From positions 130,018,295 to 130,082,294 of the forward strand of contig CM060977.1 of the NCBI GenBank assembly GCA_030765065.1: a stretch of DNA of 64,000 bases, written 5' to 3'. Source of the stretch: Deroplatys truncata (lineage: Eukaryota; Arthropoda; Insecta; Mantodea; Mantidae). A program made the position numbers and the translations under genes. The notes below the pieces were generated by a model. The model saw only the letters and a program-made list of their open reading frames with translations. It had not been told where the DNA came from and searched no databases. Every line of letters begins with the position of its first letter. Position 1 is the first letter of the stretch. Positions 1 to 64,000 of the stretch are shown here, piece by piece.

Positions 1-42
1 AGAGTAGAGAAAGTCATGTGAGTGTAACACATCAGATTTTTT
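1..42 (+). repeat. Family A repeat, 3' end (cut by window edge)
   Basis: The window opens with the family A 3' end, GTAGAGAAAGTCATGTGAGT, followed by a run of T. It runs straight into the T-rich left part of a mariner element, so family A probably inserted there. The rest of this copy, and probably the left end of the mariner, lies outside the window. Confidence 0.7.
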
Positions 43-67
43 TTATTTTGGAACATAATTAATCTCA

Positions 68-460
68 TTACGTGTGGAAGAGAACATCAGCTAAGTGACC
101 GCCGCGACTTTGTTGGGTTGCGCGTATACGGTTGACCCAATTTTCAATGACAGAAAAACGTAAATTAGGTCCAACTTTACGAATAACACACGTGATGTTA
201 TTCATAAGATCATTTACTGTTTCTGGCTTGTTGACATAAACTCGATATTTAACATAACCCCACAAAAAGTAATCCAACGGCCATAAATCACATGACGTCG
301 AGGGCCAGTTAACATCACCACCACGGGAAATGATGCAACGTCTTAACTTCTCTTTCAAAAGATCGATCGTTTTGAGAGCAGTATGACATGTGGCACCATC
401 TTGCTGGAACCAGATGTTTCTGAGATCTATACCATCCAAATGAGGCCAAAAATATTCCCT
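68..460 (-). pseudogene. DD41D mariner transposase, catalytic-domain C-terminal part
   Basis: The reading frame carries the second catalytic Asp in FQQDGATCH and a later Asp in WPLDYFLWG. I count 41 residues between these two, the spacing that defines DD41D (rosa-type) mariners; classic mariners have 34. A typical C-terminal tail follows (IENWVNRIRATQQSRGGHLA). This segment is open, but upstream pieces lie in other frames. The first catalytic Asp region, near 690, is out of frame with it. It would have encoded a DDE/D cut-and-paste transposase that binds the element ends in the nucleus. Confidence 0.8.
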
Positions 461-801
461 TAAAAGAGCCTGATATCTTTTTCCATTGACAGTTTCAGCT
501 TCTCTCGGAAAAAATATGAACCAATGATTCCACCATACGAAAATCTACACCACACATTAACCTTTTGGGGATGAGCTGGTAGTTCTTAAATCTGTATTGG
601 ATTGTGATTGCTCCAATAGCGGCAATTTTGTTTGTTAGTACAACCATCAATCCAAAAGTGGGCTGCGTCGCTGAAGATGATTTTTCGACAAAAATCCGGA
701 TAGCTGCCAATTGCTACATAGCCCAGTCAGCGAATACACAGCACAATCTCTGGTCGTTGGGCTTTAGTTCTTGAGTTAACACAATTTTGTAAGCGTGAAC
801 T

Positions 802-1068
802 TCATGTCCAAATGCAGATTTCACTCTCACGAACGGCACCTATGTTTACGTTGTAACGCTTACATCGATTACCTACAGGCGTTCGTTGATCGCTGACAGA
901 ACCCCTTCTTTCAAATTTATCGATCAAACGCCGAATCGTTCTCTCGCAGAGACGATTATGCACACCGTAAACTTCACGCAATACACGGAAGTTTTGGCGA
1001 ACTGATGATCCATTTTGATAATAAATTTTCACAATTTCTACGCGTTGCTGAATGCTGTAACGTTCCAT
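802..1068 (-). pseudogene. DD41D mariner transposase, N-terminal DNA-binding part
   Basis: The protein starts MERYSIQQRVEIVKIYYQNG and continues with a helix-turn-helix region ending in RTIRRLIDKFERRGSVSDQRTPVG, followed by an AT-hook-like basic linker (NRCKRY). This is the N-terminal signature of insect rosa-type transposases. It lies in the same orientation as the catalytic part at 68-460. The link between them, about 480-800, is frameshifted. A related, equally broken copy is at 40548-40830. Confidence 0.75.
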
Positions 1069-1232
1069 GGCTATCTGTCAATAACAACTGTAACCGCATG
1101 AAAAAAAGTACTGCTGTAACTCAATAACAACGGTAGCTATCATATGTTAAAGATACACACTCTTATTGAAAGAGCTTAAGATGTCATAGAGAGTGTATGG
1201 TATTTCAGAGCCTGCATGTAGCGACCCGTTCT

Positions 1233-1654
1233 TATTTTTTCTACCACGCACAGTGAAGGTATTGCATTCCACTCAAAAATTCGATAACAAGATTTAATCT
1301 GAAATACAGGCTTTCCTGGCATAAGCCGTTTATAAGATATTGGTTATTAAACGTTCGAATTGTTCAATATTTGACATTCTTTTAAAATGCCATACATTTT
1401 CAGTTGTTTTTTGTGATTGCATTGAAACATTATGGAATTTTAAGGCCAGCATATAGGGTTCAGTTCTTAAACCTTTGAATGTTGCTGTTTTCTTTGTATC
1501 TATAACGAATGTGTAATTTAGCTATTTCCGGAAAGATTTTTTGGATAAAAATGTAGTAGGTAGAAAAATAAGCTTGAGTACGTAGCTTGTATACCCACTA
1601 ATAAAGATAGAGGTTAGAGAAAGTCAAGTGAATATATCATATCAGATGTTTTTC
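1233..1654 (+). repeat. Family A repeat, internally deleted, 3' variant 2
   Basis: The left end resembles the family A start (CTAC...GTGAAGGTATTGCATTCCACTC). The right end reads TTAGAGAAAGTCAAGTGAAT plus a T-rich tail. About half of the usual ~800 bp is missing in the middle. The 3' half has the variant 2 segment, with the phrase TTTGTATCTATAACGAATGTG. Confidence 0.65.
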
Positions 1655-2825
1655 TAATAAGATCACCGGTATTTCTCCAAGAAATGTTTACGCTAACTTA
1701 ATAGATTTAAAATAAATTCTGTGTGAAATTTATTGTATTATTTTGTAGTCATAATGAAAATTATAAAGCAACTGGAATTTTGCAACCCTTAAATAAAGAC
1801 GTCCTCCAGTTTTTCCCATGAAAGCCATTTTTATGCGCCACGTAAGTTAAAACAGCGTTAATTGTTATTACTAACATTTTTAAACCCTTTAATTACTTTT
1901 AAACACCTATTCTTTTACTAGAGATGAATTATCACAATTTTTGCTTTCACTGAGTCTTTCCTGTGTTTTACCATTACTTTCGTTTTAAAACAGATTCTTC
2001 GTGAATAGTTTTAAATGCAATGTGCCACATAGCGTTTTCGTGCAGAATTCGTGGAACATAAATGGATCTATTAGCTATATGAAGACTGCAGCTGAGGGAA
2101 AGTTTCCTATATCGCAACACATGTCAAGTAAAACATTGTTGAGGACCGAATACTACCGCGCGTTCTTGATGAGAAGTGAACCATGACTGAAATGCATGCC
2201 CAAGAAGGGAATTTGTTCTCCCTTCAGGGATATGTAAATGCAGGGATTGGAGCTCAAAATTCCAATTTCATTCAAGACGTGACCCGGTGATCGCAAACTT
2301 AATGTACGGTATGCCATCAGCAAACCCTTGCAAGGGCGGGTGGAGAACGTAAATATTTAATAACGTTAGGGATGAGAACGCGATTTCCTCTTCCTCTTTT
2401 GGACTAACCGATCGCTAGTATCACTTCTATCGATTCAAAAAGAATTCGTTCACACCGTACTCACTGAATGGTTATGTGATAAGCGTATATCGAGTGTCCG
2501 CTTGTGTGATTCTATTTATAGAGAAATATGAAGAGTACTTTATTCCAGGCATCATAAATACCAAGCTCTAGGCTTTACTGCTCGCTCCGGTTAGCGTCTA
2601 CCACAAGGAAAGCTAAGCAGCAGGACGGTTTGTAACACTGCCTATCTATTACATATCTGGCCTACGCGCTCTACCGTCAAGGCATGGTCACGTGATCTAG
2701 TGCAGGCGGCGAAGGTTGGAAAGGCATGTTTGTGTTGCAAATTTTCTCCTGTGCATATTTTGAGTTATTTCACGTGTGAAAGTATTCGATTTTTATCCCC
2801 ACCCTACGTATTGCAAACCACATTG
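1655..2825. other. Unassigned spacer
   Basis: I see no gene or recognised repeat here. The AT content falls between 2560 and 2750, just upstream of the P-like element. That stretch may hold the element's 5' end, but I could not identify an inverted terminal repeat. Confidence 0.4.
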
Positions 2826-2999
2826 GGGTAAGTAAAATATCTATTATTATAGTTATCATATCTGTTATTGTAGTATTTTGCAGAGAAGTATACTTAGTTA
2901 TGTCTGGCACAACTCTGAAAGTAACTAATAACTATTTGTATGCTTTTATCAGAAAATTATATTGTAAATGTATAAAAAACAGTGTTCTTTGTATTTTCA
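2826..2999 (+). other. Possible 5' intron of the P-like element
   Basis: A consensus donor, GTAAGT, lies at 2826. A pyrimidine-rich acceptor ending TTTTCAG lies just before the ATG at 3007. P-family transposase genes are spliced, so a leader intron here is plausible. Transcript data would be needed to confirm it. Confidence 0.35.
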
Positions 3000-3006
3000 G
3001 AGCTGC

Positions 3007-5705
3007 AATGCCTTTCAAATGTTCAGTACCAGGTTGCAGATCAAATCTGCTTAAGGTTTCCAAGAGATGAGGAACGACGAAAATTATGGCTAAGCAGAAT
3101 ACGCAGCAGAATTTTGAGTTCACTGAAAATGCTAGATTCTGCATTAGACACTTTCCAGAAGAAATGGTTATTCGAGAGGACAAATGGCAGGATAAGTATT
3201 GACGAGTGCATTTCATTCCGCGTGCTAATCCTTGCCTTACTGATGATGCTTTTCCTACAGTTGTTAATGAAAGTACACCCCACTTAAGCTTTTCACTTCC
3301 AAAGAAAAGAAGAACAAGAGAGGAAAGGGAAGATGAAGCACTTCAAACTGCTCTGGATCAAAGTTTAGCTATCTGATAAGGAATTAGAAAATAACAAGTT
3401 ACTCACATATGAAGAGGAAACCGTTTATATAACAAAATGTGTGAACGAGAGAAAATATTGTGCACTTTCAATTAGTGTTAGTGCTATTACAGAGGTAAAA
3501 ATAAATACAGTATCAGTGCCTTATGTTGCTAGTAGTTTTTTGGTTTCTAGTGATAAGCATTTTACAGTGTATATAGACAAAGAACTGAATCCTAATGGAC
3601 TGAATCTTGAATTTAGTGTTATCTTGGAGAAATCTCAGGTGGATGCATTATTTGAATTGTGTAGTGTACCTTTGTCAAGCTGTAAAGAAAGTAAACTTGC
3701 TGCAGCAGTGAAATTGTTAAGAGCACATGAGGTGCTAGATGCTGGTAAAAAAGTGAGGTTAAGTGTCCTTACAGAGCAGATAGAATTATTCTCCTTTAGG
3801 AAGGAAAGGTACAGATTTTCATCAGATCTTCTTACGTTGGCTCTGAGAATGTTCCCGATATCTCCTGCATGTTACAGAACCATACGTCAGTCACAGGTAC
3901 TAACTCTTCCACATCCAAGTAACTTAAGAAATCTGGCTGCCAGTCTAAATGTAAGTGACAGAAATTTCAATATTAGCAATTCCTACATTGTTGGACGCAT
4001 TTGTTCCTTGAAACGCGAGGAAAGAATTGTTAAACTTTTGATGGATGAAGTTTATATTTCACCAGAGTTAACTTTTAAAGGTGGTGAATTGGTAGGAACT
4101 AGTGCAACAAATACACATGAGCTTGCTAAAACAGCTCAAGTGTTTTCAGTAAATGCTGCATTTGGTACTTATTCAGATGTCATTGCCATTTTGCCAGTCA
4201 GTAGAAATTCTGGGGACTTCTTACATGCTACTCTGAGTAACATTCTCTGCGAACTTGGCAAACTTGATGCAAAAGTCAGCAGTCTTATAGCTGATAATAA
4301 TCAGATCAACAAATCTTTGTTTCACAAATTCACACCACATACATATAGTTATTATTCAGTAGTAAATCCCTTTAGCCAATCACAGCCTCTGTTTTTGCTC
4401 TATGATACTGTGCTTATTTTCAAAAATATAAGAAATATTTGGATAAACCAGAAAGATCTTATATTTAATTTTCCTGATTTTGATTATCCAGATATAATTA
4501 AGAGTGCTAATTTTGGTCACCTCAGATCACTTTATCACAAACAAAAAAGTGAGTTGCTGAAATGTTGTCATACATTAAATGCAAAAGCTGTTTATGCATC
4601 AAATATTGAAAGACAAAAACTGAGTCTGGTGTGTAAAATTTTCAATTATGAAAATATTAATGCCCTCTTAGAATGCAATGATGGTTATGGAGAAACAGCA
4701 GGGTTTTTAAATATTATCCTAAAATGGTGGAATATTGTGAATATTAAGTTTCTATATAAGTATGTAAGGTATAAAAATTCTGATTACTAAGCAGTCTTTG
4801 CCATCGAGCAAGAAGAGTTAATTTTCCTGAATAAAATTTCAGCATAGTTGTACAATTGGAAACGTCTCTGTAGGGGTAATGTATACCAAGGGCTGTCTAG
4901 GCGTACATTTGATGCAATAATGCAAACATGCTCAGGCCTTTATGGTTTAGCAAATAATGCTCTAACAGAATTAAAAGTAAACTATGTCCTTTTTTGCAAG
5001 TTTCAAGCAGATCCTCTTGAAGAGCGATTCAGTCTTCCGGCAGTTGTCTGGCAGTAATTATTGTATCTTTCTCCAACAGCTATATGAGAGTGAGAAAAAG
5101 ATCAGAATTCAAAATTTGCTTTCATTTTCATCAAAACAAGGTAAAATTCCAGTAAGAAGCTTAAATGCGGGTGTAGATTCTGAAAACAAGAATGTTCAAT
5201 CATTGCTGCCTTTTTTGACAGAAATTGAAATTGCAAAACCCGTGAATAATGATGTACCGCCTATCGTGTTTTACATTGCAGGTTATGCTGCTTTCAAGGT
5301 AGCAAATGGTATAATATATCCCAAATGCATTGAGTTATTGATTTTAAATTACACTTTAGAGTATGAATTCGAAGGTGCAACAAGGCTGATTGATTCCTTA
5401 AGTAGAGGTTCTCTAAAGAAACCCATTATATATTGCGTAATATTTGTGTATCCAACTATTTCAGGGCTTAGTCAAAGAGTGTTACGATGATTTTATTAAA
5501 AGCAGTAATCATCTTGCCTAGTTGAAGCATTTATGCAATCCCTATATAGTAAACATTATGGATGAAACCACAGAAACGATCATCAATCAATGCAATAATA
5601 AATTTGAAGACTATTTTCATGATGTATGCTCAATTATTTGCAAAATTATTCTAAATAATTAATCCAAAATGGTGACTGAGGATAAGAAACAAAAGAAGCT
5701 GAGCA
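3007..5705 (+). pseudogene. P-element-like (THAP9-type) transposase, degenerate
   Basis: The N-terminus is a THAP zinc finger. C5 and C10 appear in MPFKCSVPGCRSN, the FPRDEERRKLW motif is near 3060, and C-x2-H appears as FCIRHF near 3145. These three parts lie in shifting frames. From about 3376 to 5030 one frame continues with P-superfamily motifs: LLMDEVY (D codon at 4044), SLIADNN (D codon at 4293) and LLYDTVLIFKNIRN (4401). It is broken by in-frame stops at 4788-4790 and 4845-4847. A frameshift near 5030 leads to the FRQLSGSNY...LYESEKKIRIQ block. A further shift near 5460 leads to the C-terminal tail. Known P-family enzymes cut DNA with an RNase H-fold domain carrying a GTP-binding insertion. 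The copy is not intact, but it is only lightly damaged. Confidence 0.85.
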
Positions 5706-7034
5706 GTGAGTGAATTCAAAAGAGTATTTTGTGCTTGCCATGAGGAAGGAAACAATACTTTCAGTATTTCAAGATATTTACATGGAATAATGTGTGTATT
5801 AAAAGCCACTTTTTTCTGTAATATGAACTATGGTATATATTTTATAATGAACACAGTGAGGCTATCTGACTTTGGCTTCACATCATATATTTCAGTAATT
5901 TTACTCTTTTTACCAAACTAATAAGTATGTGGCAAGATTTAGAATATTACCAGAAGTAATATTAGCAGATTTAGTGGATGGACTGTTAGCTTTTATGTTG
6001 ACTTTAATTTTCAGGAAATACAAAAGAAATCTTATAAAAGTTTGTCAGTGTGTATTGACTTGTACAGTGGTAAATGAGAAAAATTACTCCAATGTATTAC
6101 ATTAGGGCAGAATATTTTAATTTTTATTGTATATTCACAGCTTTTGAGTGGAATAAACATAATCGTATCCCAAAAATGCTTATTTGTACATTTTTGCAAT
6201 CCTTAATTTTGCTATTCCTGTTGTAATGAAATATATAAAGCATTAGAATAAGTTCCTACAATAATGTTCAACAGGTACGTAAATCCTAATAAACCGAAAT
6301 GTTTGATATTTGTATTATTTAGCTGTTTATTTTCATTCCATTTGAAGCTGAGCTTGTAAACATATGATTATATAAAGGTAAGGAGTTTAGTGAAAATAGT
6401 ATTTTGTCCCAAAACATAACACAGATGTTCAGAGCATAATTAAATTTAAAATTGGCATATTTTGAGCCACTTTCTTTGTAATAAGGTGAATTGGCTTTTA
6501 TGTGCACCTGTATAACTTAATACTGTTTAACTTAACTGCATAGTAATTATGTTCTGTTTTAATTTCTTCATGTATTATCATTATTTAAACAAAGAACCCA
6601 TAATACTGCTACAGTTACATTATTTCATAGGCTCATAACGACTACAGCTACACATTCTACTGTGTTTATTACTTATAGCACTATTTTAGTTTTTTCTAAT
6701 CCAATACATGCACAAACACTTAAAAGTCACGATTGTTTCTATAAAATACAATGAATTATCATTATTTCTTTAATGCTATCTTTGTTTTCTAGCGGTGTAT
6801 ATTTGCTATTATCTTAAATTAACTTAGGTTTTTATTTTTGCGTTCCTCTGTCTTTTTGCTTGGAACTGTGGAACTCGTTACCCACCGCCTTCGACTGCCG
6901 CCATATTGAAATCAGCACTCAGGCCTGTAGTGTAGTGGGCTGTGGTTGAAAATATCACGCGAGCAAGTACCGCTGATGGTACCAGAGAAGAGTAACTAAT
7001 GTGTGCACTAATGTCGACGCGTACTAGTCCCGGT
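5706..7034. other. Unassigned AT-rich spacer after the P-like pseudogene
   Basis: There is no recognisable coding sequence beyond the P-like tail. A GC-richer patch at 6840-7030 could contain the element's 3' end, but I found no terminal repeat matching the 2560-2750 region. Confidence 0.35.
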
Positions 7035-7150
7035 ATCAGAGAAGAGAATGACCCTTGGATATAGATGCACGAATATTTATTAATTTTAGCTCCACCTACA
7101 TATTATCTCACCAACATTCTACCATATACGTTGCCAAATCTCAAAACTCT
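7035..7150 (-). repeat. Repeat F, copy 1
   Basis: The reverse complement of this stretch matches 43118-43225 closely. The shared core is GGAGCTAAAATTAATAAATA, followed by a GTGCAT...TAT segment. Neither copy has visible coding capacity. Confidence 0.6.
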
Positions 7151-8469
7151 CAGTATCTGAATGTGACACTGTTACTAGTGGTTTAGCTAAAATTTCCGTC
7201 GCCTCGCTAATTCACAGAATCTATTTATGTGCCAGTACTGAACTTAATTCTAAACTGCGTTCCAAGAAAAAATTCAGCTGGTTGTGCTCGCTACTCTCGG
7301 CTGATACTAATGACTTTGCTTAACCTGACTCCTAATTATCTTCATCTTTCCGCACAAAAATTTCTACTCAAACTTGTCACGTTATACACTGCTTTAGTTT
7401 TTGGAAATTATTTATTGTAATCATTTATTTATCTTATTGTTTTATATAATTATTTATATATCTCGTCGATAATTACGGAATTCATCCCAATGAAGAATTA
7501 TGACACTTTATTTGGTGGAATAGATACGATAGGTAACGAGTGTTTGGAAGGAAAACAATTAAAAATATCCTATTTTAGCGGATTTCACTTGTACTCATAG
7601 GGTGATACTTTCTTCTGCGCATGCGCAGTAGTAAAAAATTGGGTTCTTCGTTGATATTTAGGAACTTATTTCGTATATAAGAAAATATCTTAAAAGGACA
7701 GATGCAGAGCACAGGCTTTCTAACTGTTCACATCTCCTTTTAAACCATATAATATATGCATTTTTGTTCTCTAAATCATCTTTTTTCTGCATTTAAACTA
7801 CAAGGTATTACAGTTACCGTGTTTACTTTGAAGAACTACATGCCCTTGCATTCAGTGTGGAACAGGGAGAGATAGGCCTGTTGGGTGGGAGGTCCTGCCG
7901 GCGTCATAGTATAATATCTGGAGACGTTATGGACCCCGCCTGTATCCGAGCCTGCCGCCCGGATGTGGTCGCCCTCAGTGTCCTTTCTCTCATCTCTTCT
8001 ACCTGGAGGTTTTCAGAAGCTGTTGCCATTCAGTGGCAACATACTCCACCACTCCCTGTTAACGATTATCATAAGGTAGAATTGCAGATCCACCTTAAAC
8101 TTGTAGTCTTTGTTAAGAGCTTTATTTGTCCATAATTTAGAATTAAGTTTCCTGAATCGTAATGTCCTCTGCAATTAATACATTGCAACAGCACCTAAGA
8201 ATAATCGCCTGACATTGCATATAAATCACCAGTAACAAGTCGCGCACTATACACAATGTTACCAATATAATAGGTACTTCTTCTTTATTTTATTTTGTTT
8301 TAAAATACTAATCAGATATGTCTTCTTCATATACTTTGCTATGTCATTACATTAATTGTTGTGTTTTACTGTATTTCACTTACTTTTGAAACTAAATATT
8401 TTTCTTCTATTACTTTTTATTTAATTTTAGGTGAAAACGCCAAACTTCTTCACCTTTATGTTTAATATT
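7151..8469. other. Unassigned spacer with an NRF-1-like site
   Basis: I see no supported gene. A GC-richer block at 7855-8035 has no recognised identity. An isolated NRF-1-type palindrome is listed separately. Confidence 0.35.
7615..7628. promoter_or_regulatory. NRF-1-type palindromic site
   Basis: CTGCGCATGCGCAG is a perfect palindrome containing the TGCGCATGCGCA core bound by NRF-1/Erect Wing family factors. It lies in otherwise AT-rich DNA with no gene attached, so function is unproven. Confidence 0.35.
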
Positions 8470-9293
8470 TTTTACCTTCTCTACTACGTATAGTAAGTAG
8501 GGGAAGTGTTGCATTCCACTCAAAAACTTGATACCGAGATTTCACCGGAAATACATGTTTTGGGGTCTCCTTAATAAAAAAAAAGCATTTTTGGAAACGT
8601 GTCTGTGTGTCTGTGAAAAGCATAACTCAGAAACGAACAGTCGGATAAACGCCAAACTTAGTATTTAGGTTCAGTATCTTCCAGAGATGCGACACAAAGG
8701 TTTTCAAGAAAATCCCCTCACCCCAGATTACCCTTTATATGGAACATTTTTTGACATTTTTAATTTTCTCAAAAATGGCTAACATTTTGATTAAAATATC
8801 ATGTATTTAAGATTCTTTCAAGACAAAGAAAATTTATATCTTGCATTTCCTGGGAATGTCTCCAAAAGTATTCTTCATTGTGAATGACTTTTGCATAACT
8901 GCTAAACCATAAGAGATAGACAAAATTTTACTACACAAAGCATTTATTTCATACACAATTTTTTTGTTGAGTGAACCGTTTTCGACGTATTGCTTGTTAT
9001 TCCTTTAAATTTTCCAATACTTATACCTTTCTTCAAATGGGAATTTGTTATTCATTTTTTTGTCCTGGTAACGCAAAGAGAATGGAATACTCCACATAGC
9101 AACCAGCTCTTAAAATATTTGACTATCACTTAAAGCCAACCAATTCCCCTTGCATCTACAAGAAAATTAGCAATAAGATTAACATCTCGATATCTCGATT
9201 AACATGAAGCATATAGAAAATAAGCGTTTGTAAAAATAATTTCTACAAGAGTAGAGAAAGTCATGTGAGTGAGTGTAGCACATTAGATTTTTT
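8470..9293 (+). repeat. Family A repeat, full length, 3' variant 1
   Basis: A near-complete ~820 bp copy. It starts TACCTTCTCTACTACGTATA and ends GTAGAGAAAGTCATGTGAGT plus a T-rich tail. The sequence near the two ends is a short inverted repeat (ACYTTCTCTAC against GTAGAGAAAGT). There is no open reading frame of note. Confidence 0.8.
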
Positions 9294-9879
9294 ATATTTA
9301 TTAGTTAAAACTAAAGTGTTTATTTTTACTTTAGGCGTTTCTTTCGGCAGTTTTTCTTTCTTTATGCCGACTCATGGCCGCTTATAATTTACATTTTAAG
9401 ACTTGGTAATTTCTTTATTCTTCAGATTTCATCAAGGAGCACTAGGAGATATTCCGCGGAGCACAGTTTCAGAACCGGAGAGTGTAGCTACAGTGGACCT
9501 TTTCTGATTTACCCGTCATTCCCAGCGCAAATTGTCCGTATGCAAAGTAAATCGCGAGTGCGGAAAAACACAATCCGACGAAGCGGTTTTTTTTAAATAT
9601 ATAAATATAAATGAAAAGTACTCAACAAATGCTATCAAGATATATCTCGGTATATTTACCAGCTATTAATTTATTCTTGGGACTTGCACCTAGTGGGATG
9701 TGACTGAGATGACGTCATTTGGGATGCAAGCGAAAATTACAGCAGTGTTACTGACGAAATGGAATATTTTCATAGTAAATTAAAATACACCTATCACAGA
9801 AAGGGAAAATAAACTTTCCATATAATCATCATAACCAAATAGTGCACGTTTTGGGCCTTTTGACGCATTCCGAATTCAC
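9294..9879. other. Unassigned spacer
   Basis: No gene or repeat was recognised in this stretch. Confidence 0.4.
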
Positions 9880-10645
9880 AATGTTTCAATATTGGTCCCT
9901 TCAACAATTTCTCGGTCTTTCGACAAATCTTCCTCATCTAAGCTTATATTTATGTATGCTGACTGGAATACGGGAATTCTTCATCCTATGTACATAGATG
10001 GACATACCATTGTTTTCTGTATTGTTCTATTACTTCTGAAATGTTGGTTACATTTTGTTCTCCCAGAATGTCATCGTTCCTCTGATGGTGCAGAAGGGAA
10101 TACCCAGCCAGAGGTCTTAATATTTAAATTTCTGCTGTTTCAACATCCCTTTCTTTTAATGTCCAAGTCTCAGCTCCATAAAACGCGATTGGTAGGATCA
10201 TCTTATAAAACATTAAAATCGTATCGTATCTCGTATCGTATCTCTACGGAGTTTATTTAATAATGTCTGTCTAATAGTCCCATTTAGTTTTATCGATTTA
10301 TTTATTTTCTGCATCACTATTTCTTAAATTTTGGGTTATACGTCCCAAGTGTTTGAAACTGGAGAAGACCTGCAAAATAATTTTATTGTCTACTATTATC
10401 TTTGACATTAGTTTGATATACTTTTCCTGTGGATATTTTTAAATTACATTGTTTTGAAGCTCACATAGTTTATAAATTGCTTTTTGTAAATTACAATCGG
10501 AGTTTGCAAACGTCATTTGGTCATTTGAAAATAACAGGGTATTTAAATTGCATTTATTTATGATATAATTTTCGTTCAAAGTTATCAGCTATTTCCTTAT
10601 GATGTCATCAATGTATAAATTAAATAGGACAGTTGATAGTGGGTT
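9880..10645 (-). pseudogene. Non-LTR retrotransposon reverse transcriptase remnant
   Basis: Read leftwards from about 10645, broken frames give LFNLYIDDIIRK, then LLFSNDQMTFANS at the position of the usual FADDQ catalytic box, then SSFKHLGRIT, then YKMILPIAFYGAETWTLKERD. This order (domain B, YXDD box, thumb, GAETW motif) is that of the C-terminal half of insect LINE reverse transcriptases. The catalytic box has an Asn where the first Asp belongs. Many stops are present, so this is an old dead copy. The 5' end and the endonuclease domain are absent. Clade not determined. Confidence 0.7.
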
Positions 10646-11440
10646 CCCATATAATCATTTACATAGTTATTTATTGTATTTGTTGTACTGTTCTTCTTAC
10701 GTCAGCTGTAACAACCAATATTATTTCAGGATGGCCACATTCGTCGTTAGAGCTACAACTTTCATTGCTGAATCAGCTCTCGCCGAAGAAAACACAATCT
10801 CAAGTAACAGTAAACCTTTTTGGAAAGTTAGGTTTTCTATGAAGACGGCAAAAACACAACATTTCTAAATCGAAAATGTAAGGTGAAATCAAATAAAAAT
10901 AAGGAATAAAATACTTTATGCTGTAATCCCTGCGTCCAGCATGTGACAATGGGGTCGTTATTTTAGCGATGTCGGTAAGGATAGATGAACCATACCGCAG
11001 ACTTGCTACTGCTGCATGTACCAACAGATTTACCACTCCCGAGGTGCTCGTCTTGTGTTCGGTCTGCCACATCGCTTGCTACAGCACTGTGGGACCCCTG
11101 AGTGATGTCGATACCAACCTCATCGTTATGGCTCCTCGCTGGAACATTCAAGAGGCCCACGGTTTGACTCCCGTTAGAAGCTAGCATTAACAGCAATTCC
11201 CTAGCTTAGCGTTAATCCTATAACTCTTCACTCGTTTATTCACTATTAGTACTATAATCAATGAGAAAGGAAACAACATTTAAACAAAATAGATGTGAAA
11301 CGAAGGCTGTGTGATAAGTCCATAACTTTGGCGAGAGATAGCGTTCTAATCACAGGTTTCTTGTTTACACTCAAGTCTTACATCTATTCTGGGTATAATC
11401 GCAGAAATTCGTACTCATTTGTTTTTTAGAACATTTTTGA
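10646..11440. other. Unassigned spacer
   Basis: No supported gene. A GC-richer stretch at 10960-11185 is open in several overlapping frames but shows no family motif. Confidence 0.35.
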
Positions 11441-12490
11441 GAGCGTCTAAAATAAGCAGATGTGTGTTGCTTTGTAGAAAATGGAGAAAATGACTTTCGT
11501 GTTCCGAAAAAGCACTACTTTTTGCGTGGCAAGACGGTGAAGGAAACGGAAGCAAAGCTGAACAAGTTTTACGGGGACTCTGCTCCATTACATGGCATGG
11601 TTCACAGAATTTCGATTCGGCCGCTTGAGCACAAGAGATGCCGTGAACACAGGACGGCCAGTTGAGGTCACAACCACAGAAATGGTGAAAAAAACCGTAA
11701 ACATCTCGAGTGAACGGGTGTATAACATTCTGCACAAATTTTTGCGTATTAGAAAGCTGTCAGCAAGATGGGTGCCACGACTACTGACAGCTGAGAACAA
11801 GCGGAATCGTATGACCATTTCACAGGGATGTTTGAACATTTTCTAGCGCAACCCAAATGAGTTTTTTGTGGCATTATATCACGGTTAATGAAACTTGGAT
11901 CCATTACTATCAACCTGAAACCAAACAACAATCAAAGCAGTGGAGTTTCTTCAGGCGAACCTGCTGCAAAGAAAGCGACAACCATTCCGTCGGAAAAATC
12001 ATGGCAGCTGTCTTTTGGAATTCATAGGGTGTGATAGACATCCACTACCTGGCGAAGCGTAAAACGTTCACAGTTTCATATTATGCAGCAATGCTGGATC
12101 ACAAGGAATTGTTAAAGAAACGACCCCATTTGATGAAGAAACGGGTTCTCTTTCACCAGGATAATGCACCCGCATACAAGTCAGTCATTGCCATCGCAAA
12201 ATTTGTGGAATTGGGCTACAAACTACTCCTCAACCACCATATTCTTCAGATTTTGCTCCTAGCTACTTCTTCCTTTTTGCAAACCTGAAAAATTGGCTCG
12301 CTGGGAAGAAATTCACGTCCAGTGAACACATCATAGCAGAAACAACATAATATTTTGCAGACTTTGAAAAATCATATTTTTTGGTAGGGTTAAAAAATTT
12401 GGAGGAACGTTGCGCAACGTACATTGAATTGAAAAGTGCGATTGATATTTTGGGAAAAATTTTTATTTTCTTAAAAAAATCACAGAGTTG
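11441..12490 (+). mobile_element. Classic (DD34D) mariner, degenerate
   Basis: Approximately full length, but no terminal repeats were identified with certainty. The transposase remnant is described separately. The limits are set by the first and last recognisable coding pieces and the A/T-rich flanks. Confidence 0.7.
11462..12445 (+). pseudogene. Mariner transposase, frameshifted and catalytically mutated
   Basis: Pieces in order: an N-terminal helix-turn-helix (VPKKHYFLRGKTVKETEAKL), WFTEFRFGRLSTRDAVNTGR, YNILHKFLRIRKLSARWVPR, the ETWIHYY block, FHQDNAPAYKS near 12160, and a C-terminal piece near 12400 (LEERCATYIELK). A frameshift lies near 11592. About 25 residues appear to be missing near 11690-11710. 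The first catalytic Asp (normally VDETWIHY) is Asn here, codon AAT at 11887-11889. The D of QDNAP is retained. The product could not have catalysed transposition. Confidence 0.8.
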
Positions 12491-12649
12491 TCGATCTGCC
12501 CTCGTATGTCCAAATGTGTGTGATGTGCAGATATCTCTCTCCGATTCCTCTCACATAGTCACTATACCTTACAATTTAAGATGACTATGGTGGTGATGAT
12601 GTAGAGCTGACAGCGTTGGCAGAAAATGCCGATAATCTAGACTAGAGGT

Positions 12650-13150
12650 ATGGAAACCTGTGGCGCCGTGGTAATGTATGCGATTCGCATTCAGGAGGTC
12701 CCACGTTCGATCGGGTGACCGTCCTCCTCTGCTATGTGCTCTGTAGAGGTTTTTTTCTTGGCATCGTTAGAAACTGCTTAGTTAGAGCGCGCCTCCGGGT
12801 GCTCTCGGGCAGGTGCCTCTTCGGAGGGGACCTCCGGAGATTAGCAGCTCGTGGGTGGACCCGGTGGCATTCGTTCCGGAAACGTTTTTGGCCCATCGAC
12901 TCTCTCAGGGGTCACGGTAGAAACAAAAAGGGCTGTTGTGACCTACTTGCGGTGCTTTGCCTCGGTTTCGGGGACCCCCACCGTTCGTTCGTCAGTATCT
13001 TTACCTTTACCGGTATCGGAAGATGAGATTAGCATCACTTTTGCCCAAGGCATAATGTTTGTTTACCGGACCCACAAATCGCAAGTATCCTCAGATGCTG
13101 AGTAGTATCGTCCAAAGATCCGCAAACTCATGGGTGGGTCTGTACCCTTA
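12650..13150 (+). repeat. tRNA-derived SINE-like unit
   Basis: The head is tRNA-like. It reads GTGGCGCCGTGGTAATGTAT, then a stem-like ATTCGCATTCAGGAGGTCCC, then the B-box-like CGTTCGATC. A GC-rich body and an A/T-rich tail with AATAAAAATA follow. The head is similar to that of the unit at 28.8-29.3 kb in opposite orientation. The 3' limit is approximate. Confidence 0.55.
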
Positions 13151-14099
13151 TATGATAATACCAACAATATAATAAAAATAAGAAAAATAATACAATAAAA
13201 ACATTATAACATAATATTAAAATATGACACAAGGGATAACAATAGGGTTTTATTTCGCAATCCTACGAGCAAAATAAAAGCAAATTTAATACGTGTGGCA
13301 TATAGGTACTATTTTTAGACAGCGTTCGAACTTGTAAAATATCAATGTTATATTGATGCTTGAAACCAACAGAGATAAGGTTTAGAAGGCGGTTCTTGAA
13401 ACAATAGAAGTAACGTTAAAAAGTGGGATGCGTTTTGTTCAGTCGTTATCAGTAATTTTCAGTGAAATTACTTTCAACATGTTTTGCCTTCCACCAGCCA
13501 ATGCAGCAATTAAATGATATATCATATTGCTTTCCGGAGGTTTTGGGTAAGTACATCTAGTGTTATTCTTTCTGCTGATTATGTAATTTCTCCTGGTTCT
13601 TCCATTTCAGTTTTATCTGAATTCACAATTTCTACCATTGAGTCTTTATGGAAGTTATATTAGGTAAAAGAATAATTTTTTAGATCAAAGATACCAGAAG
13701 GCTGCCAATGCAAGGTATAGTTAACGCTACAACAAATTGCGATAAATTGAAGTAAGATGATTTGTATTGTGAACAGATAATGCCAGTGCCATGAGAAATT
13801 AATCATGTAAAAAGAGATAATGAAAAGTAATTGCTAATCAAACTAAGTCGAGTTATTAAACATGTGCAAATACAAAGGGAACCGCCCTGTGATTGGACTT
13901 GAAATCAATCTTGGTCACTAGTGTGATAATCTAAAGCTTTTAGCTCGTGTGGACTGTAACAGAAGATCTACTTTCAGACCATACTGTTTAAAAATAATAA
14001 TAAAATAAAAATAATAATAACAATGTGACTTTGTCCACCTCTCATTGCTTCTTCGCTAATGTGATTTAGTTCAACTATTCACTGTCGCTTCCCTTAGTG
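13151..14099. other. Unassigned AT-rich spacer
   Basis: No gene or repeat recognised. Confidence 0.4.
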
Positions 14100-15499
14100 T
14101 TCACTATCATTTCACTCTCTTCATGAGTAGCGGCGTAGCCTCTTCTTCCGGACGAATCACTAGCTGGGGAGTCAAACACAGGGCCTCTCCAATATCTTGC
14201 GGAAGTGATACTCACTACATGTCGCAGCAGTTGCCAAACTTGCTAGAGGACAGCAATATCGGTCACACCAGAAACGCACTCACCAACTTGCGAGAGCGCT
14301 CGCTTATGTAACCGTTGGAACTTTCCATTGAATTCAAGAACGTTCGAAGGAGAAACATCCAGAAGGTTCTGATTATCTGATAATAGTGCTTCCGGAGTTT
14401 ATGTTGGCGAGAGGACTACTTATCTTTGTTTATCTCCGACTAACTTCGGCATAGCCGCTGCGTCACATACCGTTACGTAAGAGCTAATACCGCGTAAACG
14501 CAAATATCTAGGTATAATTTTGCACCAGAAAGGAAAGAAAAATAAAGCATTGAATTTATAAAAGTGGTTGAGAAGCTTTAAGAATTGATTTTCTATAATA
14601 ACATAGATCAACTAAATCCAATGTCCTCATTTAGTTATAATTTTATAACTATTGGGTATTGTTTATTAAGCGACATTATAGGTGTAGATATAGGTGATTA
14701 AACCCGCTGCAACCGGCACATATCTATTACGGCTATTACCCCAAGAGAAAGGGGTGAGGTGAAAGAAACGCAGGAGGGTATACACCGTAAGTAGTGAGGC
14801 CACAGAGACGCGCGCAAATCCCTAACATTCCCAAACCAGACCCTCCCACTGCTGGAGTCGACGAGAGAAGGCGATGAACGACCTACCAATCAAACATCTC
14901 TCTGGTATCCATTTAGCATGCAATCGCGCCATCTGTCTGGCACCGCCATACACCACGGAACCCAGAACATTTGAAACATGATAAGAAAACGGAATGAAAA
15001 GGAAATCCTGGTAGGGGAGAAATTACGCCAGTATTTGCCTGCGGACCCTGGTAAAACTACTAAAAAGCCCATGGTTGAGAGTGGATGGTCGTTGGTGATC
15101 AAACCGGGCCCTCCGAATGCTATTCGTGGCGCCACCTGCTCGGTAAGCGACAGTATATTCCGGGATAGTGTTTGAACGAGCACAAGAAATGATTTATGTT
15201 GTTGGCAAGTAAACGCTAAAGCAAGCTCAAATAATGTTTTTAAGATCATGTATTTGTCGTTCTAATAAGTATTTAATCAAGAGTTAAAATTGGAGATGCA
15301 CGAGTCAAAAGTAAAGCCTTTCCAAAAATAAGCATGTAAACATTTAAGCTTTGTATTAGGAATTGAAGCTTAGGAGGCAAAATATATAACCTTTTGTCTT
15401 CCCATTTCCTTAAATGATTCAACAGAGGTAACTGTAAAACTCTAATTATGTGAAATGAAGTTGTAGTTTCTAACGCTCCCATATGCTGTATGATCTTTG
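14100..15499. other. Mixed spacer with GC-richer unclassified segments
   Basis: Segments at 14120-14310, 14695-14890 and 14935-15180 are GC-richer than their surroundings. They resemble the bodies of SINE-like units, but I could not find a convincing A/B box pair. The short open frames overlap on both strands and show no family motif. Confidence 0.3.
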
Positions 15500-15792
15500 G
15501 GGGATACCTAATTCCACCAAGCGATGACTGGATCCTTTGCTGGGGTTTAGGCACGGAGGAGGTGAAATCCGTTGCCTCCGATGGTAGGCGGTGGAATAGG
15601 AGGACCTACAGCGTTTACCATGGAGTCCGAACCACGTTAGGCCTTGGGGATACCTTACATGAGCAAGTCAGAGGTGAAGGCGTGGATAGAGCAGACTTAA
15701 AATCGCCACTATAGAGCAGGAATTGAACCCCGGGCGCTCAGTAAAAGAGCCGGAAACGAAACCACTGCACTACCTCAGCACCCGAAATAACA
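15500..15792 (-). repeat. tRNA-derived SINE-like unit
   Basis: Reading leftwards from 15792, the head has a good A box (TAGTGCAGTGG) and a good B box (GGGGTTCAATTCC), about 35 bases apart as in tRNA genes. A GC-rich body of about 200 bp follows. This is the clearest RNA polymerase III promoter in the window. The 3' limit is approximate. Confidence 0.65.
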
Positions 15793-18714
15793 TTGTAAGT
15801 CAGAAGTAACTGTAGACGCAATTTAGCAAAATATAAGCCGTTATATGCTGTAGTTCCAAATGAAATGCACGGTTTAACGTGGCACAGATTAGGAAATTAT
15901 ATGCTACGACAGCGGGAATTGTACCCAGTACTGTGCTCTAGAAGCAACACTAATACCCCTGTACAGGACCCCAGGATGAGTGTCACGTTTAGATTAGGCG
16001 TTGAACAATATAGCTTATTATGAGAGAGAGAATCGCACTGGCGGTACTCTCCCTTTACGAGTGCTTATCGCAGAATCTCGTTTCTCATCTATGCAAATTA
16101 GAAGGACGGGAAACGATGCTCGTACCTAGTCCATTAATTTCTGTGAGAGTATTGCACGTGATCCTGGCCTAAACCCCCGCCCCTTTCTGCGCGTGCGCAG
16201 ACACACGTACGCGTGCCCAGGCACCCTAGCAGTAGGTTAATTGCTGACACCTAGAAAACAAAACAGCCGTCAGTCTGGTGGCATACCAAGCAGGCGTCAG
16301 AAAATCAAAGCAAGCAGGATCAGTTCCCTGCCACCCTCTAATCACTGTCTCACCAACTTTAATTATAATAACATGCAAGTAATGTCAGCTCGTTTCTACA
16401 GGATTCGGTCTTAGAATGGGGTTTGGTGGTCTGGTAGGAAAGTAACAAGCTGAAATGTTACTGGTTTATAACCCATATGAGACATGCAAACTTTTCAATT
16501 TGTAAACTAGGAATACAAAGTTTGTGAAACTTGGAAATGAGCTAAATCCCTATTTTATAGTATTCATTTATGGTATTAATTTAGGCATACTGTCTCTTAA
16601 AGGGCAAGGCCTCCCTTTAGAAGGGGTAGCTGGTTATTTCTCGCTTGGTGAGCCATTCCAAGCGAGGTAACATTCTGTCGGTCTGCTTATCTATAGAACT
16701 TATGTGCCTTTAATTCTTCACTGCAATTGACTGATGCCACTTTGGTCCTTTTAACTCTATAACACTTTAATTAATTTGAGACGCCATAGTTTTTCCACTG
16801 TATTCTGTCTTTTGGCTTTCTTACCACTGTTTGCCTGCTGTTTTCACGAACAAGAATGCCCATCTAAGCCGCAGTCTTCTCTGCTTTCTTCTTCCAATGC
16901 CTAGGTCGCACCTCGTGGTCGCGTGGTCGTGGTCATCGTCATTGGTCAATTCTTGTCACGCGGCCTCCTCACTTCTACTTCGTTATCATTGCTTATTCTG
17001 CTGCGTCAGATGTGTTGGTCATTTTTTTCAGGTTTGTGTTACTACCAATACCAGTGTAACTCGCAGTATTTTTCTCAGCATCTTTCTCCGGAACGTTTGT
17101 ATTGTTGCGAACTGCTTAACACAGCCCACGTTTGACATCTATAGAGGATCATTGGGAAGATGCAGGATTCTAAGATCTGAAATGTTAGCTTTCGGTTGAT
17201 TTAACTGTCTAATAACATGACTTCAAGGCTCCAGAATGCTTTAAGTGATCAAAATAGCATTTTAATATTAGGAGAGAGAGATTTAACGCCCGAGGTTTGT
17301 CGAGGATGACAATTTTCACGAAATTTTAAATATATTTAATTTCCTGTGGTATACAATATTTTATAAGCTATTAAAACGAAAAGAGAATAATTACTTTAAT
17401 TAAATATGTATATTTAAGGTTGCTGTATGAGAACATGGTGGCACCAATGGTAGTTGTCTTGGAGGTAATGAATATAAATAAACTAGAATTGATGTCAAGT
17501 AGTATAAGCGTTAATTAAAATGTTTACGGGAAAGGAAGAGCTATTTAATTGTGAAGGCTTTCTAATGGATGCTCGGAGTGCAGTGAATTCTTTGGTTCCT
17601 AAGAAGTTTGTCAATCATCTGTGGTTTCACTTTAAGTTCAAAGGAGTTGTAAATAAAACCACGTGACAAGGGAGCGCATCATTGGCTGGTAGGCGAATTA
17701 CAATTTTTCGCTTAATATTCTCTTCCTCTACATAAAGCAACTCAGTTCGAATAGTAACATTTTTTAGCTATTCTTGTTAAGAGAAATTAAAAAATGACAT
17801 TATTGTAACAGTTTAATTTTTGAAACAAACTGTTCGTTAAGATTCGCCTATAACTAACTGAATCTTGTAGCAGAGCGATTATGAGGCTATACGCATGTAT
17901 TAGTTTTCGGTGTCCGGATAAGCCATCAAGTTACTCTTTGCTACGTGGTTCATGTATTGAGAAAATATTTCAAGAGTGCCATGGGTAACAATTCTGCGCC
18001 TTGTGGAGATGCACAAACGTGCAGAAAGTGGAGCCAAGACAATGGTGTTAAAGTTTTTAACAAATTCTATGAAAAGTGTCACCTGTAGTTGACAATGGAT
18101 ATGATTAGCTGTTGTTTAGCAATAACTGAACGTTTTTGTTGGTAATGCAAAACTGTGGCTCGATTGTTTGCGTCATGTTTGTTTTCTGTTGTATTTTCTT
18201 ACCTATAGTGTTCGTCATTTATAACGCGCTGACTCAAAAAGGTTTACAGCACTGTGGTATGGTCTTTGAATGAATGACTTCTAAAACCTAAGCTATTAAG
18301 AGCAGTTTAATCCACTATCCTTAATCACAGATGGAATAGTAGATAGGTAAAGCTGCCCTACTATTGAGGTGCCACTGATATTTGTCTACTTTTAGTATTA
18401 TGTATTAGAAGTTTAGTATGTAAGGCTGTAAGGATGTGCCATATTTGCATGCTGCGGATACTTACATAGCTCCCATCCTCACTTCACATGCTCGGCGGAG
18501 TAATACATTAAAGGTTTTTACTTAGTTTGAACTTAGATTGAAACTGGTTTAGTATTACTTGAAGTGTAGTTTCAGAAATAAAATAAAAAGATTGCAAGAG
18601 TCGATTAAAAGCAGTATTTAGGGTGCTAACAACGACAAAACAAATGCTAGTTTATACGACAGTAACGGATAAAATTATAATACTGGTGTTAAAAAAAAGT
18701 ATTCCACATTTTGA
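15793..18714. other. Unassigned spacer
   Basis: No supported gene. Overlapping open frames at 16831-17199 show no family motif and are probably chance. A GC-rich block at 16040-16260 carries an NRF-1-type site. Confidence 0.35.
16187..16200. promoter_or_regulatory. NRF-1-type site in a GC-rich block
   Basis: CTGCGCGTGCGCAG contains TGCGCGTGCGCA. Its reverse complement fits the YGCGCAYGCGCR consensus of NRF-1/Erect Wing. The surrounding ~200 bp is GC-rich and CpG-rich against an AT-rich background. No transcript start or gene could be tied to it. Confidence 0.35.
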
Positions 18715-18860
18715 CAAGTGGTAGTATGGACCAAAACAATAAAAACATTCCCAGTGAATGTGGTTCTAAAACGCATATCTTAAGAGCTATGAGCACTTGT
18801 TCATCTTCACTACTATGAAATATCTCTTCTACTGCAAGCTCATTGCTATTACGTATGACT
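18715..18860 (+). repeat. Repeat E, left arm of an inverted pair
   Basis: The sequence includes GACCAAAACAATAAAAACAT, TTAAGAGCTATGAGCACTTG and AATATCTCTTCTACTGCAAG. The reverse complement of 20145-20290 matches over its whole length, at roughly 80-85% identity by eye. A second partial unit follows at 18890-18960 (TTACTATGAAACAACATAGC), as if the 3' part were duplicated in tandem. Confidence 0.65.
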
Positions 18861-19250
18861 TATGGAATACAGTAAACAAATGAGGACACATCACTCTGTT
18901 ACTATGAAACAACATAGCTTCTAATGCAACCTACTTGCGATTACATACGATCTGCACTTGTGAACCATCGCTAAAGGAGGTGCTCAATATGGTGCCCTTT
19001 CATAGTAAGGCATGCTAATGTCCGACCCTTAGGGAATCATGTATTCTTTGAAAGACTCCAGATTGGTCTCGGATGCTCTGGCAGGCATTGATGACGCCTT
19101 TCTATAGTGTTTGTACATCGTTATCGGAGGTTTCAGATACCAAAGATTTCAAGATGAAGCTACAAGGCTACAAGCATTTCACAAGCTTATCAAAACACAA
19201 ACTGATTCCATCAGAAGAAATAAGAATTTGCTTGCGCTTACCCAGAACTG

Positions 19251-20085
19251 TGAGACAGTATTTTTGTCACTTAAACAATATCAATATATAATAAAAAAAT
19301 ATAATAACAACCCGCCTTAAAAGCAATATGTGTATGTAATACTATGTAAAATATATGTAACAGTCATTGTATTAACGTTTATCCTATTATGCACACGTAT
19401 AATAATGTTATGTGAATGTATTACACAATTTAACAATGTAGGAGCTGTGAGATACCTTGAGACAACAATAAATTAAAAGTTTAATAATGCTACTAATAAT
19501 TCTTATAACAATAATGTAATATTTAAAACAGTTTATAAATAGCCAATCAACAACTAGAAAAAAACTTAGGTTAAATAAAAGTACTCTATTGGAGTAAAAT
19601 TAGGCAATCAGAGACTTGAAATATAGTAAAAGTATAAATTTAGGCGGTAGAAGCCAGACGCTAGAAGACAGTGTACCCAACCGGACGCTACTAGACAGTA
19701 TTCCCGAGCAGTTCAATACGTATTCGGTGTGAGACACATAAAATTCATTACGGCGAGAATATAAAGTTTTCGTGTCAAAAAGTGCAATTAATAATAAAAA
19801 AATCTCACAGCTCTACACTAGGATACATCAGTGAAGTGTTATTTAATCGTGTGAAGTATTAATAAAAGACTGAAGTAAACAATTATAATTTACGTAAGCC
19901 TTATTCCTTAGCCAACCAAGCCCTGCTAAGGGATACGTGTTTCTGCAAATTACTACTGACGCAGCCGAGGCATACATATATAGATAATATTTAAATAAAC
20001 ATTAAAATACAAAGTTGATTTTTAAACGTGGGGGTGAAGAGCACCGGAAACTTTGTATCGGTCGTGGGGCATCAAAACTCTCAAC
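19251..20085 (+). repeat. Family C repeat
   Basis: Starts TGAGACAGTATTTTTGTCAC. It carries GTAGGAGCTGTGAGA near 19439, TCTCACAGCTCTACA near 19803 and TACTGACGCAGCCGAGGCAT near 19956, and ends near GTGGGGGTGAAGAGCACCGG. It lies between the two arms of repeat E. No coding capacity. Confidence 0.75.
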
Positions 20086-20144
20086 TATGAATACGGTTTA
20101 CAGTAATAACACTAACAGCTGTTTACTGCCTGCTTTAGGCCGTA

Positions 20145-20290
20145 CCTAATAGCAAACAGCTTGCAGTAGAAGAGATATTTCACAGTAGGGAAGATGAACA
20201 AGCGTTCATAGCTCTTAATACACGCATTTTAGAGCCACGTTTACTGGACATTTTTGTCTTGTTTTGGTCCGCACTACTTCCTCTCAAAAT
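20145..20290 (-). repeat. Repeat E, right arm of an inverted pair
   Basis: Reverse complement of 18715-18860, with shared phrases such as TTCTACTGCAAGCT and GTTCATCTTC. Together the arms enclose about 1.3 kb that includes a family C copy. Confidence 0.65.
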
Positions 20291-20849
20291 ATGGGGATTT
20301 TAACACCTGTTATAACTGTATATACAAAATAGAATTCGTCGGCAATAGGGCAAATTAGGCAAGTGTATTAAACATTTCTCTTGTAATTGTAGATACATTT
20401 TAAAATTATTTCAAAGTAAGAAAATGAGTTTAATGTTGTAAATCGTCTTTCAAAGATTAAACCTTTGCTGGTTCGTTCTGGCTCCAACTATTGTAGCTGC
20501 TGTAACTGTAAATCTTGTAAATAATTTCACAAATACCACAAAAAGCATACATAAACACACAGACTACATAATTAAAGCTTCGCTCAGTTCATGGCATTTT
20601 TTAGTAGATTGGAATAATGTACAACAATCAAGTCTCCCTTTAACAATCGTTGACAGTTGGTTCCTTATTACTCCTTCATCTGTAAATGACGCCTTAAATC
20701 CTTTAAGGAAGTAACGTTATCTAGGGAAGATTTGAAGAAAGATGAATACAAAATTAACCGAAACAGCATTGTATAGTATGTATCTGTTTGGCAATGACTC
20801 CATTATACCACCACTTTCGAATTTATCAACTGGCTGGATTGGTTTTTAT
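20291..20849. other. Unassigned spacer
   Basis: No gene or repeat recognised. Confidence 0.4.
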
Positions 20850-21147
20850 GATGTTTACACGACAAATAAAATACATGTTCTTGAACTTTCTGGGAACAGC
20901 CTGTGAAGTCCCCTTCATTCGGATGAAACTTTGCATAATCTTCATAACTGGTAAATGTTAAGTAAAAATTGCTTCACAACAGATATAGATCTCTTTAAAA
21001 CACACAATTTATTTTAAATAACCTTTAATTTTGCGCTGTAAGCTATTTTGGAAATATGCGTTACTCACGCAAAGAACATGGAGTTTTAAGGGCAGTACAT
21101 AGCGTCAGTTCTTAAACATTTTACTATTGTTGTTCCCTTTGTATCTA

Positions 21148-21777
21148 GGAGGGCTGTCCAGAAAGTAACCTCCATTCATGCATAGCACGAAAAGTAGTGG
21201 GGGTAGTGCCAACATTTCGACATCAACGTGCGCAGGACTCAGGACGCTTCTAGCTGCGCAAGATGGAGCATCGTACTGTCGCATGTTTGCTAGTTATAAC
21301 CTCAACAAGAGCGCCGAAATAACAAATCCCGCCAAGTGTGAAAACGTTATCAAAGAAGTGCAATCCAATACAATCACCGTGGTCTTCTGACATCTGAAGT
21401 GTTTTTGCATGACAACGCTCGCCCTCACACAGCAAAAAACATAAATGAACTGTTGACGTACTTAACCATCTCCCGTACAGCCAGACTTGGCCCCTAGCGC
21501 TTCCATCTGTTCCCGTACATGAAAAAGTAGCTTGCAACTCAGCGCTTTGGCAATAACGAAGAGCTTCAAAACGCCGTGGCAAGTTGTCTTAGTTCACAGG
21601 CGGCAGAATTTTATGCAGAGGGTATTTCAAAGACTGTGAAATGGTATGACAAGTGCTTGAATCGATTTGGAGACCTTGTAGAAAAATAGAGAAAAGTTTT
21701 CAAATGTATATAATAAAATTTATGTATACCAGTTCCATGTTTACTTCAAAATGCAGTTACTTTCTGGACAGCCCTCG
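21148..21777 (+). mobile_element. Internally deleted mariner inside family A
   Basis: The inverted ends share GAGGGCTGTCCAGAAAGTAAC (21150 onward; reverse complement at 21756-21776). The element is flanked by TA at 21146-21147 and 21778-21779, the mariner target duplication. At 630 bp it is about half the usual 1.3 kb. Host sequence on both sides rejoins to give family A variant 2, which confirms the insertion. Confidence 0.85.
21178..21690 (+). pseudogene. Mariner transposase remnant
   Basis: Only parts of the protein remain. Near 21405 the frame reads FLHDNARPHTAKNINELL, the block around the second catalytic Asp. After a gap it continues FHLFPYMKK, then ATQRFGNNEELQNAVAS, then a C-terminal CLNRFGDLVEK ending near 21687. 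The N-terminal and first catalytic regions are largely gone. The element could only have moved with transposase supplied elsewhere. Confidence 0.75.
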
Positions 21778-22260
21778 TATAACAAAATGTGTAATGTAGC
21801 TATTTCTACAAAGATTTATCTAAATTAAAATGAAGTAGATAGAAAGGTAAACTTTCGTAAGTATAGTTTGTATAACCACAATTAGACGAAATCAAATCCA
21901 CATTCAAAAGGTGAGTTTTTTTCTCGGTCTTCAATATTTTTTTTTGAGCTGAAACAGGAGTAGGAGCAGCTATTGCCGCAGGCAATCAAGCTGAAAAAGG
22001 AATTTGTGCACTTTTTGTTATTCCTGCGAAGATGTAGACTAGAGAAAGCCAAATGAATGTAACCCATCACATTTTTTAAGCATGATGGCATGGTGTAACT
22101 AGTTTGTCTCTGACACAGTTGTCTGTTGTTTATTATCTGTTCTCAGGTTAGTAACTCAGATAAGGGCTGAATGTCATGGCCTGGATTTCAACGTCAGATG
22201 CTGAATTGTATTCGAGTCATCTGTGCAACTCTGTGATAACATGTAATATCAACTATTAGT

Positions 22261-22302
22261 GTGTGTGTGTGTTTGTATTATATATATATATATATATATA
22301 TT
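22261..22302. repeat. (GT)n-(AT)n microsatellite
   Basis: An uninterrupted GT run passes into a TATATA run of about 22 bases. Confidence 0.9.
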
Positions 22303-22494
22303 GGCTTCATTAGCACCGTTATGAAATCCCTGCTTTGCAATTGAAATAAAAACTAAGCACCCGCGATGTTTTTCATTGTCGTTTTGAACATTGTGTAGTA
22401 ACTTAATAAAAGCAATGAAATATAAAGCCTTAAAGGTAGATAATTTCCAAGGTAAAATGATTATTGAACCATGTTTTGTTTATACCGTTTTTTT

Positions 22495-23333
22495 TTACTT
22501 TCCCTACTACATATAGTAAGTAGGGAAAAGTGTTGCATTCCACCCAAAAATTTGATACCGAGATTTCACCGGAAATACATATTTTGAGGCCTCCTGAATC
22601 CAGAAAAAGTATTTTTGGAAACATCTGTGACTGCCTGTGAACAGCATTACTCAGAAACGAACAGTTAGATAAACACCATACTTGGCATTTAGATTCAGTA
22701 TCTTCCAGAGATGCGACGCGAAGGTGTTCAAGAAAATCCCCCCACCCCAGATTACCCTTTACATAGAACATTTTTCGAAAATTTTAGCTTTCTCAAAAAT
22801 GGCTCTAACGGTTTGGATTAAAATATCATACGTTTAAGATATTGTCATGACAAATGAAATGTATACCTCAAATTTTCTGGGAATATCTCCAAAAGTATTT
22901 TTCATTGTGAACGACTTTTGCATAACTGGTAAACCATAAGAGATAGACAAAAGTTTACTACACAAAAATGTAGATCGCGTTAAAATACACAATTTATGTC
23001 ATATATATTTTTTTTTGTTGAGTGAACCGTTTTCGCGATATTGCTTGTTATTCCCTTAAATTTCCAATACTTATACTTTTTCTCAAATGGGAATTCGTTA
23101 TACACTTTCTGTTGTCCTGATAATGCAAAGAGAATGGAATACTTCACATAGCAACCAGTTCTTAAAATATTTGACTATCACTTAAAGCCTACCAATTCCC
23201 CTTGCATCTACAAGAAAATTAGCAATAAGATTAACATCTCGATTACATGAAGCATATGGAGAATAAGCGTTTGTAAAAATAGTTTGTACAAGGGTAGAAA
23301 AAGTCATGTGAGTGTAACACATCAGATTTTTTT
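22495..23333 (+). repeat. Family A repeat, full length, 3' variant 1
   Basis: Starts TTTACTTTCCCTACTACATA and ends GGGTAGAAAAAGTCATGTGAG...ATCAGATTTTTTT. It is about 840 bp, very similar to the copies at 8.5 and 60.0 kb. Confidence 0.8.
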
Positions 23334-24160
23334 CAATGTTCAAAAGTGTCTGTGACCTTTGTTTCCTTTTGGGGAAATTAACTCCAGTGCAGTTACTATC
23401 CAAATGCTTCAGATCTCCATAAGGCATATAAGTGATGTTTGAACCCAACTCTGCCATTCTTCTACGTGTTCATTAGGTTGAGCTATACACAAAGTTTTGA
23501 CGTTTCTGGACCCTCGTAGGCAGATATTAATTGTTCAATACTTTCCTGCAGTAGTTGTAGTCTGGTAAAGCGGTTGTAACGCATCAAACTTCGTCTGCCC
23601 TCCATCCGTCTTTCACAGGATGGGTTCAACCACTGGTTTTGAGATTCTGTCCCGAGGCAGGTGTGTTACATGTCCCTTCCATTGTCTACTGCCACACTGT
23701 TACCATATATGCCCCAACTACTTTTCTAAACATCTCTTTCTTATTCGGTGCATTGCTACTTTTCTCTTAAGCATTAGATGTATTTTTCTGCTCAAAGCAT
23801 AGACAACAAGTTTCATTCCTTGAACTTTGTAAGCACTTCTTTCAATCTGCTTCTTTTTGCATTACAGCTGATGTGAGATTTCTTGGTTGGTCTTTTTACA
23901 CCTGTGAGGATGACAACAGGAAAAGGTGGTATTTGTCCGCTAGCTCCGGCTGGAGGAATCAGTGTTAGAGAAGAAGAGACTCTTCTCTCAGAAGGTGTGA
24001 AAATAGATAATGAGAACTGCTCATTACTCCATTACTGCCCTCTCTATGTGTTGTTTTACACAGAAAAACAATTAATTTTCCTTGTTGCCGTCACACAAGA
24101 TTTGTCTCCATCCCACGATCAAACAAAATTCGGTAAATCTTAGCTTCAAGCTCTTTCAAA
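23334..24160. other. Unassigned spacer
   Basis: No supported gene. Short open frames lack family motifs. Confidence 0.35.
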
Positions 24161-24635
24161 TTTTACAACGTGTAGTAAGTAGGGGAAGTATTGCATTCCA
24201 CCCAAAACTTCAATATTGAGATTTCATTGCAAATACATGTTTTGAGGTGCCTGAATCCAAATAAAACATTCTTGGAAACATATACGTGTGTGTGTCTGAT
24301 AATCTGTGAACAACATAATTCAAGTAAGAACGTAGGCTTTCACGGCCGGTGTCACAATTATAACTAATATAATTTTCCGGGCTGTTATGCCGTGGTCTGC
24401 TGACTGCTTTTGACTTAGCGAACACAAAAGAAACTGCCGCCTGGGCCATACAGAAAAATCGGCAGTCGCCGAACATGCCATTGAAGCCGAGGGCGAACAC
24501 ATTATTAGATTTCAGGACACCAACATTCTTTCCTCCATAAAGCATTACCATACCCGGCTACAACGCGAAGCAATAGAGATTTATAAACATCCCAATAATT
24601 TCAATAGGAAAGAAGAAGCATTGAAACTCAACAGT

Positions 24636-26115
24636 GCTGTGCTGTGCTGTGCGTCAGATGGCAGGTTGAGGGCAACCCGATGGTGTGCTTAGGCGTGTAC
24701 CTTCCCTAATTAGGGCTTTACCACGTAGTGACGGGATATGGGGGTTACAGGATGGCGGTTGTTCTTTAGGTAGGGGGAGAGAAAGGAGGTAACAAAGTTT
24801 GTTCCTCAACGGTAGCCGGTCATGGTGCAACTACCCTTGTGCACCGCTGGTGGTATGAATTTTGTAATTATAACATGTTGGGATTTTAATTTTGAAGTCC
24901 AAGCTACTCTTGAATGGATTGTATTGGAGTTCAGCTTTAGCTGCTGTTGGAATTACTCCGCTGTTACCGGATATGCCCGCAAGCCATGCGGGGAAGCCGG
25001 TGATGCCTCAAGCGGCGTATTCTGGGGTCATAATCCCCAAGAGACCTAACTAGGGCGCTCTGATGGTATGGCAACTGGTCGTAAAATTTTGCGGCCCGGC
25101 GCCTAATTTCATCCTCCACGTAAGGAAGAGATGAGGCTTCGTGAAGCAGTCTCACGGGAAAGGAGCGGTTTACACAATAGATGGCCCGAAGGCACCTATT
25201 CTGTACCCGTTGCAGGAGCAGCAGGTTGGAATCTGCGGCCATGCCCCAGATCTCGCAGGCATAAAGCAGGAAGGGGATCATCAGCGCCCGAAAAAGGTGT
25301 AACTTTAAAGGGACAGGCATCTCAGACCCTAGCATCGGGTACAATGAAGCCGCAGCCCCATGCCCCCGACGCGCGACGTCCCCGACGTGTCCCCGAAAAG
25401 TTAGACCCTTATCTAACTTAACCCCCAGGTAGGAGATGGCATTTGTCCATTCTATCCTTCTTCCGAGATAGCTGAATGTGGGGAAGGTTGCGGGAAAGCG
25501 GCGCTTAGTGAAGAGAATGGCGTGGCTTTTTGCCGGATTGATGGATAATCGCCAACGCCTGCACCACTCTTGGAGGAGGCGGAGGTGTCTCTGAATGGGG
25601 TTGAAGGCTCTGTTTGGGTGTTTGCTTGTACAATACAGGAGCACGTCATCAGCGTACTGTGCCATGTTGACTTGCTGCTCTGTGGGTAGGTCGGCCACAT
25701 ATACACTAAAGAGTGTGGGGGATAACACAGAACCTTCGGGGACTCCGCCTCGTATTGGCCTTAGTGTAGATTTGTGTCCCGCAACCGAAACTACAAATGT
25801 GCGGTGTTTTAGATATGTGTGTAACAGGTGTATCAAGTGTGTGGGAAGCTCCAGTTGGATGAGCTTCTTGAGGAGACCCGCATGCCAGGTCGTCGAGAAG
25901 GCCTTCTCGACATCCAGTGAAACCGCGGCGGTGTAAGCCCTGTCCTGGAAGCCCAGGGCAGCCGCTTCCACCACGCGCAGCAATTGCTGGGAGGTCGAGT
26001 GCCCAGGACGGAAGCCGAACTGATGTGGTGGGATGGCTCGAATGTCCCCTAAGGTGGGAGACAAGCGGGTAAGAATGGTCCTTTCAAACACTTTTGAAAG
26101 GACAGAGAGGAGGCT
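24636..26115 (-). mobile_element. Jockey-type LINE, 5' truncated, in a Penelope-like element
   Basis: The insert is bounded by AACTCAACAGT at 24625-24635 and at 26116-26126, an 11-bp target duplication. The element reads leftwards and ends in three copies of ACAGC rather than poly(A). It keeps most of the RT and all of the 3' region. The 5' end is cut at the start of the RT domain, as expected from incomplete reverse transcription. Intact coding and clean duplications suggest a recent insertion. Confidence 0.85.
24964..26115 (-). CDS. LINE reverse transcriptase (Jockey-type), 5' partial, open
   Basis: Open from the insertion junction (SLLSVLSKVFERTIL) to a stop at 24964. Landmarks in order: HQFGFRPGHSTSQQLL (domain 2), SLDVEKAFSTTWHAGLL (domain A with the catalytic Asp of LD), RGGVPEGSVLSPTLFSVYVA (domain B), MAQYADDVLLY (catalytic YADD box), INPAKSHAILFTKR, SYLGVKLDKGLTFRGHV and YACEIWG (thumb). 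The position after AF is Ser where most relatives have Asp. The endonuclease and the first RT motifs are lost by 5' truncation, so the fragment cannot retrotranspose, though no internal stop is present. The Jockey assignment rests on motif style only. Confidence 0.85.
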   Translation of the reverse strand, partial: SLLSVLSKVFERTILTRLSPTLGDIRAIPPHQFGFRPGHSTSQQLLRVVEAAALGFQDRAYTAAVSLDVEKAFSTTWHAGLLKKLIQLELPTHLIHLLHTYLKHRTFVVSVAGHKSTLRPIRGGVPEGSVLSPTLFSVYVADLPTEQQVNMAQYADDVLLYCTSKHPNRAFNPIQRHLRLLQEWCRRWRLSINPAKSHAILFTKRRFPATFPTFSYLGRRIEWTNAISYLGVKLDKGLTFRGHVGDVARRGHGAAASLYPMLGSEMPVPLKLHLFRALMIPFLLYACEIWGMAADSNLLLLQRVQNRCLRAIYCVNRSFPVRLLHEASSLPYVEDEIRRRAAKFYDQLPYHQSALVRSLGDYDPRIRRLRHHRLPRMACGHIR

Positions 26116-26185
26116 AACTCAACAGTAACTGGCATCTAGTCATCAAAAACAAGAAAGGTCATACAAAACCGAAAAACACTGCGAG

Positions 26186-26270
26186 CCAATCAGAAGAGAG
26201 CAACAACACTGCCGGCGCCAGCCCCCTCATACCAGCGGGCCAATCAGCAGAGAGCGCCCACACTATAAAG
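26186..26270 (+). promoter_or_regulatory. CCAAT/CCAAT/TATA block in the Penelope-like element
   Basis: Two CCAATCAG boxes (26186 and 26240), each followed within a few bases by AGAGAGC, precede TATAAAG at 26264-26270. The order and spacing look like an RNA polymerase II promoter. It lies in the terminal repeat unit, upstream of the hammerhead-like motif. The block is still within the open frame of the nuclease tail. Confidence 0.45.
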
Positions 26271-26290
26271 AGAGCGGCACTAACGGGCCA

Positions 26291-26342
26291 GGTGTGTGTG
26301 TGGGTGTGCGTGAGTGTGTGTGTATGTGTGTGTGTGAGTGTA
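26291..26342. repeat. (GT)n microsatellite
   Basis: A GT-rich run with scattered G and A changes, just downstream of the TATA-like box of the Penelope-like element. Confidence 0.85.
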
Positions 26343-26641
26343 TATCATTAATTGTAAATAGTGAAAAAAAAAACTTTCTAAACCAAACAGAAAAAAAAAC
26401 TCACTTATATACCGAGAAAAACTGTTCTCGGCAACTTATGGATGGTTGCCGTATGGTTTTTTTTTTATTACTTAAAAATTAATCTCATAGAAATTAGGAT
26501 AACTGTATGTAATGTAAATTTTTGCCTGTAAGCCGGGCCACTTGTACCGGCACCAGGCCACATTTATTAATAAACCAATCAATCAAAAACCAACGCATCA
26601 GACGCTGCGATACTTTCACCGAGAAGACTTCGTCCGCGCCA

Positions 26642-26676
26642 CTGAAGATGTCCACCGCAGTTGTGGACGAAACGTC
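26642..26676 (+). ncRNA. Hammerhead-ribozyme-like motif
   Basis: The core CTGAAGA (26642-26648) fits the hammerhead CUGANGA box. A six-pair stem II follows (GTCCAC 26650-26655 with GTGGAC 26663-26668) and then GAAAC (26669-26673). The next three bases are GTC, the usual cleavage triplet. One extra T sits between the core and stem II, and stem III has almost no length. From general knowledge, Penelope-like elements carry small hammerhead variants with a minimal stem III that act as dimers. Function here is inferred. Confidence 0.6.
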
Positions 26677-27442
26677 TGGGGAATCTTTCTTCAGCAGACC
26701 ACGGCATAACAGCCCGGAAAATTATATTAGTTATAACATAATTCAAAATCGAAAAGTCAATAAATACCAAACCTGTATTTAAGTTTAGTATCTTCTAAGG
26801 ATGCAACACGAAGATTTTCAAGAAAATCCCCCACTCAGGACTACCTTTTACTTGTAACATTTTTCGAAATTTTTGATTTTCTGAAAAATGACTAAGGATT
26901 TTGATTAAAATATCATATGTTTAAGTTTTTTTATGTCAAATGAAATTTATATCTTGAATTTTCCAGAAATGTCCCTAAAAGTCCTTTTCATTCTGGATGA
27001 CTTTCGCATAAATGGTAAACGTAAAGAGATGGAAAAACTTCTATAACAAAAAAAATGTAGAGCTCGTTAAAACACACAATTTATGTCATACACATTTTTT
27101 TTAGTTGAGTAAACCATTTCCGAAATATTCCTTGTTATTTGTTCGAATTTTCCAATACTTATACTTTTTTCAAATGGGAATTCGTTATTCGTTTATTTAA
27201 TTCCCTGGACTTGCAAAGAGAGAACAAGGAGAATGAAATTCTCCACATAGCAAACAGGTCTTAAAACATTTGACTATAGTTTAAAGCTTATCATATTCCC
27301 CTTGCATCTACAAGAAAATTGGCAATAAATTTCTGCAAACGTTTATCTCGATTAGCATGAAGTAGGTGGAGAATAAGCGTTTGTAAAAATGGTTTGTACA
27401 AGAGCAGAGAAAGTCATGTGAGTGTAAAACATCAGATTTTTT

Positions 27443-28699
27443 ACAAGTTAATACGTCAACTTTTAACACGGAGCTATGGCCTAGCATGACGACGACAAGA
27501 CACGAATCTCGGCCGTACACACATTCGAGAATGAGCTCTTATCTGACAAATGTCTATTTCAGGCCGATTTTCTAGTTTAGTTGGCTTTCGTTTCTAGTCA
27601 CGTGTTTTATTTTATTGGCTTACGTGATCAATTTTATCAAACGTTTATTAGTTGTTATATTTTAGAAATGCTTGCTTTTAGGGTCAGCTATTTTCGCCTG
27701 GTTGATTTTTGCACGTTTGGCTTTCCCCCGCCAATGATCGTATTTCCTGGCCAGTCCGACCTTTCCTTGCATTCAATCCTTTGTCTAGTGCTAAAAACTC
27801 TCCTATGGTACACAGTTGAGTGTTACTTCATCTTAATATATTTTACTTTTCTTCTTTGCAATGCATGTGTTTATATAACGTGATATCTCTTCTCTTTAAT
27901 TTATAAATTTCCCTTTTATTACACCTCTCATATTGTACTTGTTTCTTTCTCCACTTATTTTATTTAGCGTTTGGGTCCCTTTTTCATTCTCTAAAACATT
28001 TTCGTTATTGCTTTCTCTTTAAATTATATTTACTCGAGCGAATATTGCAAACTCAAGCCACTTTTATAACTTTATTAACCGTCGTAGCTTTCGATTATCG
28101 CAAATGAAAGAAAATACCTAGAAAGCTAAAATTCGTAACTTTGTACAGTTTTTCAACTGTTCTCAGTTGTCATTGTCGCTGTTCAAGTTCTTATCTAGTT
28201 CTACTTCACTGGGATTCCATTTCACTCATTTCTAGTGAACTAGTTCAATTCTAAGCCACTTCATTTGCTTCGTGAAATAACCTGTTCACCTCGGACGGTT
28301 CACTTCACTCGGGAGTCGAACGAACTCTACAATCTGCCGCTCCACAATAGCACTCGCTGCACGTCACAACAGCAGGCACCAACTCATTGCTCGCTGACTG
28401 ACTGACTCGACAACTCTCCTACAGTTGACTCGCCTCGTCTTCTCGCACCAAATCGACTGCGCGAAAACGCTCCCTTATATTGTCAGCGAAATCTTTCCAC
28501 AGGTTTTCGGACGTACTAGAACTATTTCTATACAGTTTCTGGAGGGGAGAAGACTCTTCCAAAACGTTTTAGTTATCTCTCTCGATAGCGTCCGGTATTT
28601 ACGCTGGCGAACGGTGGTTATCTTGTTTACCCGAACCGCCCGGCCCCGACCTCCCGATAACCTTGTTCCACAGCCGTTGCTCTACAGCTTTTTGCATCA

Positions 28700-28739
<40 letters not shown>

Positions 28740-28799
28740 GGCTTTTTGAGAGCGGCAAGATTTCGAAAGTATGAGGTTAAGAGTAAGTAGTGGTCAGAC
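27443..28799. other. Unassigned spacer
   Basis: No supported gene. The part from 28140 to 28430 has clustered TTCACT/AGTGAA-type hexamers in both orientations. The open frame at 28425-28790 has no recognised motif and runs through a CT microsatellite. Confidence 0.35.
28700..28735. repeat. (CT)n microsatellite
   Basis: An uninterrupted run of CT dinucleotides. Confidence 0.95.
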
Positions 28800-29277
28800 G
28801 GAGAGGCCTCCAGTAAGTGGGGCACAGTAGCGCTCTTCGTGCTTTCATTGTGACCCCTGGGAGGAAGGGATGAAGGAAAAGATCTAAAAGACGATTATGT
28901 GCGCTAGCAAGGATGCCGTCTCTTAACGATTCCAACAATCCTGACGTTGGTTATTCCTGTCTTAGACACTCACAACCTGGGGGTCCTGGGTGTAGATGAG
29001 TCATCTCCCAGAAAGGATGGGGGCCGCAGCAGTACCCCTACCGCCAGGGATAAATATTTCCAAAATGCAATTTTCACCGTCCTGCCGCAACACACCAACC
29101 GCCGTCACTTTGTTCTACAATCCTGGAATAGATAAAAAGAAATTCATGGACAGGAAAGTCGAATGCTGGAACCACCCCAGCGCTCCCCTACTGACCAGAT
29201 AAACCAGAAATTGAACCCGGCACCTCCTAAATGCGAGCCCCATACGTTATTGCGGAGCTATCTTCTTCGCTGAAATA
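28800..29277 (-). repeat. tRNA-derived SINE-like unit
   Basis: Read leftwards from 29277, the head gives TAGCTCCGCAATAACGTATG, a stem-like TCGCATTTAGGAGGTGCC and a B box GGGTTCAATTT. This resembles the head of the 12.65 kb unit. A GC-rich body of ~400 bp follows. The 3' limit is approximate. Confidence 0.55.
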
Positions 29278-29349
29278 TTAGGCAATTGTAATAAAAATAT
29301 TCAGTAATAAAAACCTCTAATGTCTTACATTCACATTGCTTTCTCAACC

Positions 29350-30165
29350 CCATATAGTCGGTATGCTTAATTACTCATACAAAAACTTATTTTTCTACCT
29401 ACTTCATTTTAATCAGAATAAACCTTTGCATAAATACTTAATTACACATTTTGTTATGGATATAAAGGGAATAGCGGTAGTCAAATGTTAAATGGACGCT
29501 ATACGTTGGCCTTAAAATCCCACACTGTTTTCATGACATCGCGAAAAACAACTGAAAGTCAACAGGACCTTCAAAGAATGACAAAATTATTGAAAGTGGA
29601 AACCATTAATACTGAATATCTCGGAAATGGCTTATGACAAAAAGAAGTTATCTGAAATAACCTATCTGTTTTAAAGAGATATTTTCAGCATTTTTTGTAT
29701 AGGGCGTTTTCATCTATCCTGTACGTGACCTGTTGGGTATACAAAATTATATAGAATTCCTTCCGAATGAAGCAGGCTATTACCAGGAAATTCAAGATAT
29801 GTTTCATTAGTCATGAAGCATCTTTGTATACAGTATTTATCCAAAATCATTGGAGCCATTTTTTTAGAAAATAAAAATTTCGTAAAATATCACTCAATTA
29901 AGGGTATTTTGGGGTAGGGGATTTTTTTGAAAATCATCGTGTCGTATCTTTGGAAGATATTGAACTTAAATGGAAAATTGGTATTTATCTGGCTTCTTGA
30001 GTTATGGTGTTCACAGACTCACAGACTGATGCGCACACAAACGCGTTTTCTTATGATTCAAGGAACCTCAAAACATGCATTTGTTGTGACATCTCTACGT
30101 GGAATTGTTGGGTGAAATGGAATACCTTCTCTAATAACTCTGTATGTGGCAGAGAGAGTAAAAAT
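29350..30165 (-). repeat. Family A repeat, 3' variant 2
   Basis: Inverted copy. Its variant 2 end lies on the left (ATTACACATTTTGTTATGGA) and its start on the right (GAATACCTTCTCTAATAACT...GAGAGAGTAAAAAT). It directly abuts a family C copy at 30166. Confidence 0.75.
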
Positions 30166-31110
30166 TGAGGCAGTATTTTTAACACTTAAATGATTTCAGT
30201 CTACTTATACAATATGTAAATTCAGTAACAGCCTACCTTAAAGCAATATGTGTATGTAACAATATATAAAAAGTGTATATTACAGTCATTGTATATGTTT
30301 ATATTATTGTATAGATGTTCAATAATGTTATCTGAATGTATTATGTAATTTAATAATGTAGGAGCTGTGAGAGTAATAGGTTAAAGGTTAACCTTGGGGT
30401 AACCTTGAGGCAATAATGAGTATGAAAGTGTAATAATGCTACTAGTTATTCTTGGAGGAACAATAATGTAATTTTATAAAATAGCCAATCAACAACCAGA
30501 AAAATGCTCAAGTTAAATAAAAGTATTCTATTGAATTAGGAATAGGCAATGAGAGACTTGAAATACAGAAATTTGCAAATTTAGGCGGTAGAAATGAAGT
30601 CAGTTGCTTGTTGACAGCACTCATAACTGGACGTGTTGGTTGTAGACAGTGTTCCTAACCGGACGCGAGATGTGTCCTCGAGAAATTTAATACGTATTCG
30701 TGTAAGACGAAAATAGTTTACGTGTTAAAAAGTACAAGTAATTTAATAAAAGAATCTCACAGCTCTCCATATCAGTGAAGTGATATTTAAATCATATCAA
30801 GCATTAATAAAAGGAGTGAAGTAAAATTATAATCTGTGTAAGTCTACATTCTTCAGTCGCACCACCCGCTGTTAAGAAACTCATGGCTCTAAAAATAAAT
30901 ACTGACGCAACCGAGGCAAACATATATATTTAAAGAAACAGTCAAATTACAAAGTTAATATATTTTTTTTAAATTTGAGATGAAGGCTACCGAGTACCAT
31001 ACGTGTGGTTGCAACTATTTCAAGTTCGGCTCCCCAACAGTCGAAATAAAATACATCATCTTCAAGTTGACTTTCCATACGTAGCAGCAACAAATCTTCT
31101 TCAAAACGTA
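30166..31110 (+). repeat. Family C repeat
   Basis: Starts TGAGGCAGTATTTTTAACAC. It contains GTAGGAGCTGTGAGA near 30359 and AATCTCACAGCTCT near 30755. Similarity to the copy at 42.2-43.1 kb extends past the usual end, through TTCCATACGTAGCAGCAACA, to about 31110. Confidence 0.75.
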
Positions 31111-33489
31111 AAAATACTTATGAAAAATCACTTCAAAGGTAATGATTATATATATTATGATCTTGGTGTTCAGAGTTAGTAGTTTTTTCGATCTGTTTCA
31201 CCCGCGGTAATAGGACAAAATTATATGAGTTAAACCTGTAATGAAGCTTAGAAAACGAGCAGAAATCTTTGGTGTAACAGAGAACATATTTGGTTTTTGC
31301 TTTAGAATTAATGACATCAATACCTTTCAACGTAAATTGTTAATTAATTAAACACACTTCGTAACAGATATTCAAGGTTTTTGTTACATCCTGAAACTAA
31401 ACTTCATGTTGTATAACACATTTTATTAAAAGAATCAGATGGCTAGAGAAGAACATAAATAACTCGAAAATAAAGCAACTTTCTTGGGAAAGGCTAGTAT
31501 GGTGTTGCATGCCAGAAATGACAGCAAAAATACAGCGCCTGATAAGGCGCATGCAATCTCTCACCCGAACTTCTGAATTTCATTTACTGCTAAAATGACT
31601 TCTTTTCCCTTGGAGTTTTTTCAGCTCTTCATTATTTACCGACAACGGAATAAAATCGGAAGCGTATTGTATCAAAATAGTGGAGGAAATGAAAACTAAA
31701 AGTTATCTTCTTTAAAAGCTCTTCTTTGCTGAATAGGGGAAGAAATAAGTAAAAGAAAAATAACGTTTGAAAAGGAAGCACGATCACGCAACTAAGGACA
31801 CTTTAAACAAATTAACGTCAACTCTTATAGGCCATAGCAGGACAGGCAATTTAATCTAAACAAGTAACATGCAGTTTGCACTAAGGTACCAGTTACCATA
31901 ATGGGTTCATTATCCTTGGTCCTGATAAAAACAAATACATGTGATTCTGAAGTTTTAGAAAGTCTGTACACAGCAAATAAGAATGCAGTTGCTTTCGTGC
32001 TAACTTTATTAGCGAATCGTTATACCTGTGGCTCGTAATTGATTTAGCTACTTATGTAGAAGTTAAAATTTCTGCATTATCTGCTTTGTACTGGATGTTC
32101 GGTATAAAACCTGATCCCTCGCATAGTGTTGGGCGTCAGAGTTAATACCTACTCTTCACACCAAGCACTCACGACAGGCTTTCTGTCCTTCAGTTACTAC
32201 GTAGTCATTGGCGTCAGTAGTCCTCTTTCGTTTGCAAAGATGGTGAGGCTGTTAGTTTTCATTAGAACAACGTATATTGTTGTGTAACGTAAATTTTATT
32301 TTAAATACGAATAGGCTTGTTGCGTTCGTGAAGAACTCATCCTGAAGTTTCCTGCACAACTGCCTCTGTCCAGGACTTCAATTCACAATCTTTTAAATAA
32401 ATTTGAGGTTACTGATTCAGTGCAAAACAGGAAACACATTCGAAGACGTACAATGTTAACAGAAGAAAGATTAGATGAACTCTGAAATTTCATCACAAAG
32501 ATCACTACGAAGTTAGCAAAAAGGTTGTGGTTTCAGTGACCTCTGCACATACAGCATTTAACATAAGAGTTAATTTTTATATGTTCTGTAAAGGTTTACG
32601 GGAATTCATATTTAAGAAGCGAAAACAGATTGCTGTCACTGCCAGCTGTGGCATGCCGTGCTACCTAGACGCAAAACCCTGAGCAAGTGGTCAGGTTTTA
32701 TACCCTGTAGATTCTACTATTCAGCTCTCAGGATACAGCTTTTTCCCTCCACAAAAAGGCGGTAACACTTTGGAAAATAATGTTTCGTTCAGTGCTGAGA
32801 ATGAACCCCAAGTATCGTAGTAAGGCAACACTCGAAATTATGATACATGGTGAATCTAGACTAACAGAACGCTGGCGCCTCACATCTCAAGATACTTAAG
32901 CTGACGGAATTAAGTTCACAGGATAGACAACCTCAAAATGTAATATGAAACGTCTCTGCACTGATCGGATCCTTTTTTTTTTAATTTGTGCGTAATAAGA
33001 AACTTAACCATTAGCCAGATATGTAACAAACTAAGGTGTCTTGAGACTAACCCGTAGCTCTTTAGGATAGAATAAGATAGCACAAGGCCTGCGCAGGGGT
33101 ATTACCCAGAGGTCTTATTGCTACTGCAACCTACAGCCCGCCCTTCCCGAGGCCCTCAAGAACCCTATGTGGGTTCTCTAACCCCGCGCTACGTCACCGT
33201 GTGGATACGGTATTTCCCGGGTCGCCAAAATATATCCAGGTAACTCTCAATTTAATTTTTAAAAAACTAATTACCAAGGTAAGATATTGCAACAAGCAAA
33301 AGACGAGAAGAACAACACGCAGATGGTAACTGCAAAGTTTAGGGTGCAGAACCTATTTCAAAATCTGAATGCATGTAGATTACTACATAATTGTTTGTGC
33401 TGCGTTTGTTTGCTGAAGGCAAGTGTATACTTGTAGAACATATTTTTTGCAATGACCACCCTATTATAACTACAGAAGATACTCTGTAG
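31111..33489. other. Unassigned spacer
   Basis: No supported gene in about 2.4 kb. A TATA/initiator-like arrangement at 32103-32140 is reported separately as weak. Confidence 0.35.
32103..32250 (+). promoter_or_regulatory. Possible core promoter and leader (weak)
   Basis: TATAAAAC at 32103 is followed 35 bases later by GTCAGAGT, an initiator-like sequence. An AAAGATGGTGAGG context lies near 32239, in which an ATG directly abuts a GTGAGG splice-donor-like sequence. No downstream exon was recognised. Confidence 0.2.
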
Positions 33490-33510
33490 TTCATTTATGA
33501 ATACCAGAAG

Positions 33511-33790
33511 ATGTCTTCGCTAATGGAGAAATTGAAGGATGCTATCCAGGCAACGTGTACACCTGGCGAAAAAGAAGGTTCTCTTGCAGCACTACAATGT
33601 GCATTTATACAAGTGCTTCAACATCCGCCATATTCGCTGGATTCAGATCCCACCATTTTGTTTTTGTTCCCAAACCTCAAGAAACGGCTGGGTGGACGAA
33701 GAGTCATATCAAATGAGGTTTAACTTGAGACAGGCTTATTTTGCACAAATCTTATTTTACTGAGGGTATTAAAAAGTTGGAATATCTTTA
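33511..33790 (+). pseudogene. Mariner transposase C-terminal fragment
   Basis: One frame reads LQHPPYSLDSDPTILFLFPN and LKKRLGGRRVISNEV, matching the mariner block with PYSPDLAPSDYFLFPNLKK. Here the third catalytic Asp region is altered. The preceding QDNAP block appears only as KKVLLQHYNVHLYK in another frame. The fragment is about 280 bp and no ends were seen. Confidence 0.65.
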
Positions 33791-34489
33791 GAATACCTGT
33801 ATCACCCAGGTGTAAGGCAGAGGCGTACTTTTTATTCTATTTATTGGTTTACAAGATAACTACAACGAAAATAAAAAAACAATTATCTTAAATTTTGTTT
33901 TTCTCGGACAGATCGGGAACTCTTAAAACGCCAATTGTAAGCTATTGTCCTTGTGGTTTAGTTAATCCGGAGAGATAACTCCCGTGATTCCATTCCTGAT
34001 TGGTAAATATTGCTTAATGACATTTATTTCAGAGTTACATGGAGGTATATATTGGCTCCGGGATTATTTGACTATCATGCAAACCGTTTCATCTGACGCC
34101 TCTGAAGAGGATTTCAGTTGTCAAAATGTGAAGCCTCGTCACAAAAGAAAGAAAATAAGAGAGAAAGCAAATGTTGCAACCTACGCTACCTCTGGCAACA
34201 GGATTTTATGTCAGTGTCAGTGACTAGCGTCATTTTCTCAAAGCACAATCTTAAGTAGCTTATAGTGGGGTCGAAATAAAACAGCTTTAGAAAAGAAATG
34301 TATGATCCTGGAAGTAATTCTGAGACAGTGCAAGCTTGGGAATATCAGGAATTACCCTCGATTTTCTTTTTGCACACACGTAGATCAAACAATGAAAATG
34401 TTTGCTGAGAACTGTGTTTTAGTAAATGTGTTCAAATTGGCGAATACAGGAAAATTTCGTGGTATAAAATTATGGCATACTCTATCCCT
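33791..34489. other. Unassigned spacer
   Basis: No gene or repeat recognised. Confidence 0.4.
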
Positions 34490-34980
34490 AACTTTATGAG
34501 ACGGTGTAAGTATCCTAGCGGAAAGTATTTCTTCGTCGGGAATTGGTGTCACATACACGAGGTTTTTGATGAGCTCCCCAAAAAATAAATTAAGAAGCGG
34601 AGTGGGATGGTCATGAAATTGGACATCCCTTCCGATCCAGCGTTCAGGATACATTTAGATGCCACGTGCTTCAAGAGAAAATTGTCAGGTGCTCCAACTA
34701 GTTTAATCCACATTTGACGATACATGCTAAATAGTACATTTTCTAGTAGTTCAGCAGGAACTTCCTGCAGGAAGAACCTGGTGGTAGACACGCGATAACC
34801 GGTAATACCAGCCCATACATTCACTGAAAACCGTTTTTTGTAGTAGTGTTTCAATAGATTGGGATTGTGCCGCGAAAACGCGTGGGTGTTACGACCAAGA
34901 ACCCGTCTCCGGACCTTTTCGCCATCTGTGAACAAGTTGCTTAGAAAATCGGGCTCATTCTCACAGCTACCAACAACCTA
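34490..34980 (-). pseudogene. Mariner-superfamily (DUF4817-type) transposase fragment
   Basis: Read leftwards, ENEPDFLSNLFTDGEKVRR is the block around the first catalytic Asp, with DE changed to DG. It is followed by NPNLLKHYYKKRFSVNVWAG, PAELLENVLFSMYRQMW, and in another frame YPERWIGRD and the tail FFGELIKNLVYVTPIPDEE. This order matches the common insect transposases related to the rosa-type group. It is a different family from the copies at 0-1.2 and 39.7-40.9 kb. Frameshifted and partial. Confidence 0.7.
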
Positions 34981-35722
34981 ATCACAAAATTGAACTCGTT
35001 GTGGGAAATTATCCACACTTATCCAGCTAATTGTCATGCAAAGCAAGCGATGATACCTTTGTTGGTAGATGAGTGCTCATCTACGTGTGCAAGCACTTCT
35101 ACAAATCGACTTTTCGAGCAACATGTAGCCGGTCCATATTGTGGCGTATTAATAATTTGGGGTTTTTATTGCCGTTTTTCATTGTCATTACCAGACATAT
35201 TGTTGCTTTCGTCTGGGATGACGCCACTCCTACCTGGTCGTTTTGCTAGCCATGAGTGGTGGGGATAGCATCTGTCTTAGCTAGGATTCCGTGAGAAGCG
35301 GATCGCGTTTGCAAGCCGGCGTTTGGATCGGTGGACCTCTCCTCTCATCTTTCATATTTAATAATGTAAGAACCCCAAACTTTTGGGAAATAAAGCTAGG
35401 AATGTGTGAGTAGATTTGTGTTATGGATTTTGTAAGTGAAAACCCACGCCTTCCTCTTAACCCCCACACCACATTTCGGTCCTCCGCAGCCAAGTAAGTA
35501 TACGTCCCCTCAGTGTGCGTGCTGGGTATTAGATATTAATTTAATTTTCTTGTGAACTTTTAGGACATCTACCATGTATTTCATGCATGTCTCGCATTTC
35601 TGAAAACTTTTATTGTCCGATTTTGCGAGTATCGAAAATACAGCAGTTTCCTACAAATAACGCAGTATTGCAATGCAAACAACCCGCTTGTCTCAAAGTG
35701 CACGGTTGACAACAGATGTAAG
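34981..35722. other. Unassigned spacer
   Basis: No gene or repeat recognised. Confidence 0.4.
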
Positions 35723-36465
35723 AAAAAAATCTGCACTCACATGACTCTCCCTACTTTTATACAAATTATTTTTAAAAACGCTTATTCTCCATCTACTTCA
35801 TGTTAATGGAGATATCGAGATGTTAATCTTATTTCCAATTTTCTTGTAGGTGCAAGGGGAAGATTGTAGGCTTTAAGCGATAGTCAAATCTTTTAAGAGC
35901 TGATTGCTATGTGGCGCATTCCATTCTCTTTGTATGTCCAGGACATTAAAAATCGAATAACGAGAATTCCCACTTGAAAAAAGTAAAGTATTGGAAAATT
36001 CAAATAAACAACAAGGAAGATCTCGGAAATGACTCACTCCACAAAAAATATATACATAAACTGTATGCTTTATCGAGATCTACATTTTTTGTTTATCTCT
36101 TACGATTTACCAGTTAGGCGAAAGTCATTCAAAATGAAGATGGCTTTTGGGGGACATCCCCAAAAAATTCAAGATATACATTACATTTTCTGTAAAAATA
36201 TCTTAAACATACAATATTTTAATCAAAATTGTTAGAGCAATTTTTGAGAAAATCAAAATTTTCTAAAAAGCTTCCATGTAAAGGGTGGTCTGGGGTGGGG
36301 GAATTTTCTTGAAAATCTTTGTGTCGCATCGTTGGGCGATAGTAAACTCAAGTACCAAGTTTGGTATATAGCCGGCTTTTCGTTTGTGGGTGATGCTGTT
36401 CACAGACAGACTGTCAGACACACACACGGATATGTTTCCAAATATGCTTTATTTGGATTGCCCCC
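35723..36465 (-). repeat. Family A repeat, 3' variant 1, start truncated
   Basis: The left side is the inverted 3' end (AAAAAATCTGCACTCACATG and CTCCATCTACTTCATGTTAA). Similarity fades after GACACACACACGGATATGTT near 36440, so the family A start is missing. Confidence 0.7.
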
Positions 36466-37321
36466 TTCAGTCTTGTATGTATTTAACATCTCTCATCCTT
36501 TATGGGCATGCAAAGGTTCATGTTAGGGCTAGAAATTATCTACATAGTTGTTTATGGACGGTTTACAGTTACGTGTAGAGGTTTAAATCAGCGAAAATTA
36601 CAAAATTCACCAATTAAGCACATCTGTGCTTATTCTATTCTAAACATAAGTAAACACACTCTACTTAAATTAACATCTGTGCCATTTCCTCCGCACATCT
36701 TGAACAGCGAGGTGGCATCTGGTATGTTTATGCACAGATTTCGAGACCAGAAAACTGTTTCTTATGAGTCAGGTAGCTCCTCAATTGCTCCCAAAGGATC
36801 TGTCCACATCCAGTTCAGTTTCTCTAGCATTGAGGAAATGTAGAAACCGATAGAGATTCAAACTGCGTCTCCCGCTCCGTAAATATGAGGAAGACCATAT
36901 ACCTCGTTTCTAAACATCTATAGGGGTATCAGAGAATGACTGAAGGTTTTCAGGTTTTTCATGGCGAAACAATTATGGGTTATAAATCGAAAGCATATTA
37001 TCCCAGAACTTCTTTTAGCTATAATTTAGTTTTCTTTAAGTTAATACAATTCTTCACTACCTGAAAGCTAGAATATTTGTTCTGATGCATGCAAACTATA
37101 TAATGAGTCTACGGAAAAGCAATTGGAATTGGACAATTATATTAGGAAATGAATAGAATACCTTTCTTTCCTTTAAAGACTGTTCGTTAGCAAACATTTT
37201 ATTCCTAACCCAAAAGAAGAAAAGGTTTGTAATATGACCCCTCAGTGAAGAGGCACTCGAGAAGCAAAATCTGAAAATAGACAAAAATTAATCTCTAATT
37301 TTGTTACCATTTTGTAAACGA
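36466..37321. other. Unassigned spacer
   Basis: No supported gene. The short open frames have no family motif. Confidence 0.4.
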
Positions 37322-38250
37322 TGAGGCAGTATTTTTAACACTTAAATGATATCTGTCTAATTATATAATATAAAACAAATAACAGCCCGCCTTAAAGCAA
37401 TATGTGTATAATATAATATATAAAATGTATGCAACAGTCATTGTATTATATTTATATTATTATGTACATGTATAATAATGTTATGCGAATGTATTACGTA
37501 ATTTAACAATGTAGGAGCTGTGAGAATAAAAGTAAACTGCTTTCTGTAGCAAACCGAATTATAAAGTAGAAGCCGAAAGTTGCTAACAATGAGGTAAACT
37601 TGAGACAATAATGAAATGGAAAGTTTAATAATGCTACAAATAATACTTGGAATAATAAATTAATATTTAAAACAGTTTATAAATAGACAATCAACAACTA
37701 GAAAAGCTTAAACAATTAGAAAAGTTAAATAAAAGTATTCTATATAGTAGTACGCTTAGCCAATCAGAGACTTGAAATCCAGTAAATGTACAAGTGGTAG
37801 ACGCCAGACGCTAGAAGGCAACGTTTTCGAGCAGTTCGCTTGGTACGTAATCATGTGAGACATAAAAAAATTCATTGCGGCGTGAATAATATAAAGTTTA
37901 CGTGTTAAAAGTACAAGTAACACTTATCTCACAGCTCTACAGTAGGATATATCAGTGAAGTGTTATTTAATCGTGTGAAAGGTTAATAAAAACGAAGTTA
38001 AATACCATAATAATTTGTGTAAGCCTTCACTCTTTAGCCATACTACCCCTGCTAAGAGATGTGTTTCTGCAAATTACTACTGACGCAGCCGAGGCATACA
38101 TATATAATGCTCAAATAAACAATAAAATACAAAGTTGATTTTTTAAACGTGGGGGCGAAGGTCACCGAAAAAGTAAAACGTGGGGGCGAAGACCACCGGA
38201 AAGATTATACCATACGTGGGGCGAACACTCCAAGAAACATATCTCCCGCA
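37322..38250 (+). repeat. Family C repeat
   Basis: Starts TGAGGCAGTATTTTTAACAC. A 432-bp core (37510-37941) begins TGTAGGAGCTGTGAG and ends CTCACAGCTCTACA, so it has TG...CA inverted ends like an LTR. The right part has TACTGACGCAGCCGAGGCAT. It ends in two or three tandem copies of ACGTGGGGGCGAAG (38148, 38178 and a variant near 38214). The repeated GTGGGGCGAA phrase resembles leaders after LTRs, but that is only suggestive. Confidence 0.75.
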
Positions 38251-38288
38251 ATACGTGATGCAAACGGCAATAATAAACAACATCAAGG

Positions 38289-38314
38289 TTGTAACTCCAA
38301 CAGTGGAGTTACAA
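38289..38314. repeat. Perfect 11-bp hairpin
   Basis: TTGTAACTCCA and its exact reverse complement are separated by ACAG. It lies just beyond the family C leader-like repeats. Confidence 0.7.
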
Positions 38315-38597
38315 TCTACCCCAACGAATAAAACAGAGGGAACAAAGTAAAAAATATCTAACTTATCTCATCAATTATAATAGAAAAGACCCCTTATTGT
38401 TCATAGTTAATTGCATTGGAGAAACGGGTCTTTATAAAAGTAGCACCTAAACGTCTAGACTCAAGAGAACTGAAAATATCGCCGGAAAAGTAGTTCACTT
38501 AACAGTCATGGTACGAATAGAGCAGTTGAATGGTTTGGTTCAAGACGAATTAAGGAGAAGTATCACTAAAATTGGTCAGTTTTCAAGGAAATATATT

Positions 38598-39416
38598 TCT
38601 ACCTTCTCCAACAGTACAGGTTAAGTAGAGAAGGTGTTGCAATCCAACCAAAAATTCCATATCATGATTTCACGGGAAATATATGTTCTGGAGCCGCTTG
38701 AATCCAAAAAGAAATATTTTTAGAAACATGTCCGTCTGTGAACAGCATAACACAAAAACGAAAAGTCAGATAAATACTACATTTTCCAAACATGCGATAC
38801 GAAGGTTTTCAAGAAAATCCCCATTCCAAAATACCTTTATATGGAATATTTTTCGAAATGTTTTGAAAAAATGGCTAACGATTTTGATTAAAATACCATA
38901 TATTAAAGATATTCGCATGACAAATAAAATGTATCTCTTGAATTTCCTAAGTATACCCTGTGAAGTCCACTTCATTCAGAAGGAATTTTCTATAACCTTG
39001 CATAATTAGTAAGCGTTAGGCTACAAGTACTACACCAAAAATATAGATTCCTTAAAACACACAATTTATTTCAAATACAATTTTTATGGCATAAGCCATT
39101 TCTGAGATATCCGTTATAAAAATGGTTCAAACTATTCGATATTTTGTCATTCTTTACTCTTGTTGATTTTCAGTGGTTTCTCGCCATTCCATAGAAACAA
39201 TATGGAATTTTATACCATAGAGCGTCCAGTTCCAAAACATTTGACTATCGGTGCACCCTTTGTATCTATAATGAAATGTGTAATGTAGAATTTATGCAAA
39301 GATTTATCTGAATTGAAATGAATTATATAAAAAATAAGCTTTAAGTTAAGTTTGTACACTCACTAATAAACTATAGCGGGCAGAATCTAAAATATGAATG
39401 TAACATAAGATTTTTA
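38598..39416 (+). repeat. Family A repeat, 3' variant 2
   Basis: Starts CTACCTTCTCCAACAGTACA. The body has ACTTCATTCAGAAGGAATTT, and the variant 2 segment has TTTGTATCTATAATGAAATG. The end is diverged (CAGAATCTAAAATATGAATG). Confidence 0.7.
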
Positions 39417-39463
39417 AAATTATTTTATACTAAAACAATAAAAGAAATAAACCAATTCCCAAG

Positions 39464-39500
39464 AATGCATTAATATAACAAATTGTTATATTAATGCATT
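39464..39500. repeat. 37-bp near-perfect palindrome
   Basis: Arm AATGCATTAATATAACAA (39464-39481), one central A, then the exact reverse complement (39483-39500). It is AT-rich and extrusion-prone. Confidence 0.9.
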
Positions 39501-39700
39501 AGCTTGTCAGAATAAATAACATAGAAGAGATTAGAGACAGTTCTAATCATACGACTGCCAATATACTGAAACTTTAAAAATTGAGTGCCTTAATTGAGCT
39601 TTTTAGTATATTCTTGCATTAGAAATATTTTTCTCCTAAACTACAGTATGCACTACTTTTTAGAACGTATGTTCTTCATTTCATTATGTTACCCAATGTA

Positions 39701-40940
39701 TAGGGTCTTTCAACAAGAGTGTCCTATTCTTGAACTTAAATAAAACACATTCTATAAATGATAGGGGTTTATTTCTCTGTTTTTTATTTTGGAACATAAT
39801 TAACGTCATTACATGTAGAAGAGAACTCAGTTAAGTGACCGCTGCGACTTCGTTGGATTGCGAGTATACGCTTGACCCAATTTTCAATGACAGAAGAACG
39901 TAAATTAGGTCCAACTTCACGAATAACACGCGTGGTGTTATTCATAAGAGCATTTACTGTTTATGGCTTGTTGACATAAACTCCAGATTTAACATGACCC
40001 CATAAGAAGTAATCCAACGGCGTTAATTCTCATTACCTCTGGGTTCAGCTAACATTACCACCACGGGAAATGATGAAACCTCTGAGCTTCTCCTTCAAAA
40101 GATCGATTGTTTCGAGAGCAGTATGACATGTAGCACCATCTTGCTGCAACCAGATGTTTCCGAGATCCATACCATCCAAATGAGGCCAAAAATAGTCCCT
40201 TATATGAGCCCGGTGTCATTCTCCATTGACAGTTAGAAGCTTTTCCATCTTCATCTTGGAAAAAATATGGACCAATGATTCCACCATACCAAAATTCACA
40301 CCACACAGTAACCCTTTGGGGACGAAGTGGTCGTTCTTGAATCTGCATTGAATTGTGATTGCTCCAATAGCGGCAATTTTGTTTGTTAATGCAACCATCC
40401 GTCCAAAAGTGGGCTTCGTCGCTGAAGATGATTTTTCGACAAAAATCCGGATCAGCTGCCAATTGCTCCATCGCTCAGTCAGCGAATACACGGCGCAACC
40501 TATGGTCGATGGGCATTATTTCTTGAGTTAACACCAGTTTGTAAAATTCAAGTCCAGATGCAGAATTCGCCAAGTTGTGGTCGCGAAAGCCCCAATTCTT
40601 GCGCTCGACGAGCAATTAATTTGTTTCCGTTCTCGCGTACATTCTCATGAACGACGCCTATGTTTTCGTTGGAGCGCTTACGTCGATTACGTACAGGCGT
40701 TCTTTGATTGCTGACAGAATCACTTCTTTCAAATTTATCGATCAAACGCCGAATCGTTTTCTCGCGGGGCGATTATGCACACCGTAAGCTTCACAATTTC
40801 TACGCGTTGCTGAATGCTGTAAGATTCCATGGCTATTTGTCAATAACAACTGTAACCACACGAGAAAAAATGACTGCTGTAACTCAATAACAACGGCAGC
40901 TATCACACGTTAAAGATAGGACACTCTTTAATCAAATTAA
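39701..40940 (-). mobile_element. Rosa-type (DD41D) mariner, copy 2, nearly full length
   Basis: Both ends are present. The left end has GGGTCTTTCAACAAGAGTGT and CCTATTCTTGAAC. The right end, reverse-complemented, has TTTGATTAAAGAGTGTCCTA and TCTTTAACG. The copy is about 1.24 kb and parallels copy 1 at 43-1174 throughout, so copy 1 can be read against it. Confidence 0.85.
39830..40835 (-). pseudogene. DD41D mariner transposase, frameshifted
   Basis: N-terminal pieces lie at 40548-40835 (LIDKFERSDSVSNQRTPVRN). The first catalytic block lies at 40400-40470 (DPDFCRKIIFSDEAHFW, Asp intact). A frameshift then precedes QQDGATCHTALETIDLLKEK near 40130. The DNW/PPR region before TPLDYFLWG near 40010 is scrambled, with stops. 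A tail (VIENWVKRILAIQ) runs to the stop near 39795. Compared with copy 1, different lesions are present, so the two died independently. Confidence 0.75.
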
Positions 40941-42204
40941 TTTTTATGATTAAGAATAACAACATTCTGGTAATTACCGTTGCTTAATGCACTAGCTTTT
41001 AATGATTGATTAGCACAAGCCATCTTTCGACCATAATATTCATTACATTTTTTTTTCAAGCTTTATTTTTAGATATAAGAAGTTACTACCAATAGTAAAT
41101 GGAAAACTTATAAGCTTTATTTTTTAATTAAATTATTATTTACCTATGCTATTGAAATTTATAGCAATAGTTAATACTTAAGCGTGAAATACGGGGATAA
41201 AATATCATTAAACTATACTATTCTAAATGTAAGGTTAGAAAATTCACTAAGGTTGTGACTTAGGCACAGCAGGTGATTGACTCATCCCTTATTATTACAG
41301 GTTCAAATTGTAAACCTGTTTTCTTTTTTCCTTTTTAGTTAGAATGTTTTTGAGTTTTGTTGCTGACTTAAAAAAATTCTTCTCAGGAACCATCGGGGAT
41401 AAAACAGGCGTAAAACTTTGTGTTTTACTTTTAATTGATTTTTTATCACTTCGTTTCCTTATTTATTTCCCTTTATTCGGCTTATTTTTATGCTTTTCTT
41501 CCTATCTTGATAGCATGCTGGTGATTTATTTTACCATGCTGTTGAATGTTAGCCTGTTTCACTGTAAGCCGTACACAAACACCCTGTACCGCGAATTAAG
41601 TTCTCGAATCTGCAATCTCACACGCCACGAAACAACGGAGTCCAGCGCTTTAGAAAACGTTGCTAGGTATTATTAAACTCTCGCGATCTAATGGTAAAAC
41701 AATTAACCTGTATTTTGTGGAAACGTTTATTGTTAGACGGTTTTCGAGTTTTAAACTCTCGCAGTTGGTCAATGTGAGCTATTTCATTCGTAAGAACAAA
41801 GAGTAAGCTGGATTAGCTTGAATTGGTTTTAATAAAATAAAGATCCATTTTAATGTGATACCATAATTATTGACGGGCGGATATTAATAATTAAATAAAG
41901 AAATAACTGTAAGAAACAGAAATAATTTCATTAAATAATTCCACTATATTACATCAATTTATAATGTAGCAGGTTTAAGTTTAAAAGATTTGCAGCAAGA
42001 AGGGGATAGTTAGGACTTATGTTAGTCAAAGCCGTTAGAGACAGGGAGTACAGAACGCAAAGGCGTTAAAACTTCCTGGAAGGCAGTTAGGTTACGAGTT
42101 CAGTATGCTTTAACATCACGTAGGCCAATTCTAGAAATTAGAGAAGGGATGGATATGCTGAGAATTTTAGCTTAGTCCCTAGTGACAGTGTCACATAGCT
42201 ATAC
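40941..42204. other. Unassigned AT-rich spacer
   Basis: No supported gene. The open frame at 41344-41676 is hydrophobic at its start, but shows no family motif, and it is probably chance in AT-rich DNA. Confidence 0.35.
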
Positions 42205-43115
42205 TATGCAGAAGATTTGTTATAGCTACGTATGGAAAGCCAGTTTGAAGATGTATTATGTTGTATTGTAGTTCAACTGTTGGGGAACCAAACTTGTAGT
42301 AGTTGCAACCGCACGTATAGTAAACAGTAGCCTTCGCCCTAATTTTTAAAAATACTAACTTTGTAATTTGACTGTTTCTTAAGTATTAAACATTTATGTT
42401 TGCCTCGGCTGCGTCAGTATTTGTTACACAGACGTTTCTCTTAGGCAGGGTGTGATACGACTAAGAATGCAGGCTTACACAGATTATAATTTTACTTATT
42501 AATACTTGATGCGATTAACATAACACTTCACTGATATAGAGATTCTTTTTATTAATTAATTACACTTTTTAACACGTAGGCTTATTTTTCGTTTCACACT
42601 AATACGTATTAAATCTCTCGAAGACGCACAAGCAACGCATCCAGTTATGAGCACAGTCTGCAGGCAACTGAATTGATTTCAACCGTCTAAACTTGTAAAT
42701 TGCTGTATTTAAAGTTTCTGATTGGCTAATCCTACCCCAATAGAATACCTTCATTTAACTAAAGCTTTTTCTGGTTGTTGATTGAGTATTTTTTTATAAA
42801 TTGTGACTAAAATTTACATTATTGTTGCTCCAATAATGACTAGTATTATTGAACTCTCAAACTTGATTATTGCCTCAAGGTTACCTCATTGTTAGCAACT
42901 TTTAACTTATTATTTTCACAGCTCCTACATTATTAAATTACGTAATATATTCACATAACATTATTACACATTGATACAATTATATAAGCATATACAATGA
43001 CTGTTGCATACATTTTACAAATTATTACATACATATTGCTTCAAGGCGGGCTTTATTGAATTTACATATATATAATTAGACTGAAATTATTTAAGTCTTA
43101 AAAATACTGCCTCAA
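42205..43115 (-). repeat. Family C repeat, inverted
   Basis: The right end is TACTGCCTCAA at 43105-43115. Within it are CACAGCTCCTACATT near 42918 and GCCTCGGCTGCGTCAGTATT near 42404. The second arm of the usual internal inverted repeat has decayed near 42540. The extended left part matches the 31.0 kb copy. Confidence 0.75.
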
Positions 43116-43117
43116 CT

Positions 43118-43225
43118 AAGAGCATAGAGATTTGGAAACGTATAAGGTAGAATATTGGTGGGAGAATAGATGTAGGCGGAGCTAAAATTAATAAATAGGC
43201 GTGCATATATCTCGGAGGGATACCC
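43118..43225 (+). repeat. Repeat F, copy 2
   Basis: Matches the reverse complement of 7035-7150 (phrases GATTTGG.AACGTATA and GGAGCTAAAATTAATAAATA). It abuts the family C copy. Confidence 0.6.
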
Positions 43226-44639
43226 TTCAAACAGAATAATTAGATTATAGCCAAGCTCCCGCCGGTCGCTCCAGCTAATCTCATACACGAGGAGCTAAAA
43301 CTGCACTCCATGGAAGAATCCATTAAGCTACAAAGCTTTAACATATACACCAGAAAGGGCAAAAATGTTAACCCTCTTGTTTACGATTTAGGTACTTACA
43401 ACAACGAGAGGGATAAACAGAAGAGACCTCTATCACTATTTGATAGAAATATTGGCCTGGGGAACCAGAGATCAATATTCAAGAATACTTAGACGCTTTA
43501 ATAAAACACAAAACTCACAAACTAGCCATAGCATGGTTACTATCTAACCTGATAACAGTGGCCCTTAAAGCCCTTTCTCTTAGAGTCAAGGCGGTTCCAA
43601 GGAAGGGGCACACCCACCAGAGTAACGTCTGAGTGCGGTCGCGCCACGACTGGGTAGGCTGCGATGTAGGCGGGCACTCAAAATTCGACCAAGATAAAAT
43701 TAAGCATTAAGCAGAATTAGTACCAAACACTACCAAAGACGAGGCTTGCAGTCACAAAATACTTTATTAAAGCCTAAACAATTCATTGTTTCAGGATGAC
43801 GCCAAACCTCAACGCCCTAACGCCTAGGATTGAACGACGACCCCCTCAAGGGGGCGCAGCTTTGTATGTGATTAAACACCGCCTGAGGTTCAAGCAGTTA
43901 AGTCAATGTTTATATAATAATAATAATAATAATAATAAGAAGAAGAAGAAGAAGAAGAATGACTATGTACATTTATGTTTCAGGACAGCAAACCAATGCA
44001 AATAAATTATGACCACTTGATTGGGTCTCCATCACCCGGAGACGCATTACTTCAATTCCTACAACTCCTCGCTCCAAATTCCCAAGGGCGTAAGTTGAGC
44101 CTAGGCTATGCTTGCGTCCTGGCTCTAATTTCACCTGGCTTAGGTTCATTGAACCGGCCATTATATCCGCTCTCCGAATGCGTAGATATATTATGGGTAC
44201 TGCGGCATTTCCTCGCCCGAATTACTTCGTTTCCATTCTTCCTTTTCCTTTTTTTAGTTTTTAGTGGGTATGGCCATCTACTGGCAAGCCCCACAGTCTC
44301 AGTATCTGACTCCCATCGGGGCTGAGATTAGCACGTAAGATATGTTTTTTCTCCTCTACTCGAAAAAAAATAAAGAATTGAGCGCGTCTAGTTTCTTGTA
44401 TTGCAGAAACAGTTATTTCGTAACTTTGATACTGCAGAAGTTAACAGGCAGAATAAGTCAATTGTTATAGATTCGAGTGCTACAATCCAAAGTCAAAATA
44501 TATTTCTTTATTTCAAACGGTCGGCAAATCACTTCAAGAACTCAATATTAGATCACAATAAATTTATCATTCAATTTAAACTGGTGTTGTCCTTTACAAT
44601 ACATCCACGCACATCCTGATATAAAATACTCATAGTTCT
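43226..44639. other. Unassigned spacer with a microsatellite
   Basis: No supported gene. The 43780-43900 part has GTTCAATCC on the minus strand, a possible B box, and runs into a (TAA)n(AAG)n tract, so an old SINE is possible. The 43975-44325 segment is GC-richer and has open frames without family motifs. Confidence 0.3.
43912..43960. repeat. (TAA)n-(GAA)n microsatellite
   Basis: An ATAATAATA run followed by an AAGAAGAAG run. Confidence 0.9.
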
Positions 44640-44795
44640 ACCACTGGAGCAGCCGGCAGCAGAATCAACAGCAGATACTGGAGACAATGAGACATGGTGA
44701 TAACTACATTCGTGTATGCACCATAATCACGGAATCAATCTCGGGACCTTTGGACTTGGAAACTAGCATGCTAATCGCTAAACCACGGACGTATT
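44640..44795 (-). repeat. tRNA-derived SINE-like unit
   Basis: Read leftwards from 44795, CGTGGTTTAGCGATTAGCAT forms a tRNA-like head and GAGATTGATTCC a B box. The body is short and its limit uncertain. Confidence 0.45.
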
Positions 44796-45343
44796 CTGAT
44801 GTATTTTGATTTGTTTGTGATAAAATACTAAGTGTTAGCAAGGAAGACTCCTCTCGGTCATAACTGGAATTTTTTCGGGTTCATGAGTAGTTGTAGTGGC
44901 ATACTTCTCAGAAAATGAAATTTAAACTAGTCCTAAATATTTCTCTGGACCAAAACTGTTTCAGTTTCTGAGAAGCATACTGTATCAATTAGCTAAATTG
45001 AAACCTGAACTAAGCCGCAATCTATATAGAAGATATGAAATGTTGCTTGAGAGTATGGAACTTTTGCCATCACCTTCAAGGAAGAAAAGATTATGCTAAA
45101 AATTTCCAATAAGGATATCTTTAGCTCTACATTATGCAATGAATTATAAATAAATAAAATAAAGTTTCTATTTATTACGACTCGGATCACTATAGGTATT
45201 ATCATATTCTCCTGAAACGTGAGATACATGTCATTTCTTAACTTCTTCAATATCTTTCATATAGCATAAATCATTAATTAGCAAAAGTGACGCCTTAAAG
45301 CTTCCTCCACAAATGCTAAGAATTCAGAACTTGAACTAAAGGC
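44796..45343. other. Unassigned spacer
   Basis: No gene or repeat recognised. Confidence 0.4.
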
Positions 45344-45464
45344 ACTTTTTGGTCGACCACACTATAATACGCTGATTACATGTGACGTAATAACTGTTAT
45401 GGCATCCATAATACTTCAGCGATTCATTATGATCTTAGCCAGCGGCACGCGCAGCTCGCACATA

Positions 45465-46407
45465 CACCATGTGATCAAAAGTATCCGGACACCCCCACAA
45501 ACATACGTTTTTCATCTCACGTGCTTTGTGCTGCCACCTACTGCCTGGTACTTATTATCCGCGACCTCAGTAGTCATTAGACATCGTGAAACAGCAGAAT
45601 GGGACGCTCCGTGGAACTCACGGACTTCGAACGTGGTCAGGTTATTGGGTGTCACTTGTGTTAGAAGTCTGTACGCGAGATTCCCACACTCCTAAACATC
45701 CCTAGGTCCACTGTTTCTGATGTGATAGTGAAGTGGAAACGTGAACGGACATGTACAAAACAAAACAGTACAGGCTGACCTCGTCTGCTGACTGAGAGAC
45801 CGCCGACATTTGAAGAGGGTCATCTGCCAGCGTGTGTAGTGCCAACAGTGAAATTCGGAGGTGATGGTGTTATGGTGTGGTCGTGTTTATCCTGGAGGGG
45901 GCTTGCACCCCTTGTTGTTTTCCGTGGCACGAGCACAGCGCAGATCTGCATTGATATTTTAAGCACCTTCTTGTTTCCCACTGTTGAAGAGCAATTCGGG
46001 GATGACGATTGCATCTTTCAACACGATCGAGCACTTGTTCATACTGCACGGGCTGTGGCGGAGTATTGTTACACGACAATAACATCCCTGTAATGGACTG
46101 GCCTGCACAGAGTCCTGACTTGAATTCTATAGAACAACTTTGGGATGTTTTGGAACGCCGACGTCGTTCCAGGCCTCACCAACCTACGCGATACCTATCC
46201 TTAGTGCCGCACTCCGTGAAGAATGGGCTGCCATTCCCCAAGAAACCTTCCAGCACCTGATTGAAACTATGCCTACGAGAGTGAACGCTATCATCAAGGC
46301 TAAGGGTGGACCAACACCATATTGACTTCCAGCATTACCGATGGAGGGCGCCACGAACTTGTACGTCATTTTTAGCCAGGTGTCATGATGCTTTTGATCA
46401 CGTAGTG
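45465..46407 (+). mobile_element. Tc1-like element, copy 1, internally deleted
   Basis: Inverted ends carry GTGATCAAAAGTATCCGGAC on the left and GCTTTTGATCACGTAGTG on the right, with TA at 45463-45464 and 46408-46409. Relative to copy 2 at 47856-49100, about 310 bp are missing where ATTTGAAGAGGGTC joins ATCTGCCAGCGTG. Confidence 0.85.
45599..46325 (+). pseudogene. Tc1 transposase, deleted and frameshifted
   Basis: Starts MGRSVELTDFERGQVIG at 45599. The frame is lost near 45655 and in the first DNA-binding domain. The deletion removes the second half of the paired-like domain and the first catalytic Asp. After it, KFGGDGVMVWSCLSWRG and FQHDRALVHTARAVAE remain, with the second Asp kept. The frame then shifts near 46060. 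The C-terminus ends at IIKAKGGPTPY, as in copy 2. Confidence 0.8.
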
Positions 46408-46756
46408 TATATATCTTTTAACACCTTCAAAGCAGAGGTCCACTGGAATCCATTCCTCTCAGATAAACAATGAAATATGTGTATTTAAAATAAAATAAAT
46501 TCTGTTAACTTATTTAAATACTCAATAAGTTGAGTTCATTTCCTTCGCTTCAGTACGCGTTGCTTTTTCGTTACCTGCAAAAAGATAAATACGGCGTGGA
46601 CTCAAAAGTGTTGCAATCTGGTGCACTATTCGCAAACACGCTTAAGGTCCAGCCATCAGTGCTGCCATCCATTCAGCATTTAATTACACACAGCCTAAGA
46701 TTTTTTTTGTGAAAACTTAAAGTTTATAAATTATACTGTGGTCGACCAAAAATAGT

Positions 46757-47330
46757 CTTGTGCAACTTGACTATAATGACAATTAAGACGCTAGTAACTC
46801 GCCTCTTAATTACCTCCATTTAGTTTTGTTGCTTAATATACTCTTATTTTCAACCCGACGGTAATACGTGACCTTTTCAAAATTTACCTTAAACACGAGA
46901 TTGTTTTTAAGCGACTTAATGCATAGAAATATAATTTTGGTTGCTCGCAATGTAGAGCATAAAATTAAAAGCTACAAAATAGTAATGCCCTATATATTAT
47001 GTTTCAAATCAGGGAGCATTATTTCAAAACTCAAAAACATTCCCACATGTATCAAACAAATGGTCGATATATCACAATATCCCGAATTACACCTCGGTTA
47101 TTGGGATATAGAAATTAGGAGGTGATGGCAGTTGCAGTAATTTCCATTTAAATCTATTACTTTGACAGCCGCTGCCACGTCTACTGAAATTAATTTAGAG
47201 ACACTTGACGTTAAACCAACGTCATTAGATTTGATAAAATGTCGAATTCCTTTATGGAACCTTGAAAGATGCATATAGCGTAGTTAAGCCACACTCTACT
47301 AATACTAATAGTCAGGATAGCAGATGGGAA
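46757..47330. other. Unassigned spacer
   Basis: No gene or repeat recognised. Confidence 0.4.
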
Positions 47331-47853
47331 GACTAGAAAGGGAGGGGGACTTCAGCACCTCTTCCTTTTGAAGATCTTTTGCACTGAGGCCCCTGACGGG
47401 ACTCGAGAGGGAGAGATAAGGTGAATTGAGGTGCGGTGAGAGTAGACAGGGAGATGTCGGACCAGCAGGCACGACCCTATCATTTAGAGATTTGAACTCC
47501 CCGGGTAGTGGCTGGAGAAAGTGGCTCCGCTCCCCTCCCCCATGTGGGTGTACACGTCCCCTGGGAGGTCGGGATCCAGGGACCGCTTGCAGTCAGGGAG
47601 ACGAAGGTTTACTCAGAGCATATATTCTCCTGCTATGCACACACCGAGACCTACCGCCGACACTTGCCAACCTGAAAGAAACCAAGCAGATGAAGTGAAA
47701 TGAGAATGGATATGGATGAAGGGGCCGCATTCCCAGCATTCGCCTGGCGACCCTTAAGAAATCTATGGGTCAAAAGTTCGGCCATATGAATCAAAACCAC
47801 GACTTCCCGAAAGCGGACCACAGACTTTACCGCGTGAGCCATCCCGCTCGACA
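47331..47853 (-). repeat. tRNA-derived SINE-like unit
   Basis: Read leftwards from 47853, the head is GGGATGGCTCACGCGGTAAA, followed by the B-box-like TGGTTTTGATTC. A GC-rich body of ~450 bp follows. Tc1 copy 2 inserted at the very 5' end of this unit. Confidence 0.55.
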
Positions 47854-47855
47854 TA

Positions 47856-49100
47856 CACTATGTGATCAAAAGTATCCGGACACGCCTATAAACATACGTT
47901 TTTCGTCTTAGGTGCATTGTGCTGCCACCTACTGCCTAGTAGTCACTATCCGCGACCTCAGTAGTTATTAGACATCGTGAAACAGCAGAATGGGACGCTC
48001 CGTGGAACTCACGGACTTCGAACGAGGCCAGGTGATTGCGGCCACTTGTGTCAGAAGTCTGTACGAGATTTCCACACTCCTAAACATTCCTAGGTCCTAT
48101 GTTTCTGATGTGATGTTGAAGTGGAAACGTGAAGGGACATGCAAAGCACAAAAGCGTATAGGCCGACCCCATTTGTTGACTGACAGAGACCGCCGACATT
48201 TGAAGAGGGTCGTAAAGAGTAATAGGCAGACATCTATCCAGACCATCATACAGGAATTTCAAACTGCATCAGGATCCACTCCAAGTACTATGACAGCTAG
48301 GCGTGAGGTGAGAAACCTTGGATTCCATGGTCGAGCGGCTGCTCATAAGCCACACTTCACGCAGGAAAATGCCAAACGACGCCTTGCTTGGTGTAAGGAG
48401 CGTCAACATTACACGATTGTACAGTGGCAAAACGTTGTGTGGAGTGACGAATCACAGCACACAATGTGGCAATCTGATGGCAGGGTGTGGGTATGGCGAG
48501 TCCCCGGTGAACTTCATCTGCCAGCGTGTGTAGTGCCAACAGTGAAATTCGGAGGTGATGGTGTTATGGTGTGGTCGTTTTTTTCCTGGAAGTGGCTTGC
48601 ACCCCTTGTTGTTTTGTGTGGCACGATCACAGCGCAAATCTACATTGATATTTTAAGCACCTTCTTGCTTCCCACTGTTGAAGAGCAATTCGGGGATCAC
48701 GATTGCATCTTTCAACACGATGGAGCACCTGCTCATACTTCACGAGCTGTGGCGAAGTGGTTACACCGGAATAACATCCCTGTACAGGACTGGCCTGCAC
48801 AGAGTCCTGACTTGAATCCTATAGAACACCTTTGAGATGTTTTGGAATGCCGACTTAATGCCAGGCCTCACCGACCTACATCGATACCTCTCCTCAGTTC
48901 CGCACTCCGTGAAGAATGGTCTGCCATTTCCCAAGAAACCTTTCAGCACCTGATTGAAAATATGCCTGCGAGAGTGAATGCTGCCATCAAAGCTAAGGGT
49001 GGGCCAACACCATATTGACTTCCAGCATTACCGATGGAGTGCGCCACGAACTTGTACATAATTTTCAGTCAAGTATCCGGATAGTTTTGATCACGTAGTG
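47856..49100 (+). mobile_element. Tc1-like element, copy 2, full length
   Basis: 1,245 bp with inverted ends (CACTATGTGATCAAAAGTAT on the left; GTTTTGATCACGTAGTG on the right) and TA at 47854-47855 and 49101-49102. One transposase gene fills the interior. Confidence 0.9.
47990..49018 (+). pseudogene. Tc1 transposase (DD34E) with one nonsense codon
   Basis: 342 codons plus the final stop, the normal Tc1 length. Starts MGRSVELTDFERGQVIAATC. Two helix-turn-helix regions cover about residues 1-110, with a GRPH AT-hook-like motif near residue 60. The catalytic domain has VVWSDESQH (first Asp), FQHDGAPAHTSRA (second Asp) and SPDLNPIEHL (Glu). I count exactly 34 residues between the last two, so DD34E is intact. 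A TGA at 48833-48835 stands where relatives have Trp (HLWDVLE). After it the frame stays open to TGA at 49016-49018, ending KAKGGPTPY. The nonsense codon removes the last 60 residues. Confidence 0.9.
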
Positions 49101-49102
49101 TA

Positions 49103-50714
49103 ATAGTCAGATGTTCGAGGTGTCTTTTTTATTGTTTATTTTATTTTGAAGCTGTGTGATTACAGTGGTCCTTGAGGCCAGCTACTAAGTACTAGTGGAA
49201 TGGTTTTAACCAAACAACTGTGTTAATTGTTTGAAATAAAAAGACATATTGTTATGTGAGATATTCGCTAACATTACTAATATGGGACAAGGAGAAGAAG
49301 TTTTTAGTGCTATAAATTGTACTAGCATTATGAAAAAGAGACCAGATTTATATTTCTTCTGATTTCTGAAAGATACAATAAAATGACTTCATAGGGCATT
49401 CTACCCATATTAGAATAAAATATAAGTAGCAATTATTGTGGTTGACACAATTCATGTATGAACCAACCGTTCACTGTTACAGGAAATTTAATTGGCTTAT
49501 GGATCTAAAAGCAATATTTATTACTATTATTCTCGTGTCTTCGTGTTTATAGTAGATTTTACTGTACTTCATTAGCGTAATAAATTAAATATGCTCTGAT
49601 GTTCAAGTACAGGAGGAAATATATTTTAAATCAAAAGTATATTTTATTGTGAATGAACTAGTAGTTATTAACCAGGAGCGCTAGTATCCCCCCAACTATC
49701 AAACCGGTGTTTTCTATGTATTGAGTTTCGTGACTCATTTATAATAGACTGTGATTTTACTTTTATCCTTTCTAGCCCAATGCTGGCATACGGCATCAAT
49801 AAGGGCTAACATTCAATATTTCTCTACCTTTATGTTATATACTCCTTTAAATTTGATATTAGCGTAGCCTTAAATAAAACATAAGAATAAAATGGCTTTC
49901 TCTTGTCTTTATTAATGTAATTTCAAAACATGCCTTCAGCTATAGTGCTAAAATACATTCAACACGTAAATCACCGTTTATTTTACATGGGTCCAACCTA
50001 TCCTTTTCCACAGACTTGATAACACCGCAGCAAAGACTCGAAATCCTGGCGAGTGATCATCATTGCCGAGGCACAAATTTTACGAAGATTGAGGCAATCT
50101 CTGCAGTAAATCATTCGCCATATACTATCAGGTTTCAGACGAAAATAAATCAGGTTGGAAACCCTTAAGTCCTGTTTATTCCCCATTAAAGATATTAGTA
50201 AGGAATTCCTCGTGTTGTGACGCCAGTTAGTAACCAGCAGAAGCTAAAGTACACATGGGTGGTTACTTTCCTATCTACCTTTCACACTCTCACGGCGTTC
50301 ACGTGCCTTAATGTGTCCATTAAGACACCACGGGCTTGCCTACCCGACGCTGCTAATTTACAACCGGAAGTACTCCGATGGGAGCTGAGCTCCCAACATT
50401 GGTAATAAACAAGGCCGACCTTTAACCCAGATCTGAGAGAGGGGAAGATAGCGTGAGTGGTGGGGCGGGGGAGATAATTTTGCGTGTCGCTCCATTAGTT
50501 GGCTAGACTTGTACTAGAGGGCGAGAGTTGCAGTGGCGTTAATCTATTGGCTGTTCTTTTGGAGTTGATCAAGCGGAATTTAGAAAAGGAAAAGGAACAT
50601 CCTTACAAGTCGTGAACCGTTTGCTTAGCCTCAACACTGATAAATCATTAGCTACCCGACTACTACTTCAGAAGGTGTGTTATACATGTAGACTTTAGAG
50701 CGCAAGTTGAACTA
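49103..50714. other. Unassigned spacer
   Basis: No supported gene in about 1.6 kb. A GC-richer part at 50215-50470 has no recognised identity. Confidence 0.4.
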
Positions 50715-52041
50715 CAATGCCGTTTATGAAAATTGCAACACCAAGAAGGGAATGCATGAATTCAATGAATTTAATACCACAGGTTAAGCACATGACAAGT
50801 AACAAATGATAAACTTTTCAAATCTATACAAGACTTTTGAGCCCTAATATTCAGTATTCGGTGTGGCATCCATGCGCTACAATTAGAGCTGCTATACGCC
50901 GTGACATTGAATAAAAAACTTTTGAATAAGATCCTGAGGGATGTCCCTCCACGCAGTTTGTATTCGAGGCCACAAATACGTGGCACTGGTTACTGGAGGA
51001 CCGCGACGCACCAGGTGCGACCAACCATATCCCAGACATGTTCGATGGACGACATGTCAGGCGAGCGTGCAGGCCAGCAAAGCAATGGTACCCGTCGCTC
51101 TTTGAGGAAGGCTTGTACATTCCTTGCAATATATGGCCGGGCATTTTTCTGTTGAAATGTTGCCTTTGGAGATGCCCGAAGCAGGGGAAGTACCCCAGGC
51201 TCTACAATCACCGTTAGGTACCGGTTGCTGTACAAAGTGCCCTCAAGTGCGAGATCGGTTGTTAGTAACCAATGGTGCCACAAACCATCACACCTAGTGT
51301 TTGTTTGCTATGCTGCTCAACAATGCAGTCCTCCAGGTTACGCTCACCAGGGTACCGCCGGACACGTATGCGGCCATCACTGTAGGACACTCAGCACCCC
51401 AGTGACGGTGTTCACCTGCCCATTGCAGTCGGAGAAGCTTGTGGTTTCTGTACAATGGAAGTCGACGTAATGGCATGCATGAAACGAGTTAAACCTGCAG
51501 CAGATGGCGACGAACCGTTGATGCAGACAAGTTCACACCTGTTGTAGTGATCCAGCGTCGAGCCAATAGTGTGGTTGGAACTGTACGGTCCGTTATGGCC
51601 ATGCGGACAAGATGATGGTCATCCCGTACTGTGGGCATGTTCCGTGGTCCAGTATTCGATCTTCGCTGCGTACTAACTTCATCTATCCACTACTTCCACA
51701 CACGCACCACTGTCGTAGCAGCATGCCCTGTACGAGCCAAAATGACACTGTATGACAAACCCGCTTCCCGAAGACCGATCATTCTGCCGTCTTTGACGTC
51801 GACGAGGCATACTGTCACACACTTTTTTGTTTCCACCTTGTTTGACAGCTCTGCACTGACTACAGTAGGCGCAACACTGACCTTGTCGGACCGACACGAG
51901 AGGGCTCTACTCCACCTACGTATACCCCATCTCTCTGCATACCTCATCACTTATTGCTTGCACTTTCTTCTACACTTCCACTAAGTTTGGAGTTATTCGG
52001 GAAATTCTTCCTTGGAGTTGCAATTTTCATAAACGGCAGTG
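50715..52041 (-). mobile_element. Tc1-like element of a second family, full length
   Basis: 1,327 bp with inverted ends sharing TGCCGTTTATGAAAATTGCA and CCAAG, with TA at 50713-50714 and 52042-52043. It is unrelated in its ends to the 45-49 kb Tc1 pair. Confidence 0.9.
50850..51960 (-). pseudogene. Tc1-like transposase, catalytically mutated
   Basis: Read leftwards from 51950: an N-terminal DNA-binding region (DGRMIGLREAGLSYSVILAR, TGHAATTVVRVWK), a second helix-turn-helix (TDRTVPTTLLARRW, NLSASTVRRHLLQV), MPLRRLPLYRNHKLLRLQWA, then EGTLYSNRYLTVIVEPGVLP, the second catalytic block and SSIEHVWDMVGRTW (Glu retained). The second block reads FQQKNARPY where relatives have QDNARPH, so Asp is Lys. 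Stops (after VRVWK, after LLQV) and a frameshift at about 51290 add to the damage. The C-terminal RRIAALIVAHG lies in another frame. Confidence 0.85.
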
Positions 52042-52091
52042 TATTTACAACAGCTTGAGACAGGACATTAGACATTACTTTTACCAGGCAT

Positions 52092-53000
52092 TAAGGCAGT
52101 ATTTTTAACACTTAAATGATTTCAGTCTAATTATATAATATATAAATTCAATAACAGGATTGCCTTAACAATTGCCTTAAAGCAATATGTGTATGCAACA
52201 ATATAAAAAAGTGTATATTACTGTCATTGTATATGCTTATATTATTGTATCCATGTGTAATAATGCTATGTGAATATATTACGTCATTTAATAATGTAGG
52301 AGCTGTGAGAATAATAAGTTAAAAGTTGCTTACAATGAGGTAACCTTCAGGCAATAATGAGGTTGAAAATTTAAATGCTACTAGTCATTATTGGAGTAAC
52401 AATGATGTAATCTTTTTGACAGTTTATAAACTAGCCAATCAACAACCAGAAAAACCTTTAGTTAAATAAAAATTTCTATTGGATTAGGAATAGTCAATCA
52501 GAAACTGAAATATAGCAAAATTTACAAATCTAGAAGTCAGTTGCTTCTAGACAGCGCTCATAACTGGACGTATTGCCTGCAGACAGCGTTACTAACCAGA
52601 CGCAAAAACTGTCCTCAAGAAATATAATATGTGTTCGTGTGAGATGAAAAGTAAGTTTACGTGATAAAAAGTGTAATTAATGAATAAAAGGAATCTCACA
52701 GCTCTCTATATCAGTGAAGCGTTATTTAAACCGTATCAAGCATGAATAAAAGGAGTGAAGTAAAATTATAAACTCTGTAAGCCTACATTCTTAGTCGTGT
52801 CTCTAACGTTAATACTGACGCAGCCGAGGCAAACATAAATATAATATTCAAAGAAACAGTTAAATTACAAAGTTAATATTTTTTTTAGATTTGAGGCAGA
52901 AATTTATCTATTTCAATTCGTCTTCCATACGTGGAGCAAATTTAATACACCCTACTTCTAATCGGCTTTCCACACGTGGAGCTTATAAAAATACTACTTC
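52092..53000 (+). repeat. Family C repeat
   Basis: Starts AAGGCAGTATTTTTAACACT. It has GTAGGAGCTGTGAGA near 52297, ATCTCACAGCTCT near 52694 and TACTGACGCAGCCGAGGCAA near 52812. It begins 50 bp after the Tc1-like element. The leader-like end has CCATACGTGGAGC and CCACACGTGGAGC. Confidence 0.75.
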
Positions 53001-53246
53001 AGCATTTACCTCTAAGAAGTTTGTCAACTAAGAAGTAAACTGTCATTATATAAATCATTCAATTTAAAAAAAATTTAAGAATGCCAATTTAAGAATGTCT
53101 CCCATATTCAACCATAACTACATGATGGAAAAATAGGTCTTCTGGTAGAGGTCTACACGGGCTCGGGCCAATCCCCCAGGACCAAGCCCAGCTCGGCCCG
53201 CGGGCTTAATAACAAATTATTGGGAATCAGGCAGAACTCGGGCTTG

Positions 53247-54015
53247 AAAAATCTGACGCGATACATTCACACGACTTTCTCTACCCCTTAGCGTTTATTA
53301 GTGAGTATACAAACTATGCTGACTAAAGCGTATTTTTATATCTATTACATTTTTAATCCAAATAGCTACTTTACACATTTCGTTATGGATATACAGCGAT
53401 AATCAAGTGTTTAAGAACTGGGTTCTATATGCTGGCCTTAAAATCCCATACTGTTCCCATGCAATCGCAAGGACTTTAAGAAACAGAAATGAATAATTAA
53501 TAATGTATATCTCAGAAACCGATTATGCCACAAAAAACTTACTTTAAAAAATTGTGTGTTTTAAAGAGATCTACACTTTTTGTGAAGTACGTTTTCCTCT
53601 GTCGCTTAACATTTAGCAGTAATACAAGATTATAGGCTATTTCCAGAAATTCAAGATATACATTTTACTTGTCATGTAAATATCTTTAATATATGGTATT
53701 TCAGTCAAAATCATTACAGCCATTTTTTGGAAAATCAAAAATTTCGAAGAATCTTCCATGAAAAGGATAGTCTGTCATTTTCTTGAAAATCTTCCTTGGA
53801 AGGCATTGAACTTAAATACAAAGTTTGGTATTTATCTGACTTATCATTGCTTTAGTTATGCTGTTCACAGAAACACAAACACGGACCTTTTTTCAAAAGC
53901 TTTAACTGGAATCAGGGCGCCTCAAATCATATATTTCCGGTGAAATCTCAGTATCGAATTTTTGGATGGAATGCAATACTTCCCCTACTTACTATACGTA
54001 GTAAAGAAAGTAAAA
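53247..54015 (-). repeat. Family A repeat, 3' variant 2
   Basis: Left end AAAAATCTGACGCGATACAT and ACGACTTTCTCTACCCCTTA; right end CCCTACTTACTATACGTAGT AAAGAAAGT. Full length at about 770 bp. Confidence 0.75.
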
Positions 54016-54339
54016 ATTATCACATTCAATGTATGTATTTTATTCCTTATGTAAAAATAATTCAAACTTTTTCAATTAAAGGGAAAATAAATACGATAGG
54101 ATATCTCATTTCTTTTGGTCCGAGATGCTGAGAAGCCTGGAATAGTATAATTATCCCATCATGCACACATTCATCGCAATGCTAATAGTAGTAGATATTA
54201 TTAAATGAATACTGGCTTCGGCCAATTGCGGACAATTACAACAGTATAGCAATTACAAATCACTCCAAGGATATCCTGGACAGAGTGCAGTAATAGGGGC
54301 GGCATGTGGGCAATAAAGCATCAAGTCGTCAACATACCA

Positions 54340-54505
54340 CTTACGCGGGCTCTAGGACCTCAGCAGACACTACTTCTGTAAAGTTGCTCCTCGATTGGTC
54401 CCAAGGACCATCCCTTGCTAGATCTTCCACGAAGAGAAAATACCATGCTGGTACCGGAAATGAACCGGAATCCTGATACGGTTCAACTCGGCCCAGTATT
54501 TGATT
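54340..54505 (-). repeat. tRNA-derived SINE-like unit (weak)
   Basis: Read leftwards from 54505, a B-box-like CCGGTTCATTTCCGG is present, but the A box is unclear. A GC-richer body follows. Confidence 0.35.
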
Positions 54506-55349
54506 TGACTGTATATAAATTAAACAAAGATGTAAAATGTTGTATTTAATATACCAACTCGATAGGAAAATCCTCATACACAATATTGCAACTTGTTTGA
54601 GGAAGTAAGGTTCGGCATGTACACAAATGCACAGAGCCATTAAGAAGGATCTGTGGAAAATAAGTCTCGGAAAGTGCTATTTCTTTCATAGCTGAAGAAG
54701 CCTGATGTTTGTGCCGAGCGAAGGATTATAGACATAAAAATACGTACGTGCTATAGTATAAATTAAACTAACGGTAACTAGTACCGTGGGAAAGAGAAAG
54801 CTGAACCGAACAAAATAATCACGTGACATGTGGGGAGTAGGGATGATATCGAACATGGCGAAATTCACAAAATACAAGTAACTTCACTCTTAGCTGAACT
54901 CTGCGCCGTGTAAGTTAGGCCGCGGCTATGAACGCAGGGAAAGTATTACAATACTTCTTAATACTGCCGAGTAACAAATCATATCTATGTCAGTCGCGGA
55001 TAATTGACGGAGTGGTGGCTCGCGTTCCTAAATGTGTAACATAACAGTATAATAAAGCCAACATTTACCAAAGCCGATGTTTTTATTATCGCAATAGATA
55101 CATCACTTTACACCCCCAGTAGACTTTACAGAGTCAACACTGCTCCACGTTAGCCGGAGAGAGAAGAAGTCATACGCCAGGAGAGCAGTTCAAATCTGGG
55201 CTATGAAACCCTGACTTAAAGGTTACGCATCGAGAACACGGCCAGCTTCAATCCCTTTGCCCCTTCGCCACCACCACCACCACCACCACCACCAATAATA
55301 ATAATAATAATCATAAGAATAACGATTATAACAATGTTGATAATAATAC

Positions 55350-55382
<33 letters not shown>

Positions 55383-56174
55383 GGATGGGACCTCGATATC
55401 GTCGATACCTCGATACTCAGTGGTATCGAAGTATGTCTAATACTCTGAGATAAAACTTCGCTACTTATTAAGTCTTGCATTATTGAAAGCTGTTGCATTT
55501 AACTTTATGCTACATAAGGAATGAAAGGAGTCGAGACTTCACATTATTGCCTCGCATATGTCTCCAAAGTGTTGCTGAGCTATAGTTCTTGATTGACCTT
55601 GACTGCTTTCCTGTGGGTGAATGAATGCACTATTCCATAGTCTCCTGTGTCTAATTTAAAAGATGCAAAACAATAGGGGAATGAGTATAGGGACTCACAT
55701 AACATGCAGCGTTAACTGAGTTGTGAATGAAGCTGATGCACTACATCACGCTTCTGTAATAGCCTGGCTTTGTGACTCATTCTCAGCCATTACTAACCAA
55801 AATCTGGGAAAACAAATCAGAAAATAAGACGTGAGATAATACAGCGCATGGAAATATTTAATATTTCCTTCCATCTGTTAGTTTGTGTTTACCAATTCAA
55901 ACTCGGGTTACCAGCGTTGCTTACAGGTGCACTGTACGACTAATTTCCATAGAATAGATAGAAAGTAGGGCATATAGAAGCTATATAACCTGTGGCATTA
56001 TCAAGATAAAAAAGTTGCTGCCAATTGGAGAATGCCAAACAGACACAATTCCGAATTAGCATACAATACGAAATTGGTTACACGTGTTTATATACAGAAA
56101 ACTACTAACAAGGACATAATTCAGTGAACAAGCTATCGCCTTTAGAGTTGTTTTTAAAGTGAGTATTGGTACTC
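54506..56174. other. Unassigned spacer with microsatellites
   Basis: No supported gene. It holds a (CCA)n run at 55268-55293 and ATT/AAT runs at 55294-55381. Confidence 0.4.
55268..55381. repeat. (CCA)n and (AAT)n/(ATT)n microsatellites
   Basis: Eight or nine CCA/CAC triplets are followed by AAT triplets. Further along is a run of ATT triplets ending at TAGGATGGG. The AAT and ATT parts are inverted relative to each other and could pair. Confidence 0.9.
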
Positions 56175-56963
56175 AAAAAATCTGATGTGTTACACTCACA
56201 CGACTTTCTCTACTCTTTTACAAACTATTTTTACAAACGCTTATTCTACATCTACTTCATCTTAATCGAGATATCGAGATGTTAATCTTATTGCTAATTT
56301 TCTTGAAGATGCAAGAGGAATTGGTAGGCTTTAAGCGATAATCAAATATTTTAAGAGCTGGTTGCTATGTGGAGCATTCCATTCTCTTTGCATTACCAGG
56401 GCAAAAAGAAAAAATGACTAACGAATTTCCATTTGAGAAAAAGTATAAGTATTGAAAAATTTAAGGGAATAACAAGCAATATCTCAAAAATGGTTCACTC
56501 AACAAAAAAAAGTGTGTATGACATAAATTGTGTATTTTAACGCGATCTACATTTTTTGTGTAGTAAAATTTTGTCCATCTCTTATGGTTTACCAGTTATG
56601 CAAAAAACGTTTAAAGTGAAGAATACTTTTGGAGACATTCCCAGAGAATTCGAGATATACATTTTATTTGTCATGAAAACATCTTAAGCATGTGATATTT
56701 TAATCAAATTCGTTATAGCCATTTTTGAGAAAATTAAAATGTTCGAAAAATGCTCCGTGTAAAGGGTAATCTAGATTGGAGGGACCTTCGTGTCACATCT
56801 TTGGAAGATATTGAATCTAAATACTAAGTTTGGTGTTTCCAAAAATGCTTTTTTTTGGATTCAGGGGATCTCAAAACATATATTTCCGGTGAAATCTTGG
56901 TATCGAATTTTTGGGTGGAATACAATACTTCCCCTACTTGCTATACGAGTAGAGAAAGTAAAA
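56175..56963 (-). repeat. Family A repeat, full length, 3' variant 1
   Basis: Left end AAATCTGATGTGTTACACTC and ACGACTTTCTCTACTC; right end TTGCTATACGAGTAGAGAAA GTAAA. About 790 bp. Confidence 0.8.
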
Positions 56964-57187
56964 TCAGTCTCGTTATCGAGTATTGAGAAATAGTGACATT
57001 GTCCCATCACTAATAATAAGAAAATTAATAATAATAATAGCCAATAATTGAAGAATAATTTTATTTTAAAAAAAGCTAAGACATGTGAACGTGAGCCGGG
57101 TGGTGCAGTACAAGATACCCTCTGGCTCGAGCTCGGTTCAGACCGGGCCGGGCCAAGCCTCATAGTTTCGGTCTGTGCAGACTTCTA

Positions 57188-58992
57188 TCTTGTGCCCATA
57201 CAAATGAATCATACACTATCACCAGTCACTTTACACGCACACACGCGCGCTTCATTGAACTAAGTTATTGTGTTGAACACACAAGTTTCATGCAAACATC
57301 ACTGTTCCACTTTATGATAAGGAAAGTGCTATTACAAGCCAACAAAAGCGAAGTCACAGAAGCGATGTCGCCTATGCGGTATACTCGTGGTGGGGGAGCA
57401 TACCTCGTAGTATGTCCGGTATATTAATATATGAACTAATATATGAACAATGGTGATACTGATAATTAACTTGTGTTTGAGTTCTTACTCTTAAAGTGTT
57501 ATTTTTATTTCTTGCCACGGCTGCTGTTATTTGGATTTTTAGTAGAGCTTGTTTAACTTTGCAGGGTGTGATACGGGAAGGAAGGTAAAAAGTAACAACT
57601 CTAACAATAGATTAAATCATGAAGAACACTATGATTTAATGACACACGCATTTGCTGTTTTAATAATAAGCTACACAGTTACAAGTTAGTTGGAGCTGTA
57701 GAACGGTCGAGCCCTGCCACGTTCGTGTGTCAAACTTGCAATCAAGTATTTTATACTTGCTCTAGAAATAATTGTAGTATTTATCACACATTCCTATGGA
57801 CTTTTATACTGATAACATTTCAACGTTCCTACTACATTATGAGAAGTAGCTAATAACGCCTGCTTCTGAGTGCATCGCAGCACTTTATACTCAACCGCCT
57901 TGGCTGATGGGGACGCTATAACTAACATTTCCGTACTTTAAGATTTTAAACATATTCTTCCTTAAAATTATAGTCTGTCTTCGTTCAGCTTGGAAACTTC
58001 CAGAAGACTTACCCGGCTATTGTTCGACGTTTGCAAACACGTGACCTCTCTACAAAAATATGTTGTGTTCGCTTGTCGCCTTTTCTATTTCACAAAGACT
58101 CAATGTCTGGCTTTTATGACCTTCCCGTATAAGTCCTTTTTGCCTGGGCCCTAATTCTAACACAAAGATATGTTTGTCGGTTTTTAACAAGGGTTCCACA
58201 GCTCCAGCTCAACACTTGCACATACATACAACTTATGCCTTAACTTCTATTTATACAACAAGTATTTTGCTTATTAATACCATTTCGCATTATAATTCAC
58301 ATCATTATATACATGGCATATATAACCATAGTTACTGTCTCACCTATTTGCAAAATAGACATTCACTGTGCATTCATTAATTCTTGTATAGGGCTTGCTG
58401 TGCAAGTATTCTATAAGCGCAGACTTATATTTTTCTACACTCCCAGAAGATGGTAATTTAAAACGTTTGTAGTACATCTAGCAGAGGCGTTTTAGTAAGT
58501 AAAGAGAGCAATCATTTTACTGCGTGAGGTTAGATGACGTCATGTATTGTGATGGACACTCTCCTCCCCTTCCCTCCACAACAGCCGGCTTCGTTGTGAC
58601 TGTTCCATTTTTCGCTGCATACAAACCAGTGGAGAACTGTGGCAATGTGCCTAAAGTAAAGAATAATGACATATCAAAACCATCACCACAATTAGCATCG
58701 CTTGTGGCGAAATTTGGCAGAGTATACTTCCACACAAATGGCGAAAACATCTACAATCAAAATATATTTAAGGGGACAGAACGTGAATTTCTGTTGGCTC
58801 ACAACCAATTGTAACTTGGTGGGGGATATCACTACAAGCTTCAACACACTACGCTCAATGTTACGACAAAGTTGTTATTGTAATTAATGTCTTTGACGAG
58901 AGAAAAATGCCGCTATACGAGCAGGAAAGGAAATAATTTCACCAGGTTGGGTTCTAGATCTTTCATATAGTCAGAATGATTTCAGTAACATA
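57188..58992. other. Unassigned spacer
   Basis: No supported gene. Overlapping short open frames near 58520-58890 have no family motif. Confidence 0.4.
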
Positions 58993-59290
58993 TGTATTTG
59001 TGTCGTCCTCCTAGTGGTTACCATGTTAGCCTCTAGTTCCCAAGGTCTCGGGCTCAAACCCGGTGGAGAGCGGTGGATTTTTTCGGGGTAAAAATCCTTA
59101 GCATGGTCTCCTTTGGTAGAAAACTAAAGACGGTGGTCCCGTGTCGTAGACTTACGGAACGTAAAAGAACCTCAAGCCTGATAAGGAGGCCTCTGAGCAA
59201 AATTACCGGTCTTTCACGCCCAATGTAGAATGGGACGCTGAAGACCACAGCAGTTAAAGAGCGTCCATAAATAAAACTCATTTTAATTTT
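58993..59290 (+). repeat. tRNA-derived SINE-like unit
   Basis: A box TAGTGGTTACCATG near 59012 and B box GGGCTCAAACCC near 59050, with tRNA-like spacing. A ~230-bp body follows, with an A/T-rich tail (ATAAATAAAACTC). Confidence 0.6.
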
Positions 59291-59978
59291 CATTTCCTAT
59301 TTATTTGCAAGCATATACACCAAAAATACCAGAAGCTCTTGAAGCAATAGAATAGGGTTCTGAAAAAACTGAGTATGGTATAAACCGGAATGTTTAAAAA
59401 ACGGTGACAAAGAAACTTGAAAGTATTCTAGAGACGAACTCACGGTATGCAGAAATGTGCCAAACGGGGACGCGTTTCCGAGATAGGAAATCTCAAGCAA
59501 GTCACATTTCGTCTTCATTTGCTCCTACTGTGTAGCAAAGCTTTTCAAAATATAACTACTGTCTACATGCTAATTGCATGCCATTTCTGTTCCATGTATT
59601 TCGAAAATACATTATTGTACACTATAATACTCACGATGCAACAGAAGAGCCAATCAACGCAGATTTCTGTATTTTAATACCTTCATTAAATAATGAAGTA
59701 ACGCTATTGCGCACTACCAAAGGCTAAACATATCTACATTGTTCTCTTCCGATACTGCATAATCCTGATCTACCTGCTTTTGAAGCAGGGTGTAATGCCT
59801 ATTTCTTTACTGAGAATGCTCAAGGTCGCATTCGCTTCCACCTTCTCTCGCCACTAACCCTCGGCGAGTTCCTAACTTGATAGTTTATTTGATACTTCAT
59901 GACTTTTGCCTGGAGTACACACACTCATAAACCCCTTTTTGATAGCGGGTTAAGTTAGCACTATGTGTGTACTAGTTA
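59291..59978. other. Unassigned spacer
   Basis: No gene or repeat recognised. Confidence 0.4.
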
Positions 59979-60856
59979 TTTTTACTTTCTCTACTACGTA
60001 TAGTAAGTAGGGGAAGTATTGTATTCCACCCAAAAATTCGATACAGAGATTTCACCGGAAATATATGTTTTGAGACCCCCAAGATCCCAAAAAAGGTATT
60101 TTTGGAAACATGTCCGTGTGTGTCTGTGTGTCTGTCTGTCTTTGTGTCTGTGAACAGCATAACTCAGAAACGAACAGTCGGATAAACACCAAACTCAGTA
60201 TTTAGGTTCAGTATCTTCCAGAGATGCGACACGAAGGTTTTCAAGAAAATCCTCTCACCCCAGATTACACTTTACATGGAACATTTTTTGAAAATTTTAA
60301 TTTTCTCAAAAATGGCTCTAACGATTTTGTTAAAATATCACCTTTTTAAGATACTTTCATTAAAAATGAAATGTATATCTTGAATTTTCTGGGAATGTTT
60401 CCAAAAGTGTTCTTCATTCTGAACGACTTTTGCATAACTGGTAAAGCATAAGAGATAAAACAAAAGTTTACTACACAAAAAATGTAGATCGCGTTAAAGT
60501 ACACAATTGATGTCATACACATTTTTTTGTTGTTGAGTGAACCATTTTCGTGATATTGCTTGTTATTCCCTTGAATTTTAAAATACTTATACTTTTTCTC
60601 AAATGGAAATTCGTTATTCATTTTTTTTGTCCTGGTAATGCAAAGAGAATGGAATACTCCACATAGCAACCAGCTCTTAAAATATTTGACTATCGCTTAA
60701 AGCCTACCAATTCCCCTTGCATCTACAAGAAAATTAGCAATAAGATTGACATCTCGATATCTTGATTAACATGAAGCATATGGAGAATAAGTGGTTGTAA
60801 AAATAGTTTGTACAAGTGTAGAGAAGGTCATGTGAATGCAGCACATCACATTTTTT
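59979..60856 (+). repeat. Family A repeat, full length, 3' variant 1
   Basis: Starts TTTTTACTTTCTCTACTACG and ends GTGTAGAGAAGGTCATGTGA...CACATTTTTT. A (GT/CTGT)n stretch at 60115-60145 has expanded inside it. About 875 bp. Confidence 0.8.
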
Positions 60857-61342
60857 CCAATATTAATATTGCATATACTCACGTTTTTGGCAAAGTGTTC
60901 CATTTTTAACGTAAAAACACATAAGCAAAGCAATATTTTTATAAGGAAGTGTTCGACGTTTGAAATAAACCCTCACATGGAGCTCCATTGTTTGCTCTGT
61001 ATATGATTCAGATGGCCTTATTTTGTAGTACACTCACTTTCATTTAATGCCGTCACCGCAGCTTCAGGCGGCTTTCTACTGCCCTTCACAGGTGGAGTAT
61101 ATATAGCAAGAAAGGGATGTATATATCTGTTTACCTTTTCGCCCATGCAGTGACATTCTATTTTATCTACACAGTTCTGGATTATTCACACATGAATATA
61201 TACTTTTGAGCAATAGCTTCACTCCTCAGCACTTATAAAAGCAATGTTTAAATATATTACCAAATAAAACTCCGTTTTGCACAATATACCCTCGAAAATA
61301 TATTTAATGTAAAATATCAACATAACATAATGCAAAAATTAA
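60857..61342. other. Unassigned spacer
   Basis: No gene recognised. A partial unit of the direct repeat below (AATAAAACTCCGTTTTGCAC) occurs at 61264. Confidence 0.4.
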
Positions 61343-61402
61343 ATGGATTATACTTTTTACTCTCAAAGGACACATTTACTACACATTATTGGAATCATCT
61401 GT
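61343..61402 (+). repeat. Direct repeat, unit 1
   Basis: ATTATACTTTTTACTCTCAA, then GGACACATTTACTACACATT and ATCTGTC. Matched at 61720-61780. Confidence 0.6.
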
Positions 61403-61446
61403 CGAATCCAAATATACAACTAAATAAAACCTGCTTTGCACAATTT

Positions 61447-61680
61447 CTCCATCCTCTGTGTTGTGGGGGTAGCGTGCCTCCGATTCAAGAGGTCCCGAGT
61501 TCGAATCAGGATTAGAGCGAGTTGCCCGGATAAAATTTTTCCGGGGTTTTCCCTTATCCTGAAAACACGAATATCGTGTAACTTTAAGCTTTGTGGGCCC
61601 CGGGCTCATTGAGCATCATTTTATTCATCTTTTGATATGACCTAAATGGTCAAAGGACGCTAAACTAACAATCACCATGA
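61447..61680 (+). repeat. tRNA-derived SINE-like unit
   Basis: GTGGGGGTAGCGTGCCTCC is an A-box-like head and GAGTTCGAATCAGG a good B box, with tRNA-like spacing. It ends AAAGGACGCTAAACTAACAA. It lies between the two units of a direct repeat. Confidence 0.65.
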
Positions 61681-61719
61681 AGTAGTATTTATAATGTCTG
61701 ATTATAATGTAAAACTGAA

Positions 61720-61780
61720 GTAAATTATACTTTTTATCTCAACGAGGACACATTTACTACACATTATTTTAGTAATCTGT
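61720..61780 (+). repeat. Direct repeat, unit 2
   Basis: AATTATACTTTTTATCTCAA and GGACACATTTACTACACATT match unit 1 with a few changes, about 377 bp downstream. Confidence 0.6.
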
Positions 61781-62289
61781 CCATGTGCATGGAATTACCC
61801 TAAAAGTTGGCTTCCCACATTACCATAATTCTTCTGCGATGCACCCCCGAATTATTTTCAGACGTCGCGTGCGCTACAGTTAACACACGCCACCGCTTAG
61901 CCGAAAAACCAAAGCAGAACTCTCCAGAACTCTCTCTGTACGCATCCGCTGAGAAGGCTGCCTCCGGAAGCTGTGGTGATAGCATAAATGGTAGCGAGTG
62001 TACAAAGACTGGTTCACTGTTGAAGGAAATTACCCCAAATTATTAAAGCGTATTTCGTTATTGTACAAAACTAAGTGCACCGCTTTATACTAAAAGCTTT
62101 TAATGGCTAAGCCCAAATTCTTTCAGTCTTAATTTTTAAATAATGCAGTCAATATGAGCTTTCCAAATTTGATGCGTATATCAACCTGTGTATCAAAAAG
62201 CGCCCGGGGAGTCATCTGTACTCAAACTGCTGACAGCAGAGTAGGTACAACCACAAATCAGAAGGAAAAAAATACGCATACGCATCAGC
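61781..62289. other. Unassigned spacer
   Basis: No supported gene; a GC-richer patch lies at 61850-61990. Confidence 0.4.
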
Positions 62290-62930
62290 ATCAGCACTGC
62301 AGCCCTACGTGAGCCTTGGCCTGCTTCAAAATCAGCCTGCATTTTATCCTATCTCTTACTTTCTCGCTCCATTTTGTCACCTTAATAATCACTAGGTCCT
62401 GCGGAGCACTATCGAACCACCACCTCCTTGCTGAATATATCCTTGCTTCCATCATTCTTTAAAGTATGCTACTTTCTTCCATGCACCGTACATGGCCGCC
62501 CCATTGTATCTTCTTCCTTTAATAAATGTTACTATATCTTTCCTTTTATTAATTGATCAATTTCAATATTATATCTCACTCTCCAATTTTCCTGTTCCTT
62601 TTACAGGGCCATATATTTTCCATATTATTTTCCTTTCAAATTTTCTCAGCATTTGTGTATCTCCTTGGTCATTGTTCAGGTTTCAGCTCCAAATGTCACT
62701 ACTGGTTTAATTAATGTTTTATATTAAATTCGCGCTATATGCTTTATTCCCTGCTTTAATTCTGTCTACAGTAGTGCTGCTTATTTTAACTTCGTTTCTC
62801 AACTATGTTTCCCGGTTATTTAAATTGGGATACTCCTAGCAATGTTTGCCCTATTTCTAGGTGTTTTAATGTCCTCCTTGTTTCTGAGGCTGATATAACC
62901 ATATATTTAGTTTACTCTATGTTTACTTTA
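62290..62930 (-). pseudogene. Non-LTR retrotransposon reverse transcriptase C-terminal remnant
   Basis: Read leftwards in broken frames: TPRNRANIARSIPI, then ELKQGIKHIARI, then YKTLIKPVVTFGAET.TMTKE (the GAETWTMT thumb motif), then KEQENWRVRYNIEIDQLIKG and a tail (KMQADFEAGQGSR). This is the C-terminal third of a common insect LINE RT. It is a different family from the remnant at 9.9-10.6 kb. Several stops are present. The catalytic core is absent. Confidence 0.65.
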
Positions 62931-63000
62931 AATGCACACACCAAAGCTAACCACTGTATGAACAGTAAAACAACAACAGATAGCCTATATTCCAATTAAT

Positions 63001-63460
63001 AACTCAATATAGAGATTCCATCAGAAACACACGTATTGAGGTCCCCTTAACACACCAAAAATCAGTTTTACGAAAAGGCTGTATGTTTCTCTAAACAGCA
63101 GCTCAAAATGGAAAAGAATTCGAAAACCAATTTTTATAGGTAATTCAATCAATTTTTATGGATGCAACTCTAATACTTTAAGGAAATTTATTATCATTAG
63201 ACTGAAAGATTTTTTTGTTATTTTTTGTTTTCTCAAAGGCAGCACTAGTTTTGATTAAACTCCATACGCTTAAGACACTACATGAAGAATAAATTTCATA
63301 TATTTCATTTTATAAAATAGCATATGAAATACTATTAATTTCGTTTCATTTCCTGTAATTTTGCATCTATTCCTAATAAGAGCTTACTACATAGCTAGTG
63401 CCAAACATTTGTTTCATGGTGTTAACAGTTTTCGAAACATGCCATGTTGTATGTTCACAT
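63001..63460 (+). repeat. Diverged family A repeat
   Basis: Aligns with the family A body only loosely: AGAGATTCCATCAGAAACAC, GTATTGAGGTCCCCTTAAC, then TTTTTGTTTTCTCAAA. The 3' end is not recognisable. Probably the oldest copy in the window. Confidence 0.45.
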
Positions 63461-64000
63461 TTTACCAATTTAAGTGCGTCAACTCACTGAGCTTTCAACT
63501 TTTGAAGGCTTGAAGTAGTTTTTTCTGTTATCTTTTGGGAGAACATTTTAATGCTTTTTCCGCAGGACTTAAAATAACTTATAGCTTAACTTAAAATAAT
63601 TTATAGCAAAACCTTATCGTGAATAATGTAACGTGGCTAAAAAATCACATTTTTATGGATACTGTAACACACTAGGTGGCCCTACAGTGCCGTATTTCAC
63701 GTATGTATTTATTCCTTCGTGCGTTAAAAGAGTTGCAGAACTCAAGTAAACAGATTCAGTGGGCACATGGCAGAATCGGCGAAGACCTGAGCGGTTGGAG
63801 CTCATTGAGAGACAGTTCCCAGGTTCACACTGAAGTATACAGCCCGTGATGATATACAAGAAAAGTGTAAACAGGCCGAAAAGCTTTTACAACTTTTTCC
63901 ACTTCAGTTACAGAGAGGGAATAAACTTACTTTTTAGATTGACAAATAATTAAAATGTCTTTATTGGACCATACATTACGGACTATATGCATTAAGAGTT
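63461..64000. other. Unassigned spacer
   Basis: No gene or repeat recognised up to the window edge. Confidence 0.4.

Follow-up and report, generated by a model that had tools for sequence, protein, structure and literature searches.

The window, by which we mean the whole 64,000-nt stretch analysed here from contig CM060977.1 of Deroplatys truncata (GCA_030765065.1), very probably carries, at 26642–26676, a small hammerhead ribozyme of type I that belongs to a Penelope-like element (PLE). Judged from its sequence, the ribozyme lies across the start codon of the open reading frame (ORF) of the element, in a copy that is 5'-truncated and twice interrupted, and its cleavage is predicted. Ribozymes of this kind are known. 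What looks new is that the core holds the ORF start codon and, in most of the uninterrupted copies examined, also the stop codon of the preceding unit. Hundreds of motifs in the genome, a stem II that covaries between families and a start codon (here also a stop codon) inside the core open the way to a direct test of whether cleavage and translation compete. Statements on papers cited by PMC number refer to the parts of their text that were available.

The PLE insertion in the window

The motif belongs to one short, twice-interrupted PLE insertion (24324–26736), the parts of which are collected in Table 1. Its two arms form a perfect 46-bp inverted repeat (24358–24403 versus 26691–26736). The PLE tail does not fold better than shuffled sequences (138/500). 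No part of the element was assigned to the ten bases 24404–24413, between the left arm and the endonuclease piece. Eight other copies of the target repeat are present in the window and were aligned as empty sites; copies lie near 8.6, 22.6, 30, 36, 38.7, 54, 56.8 and 60 kb, and the aligned pieces are 70–89% alike. LINE D, which is nested in the PLE, possesses its own 11-bp target duplication as well as short CACAG-type 3' repeats. We also considered that the left inverted repeat together with the reverse transcriptase (RT) sequence arose by template switching and rejected this, as the 11-bp AACTCAACAGT fits an ordinary nested LINE insertion. The initial annotation, made from the letters of the window, had placed the motif ~370 bp downstream of a TATA-like box. 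The box exists, but this distance results from the 303-nt foreign insert between promoter and putative transcript start and is about 75 nt natively. Trimming of transcripts to unit length, also put forward there, would be a possible role of the motif. Elsewhere in the window, 47981–48835 and 3369–4790 contain a Tc1/mariner-like transposase (HTH_Tnp_Tc3_2, DDE_3) and a TNP-like RNase H transposase ORF, respectively.

Table 1. Positions of the PLE insertion, its interruptions and the ribozyme motif in the window.
Feature	Position	Strand	Basis
Left target-site duplication AACATAATTCAA, within multicopy repeat	24312–24323		same 12 bp at 26735–26746; empty-site comparison
Inverted left arm: tail, ORF positions +123 to +44 (long end)	24324–24403	-	46/46 identity to reversed right arm; continues as long tail of sister copies
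C-terminal part of PLE GIY-YIG endonuclease ORF, 5'-truncated	24414–24635	+	open frame; same protein after GVYRIPCSCGSVYIG in L124
Non-LTR retrotransposon (LINE D here), 5'-truncated, nested in PLE	24636–26115	-	RVT_1 E 2.4e-37; AACTCAACAGT duplication 24625–24635 / 26116–26126
End of endonuclease ORF and promoter-like region: CCAAT 26186, 26240; TATAAA 26264	26127–26286	+	promoter function suggested by motifs only
303-nt foreign retroelement-like insert (LINE A here), (AATC)n/A-rich 3' end	26287–26589	+	absent in native copies
Putative transcript 5' end (CCAACGC...) and leader	26590–26641	+	exact joins to foreign 3' ends, 82 genome places; folding
Hammerhead-like ribozyme motif	26642–26676	+	cut predicted after C26676; stem II covariation
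TGA in core, stop of endonuclease ORF in native sister copies	26643–26645	+	15/19 insert-free segments open to TGA; L136 ORF
ATG start codon, overlapping A9, extra U and G10.1	26648–26650	+	MSTAVVDETSGESF...; position as in PMC11167929
Right arm tail, short end (+89)	26691–26736	+	24/49 module ends stop here
Right target-site duplication AACATAATTCAA	26735–26746		match to left copy

Architecture of the motif

Direct reading of the window gives CTGAAGA at 26642–26648, followed by the stem II strands GTCCAC (26650–26655) and GTGGAC (26663–26668), which form six pairs, and by GAAAC and GTC, the last base of which (26676) corresponds to C17 of the hammerhead numbering. The elements named in the initial annotation are thus all found in the order given there, and the core CUGANGA ... 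GAAA ... NUH of small PLE-type (type I) hammerheads is present. An extra T after the core had been pointed out as well; it exists, but it is the middle base of the ATG start codon. One- or two-nucleotide insertions between CUGAnGA and a stem belong to the known range (PMC10085705). Likewise borne out is the claim that there is almost no stem III: the only candidate is ACGU (GAAACGUC), in which no loop is possible, and therefore a monomer has no stable stem III. The candidate stem I is weak and would comprise CCA/UGG (26639–26641/26677–26679), an internal loop and an outer helix GAAGA/UCUUC.

Predicted folding of the leader and the motif

The leader segment 26629–26637 is complementary to 26663–26671. 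In the predicted fold of 26600–26720 alone, these segments pair with a probability of about 1, hiding the 3' strand of stem II and part of the core (GAA), and the probability of stem II is about 0. Removal of everything before 26639 raises the latter to 0.2–0.3, and the hammerhead fold is 10 kcal/mol worse than the predicted monomer fold. Shuffling the 60 bases before the motif restored stem II (mean probability 0.61): none of 300 shuffles blocked it as fully, 37 blocked it at 0.5 or more, and 10 folded as stably. Stability of the whole region is ordinary, as 16 of 200 shuffles fold as well.

A block that is complete in the model and unmatched by any shuffle would suit a former ribozyme that is now locked inactive by the upstream complementary segment and persists as a relic in the window's family (family 1). 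We consider this unlikely, since stem II has been kept: five distinct inner segments of family 1 show no more than one base difference from that of the window and can still form all six pairs. The initial annotation had named a stem II that no longer pairs in other genomic copies as grounds for giving up the ribozyme; within this family, no such loss occurred. In addition, a copy of another family (family 3, L140) shows no comparable block. An anti-hammerhead helix as a shared design is ruled out by this copy. Within the window's family, the modelled pairing of the leader possibly represents an off-state; it is not evidence for a switch.

Most likely, the ribozyme works in RNA of several units, either as a dimer via ACGU/ACGU or helped by the protein of the element. 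Transcription would proceed from the TATA box, and in an RNA of at least two units two motifs would join via ACGU/ACGU as stem III and be cut after GUC. Alternatively, the protein of the element would help the hammerhead to fold, as reported for a lizard element (see below).

Start and stop codons inside the core

The sequence CTGAAGATG holds the ATG, which opens MSTAVVDETSGESFFSRPRHNSPENYISYN, and the predicted cut is located 26 nt past this start codon. In sister locus L136, an uninterrupted ORF of 864 codons extends from the ATG of the first ribozyme to the TGA of the next core (2595 nt including the stop); AG and the next ATG follow. This ORF contains FDVVSLFT, GVAMGSPLSPVVANFF, YVDD and GVYRVPCSCGSVYIG, which we take to be RT and GIY-YIG motifs. 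Among the units examined, L126, L131 and L124 carry frameshifts. The endonuclease ORF of L124 ends with ...SPRRLRPRH and the TGA within the core.

The reading frame was followed in 23 segments from the end of the endonuclease to the core, 19 without and four with foreign inserts. In 15 of the 19 insert-free segments of the window's family the frame is open to the core TGA, i.e. UGA-AG-AUG represents stop plus start, and in the other four the length breaks the frame. None of the four segments with foreign inserts is open to this TGA, and it is on account of the inserts that the window copy does not reach it in frame. Since the segments are open up to the core TGA, the promoter-like boxes, the putative transcript start and the ribozyme overlap coding sequence in the window's family, and since the core UGA is the stop of the preceding unit, stop and start signals are both contained within CUGAAGAUG. 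In L140, the single copy of family 3 fetched, the frame stops 24 and 14 codons before the core TGA and the start is kept. The shared stop is therefore not general in family 3, and as far as these sequences go the merging of stop and start into the core is family-specific. No description of a shared stop was recognised in the literature searched; the founding papers on PLE hammerheads were outside this search, so the feature may be known. The term 'stop codon' is absent from the main text of PMC11167929 in the part available.

The predicted cut would separate the AUG from the remainder of the ORF. Cleaved RNA would consequently be untranslatable from this AUG, so that cleavage and translation would compete. 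A bolder proposal, to which we give little weight, is that the core works as a stop-start hinge: in tandem RNA, CUGAAGAUG would provide a stop and the next start two bases on, the same nine bases would be contested between termination-reinitiation, and translation in general, on one side and ribozyme folding and cleavage on the other, the complementary leader would be an off-state opened by ribosomes or the element's protein, and RNA would be sorted into message versus template.

Stem II covariation across the genome

The genome (4.29 Gb, 818 contigs) was searched for related motifs. A similarity search yielded 267 first-look candidates, 40 of which were scored, and 30 loci (L094–L123) ranked by similarity to the motif region. 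The core is kept in 32 of 34 modules of these top-ranked loci; it is changed once in L097 (GTC to ATC, giving ACATC) and once in L117 (CTGA to CTAA), and the other arm is intact in both loci. Seventeen further stretches were fetched, several of which are larger views of loci already in the set. The pattern CTGANGATGGN{8,24}CGAAACGTC matched 544 places in the genome, and the reversed pattern used as control matched none. Among 100 matches listed of the 544, at least three further stem II types are found, namely GGGAG/CTCCC, GGGAACG/CGTTCCC and the bulged GGCAAC/GTTGRCC, versus GTCCAC/GTGGAC in the window.

Covariation was assessed in 43 distinct 35-mers, of which five belong to family 1 and 38 come from the 100 matches listed of 544; five distinct 34-mers were dropped. 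Changes on both sides occur in five of the six stem II pairs. Stem II cells are paired in 77.1% of cases as compared to 64.6% after shuffling, 39 versus 17.9 cells show both-side changes, and the covariation score is 0.374 versus 0.163; not one of 500 shuffles reached any of these three values. Two of five measures were not above shuffles, i.e. the number of both-side pairs (5) and of further types (11), which were reached by 240 and 115 of 500, respectively. When the alignment was slid, at most 53.1% were paired and the covariation was at most 0.240. A smaller set of 38 sequences gave the same outcome. These figures have to be read with regard to three points: 29 of 43 sequences lack the sixth pair because only five are formed in the commonest stem II type; the search pattern prescribed the core as well as the first stem II pair, and therefore invariance there proves nothing; and related sequences can beat shuffles without structure. 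Taken at the level of sequence comparison, stem II is supported by covariation between families.

The same data bear on the idea that the motif is protein-coding only, in which case M-x6-E-T-S would fix GAAACGTC and the length of 35 nt, and the hammerhead look would simply follow from the code. Indeed, GAA ACG TC reads E-T-S, 38 of 43 distinct inner segments typed are of frame-keeping length, as are four further distinct ones from the matches listed, and N-termini such as MSTAVVDETS, MGEMYAPETS, MGTMYVPETS and MATTELTETS share this ending. Nevertheless, coding leaves unexplained why paired bases change on both sides between families, and in L140 CTGANG is found upstream of the ATG, although the ORF there stops 24 codons earlier (CTGANG was required by the search pattern). 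We regard a purely coding origin as improbable.

Identity of the element and ends of its cDNA

That the small, stem-III-less hammerhead-type motif belongs to a PLE, as initially proposed, agrees with the promoter-like pseudo-LTR, the tail, the inverted arms, the target duplication and the RT/GIY-YIG motifs of sister copies, the latter being read directly in L136 and L124. In Pfam, L124 matched RVT_1 with 26.4 bits, under the curated cut-off of 29.6, and gave no GIY-YIG match; the endonuclease piece of the window gave only a sub-threshold, unrelated match. Searches with this piece in IMG/VR, GTDB contigs, PDB, plasmids and phages detected no PLE relatives, and the PLE tail pattern had no match in IMG/VR. 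A single match of the HPNNFN DNA pattern was discarded, as its translation shows no relative, and the peptide HPNNFNR was not found in the literature searched.

Pseudo-LTRs occur in tandem or inverted arrangement and with a tail. With repeat sequences dropped, 24 of 49 module ends are located at +89, 19 at +123, and six run into the ORF. Insertions with two arms were listed as pairs sharing at least 8 bases (15 rows, three of them duplicates), so that end combinations lacking a duplication would not appear. All 12 distinct insertions listed (window, L097, L099, L106, L117, L118, L119, L126, L132, L136, L137, L138) end at +89 on one side (short) and at +123 on the other (long), and 10–16 bp are common to their flanks. 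Two fixed cDNA ends are thereby recorded in the genome, and each complete insertion listed has both of them. Among four short arms with an inner end in the leader/tail region, one ends at the cut (L119/L129, with 5-nt microhomology), and the others (left arm of the window, L099 and L139) begin 15, 33 and 59 nt after C17, which falls short of a genomic footprint of cleavage. Some copies (in L097, L099 and L119) have lost the TATA box through a 20-bp deletion between GAGAGCG repeats.

Animal genomes widely contain small tandem repeats that carry type I hammerheads (PMC7229834), and a non-autonomous retrozyme or satellite carrying its own hammerhead could look alike; animal retrozymes are short ORF-less tandem repeats, however, whereas the units here are coding, measure about 2.6 kb and have PLE tails and inverted arms, which makes this reading very improbable.

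Frequency of the motif by chance and search with covariance models

On both strands of the window, 26642–26676 is the sole arrangement of CTGANGA, stem II and GAAA when stem II of at least four pairs and 0–2 nt before the stem are allowed. A first-order Markov simulation of 120 windows of 64 kb each, likewise on both strands, produced seven matches with a stem of at least six pairs followed by GAAA and no full form followed by GAAACGTH. By analytic estimate, 0.0003 occurrences of the full form are expected per window. The search with hammerhead covariance models that the initial annotation had proposed as a check gave no support, as no hammerhead in Rfam 15 matched the motif. Rfam was also silent on eight hammerhead candidates from viral contigs that share the extra U and have five to seven pairs in stem II as well as a matching stem I, two of which remained unmatched at E up to 5, and for this reason its silence is weak evidence. 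The motif is short and unmatched in Rfam, yet given the simulated and analytic expectations, the 544 genome places and the covariation of stem II, the probability of a chance resemblance is negligible.

Foreign 3' ends joined at the putative transcript start

In native copies, TATAAAGAGAGCGGCACCAACGG runs directly into CCAACGC (26590), i.e. AACGG is followed by CCAACGC with no insert. Genome-wide, 82 places have no G in the two bases that precede CCAACGC, which read AA (60), CA (14), AC (3), AT (3) or CT (2), and a reversed control of this junction pattern gave 0; many of these places may descend from few events. In fetched loci, poly-A, (AATC)n or LINE D 3' ends are fused exactly at CCAACGC. 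Foreign 3' ends at the equivalent of 26590 are present in the window and in L097, L099, L106, L110, L111, L113, L115, L117, L120, L121, L127, L132, L137 and L138.

The surroundings of these joins vary. In L097, L099 and L106, the foreign piece separates promoter from leader and is bordered by CCAA or CCAACGCA at either end, while no repeat surrounds it in the window copy and L111. In L127, a 3' piece of LINE D is joined at CCAACGC within one insertion that has a single 12-bp duplication and no promoter piece on the other side. The fusions of LINE D and leader in L117 and L127 suggest capture during reverse transcription. For the joins at 26590 there are two readings: on reaching the 5' end of its RNA, the PLE RT jumps to other RNAs at their 3' ends, or the site is a hotspot for LINE insertion.

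Comparison with known systems

Lunse et al. 2017 reportedly described small variants of the hammerhead that are associated with PLEs and are cleaved in dimeric form, and Cervera and de la Pena 2014 are said to have dealt with PLE hammerheads. The small PLE hammerheads of PMC7761336, PMC6155905 and PMC6466107 resemble the motif in their minimal type I form without stem III, in pseudo-LTRs and in tandem arrangement; dimer cleavage is reported for such variants and proposed for the motif of the window.

The closest features are found in the Poseidon PLE of Anolis carolinensis (PAc; PMC11167929), in which the ORF starts at stem II, the cut is located 26 bp after the start codon and the tail is located between two RT start sites, all as in the window's family. 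The commonest RT start of PAc is 111–118 bp into the ORF, and the long end in the window's family is at +123. The host differs, and in native copies of the window's family the endonuclease ORF stops inside the core. According to the same source, no difference in start site was seen between strands, the lizard ribozyme cut only with protein, inactive mutants remained capable of insertion in vitro, and RNA reads starting or ending at the cut were absent.

In Penelope elements of Adineta vaga (PMC3846280), inverted pseudo-LTRs, a TATA box and foreign sequence captured between pseudo-LTRs are found as in the window's family. An optional tail of 31 bp on one inverted pseudo-LTR and target duplications of 8–10 bp add to this resemblance. 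In contrast to Adineta vaga, the sequences joined in the window's family end in A-rich 3' tails at one exact site. The word 'hammerhead' is absent from the main text of PMC3846280 in the part available.

An additional nucleotide in the hammerhead core has also been reported from a viroid (cited in PMC6155905), which shares this feature with the motif, the extra U of which is part of the start codon. Searches with hammerhead patterns matched 74 loci in IMG/VR and 18 in GTDB, all of them viral or bacterial sites with no apparent PLE. In IMG/VR, twelve hammerhead candidates have an extra U after A9 (L026, L032, L033, L036, L037, L039, L042, L046, L054, L057, L061, L065), some of them near-identical. 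Of the IMG/VR loci with a stem II of at least five pairs, 12 of 14 have a matching stem I.
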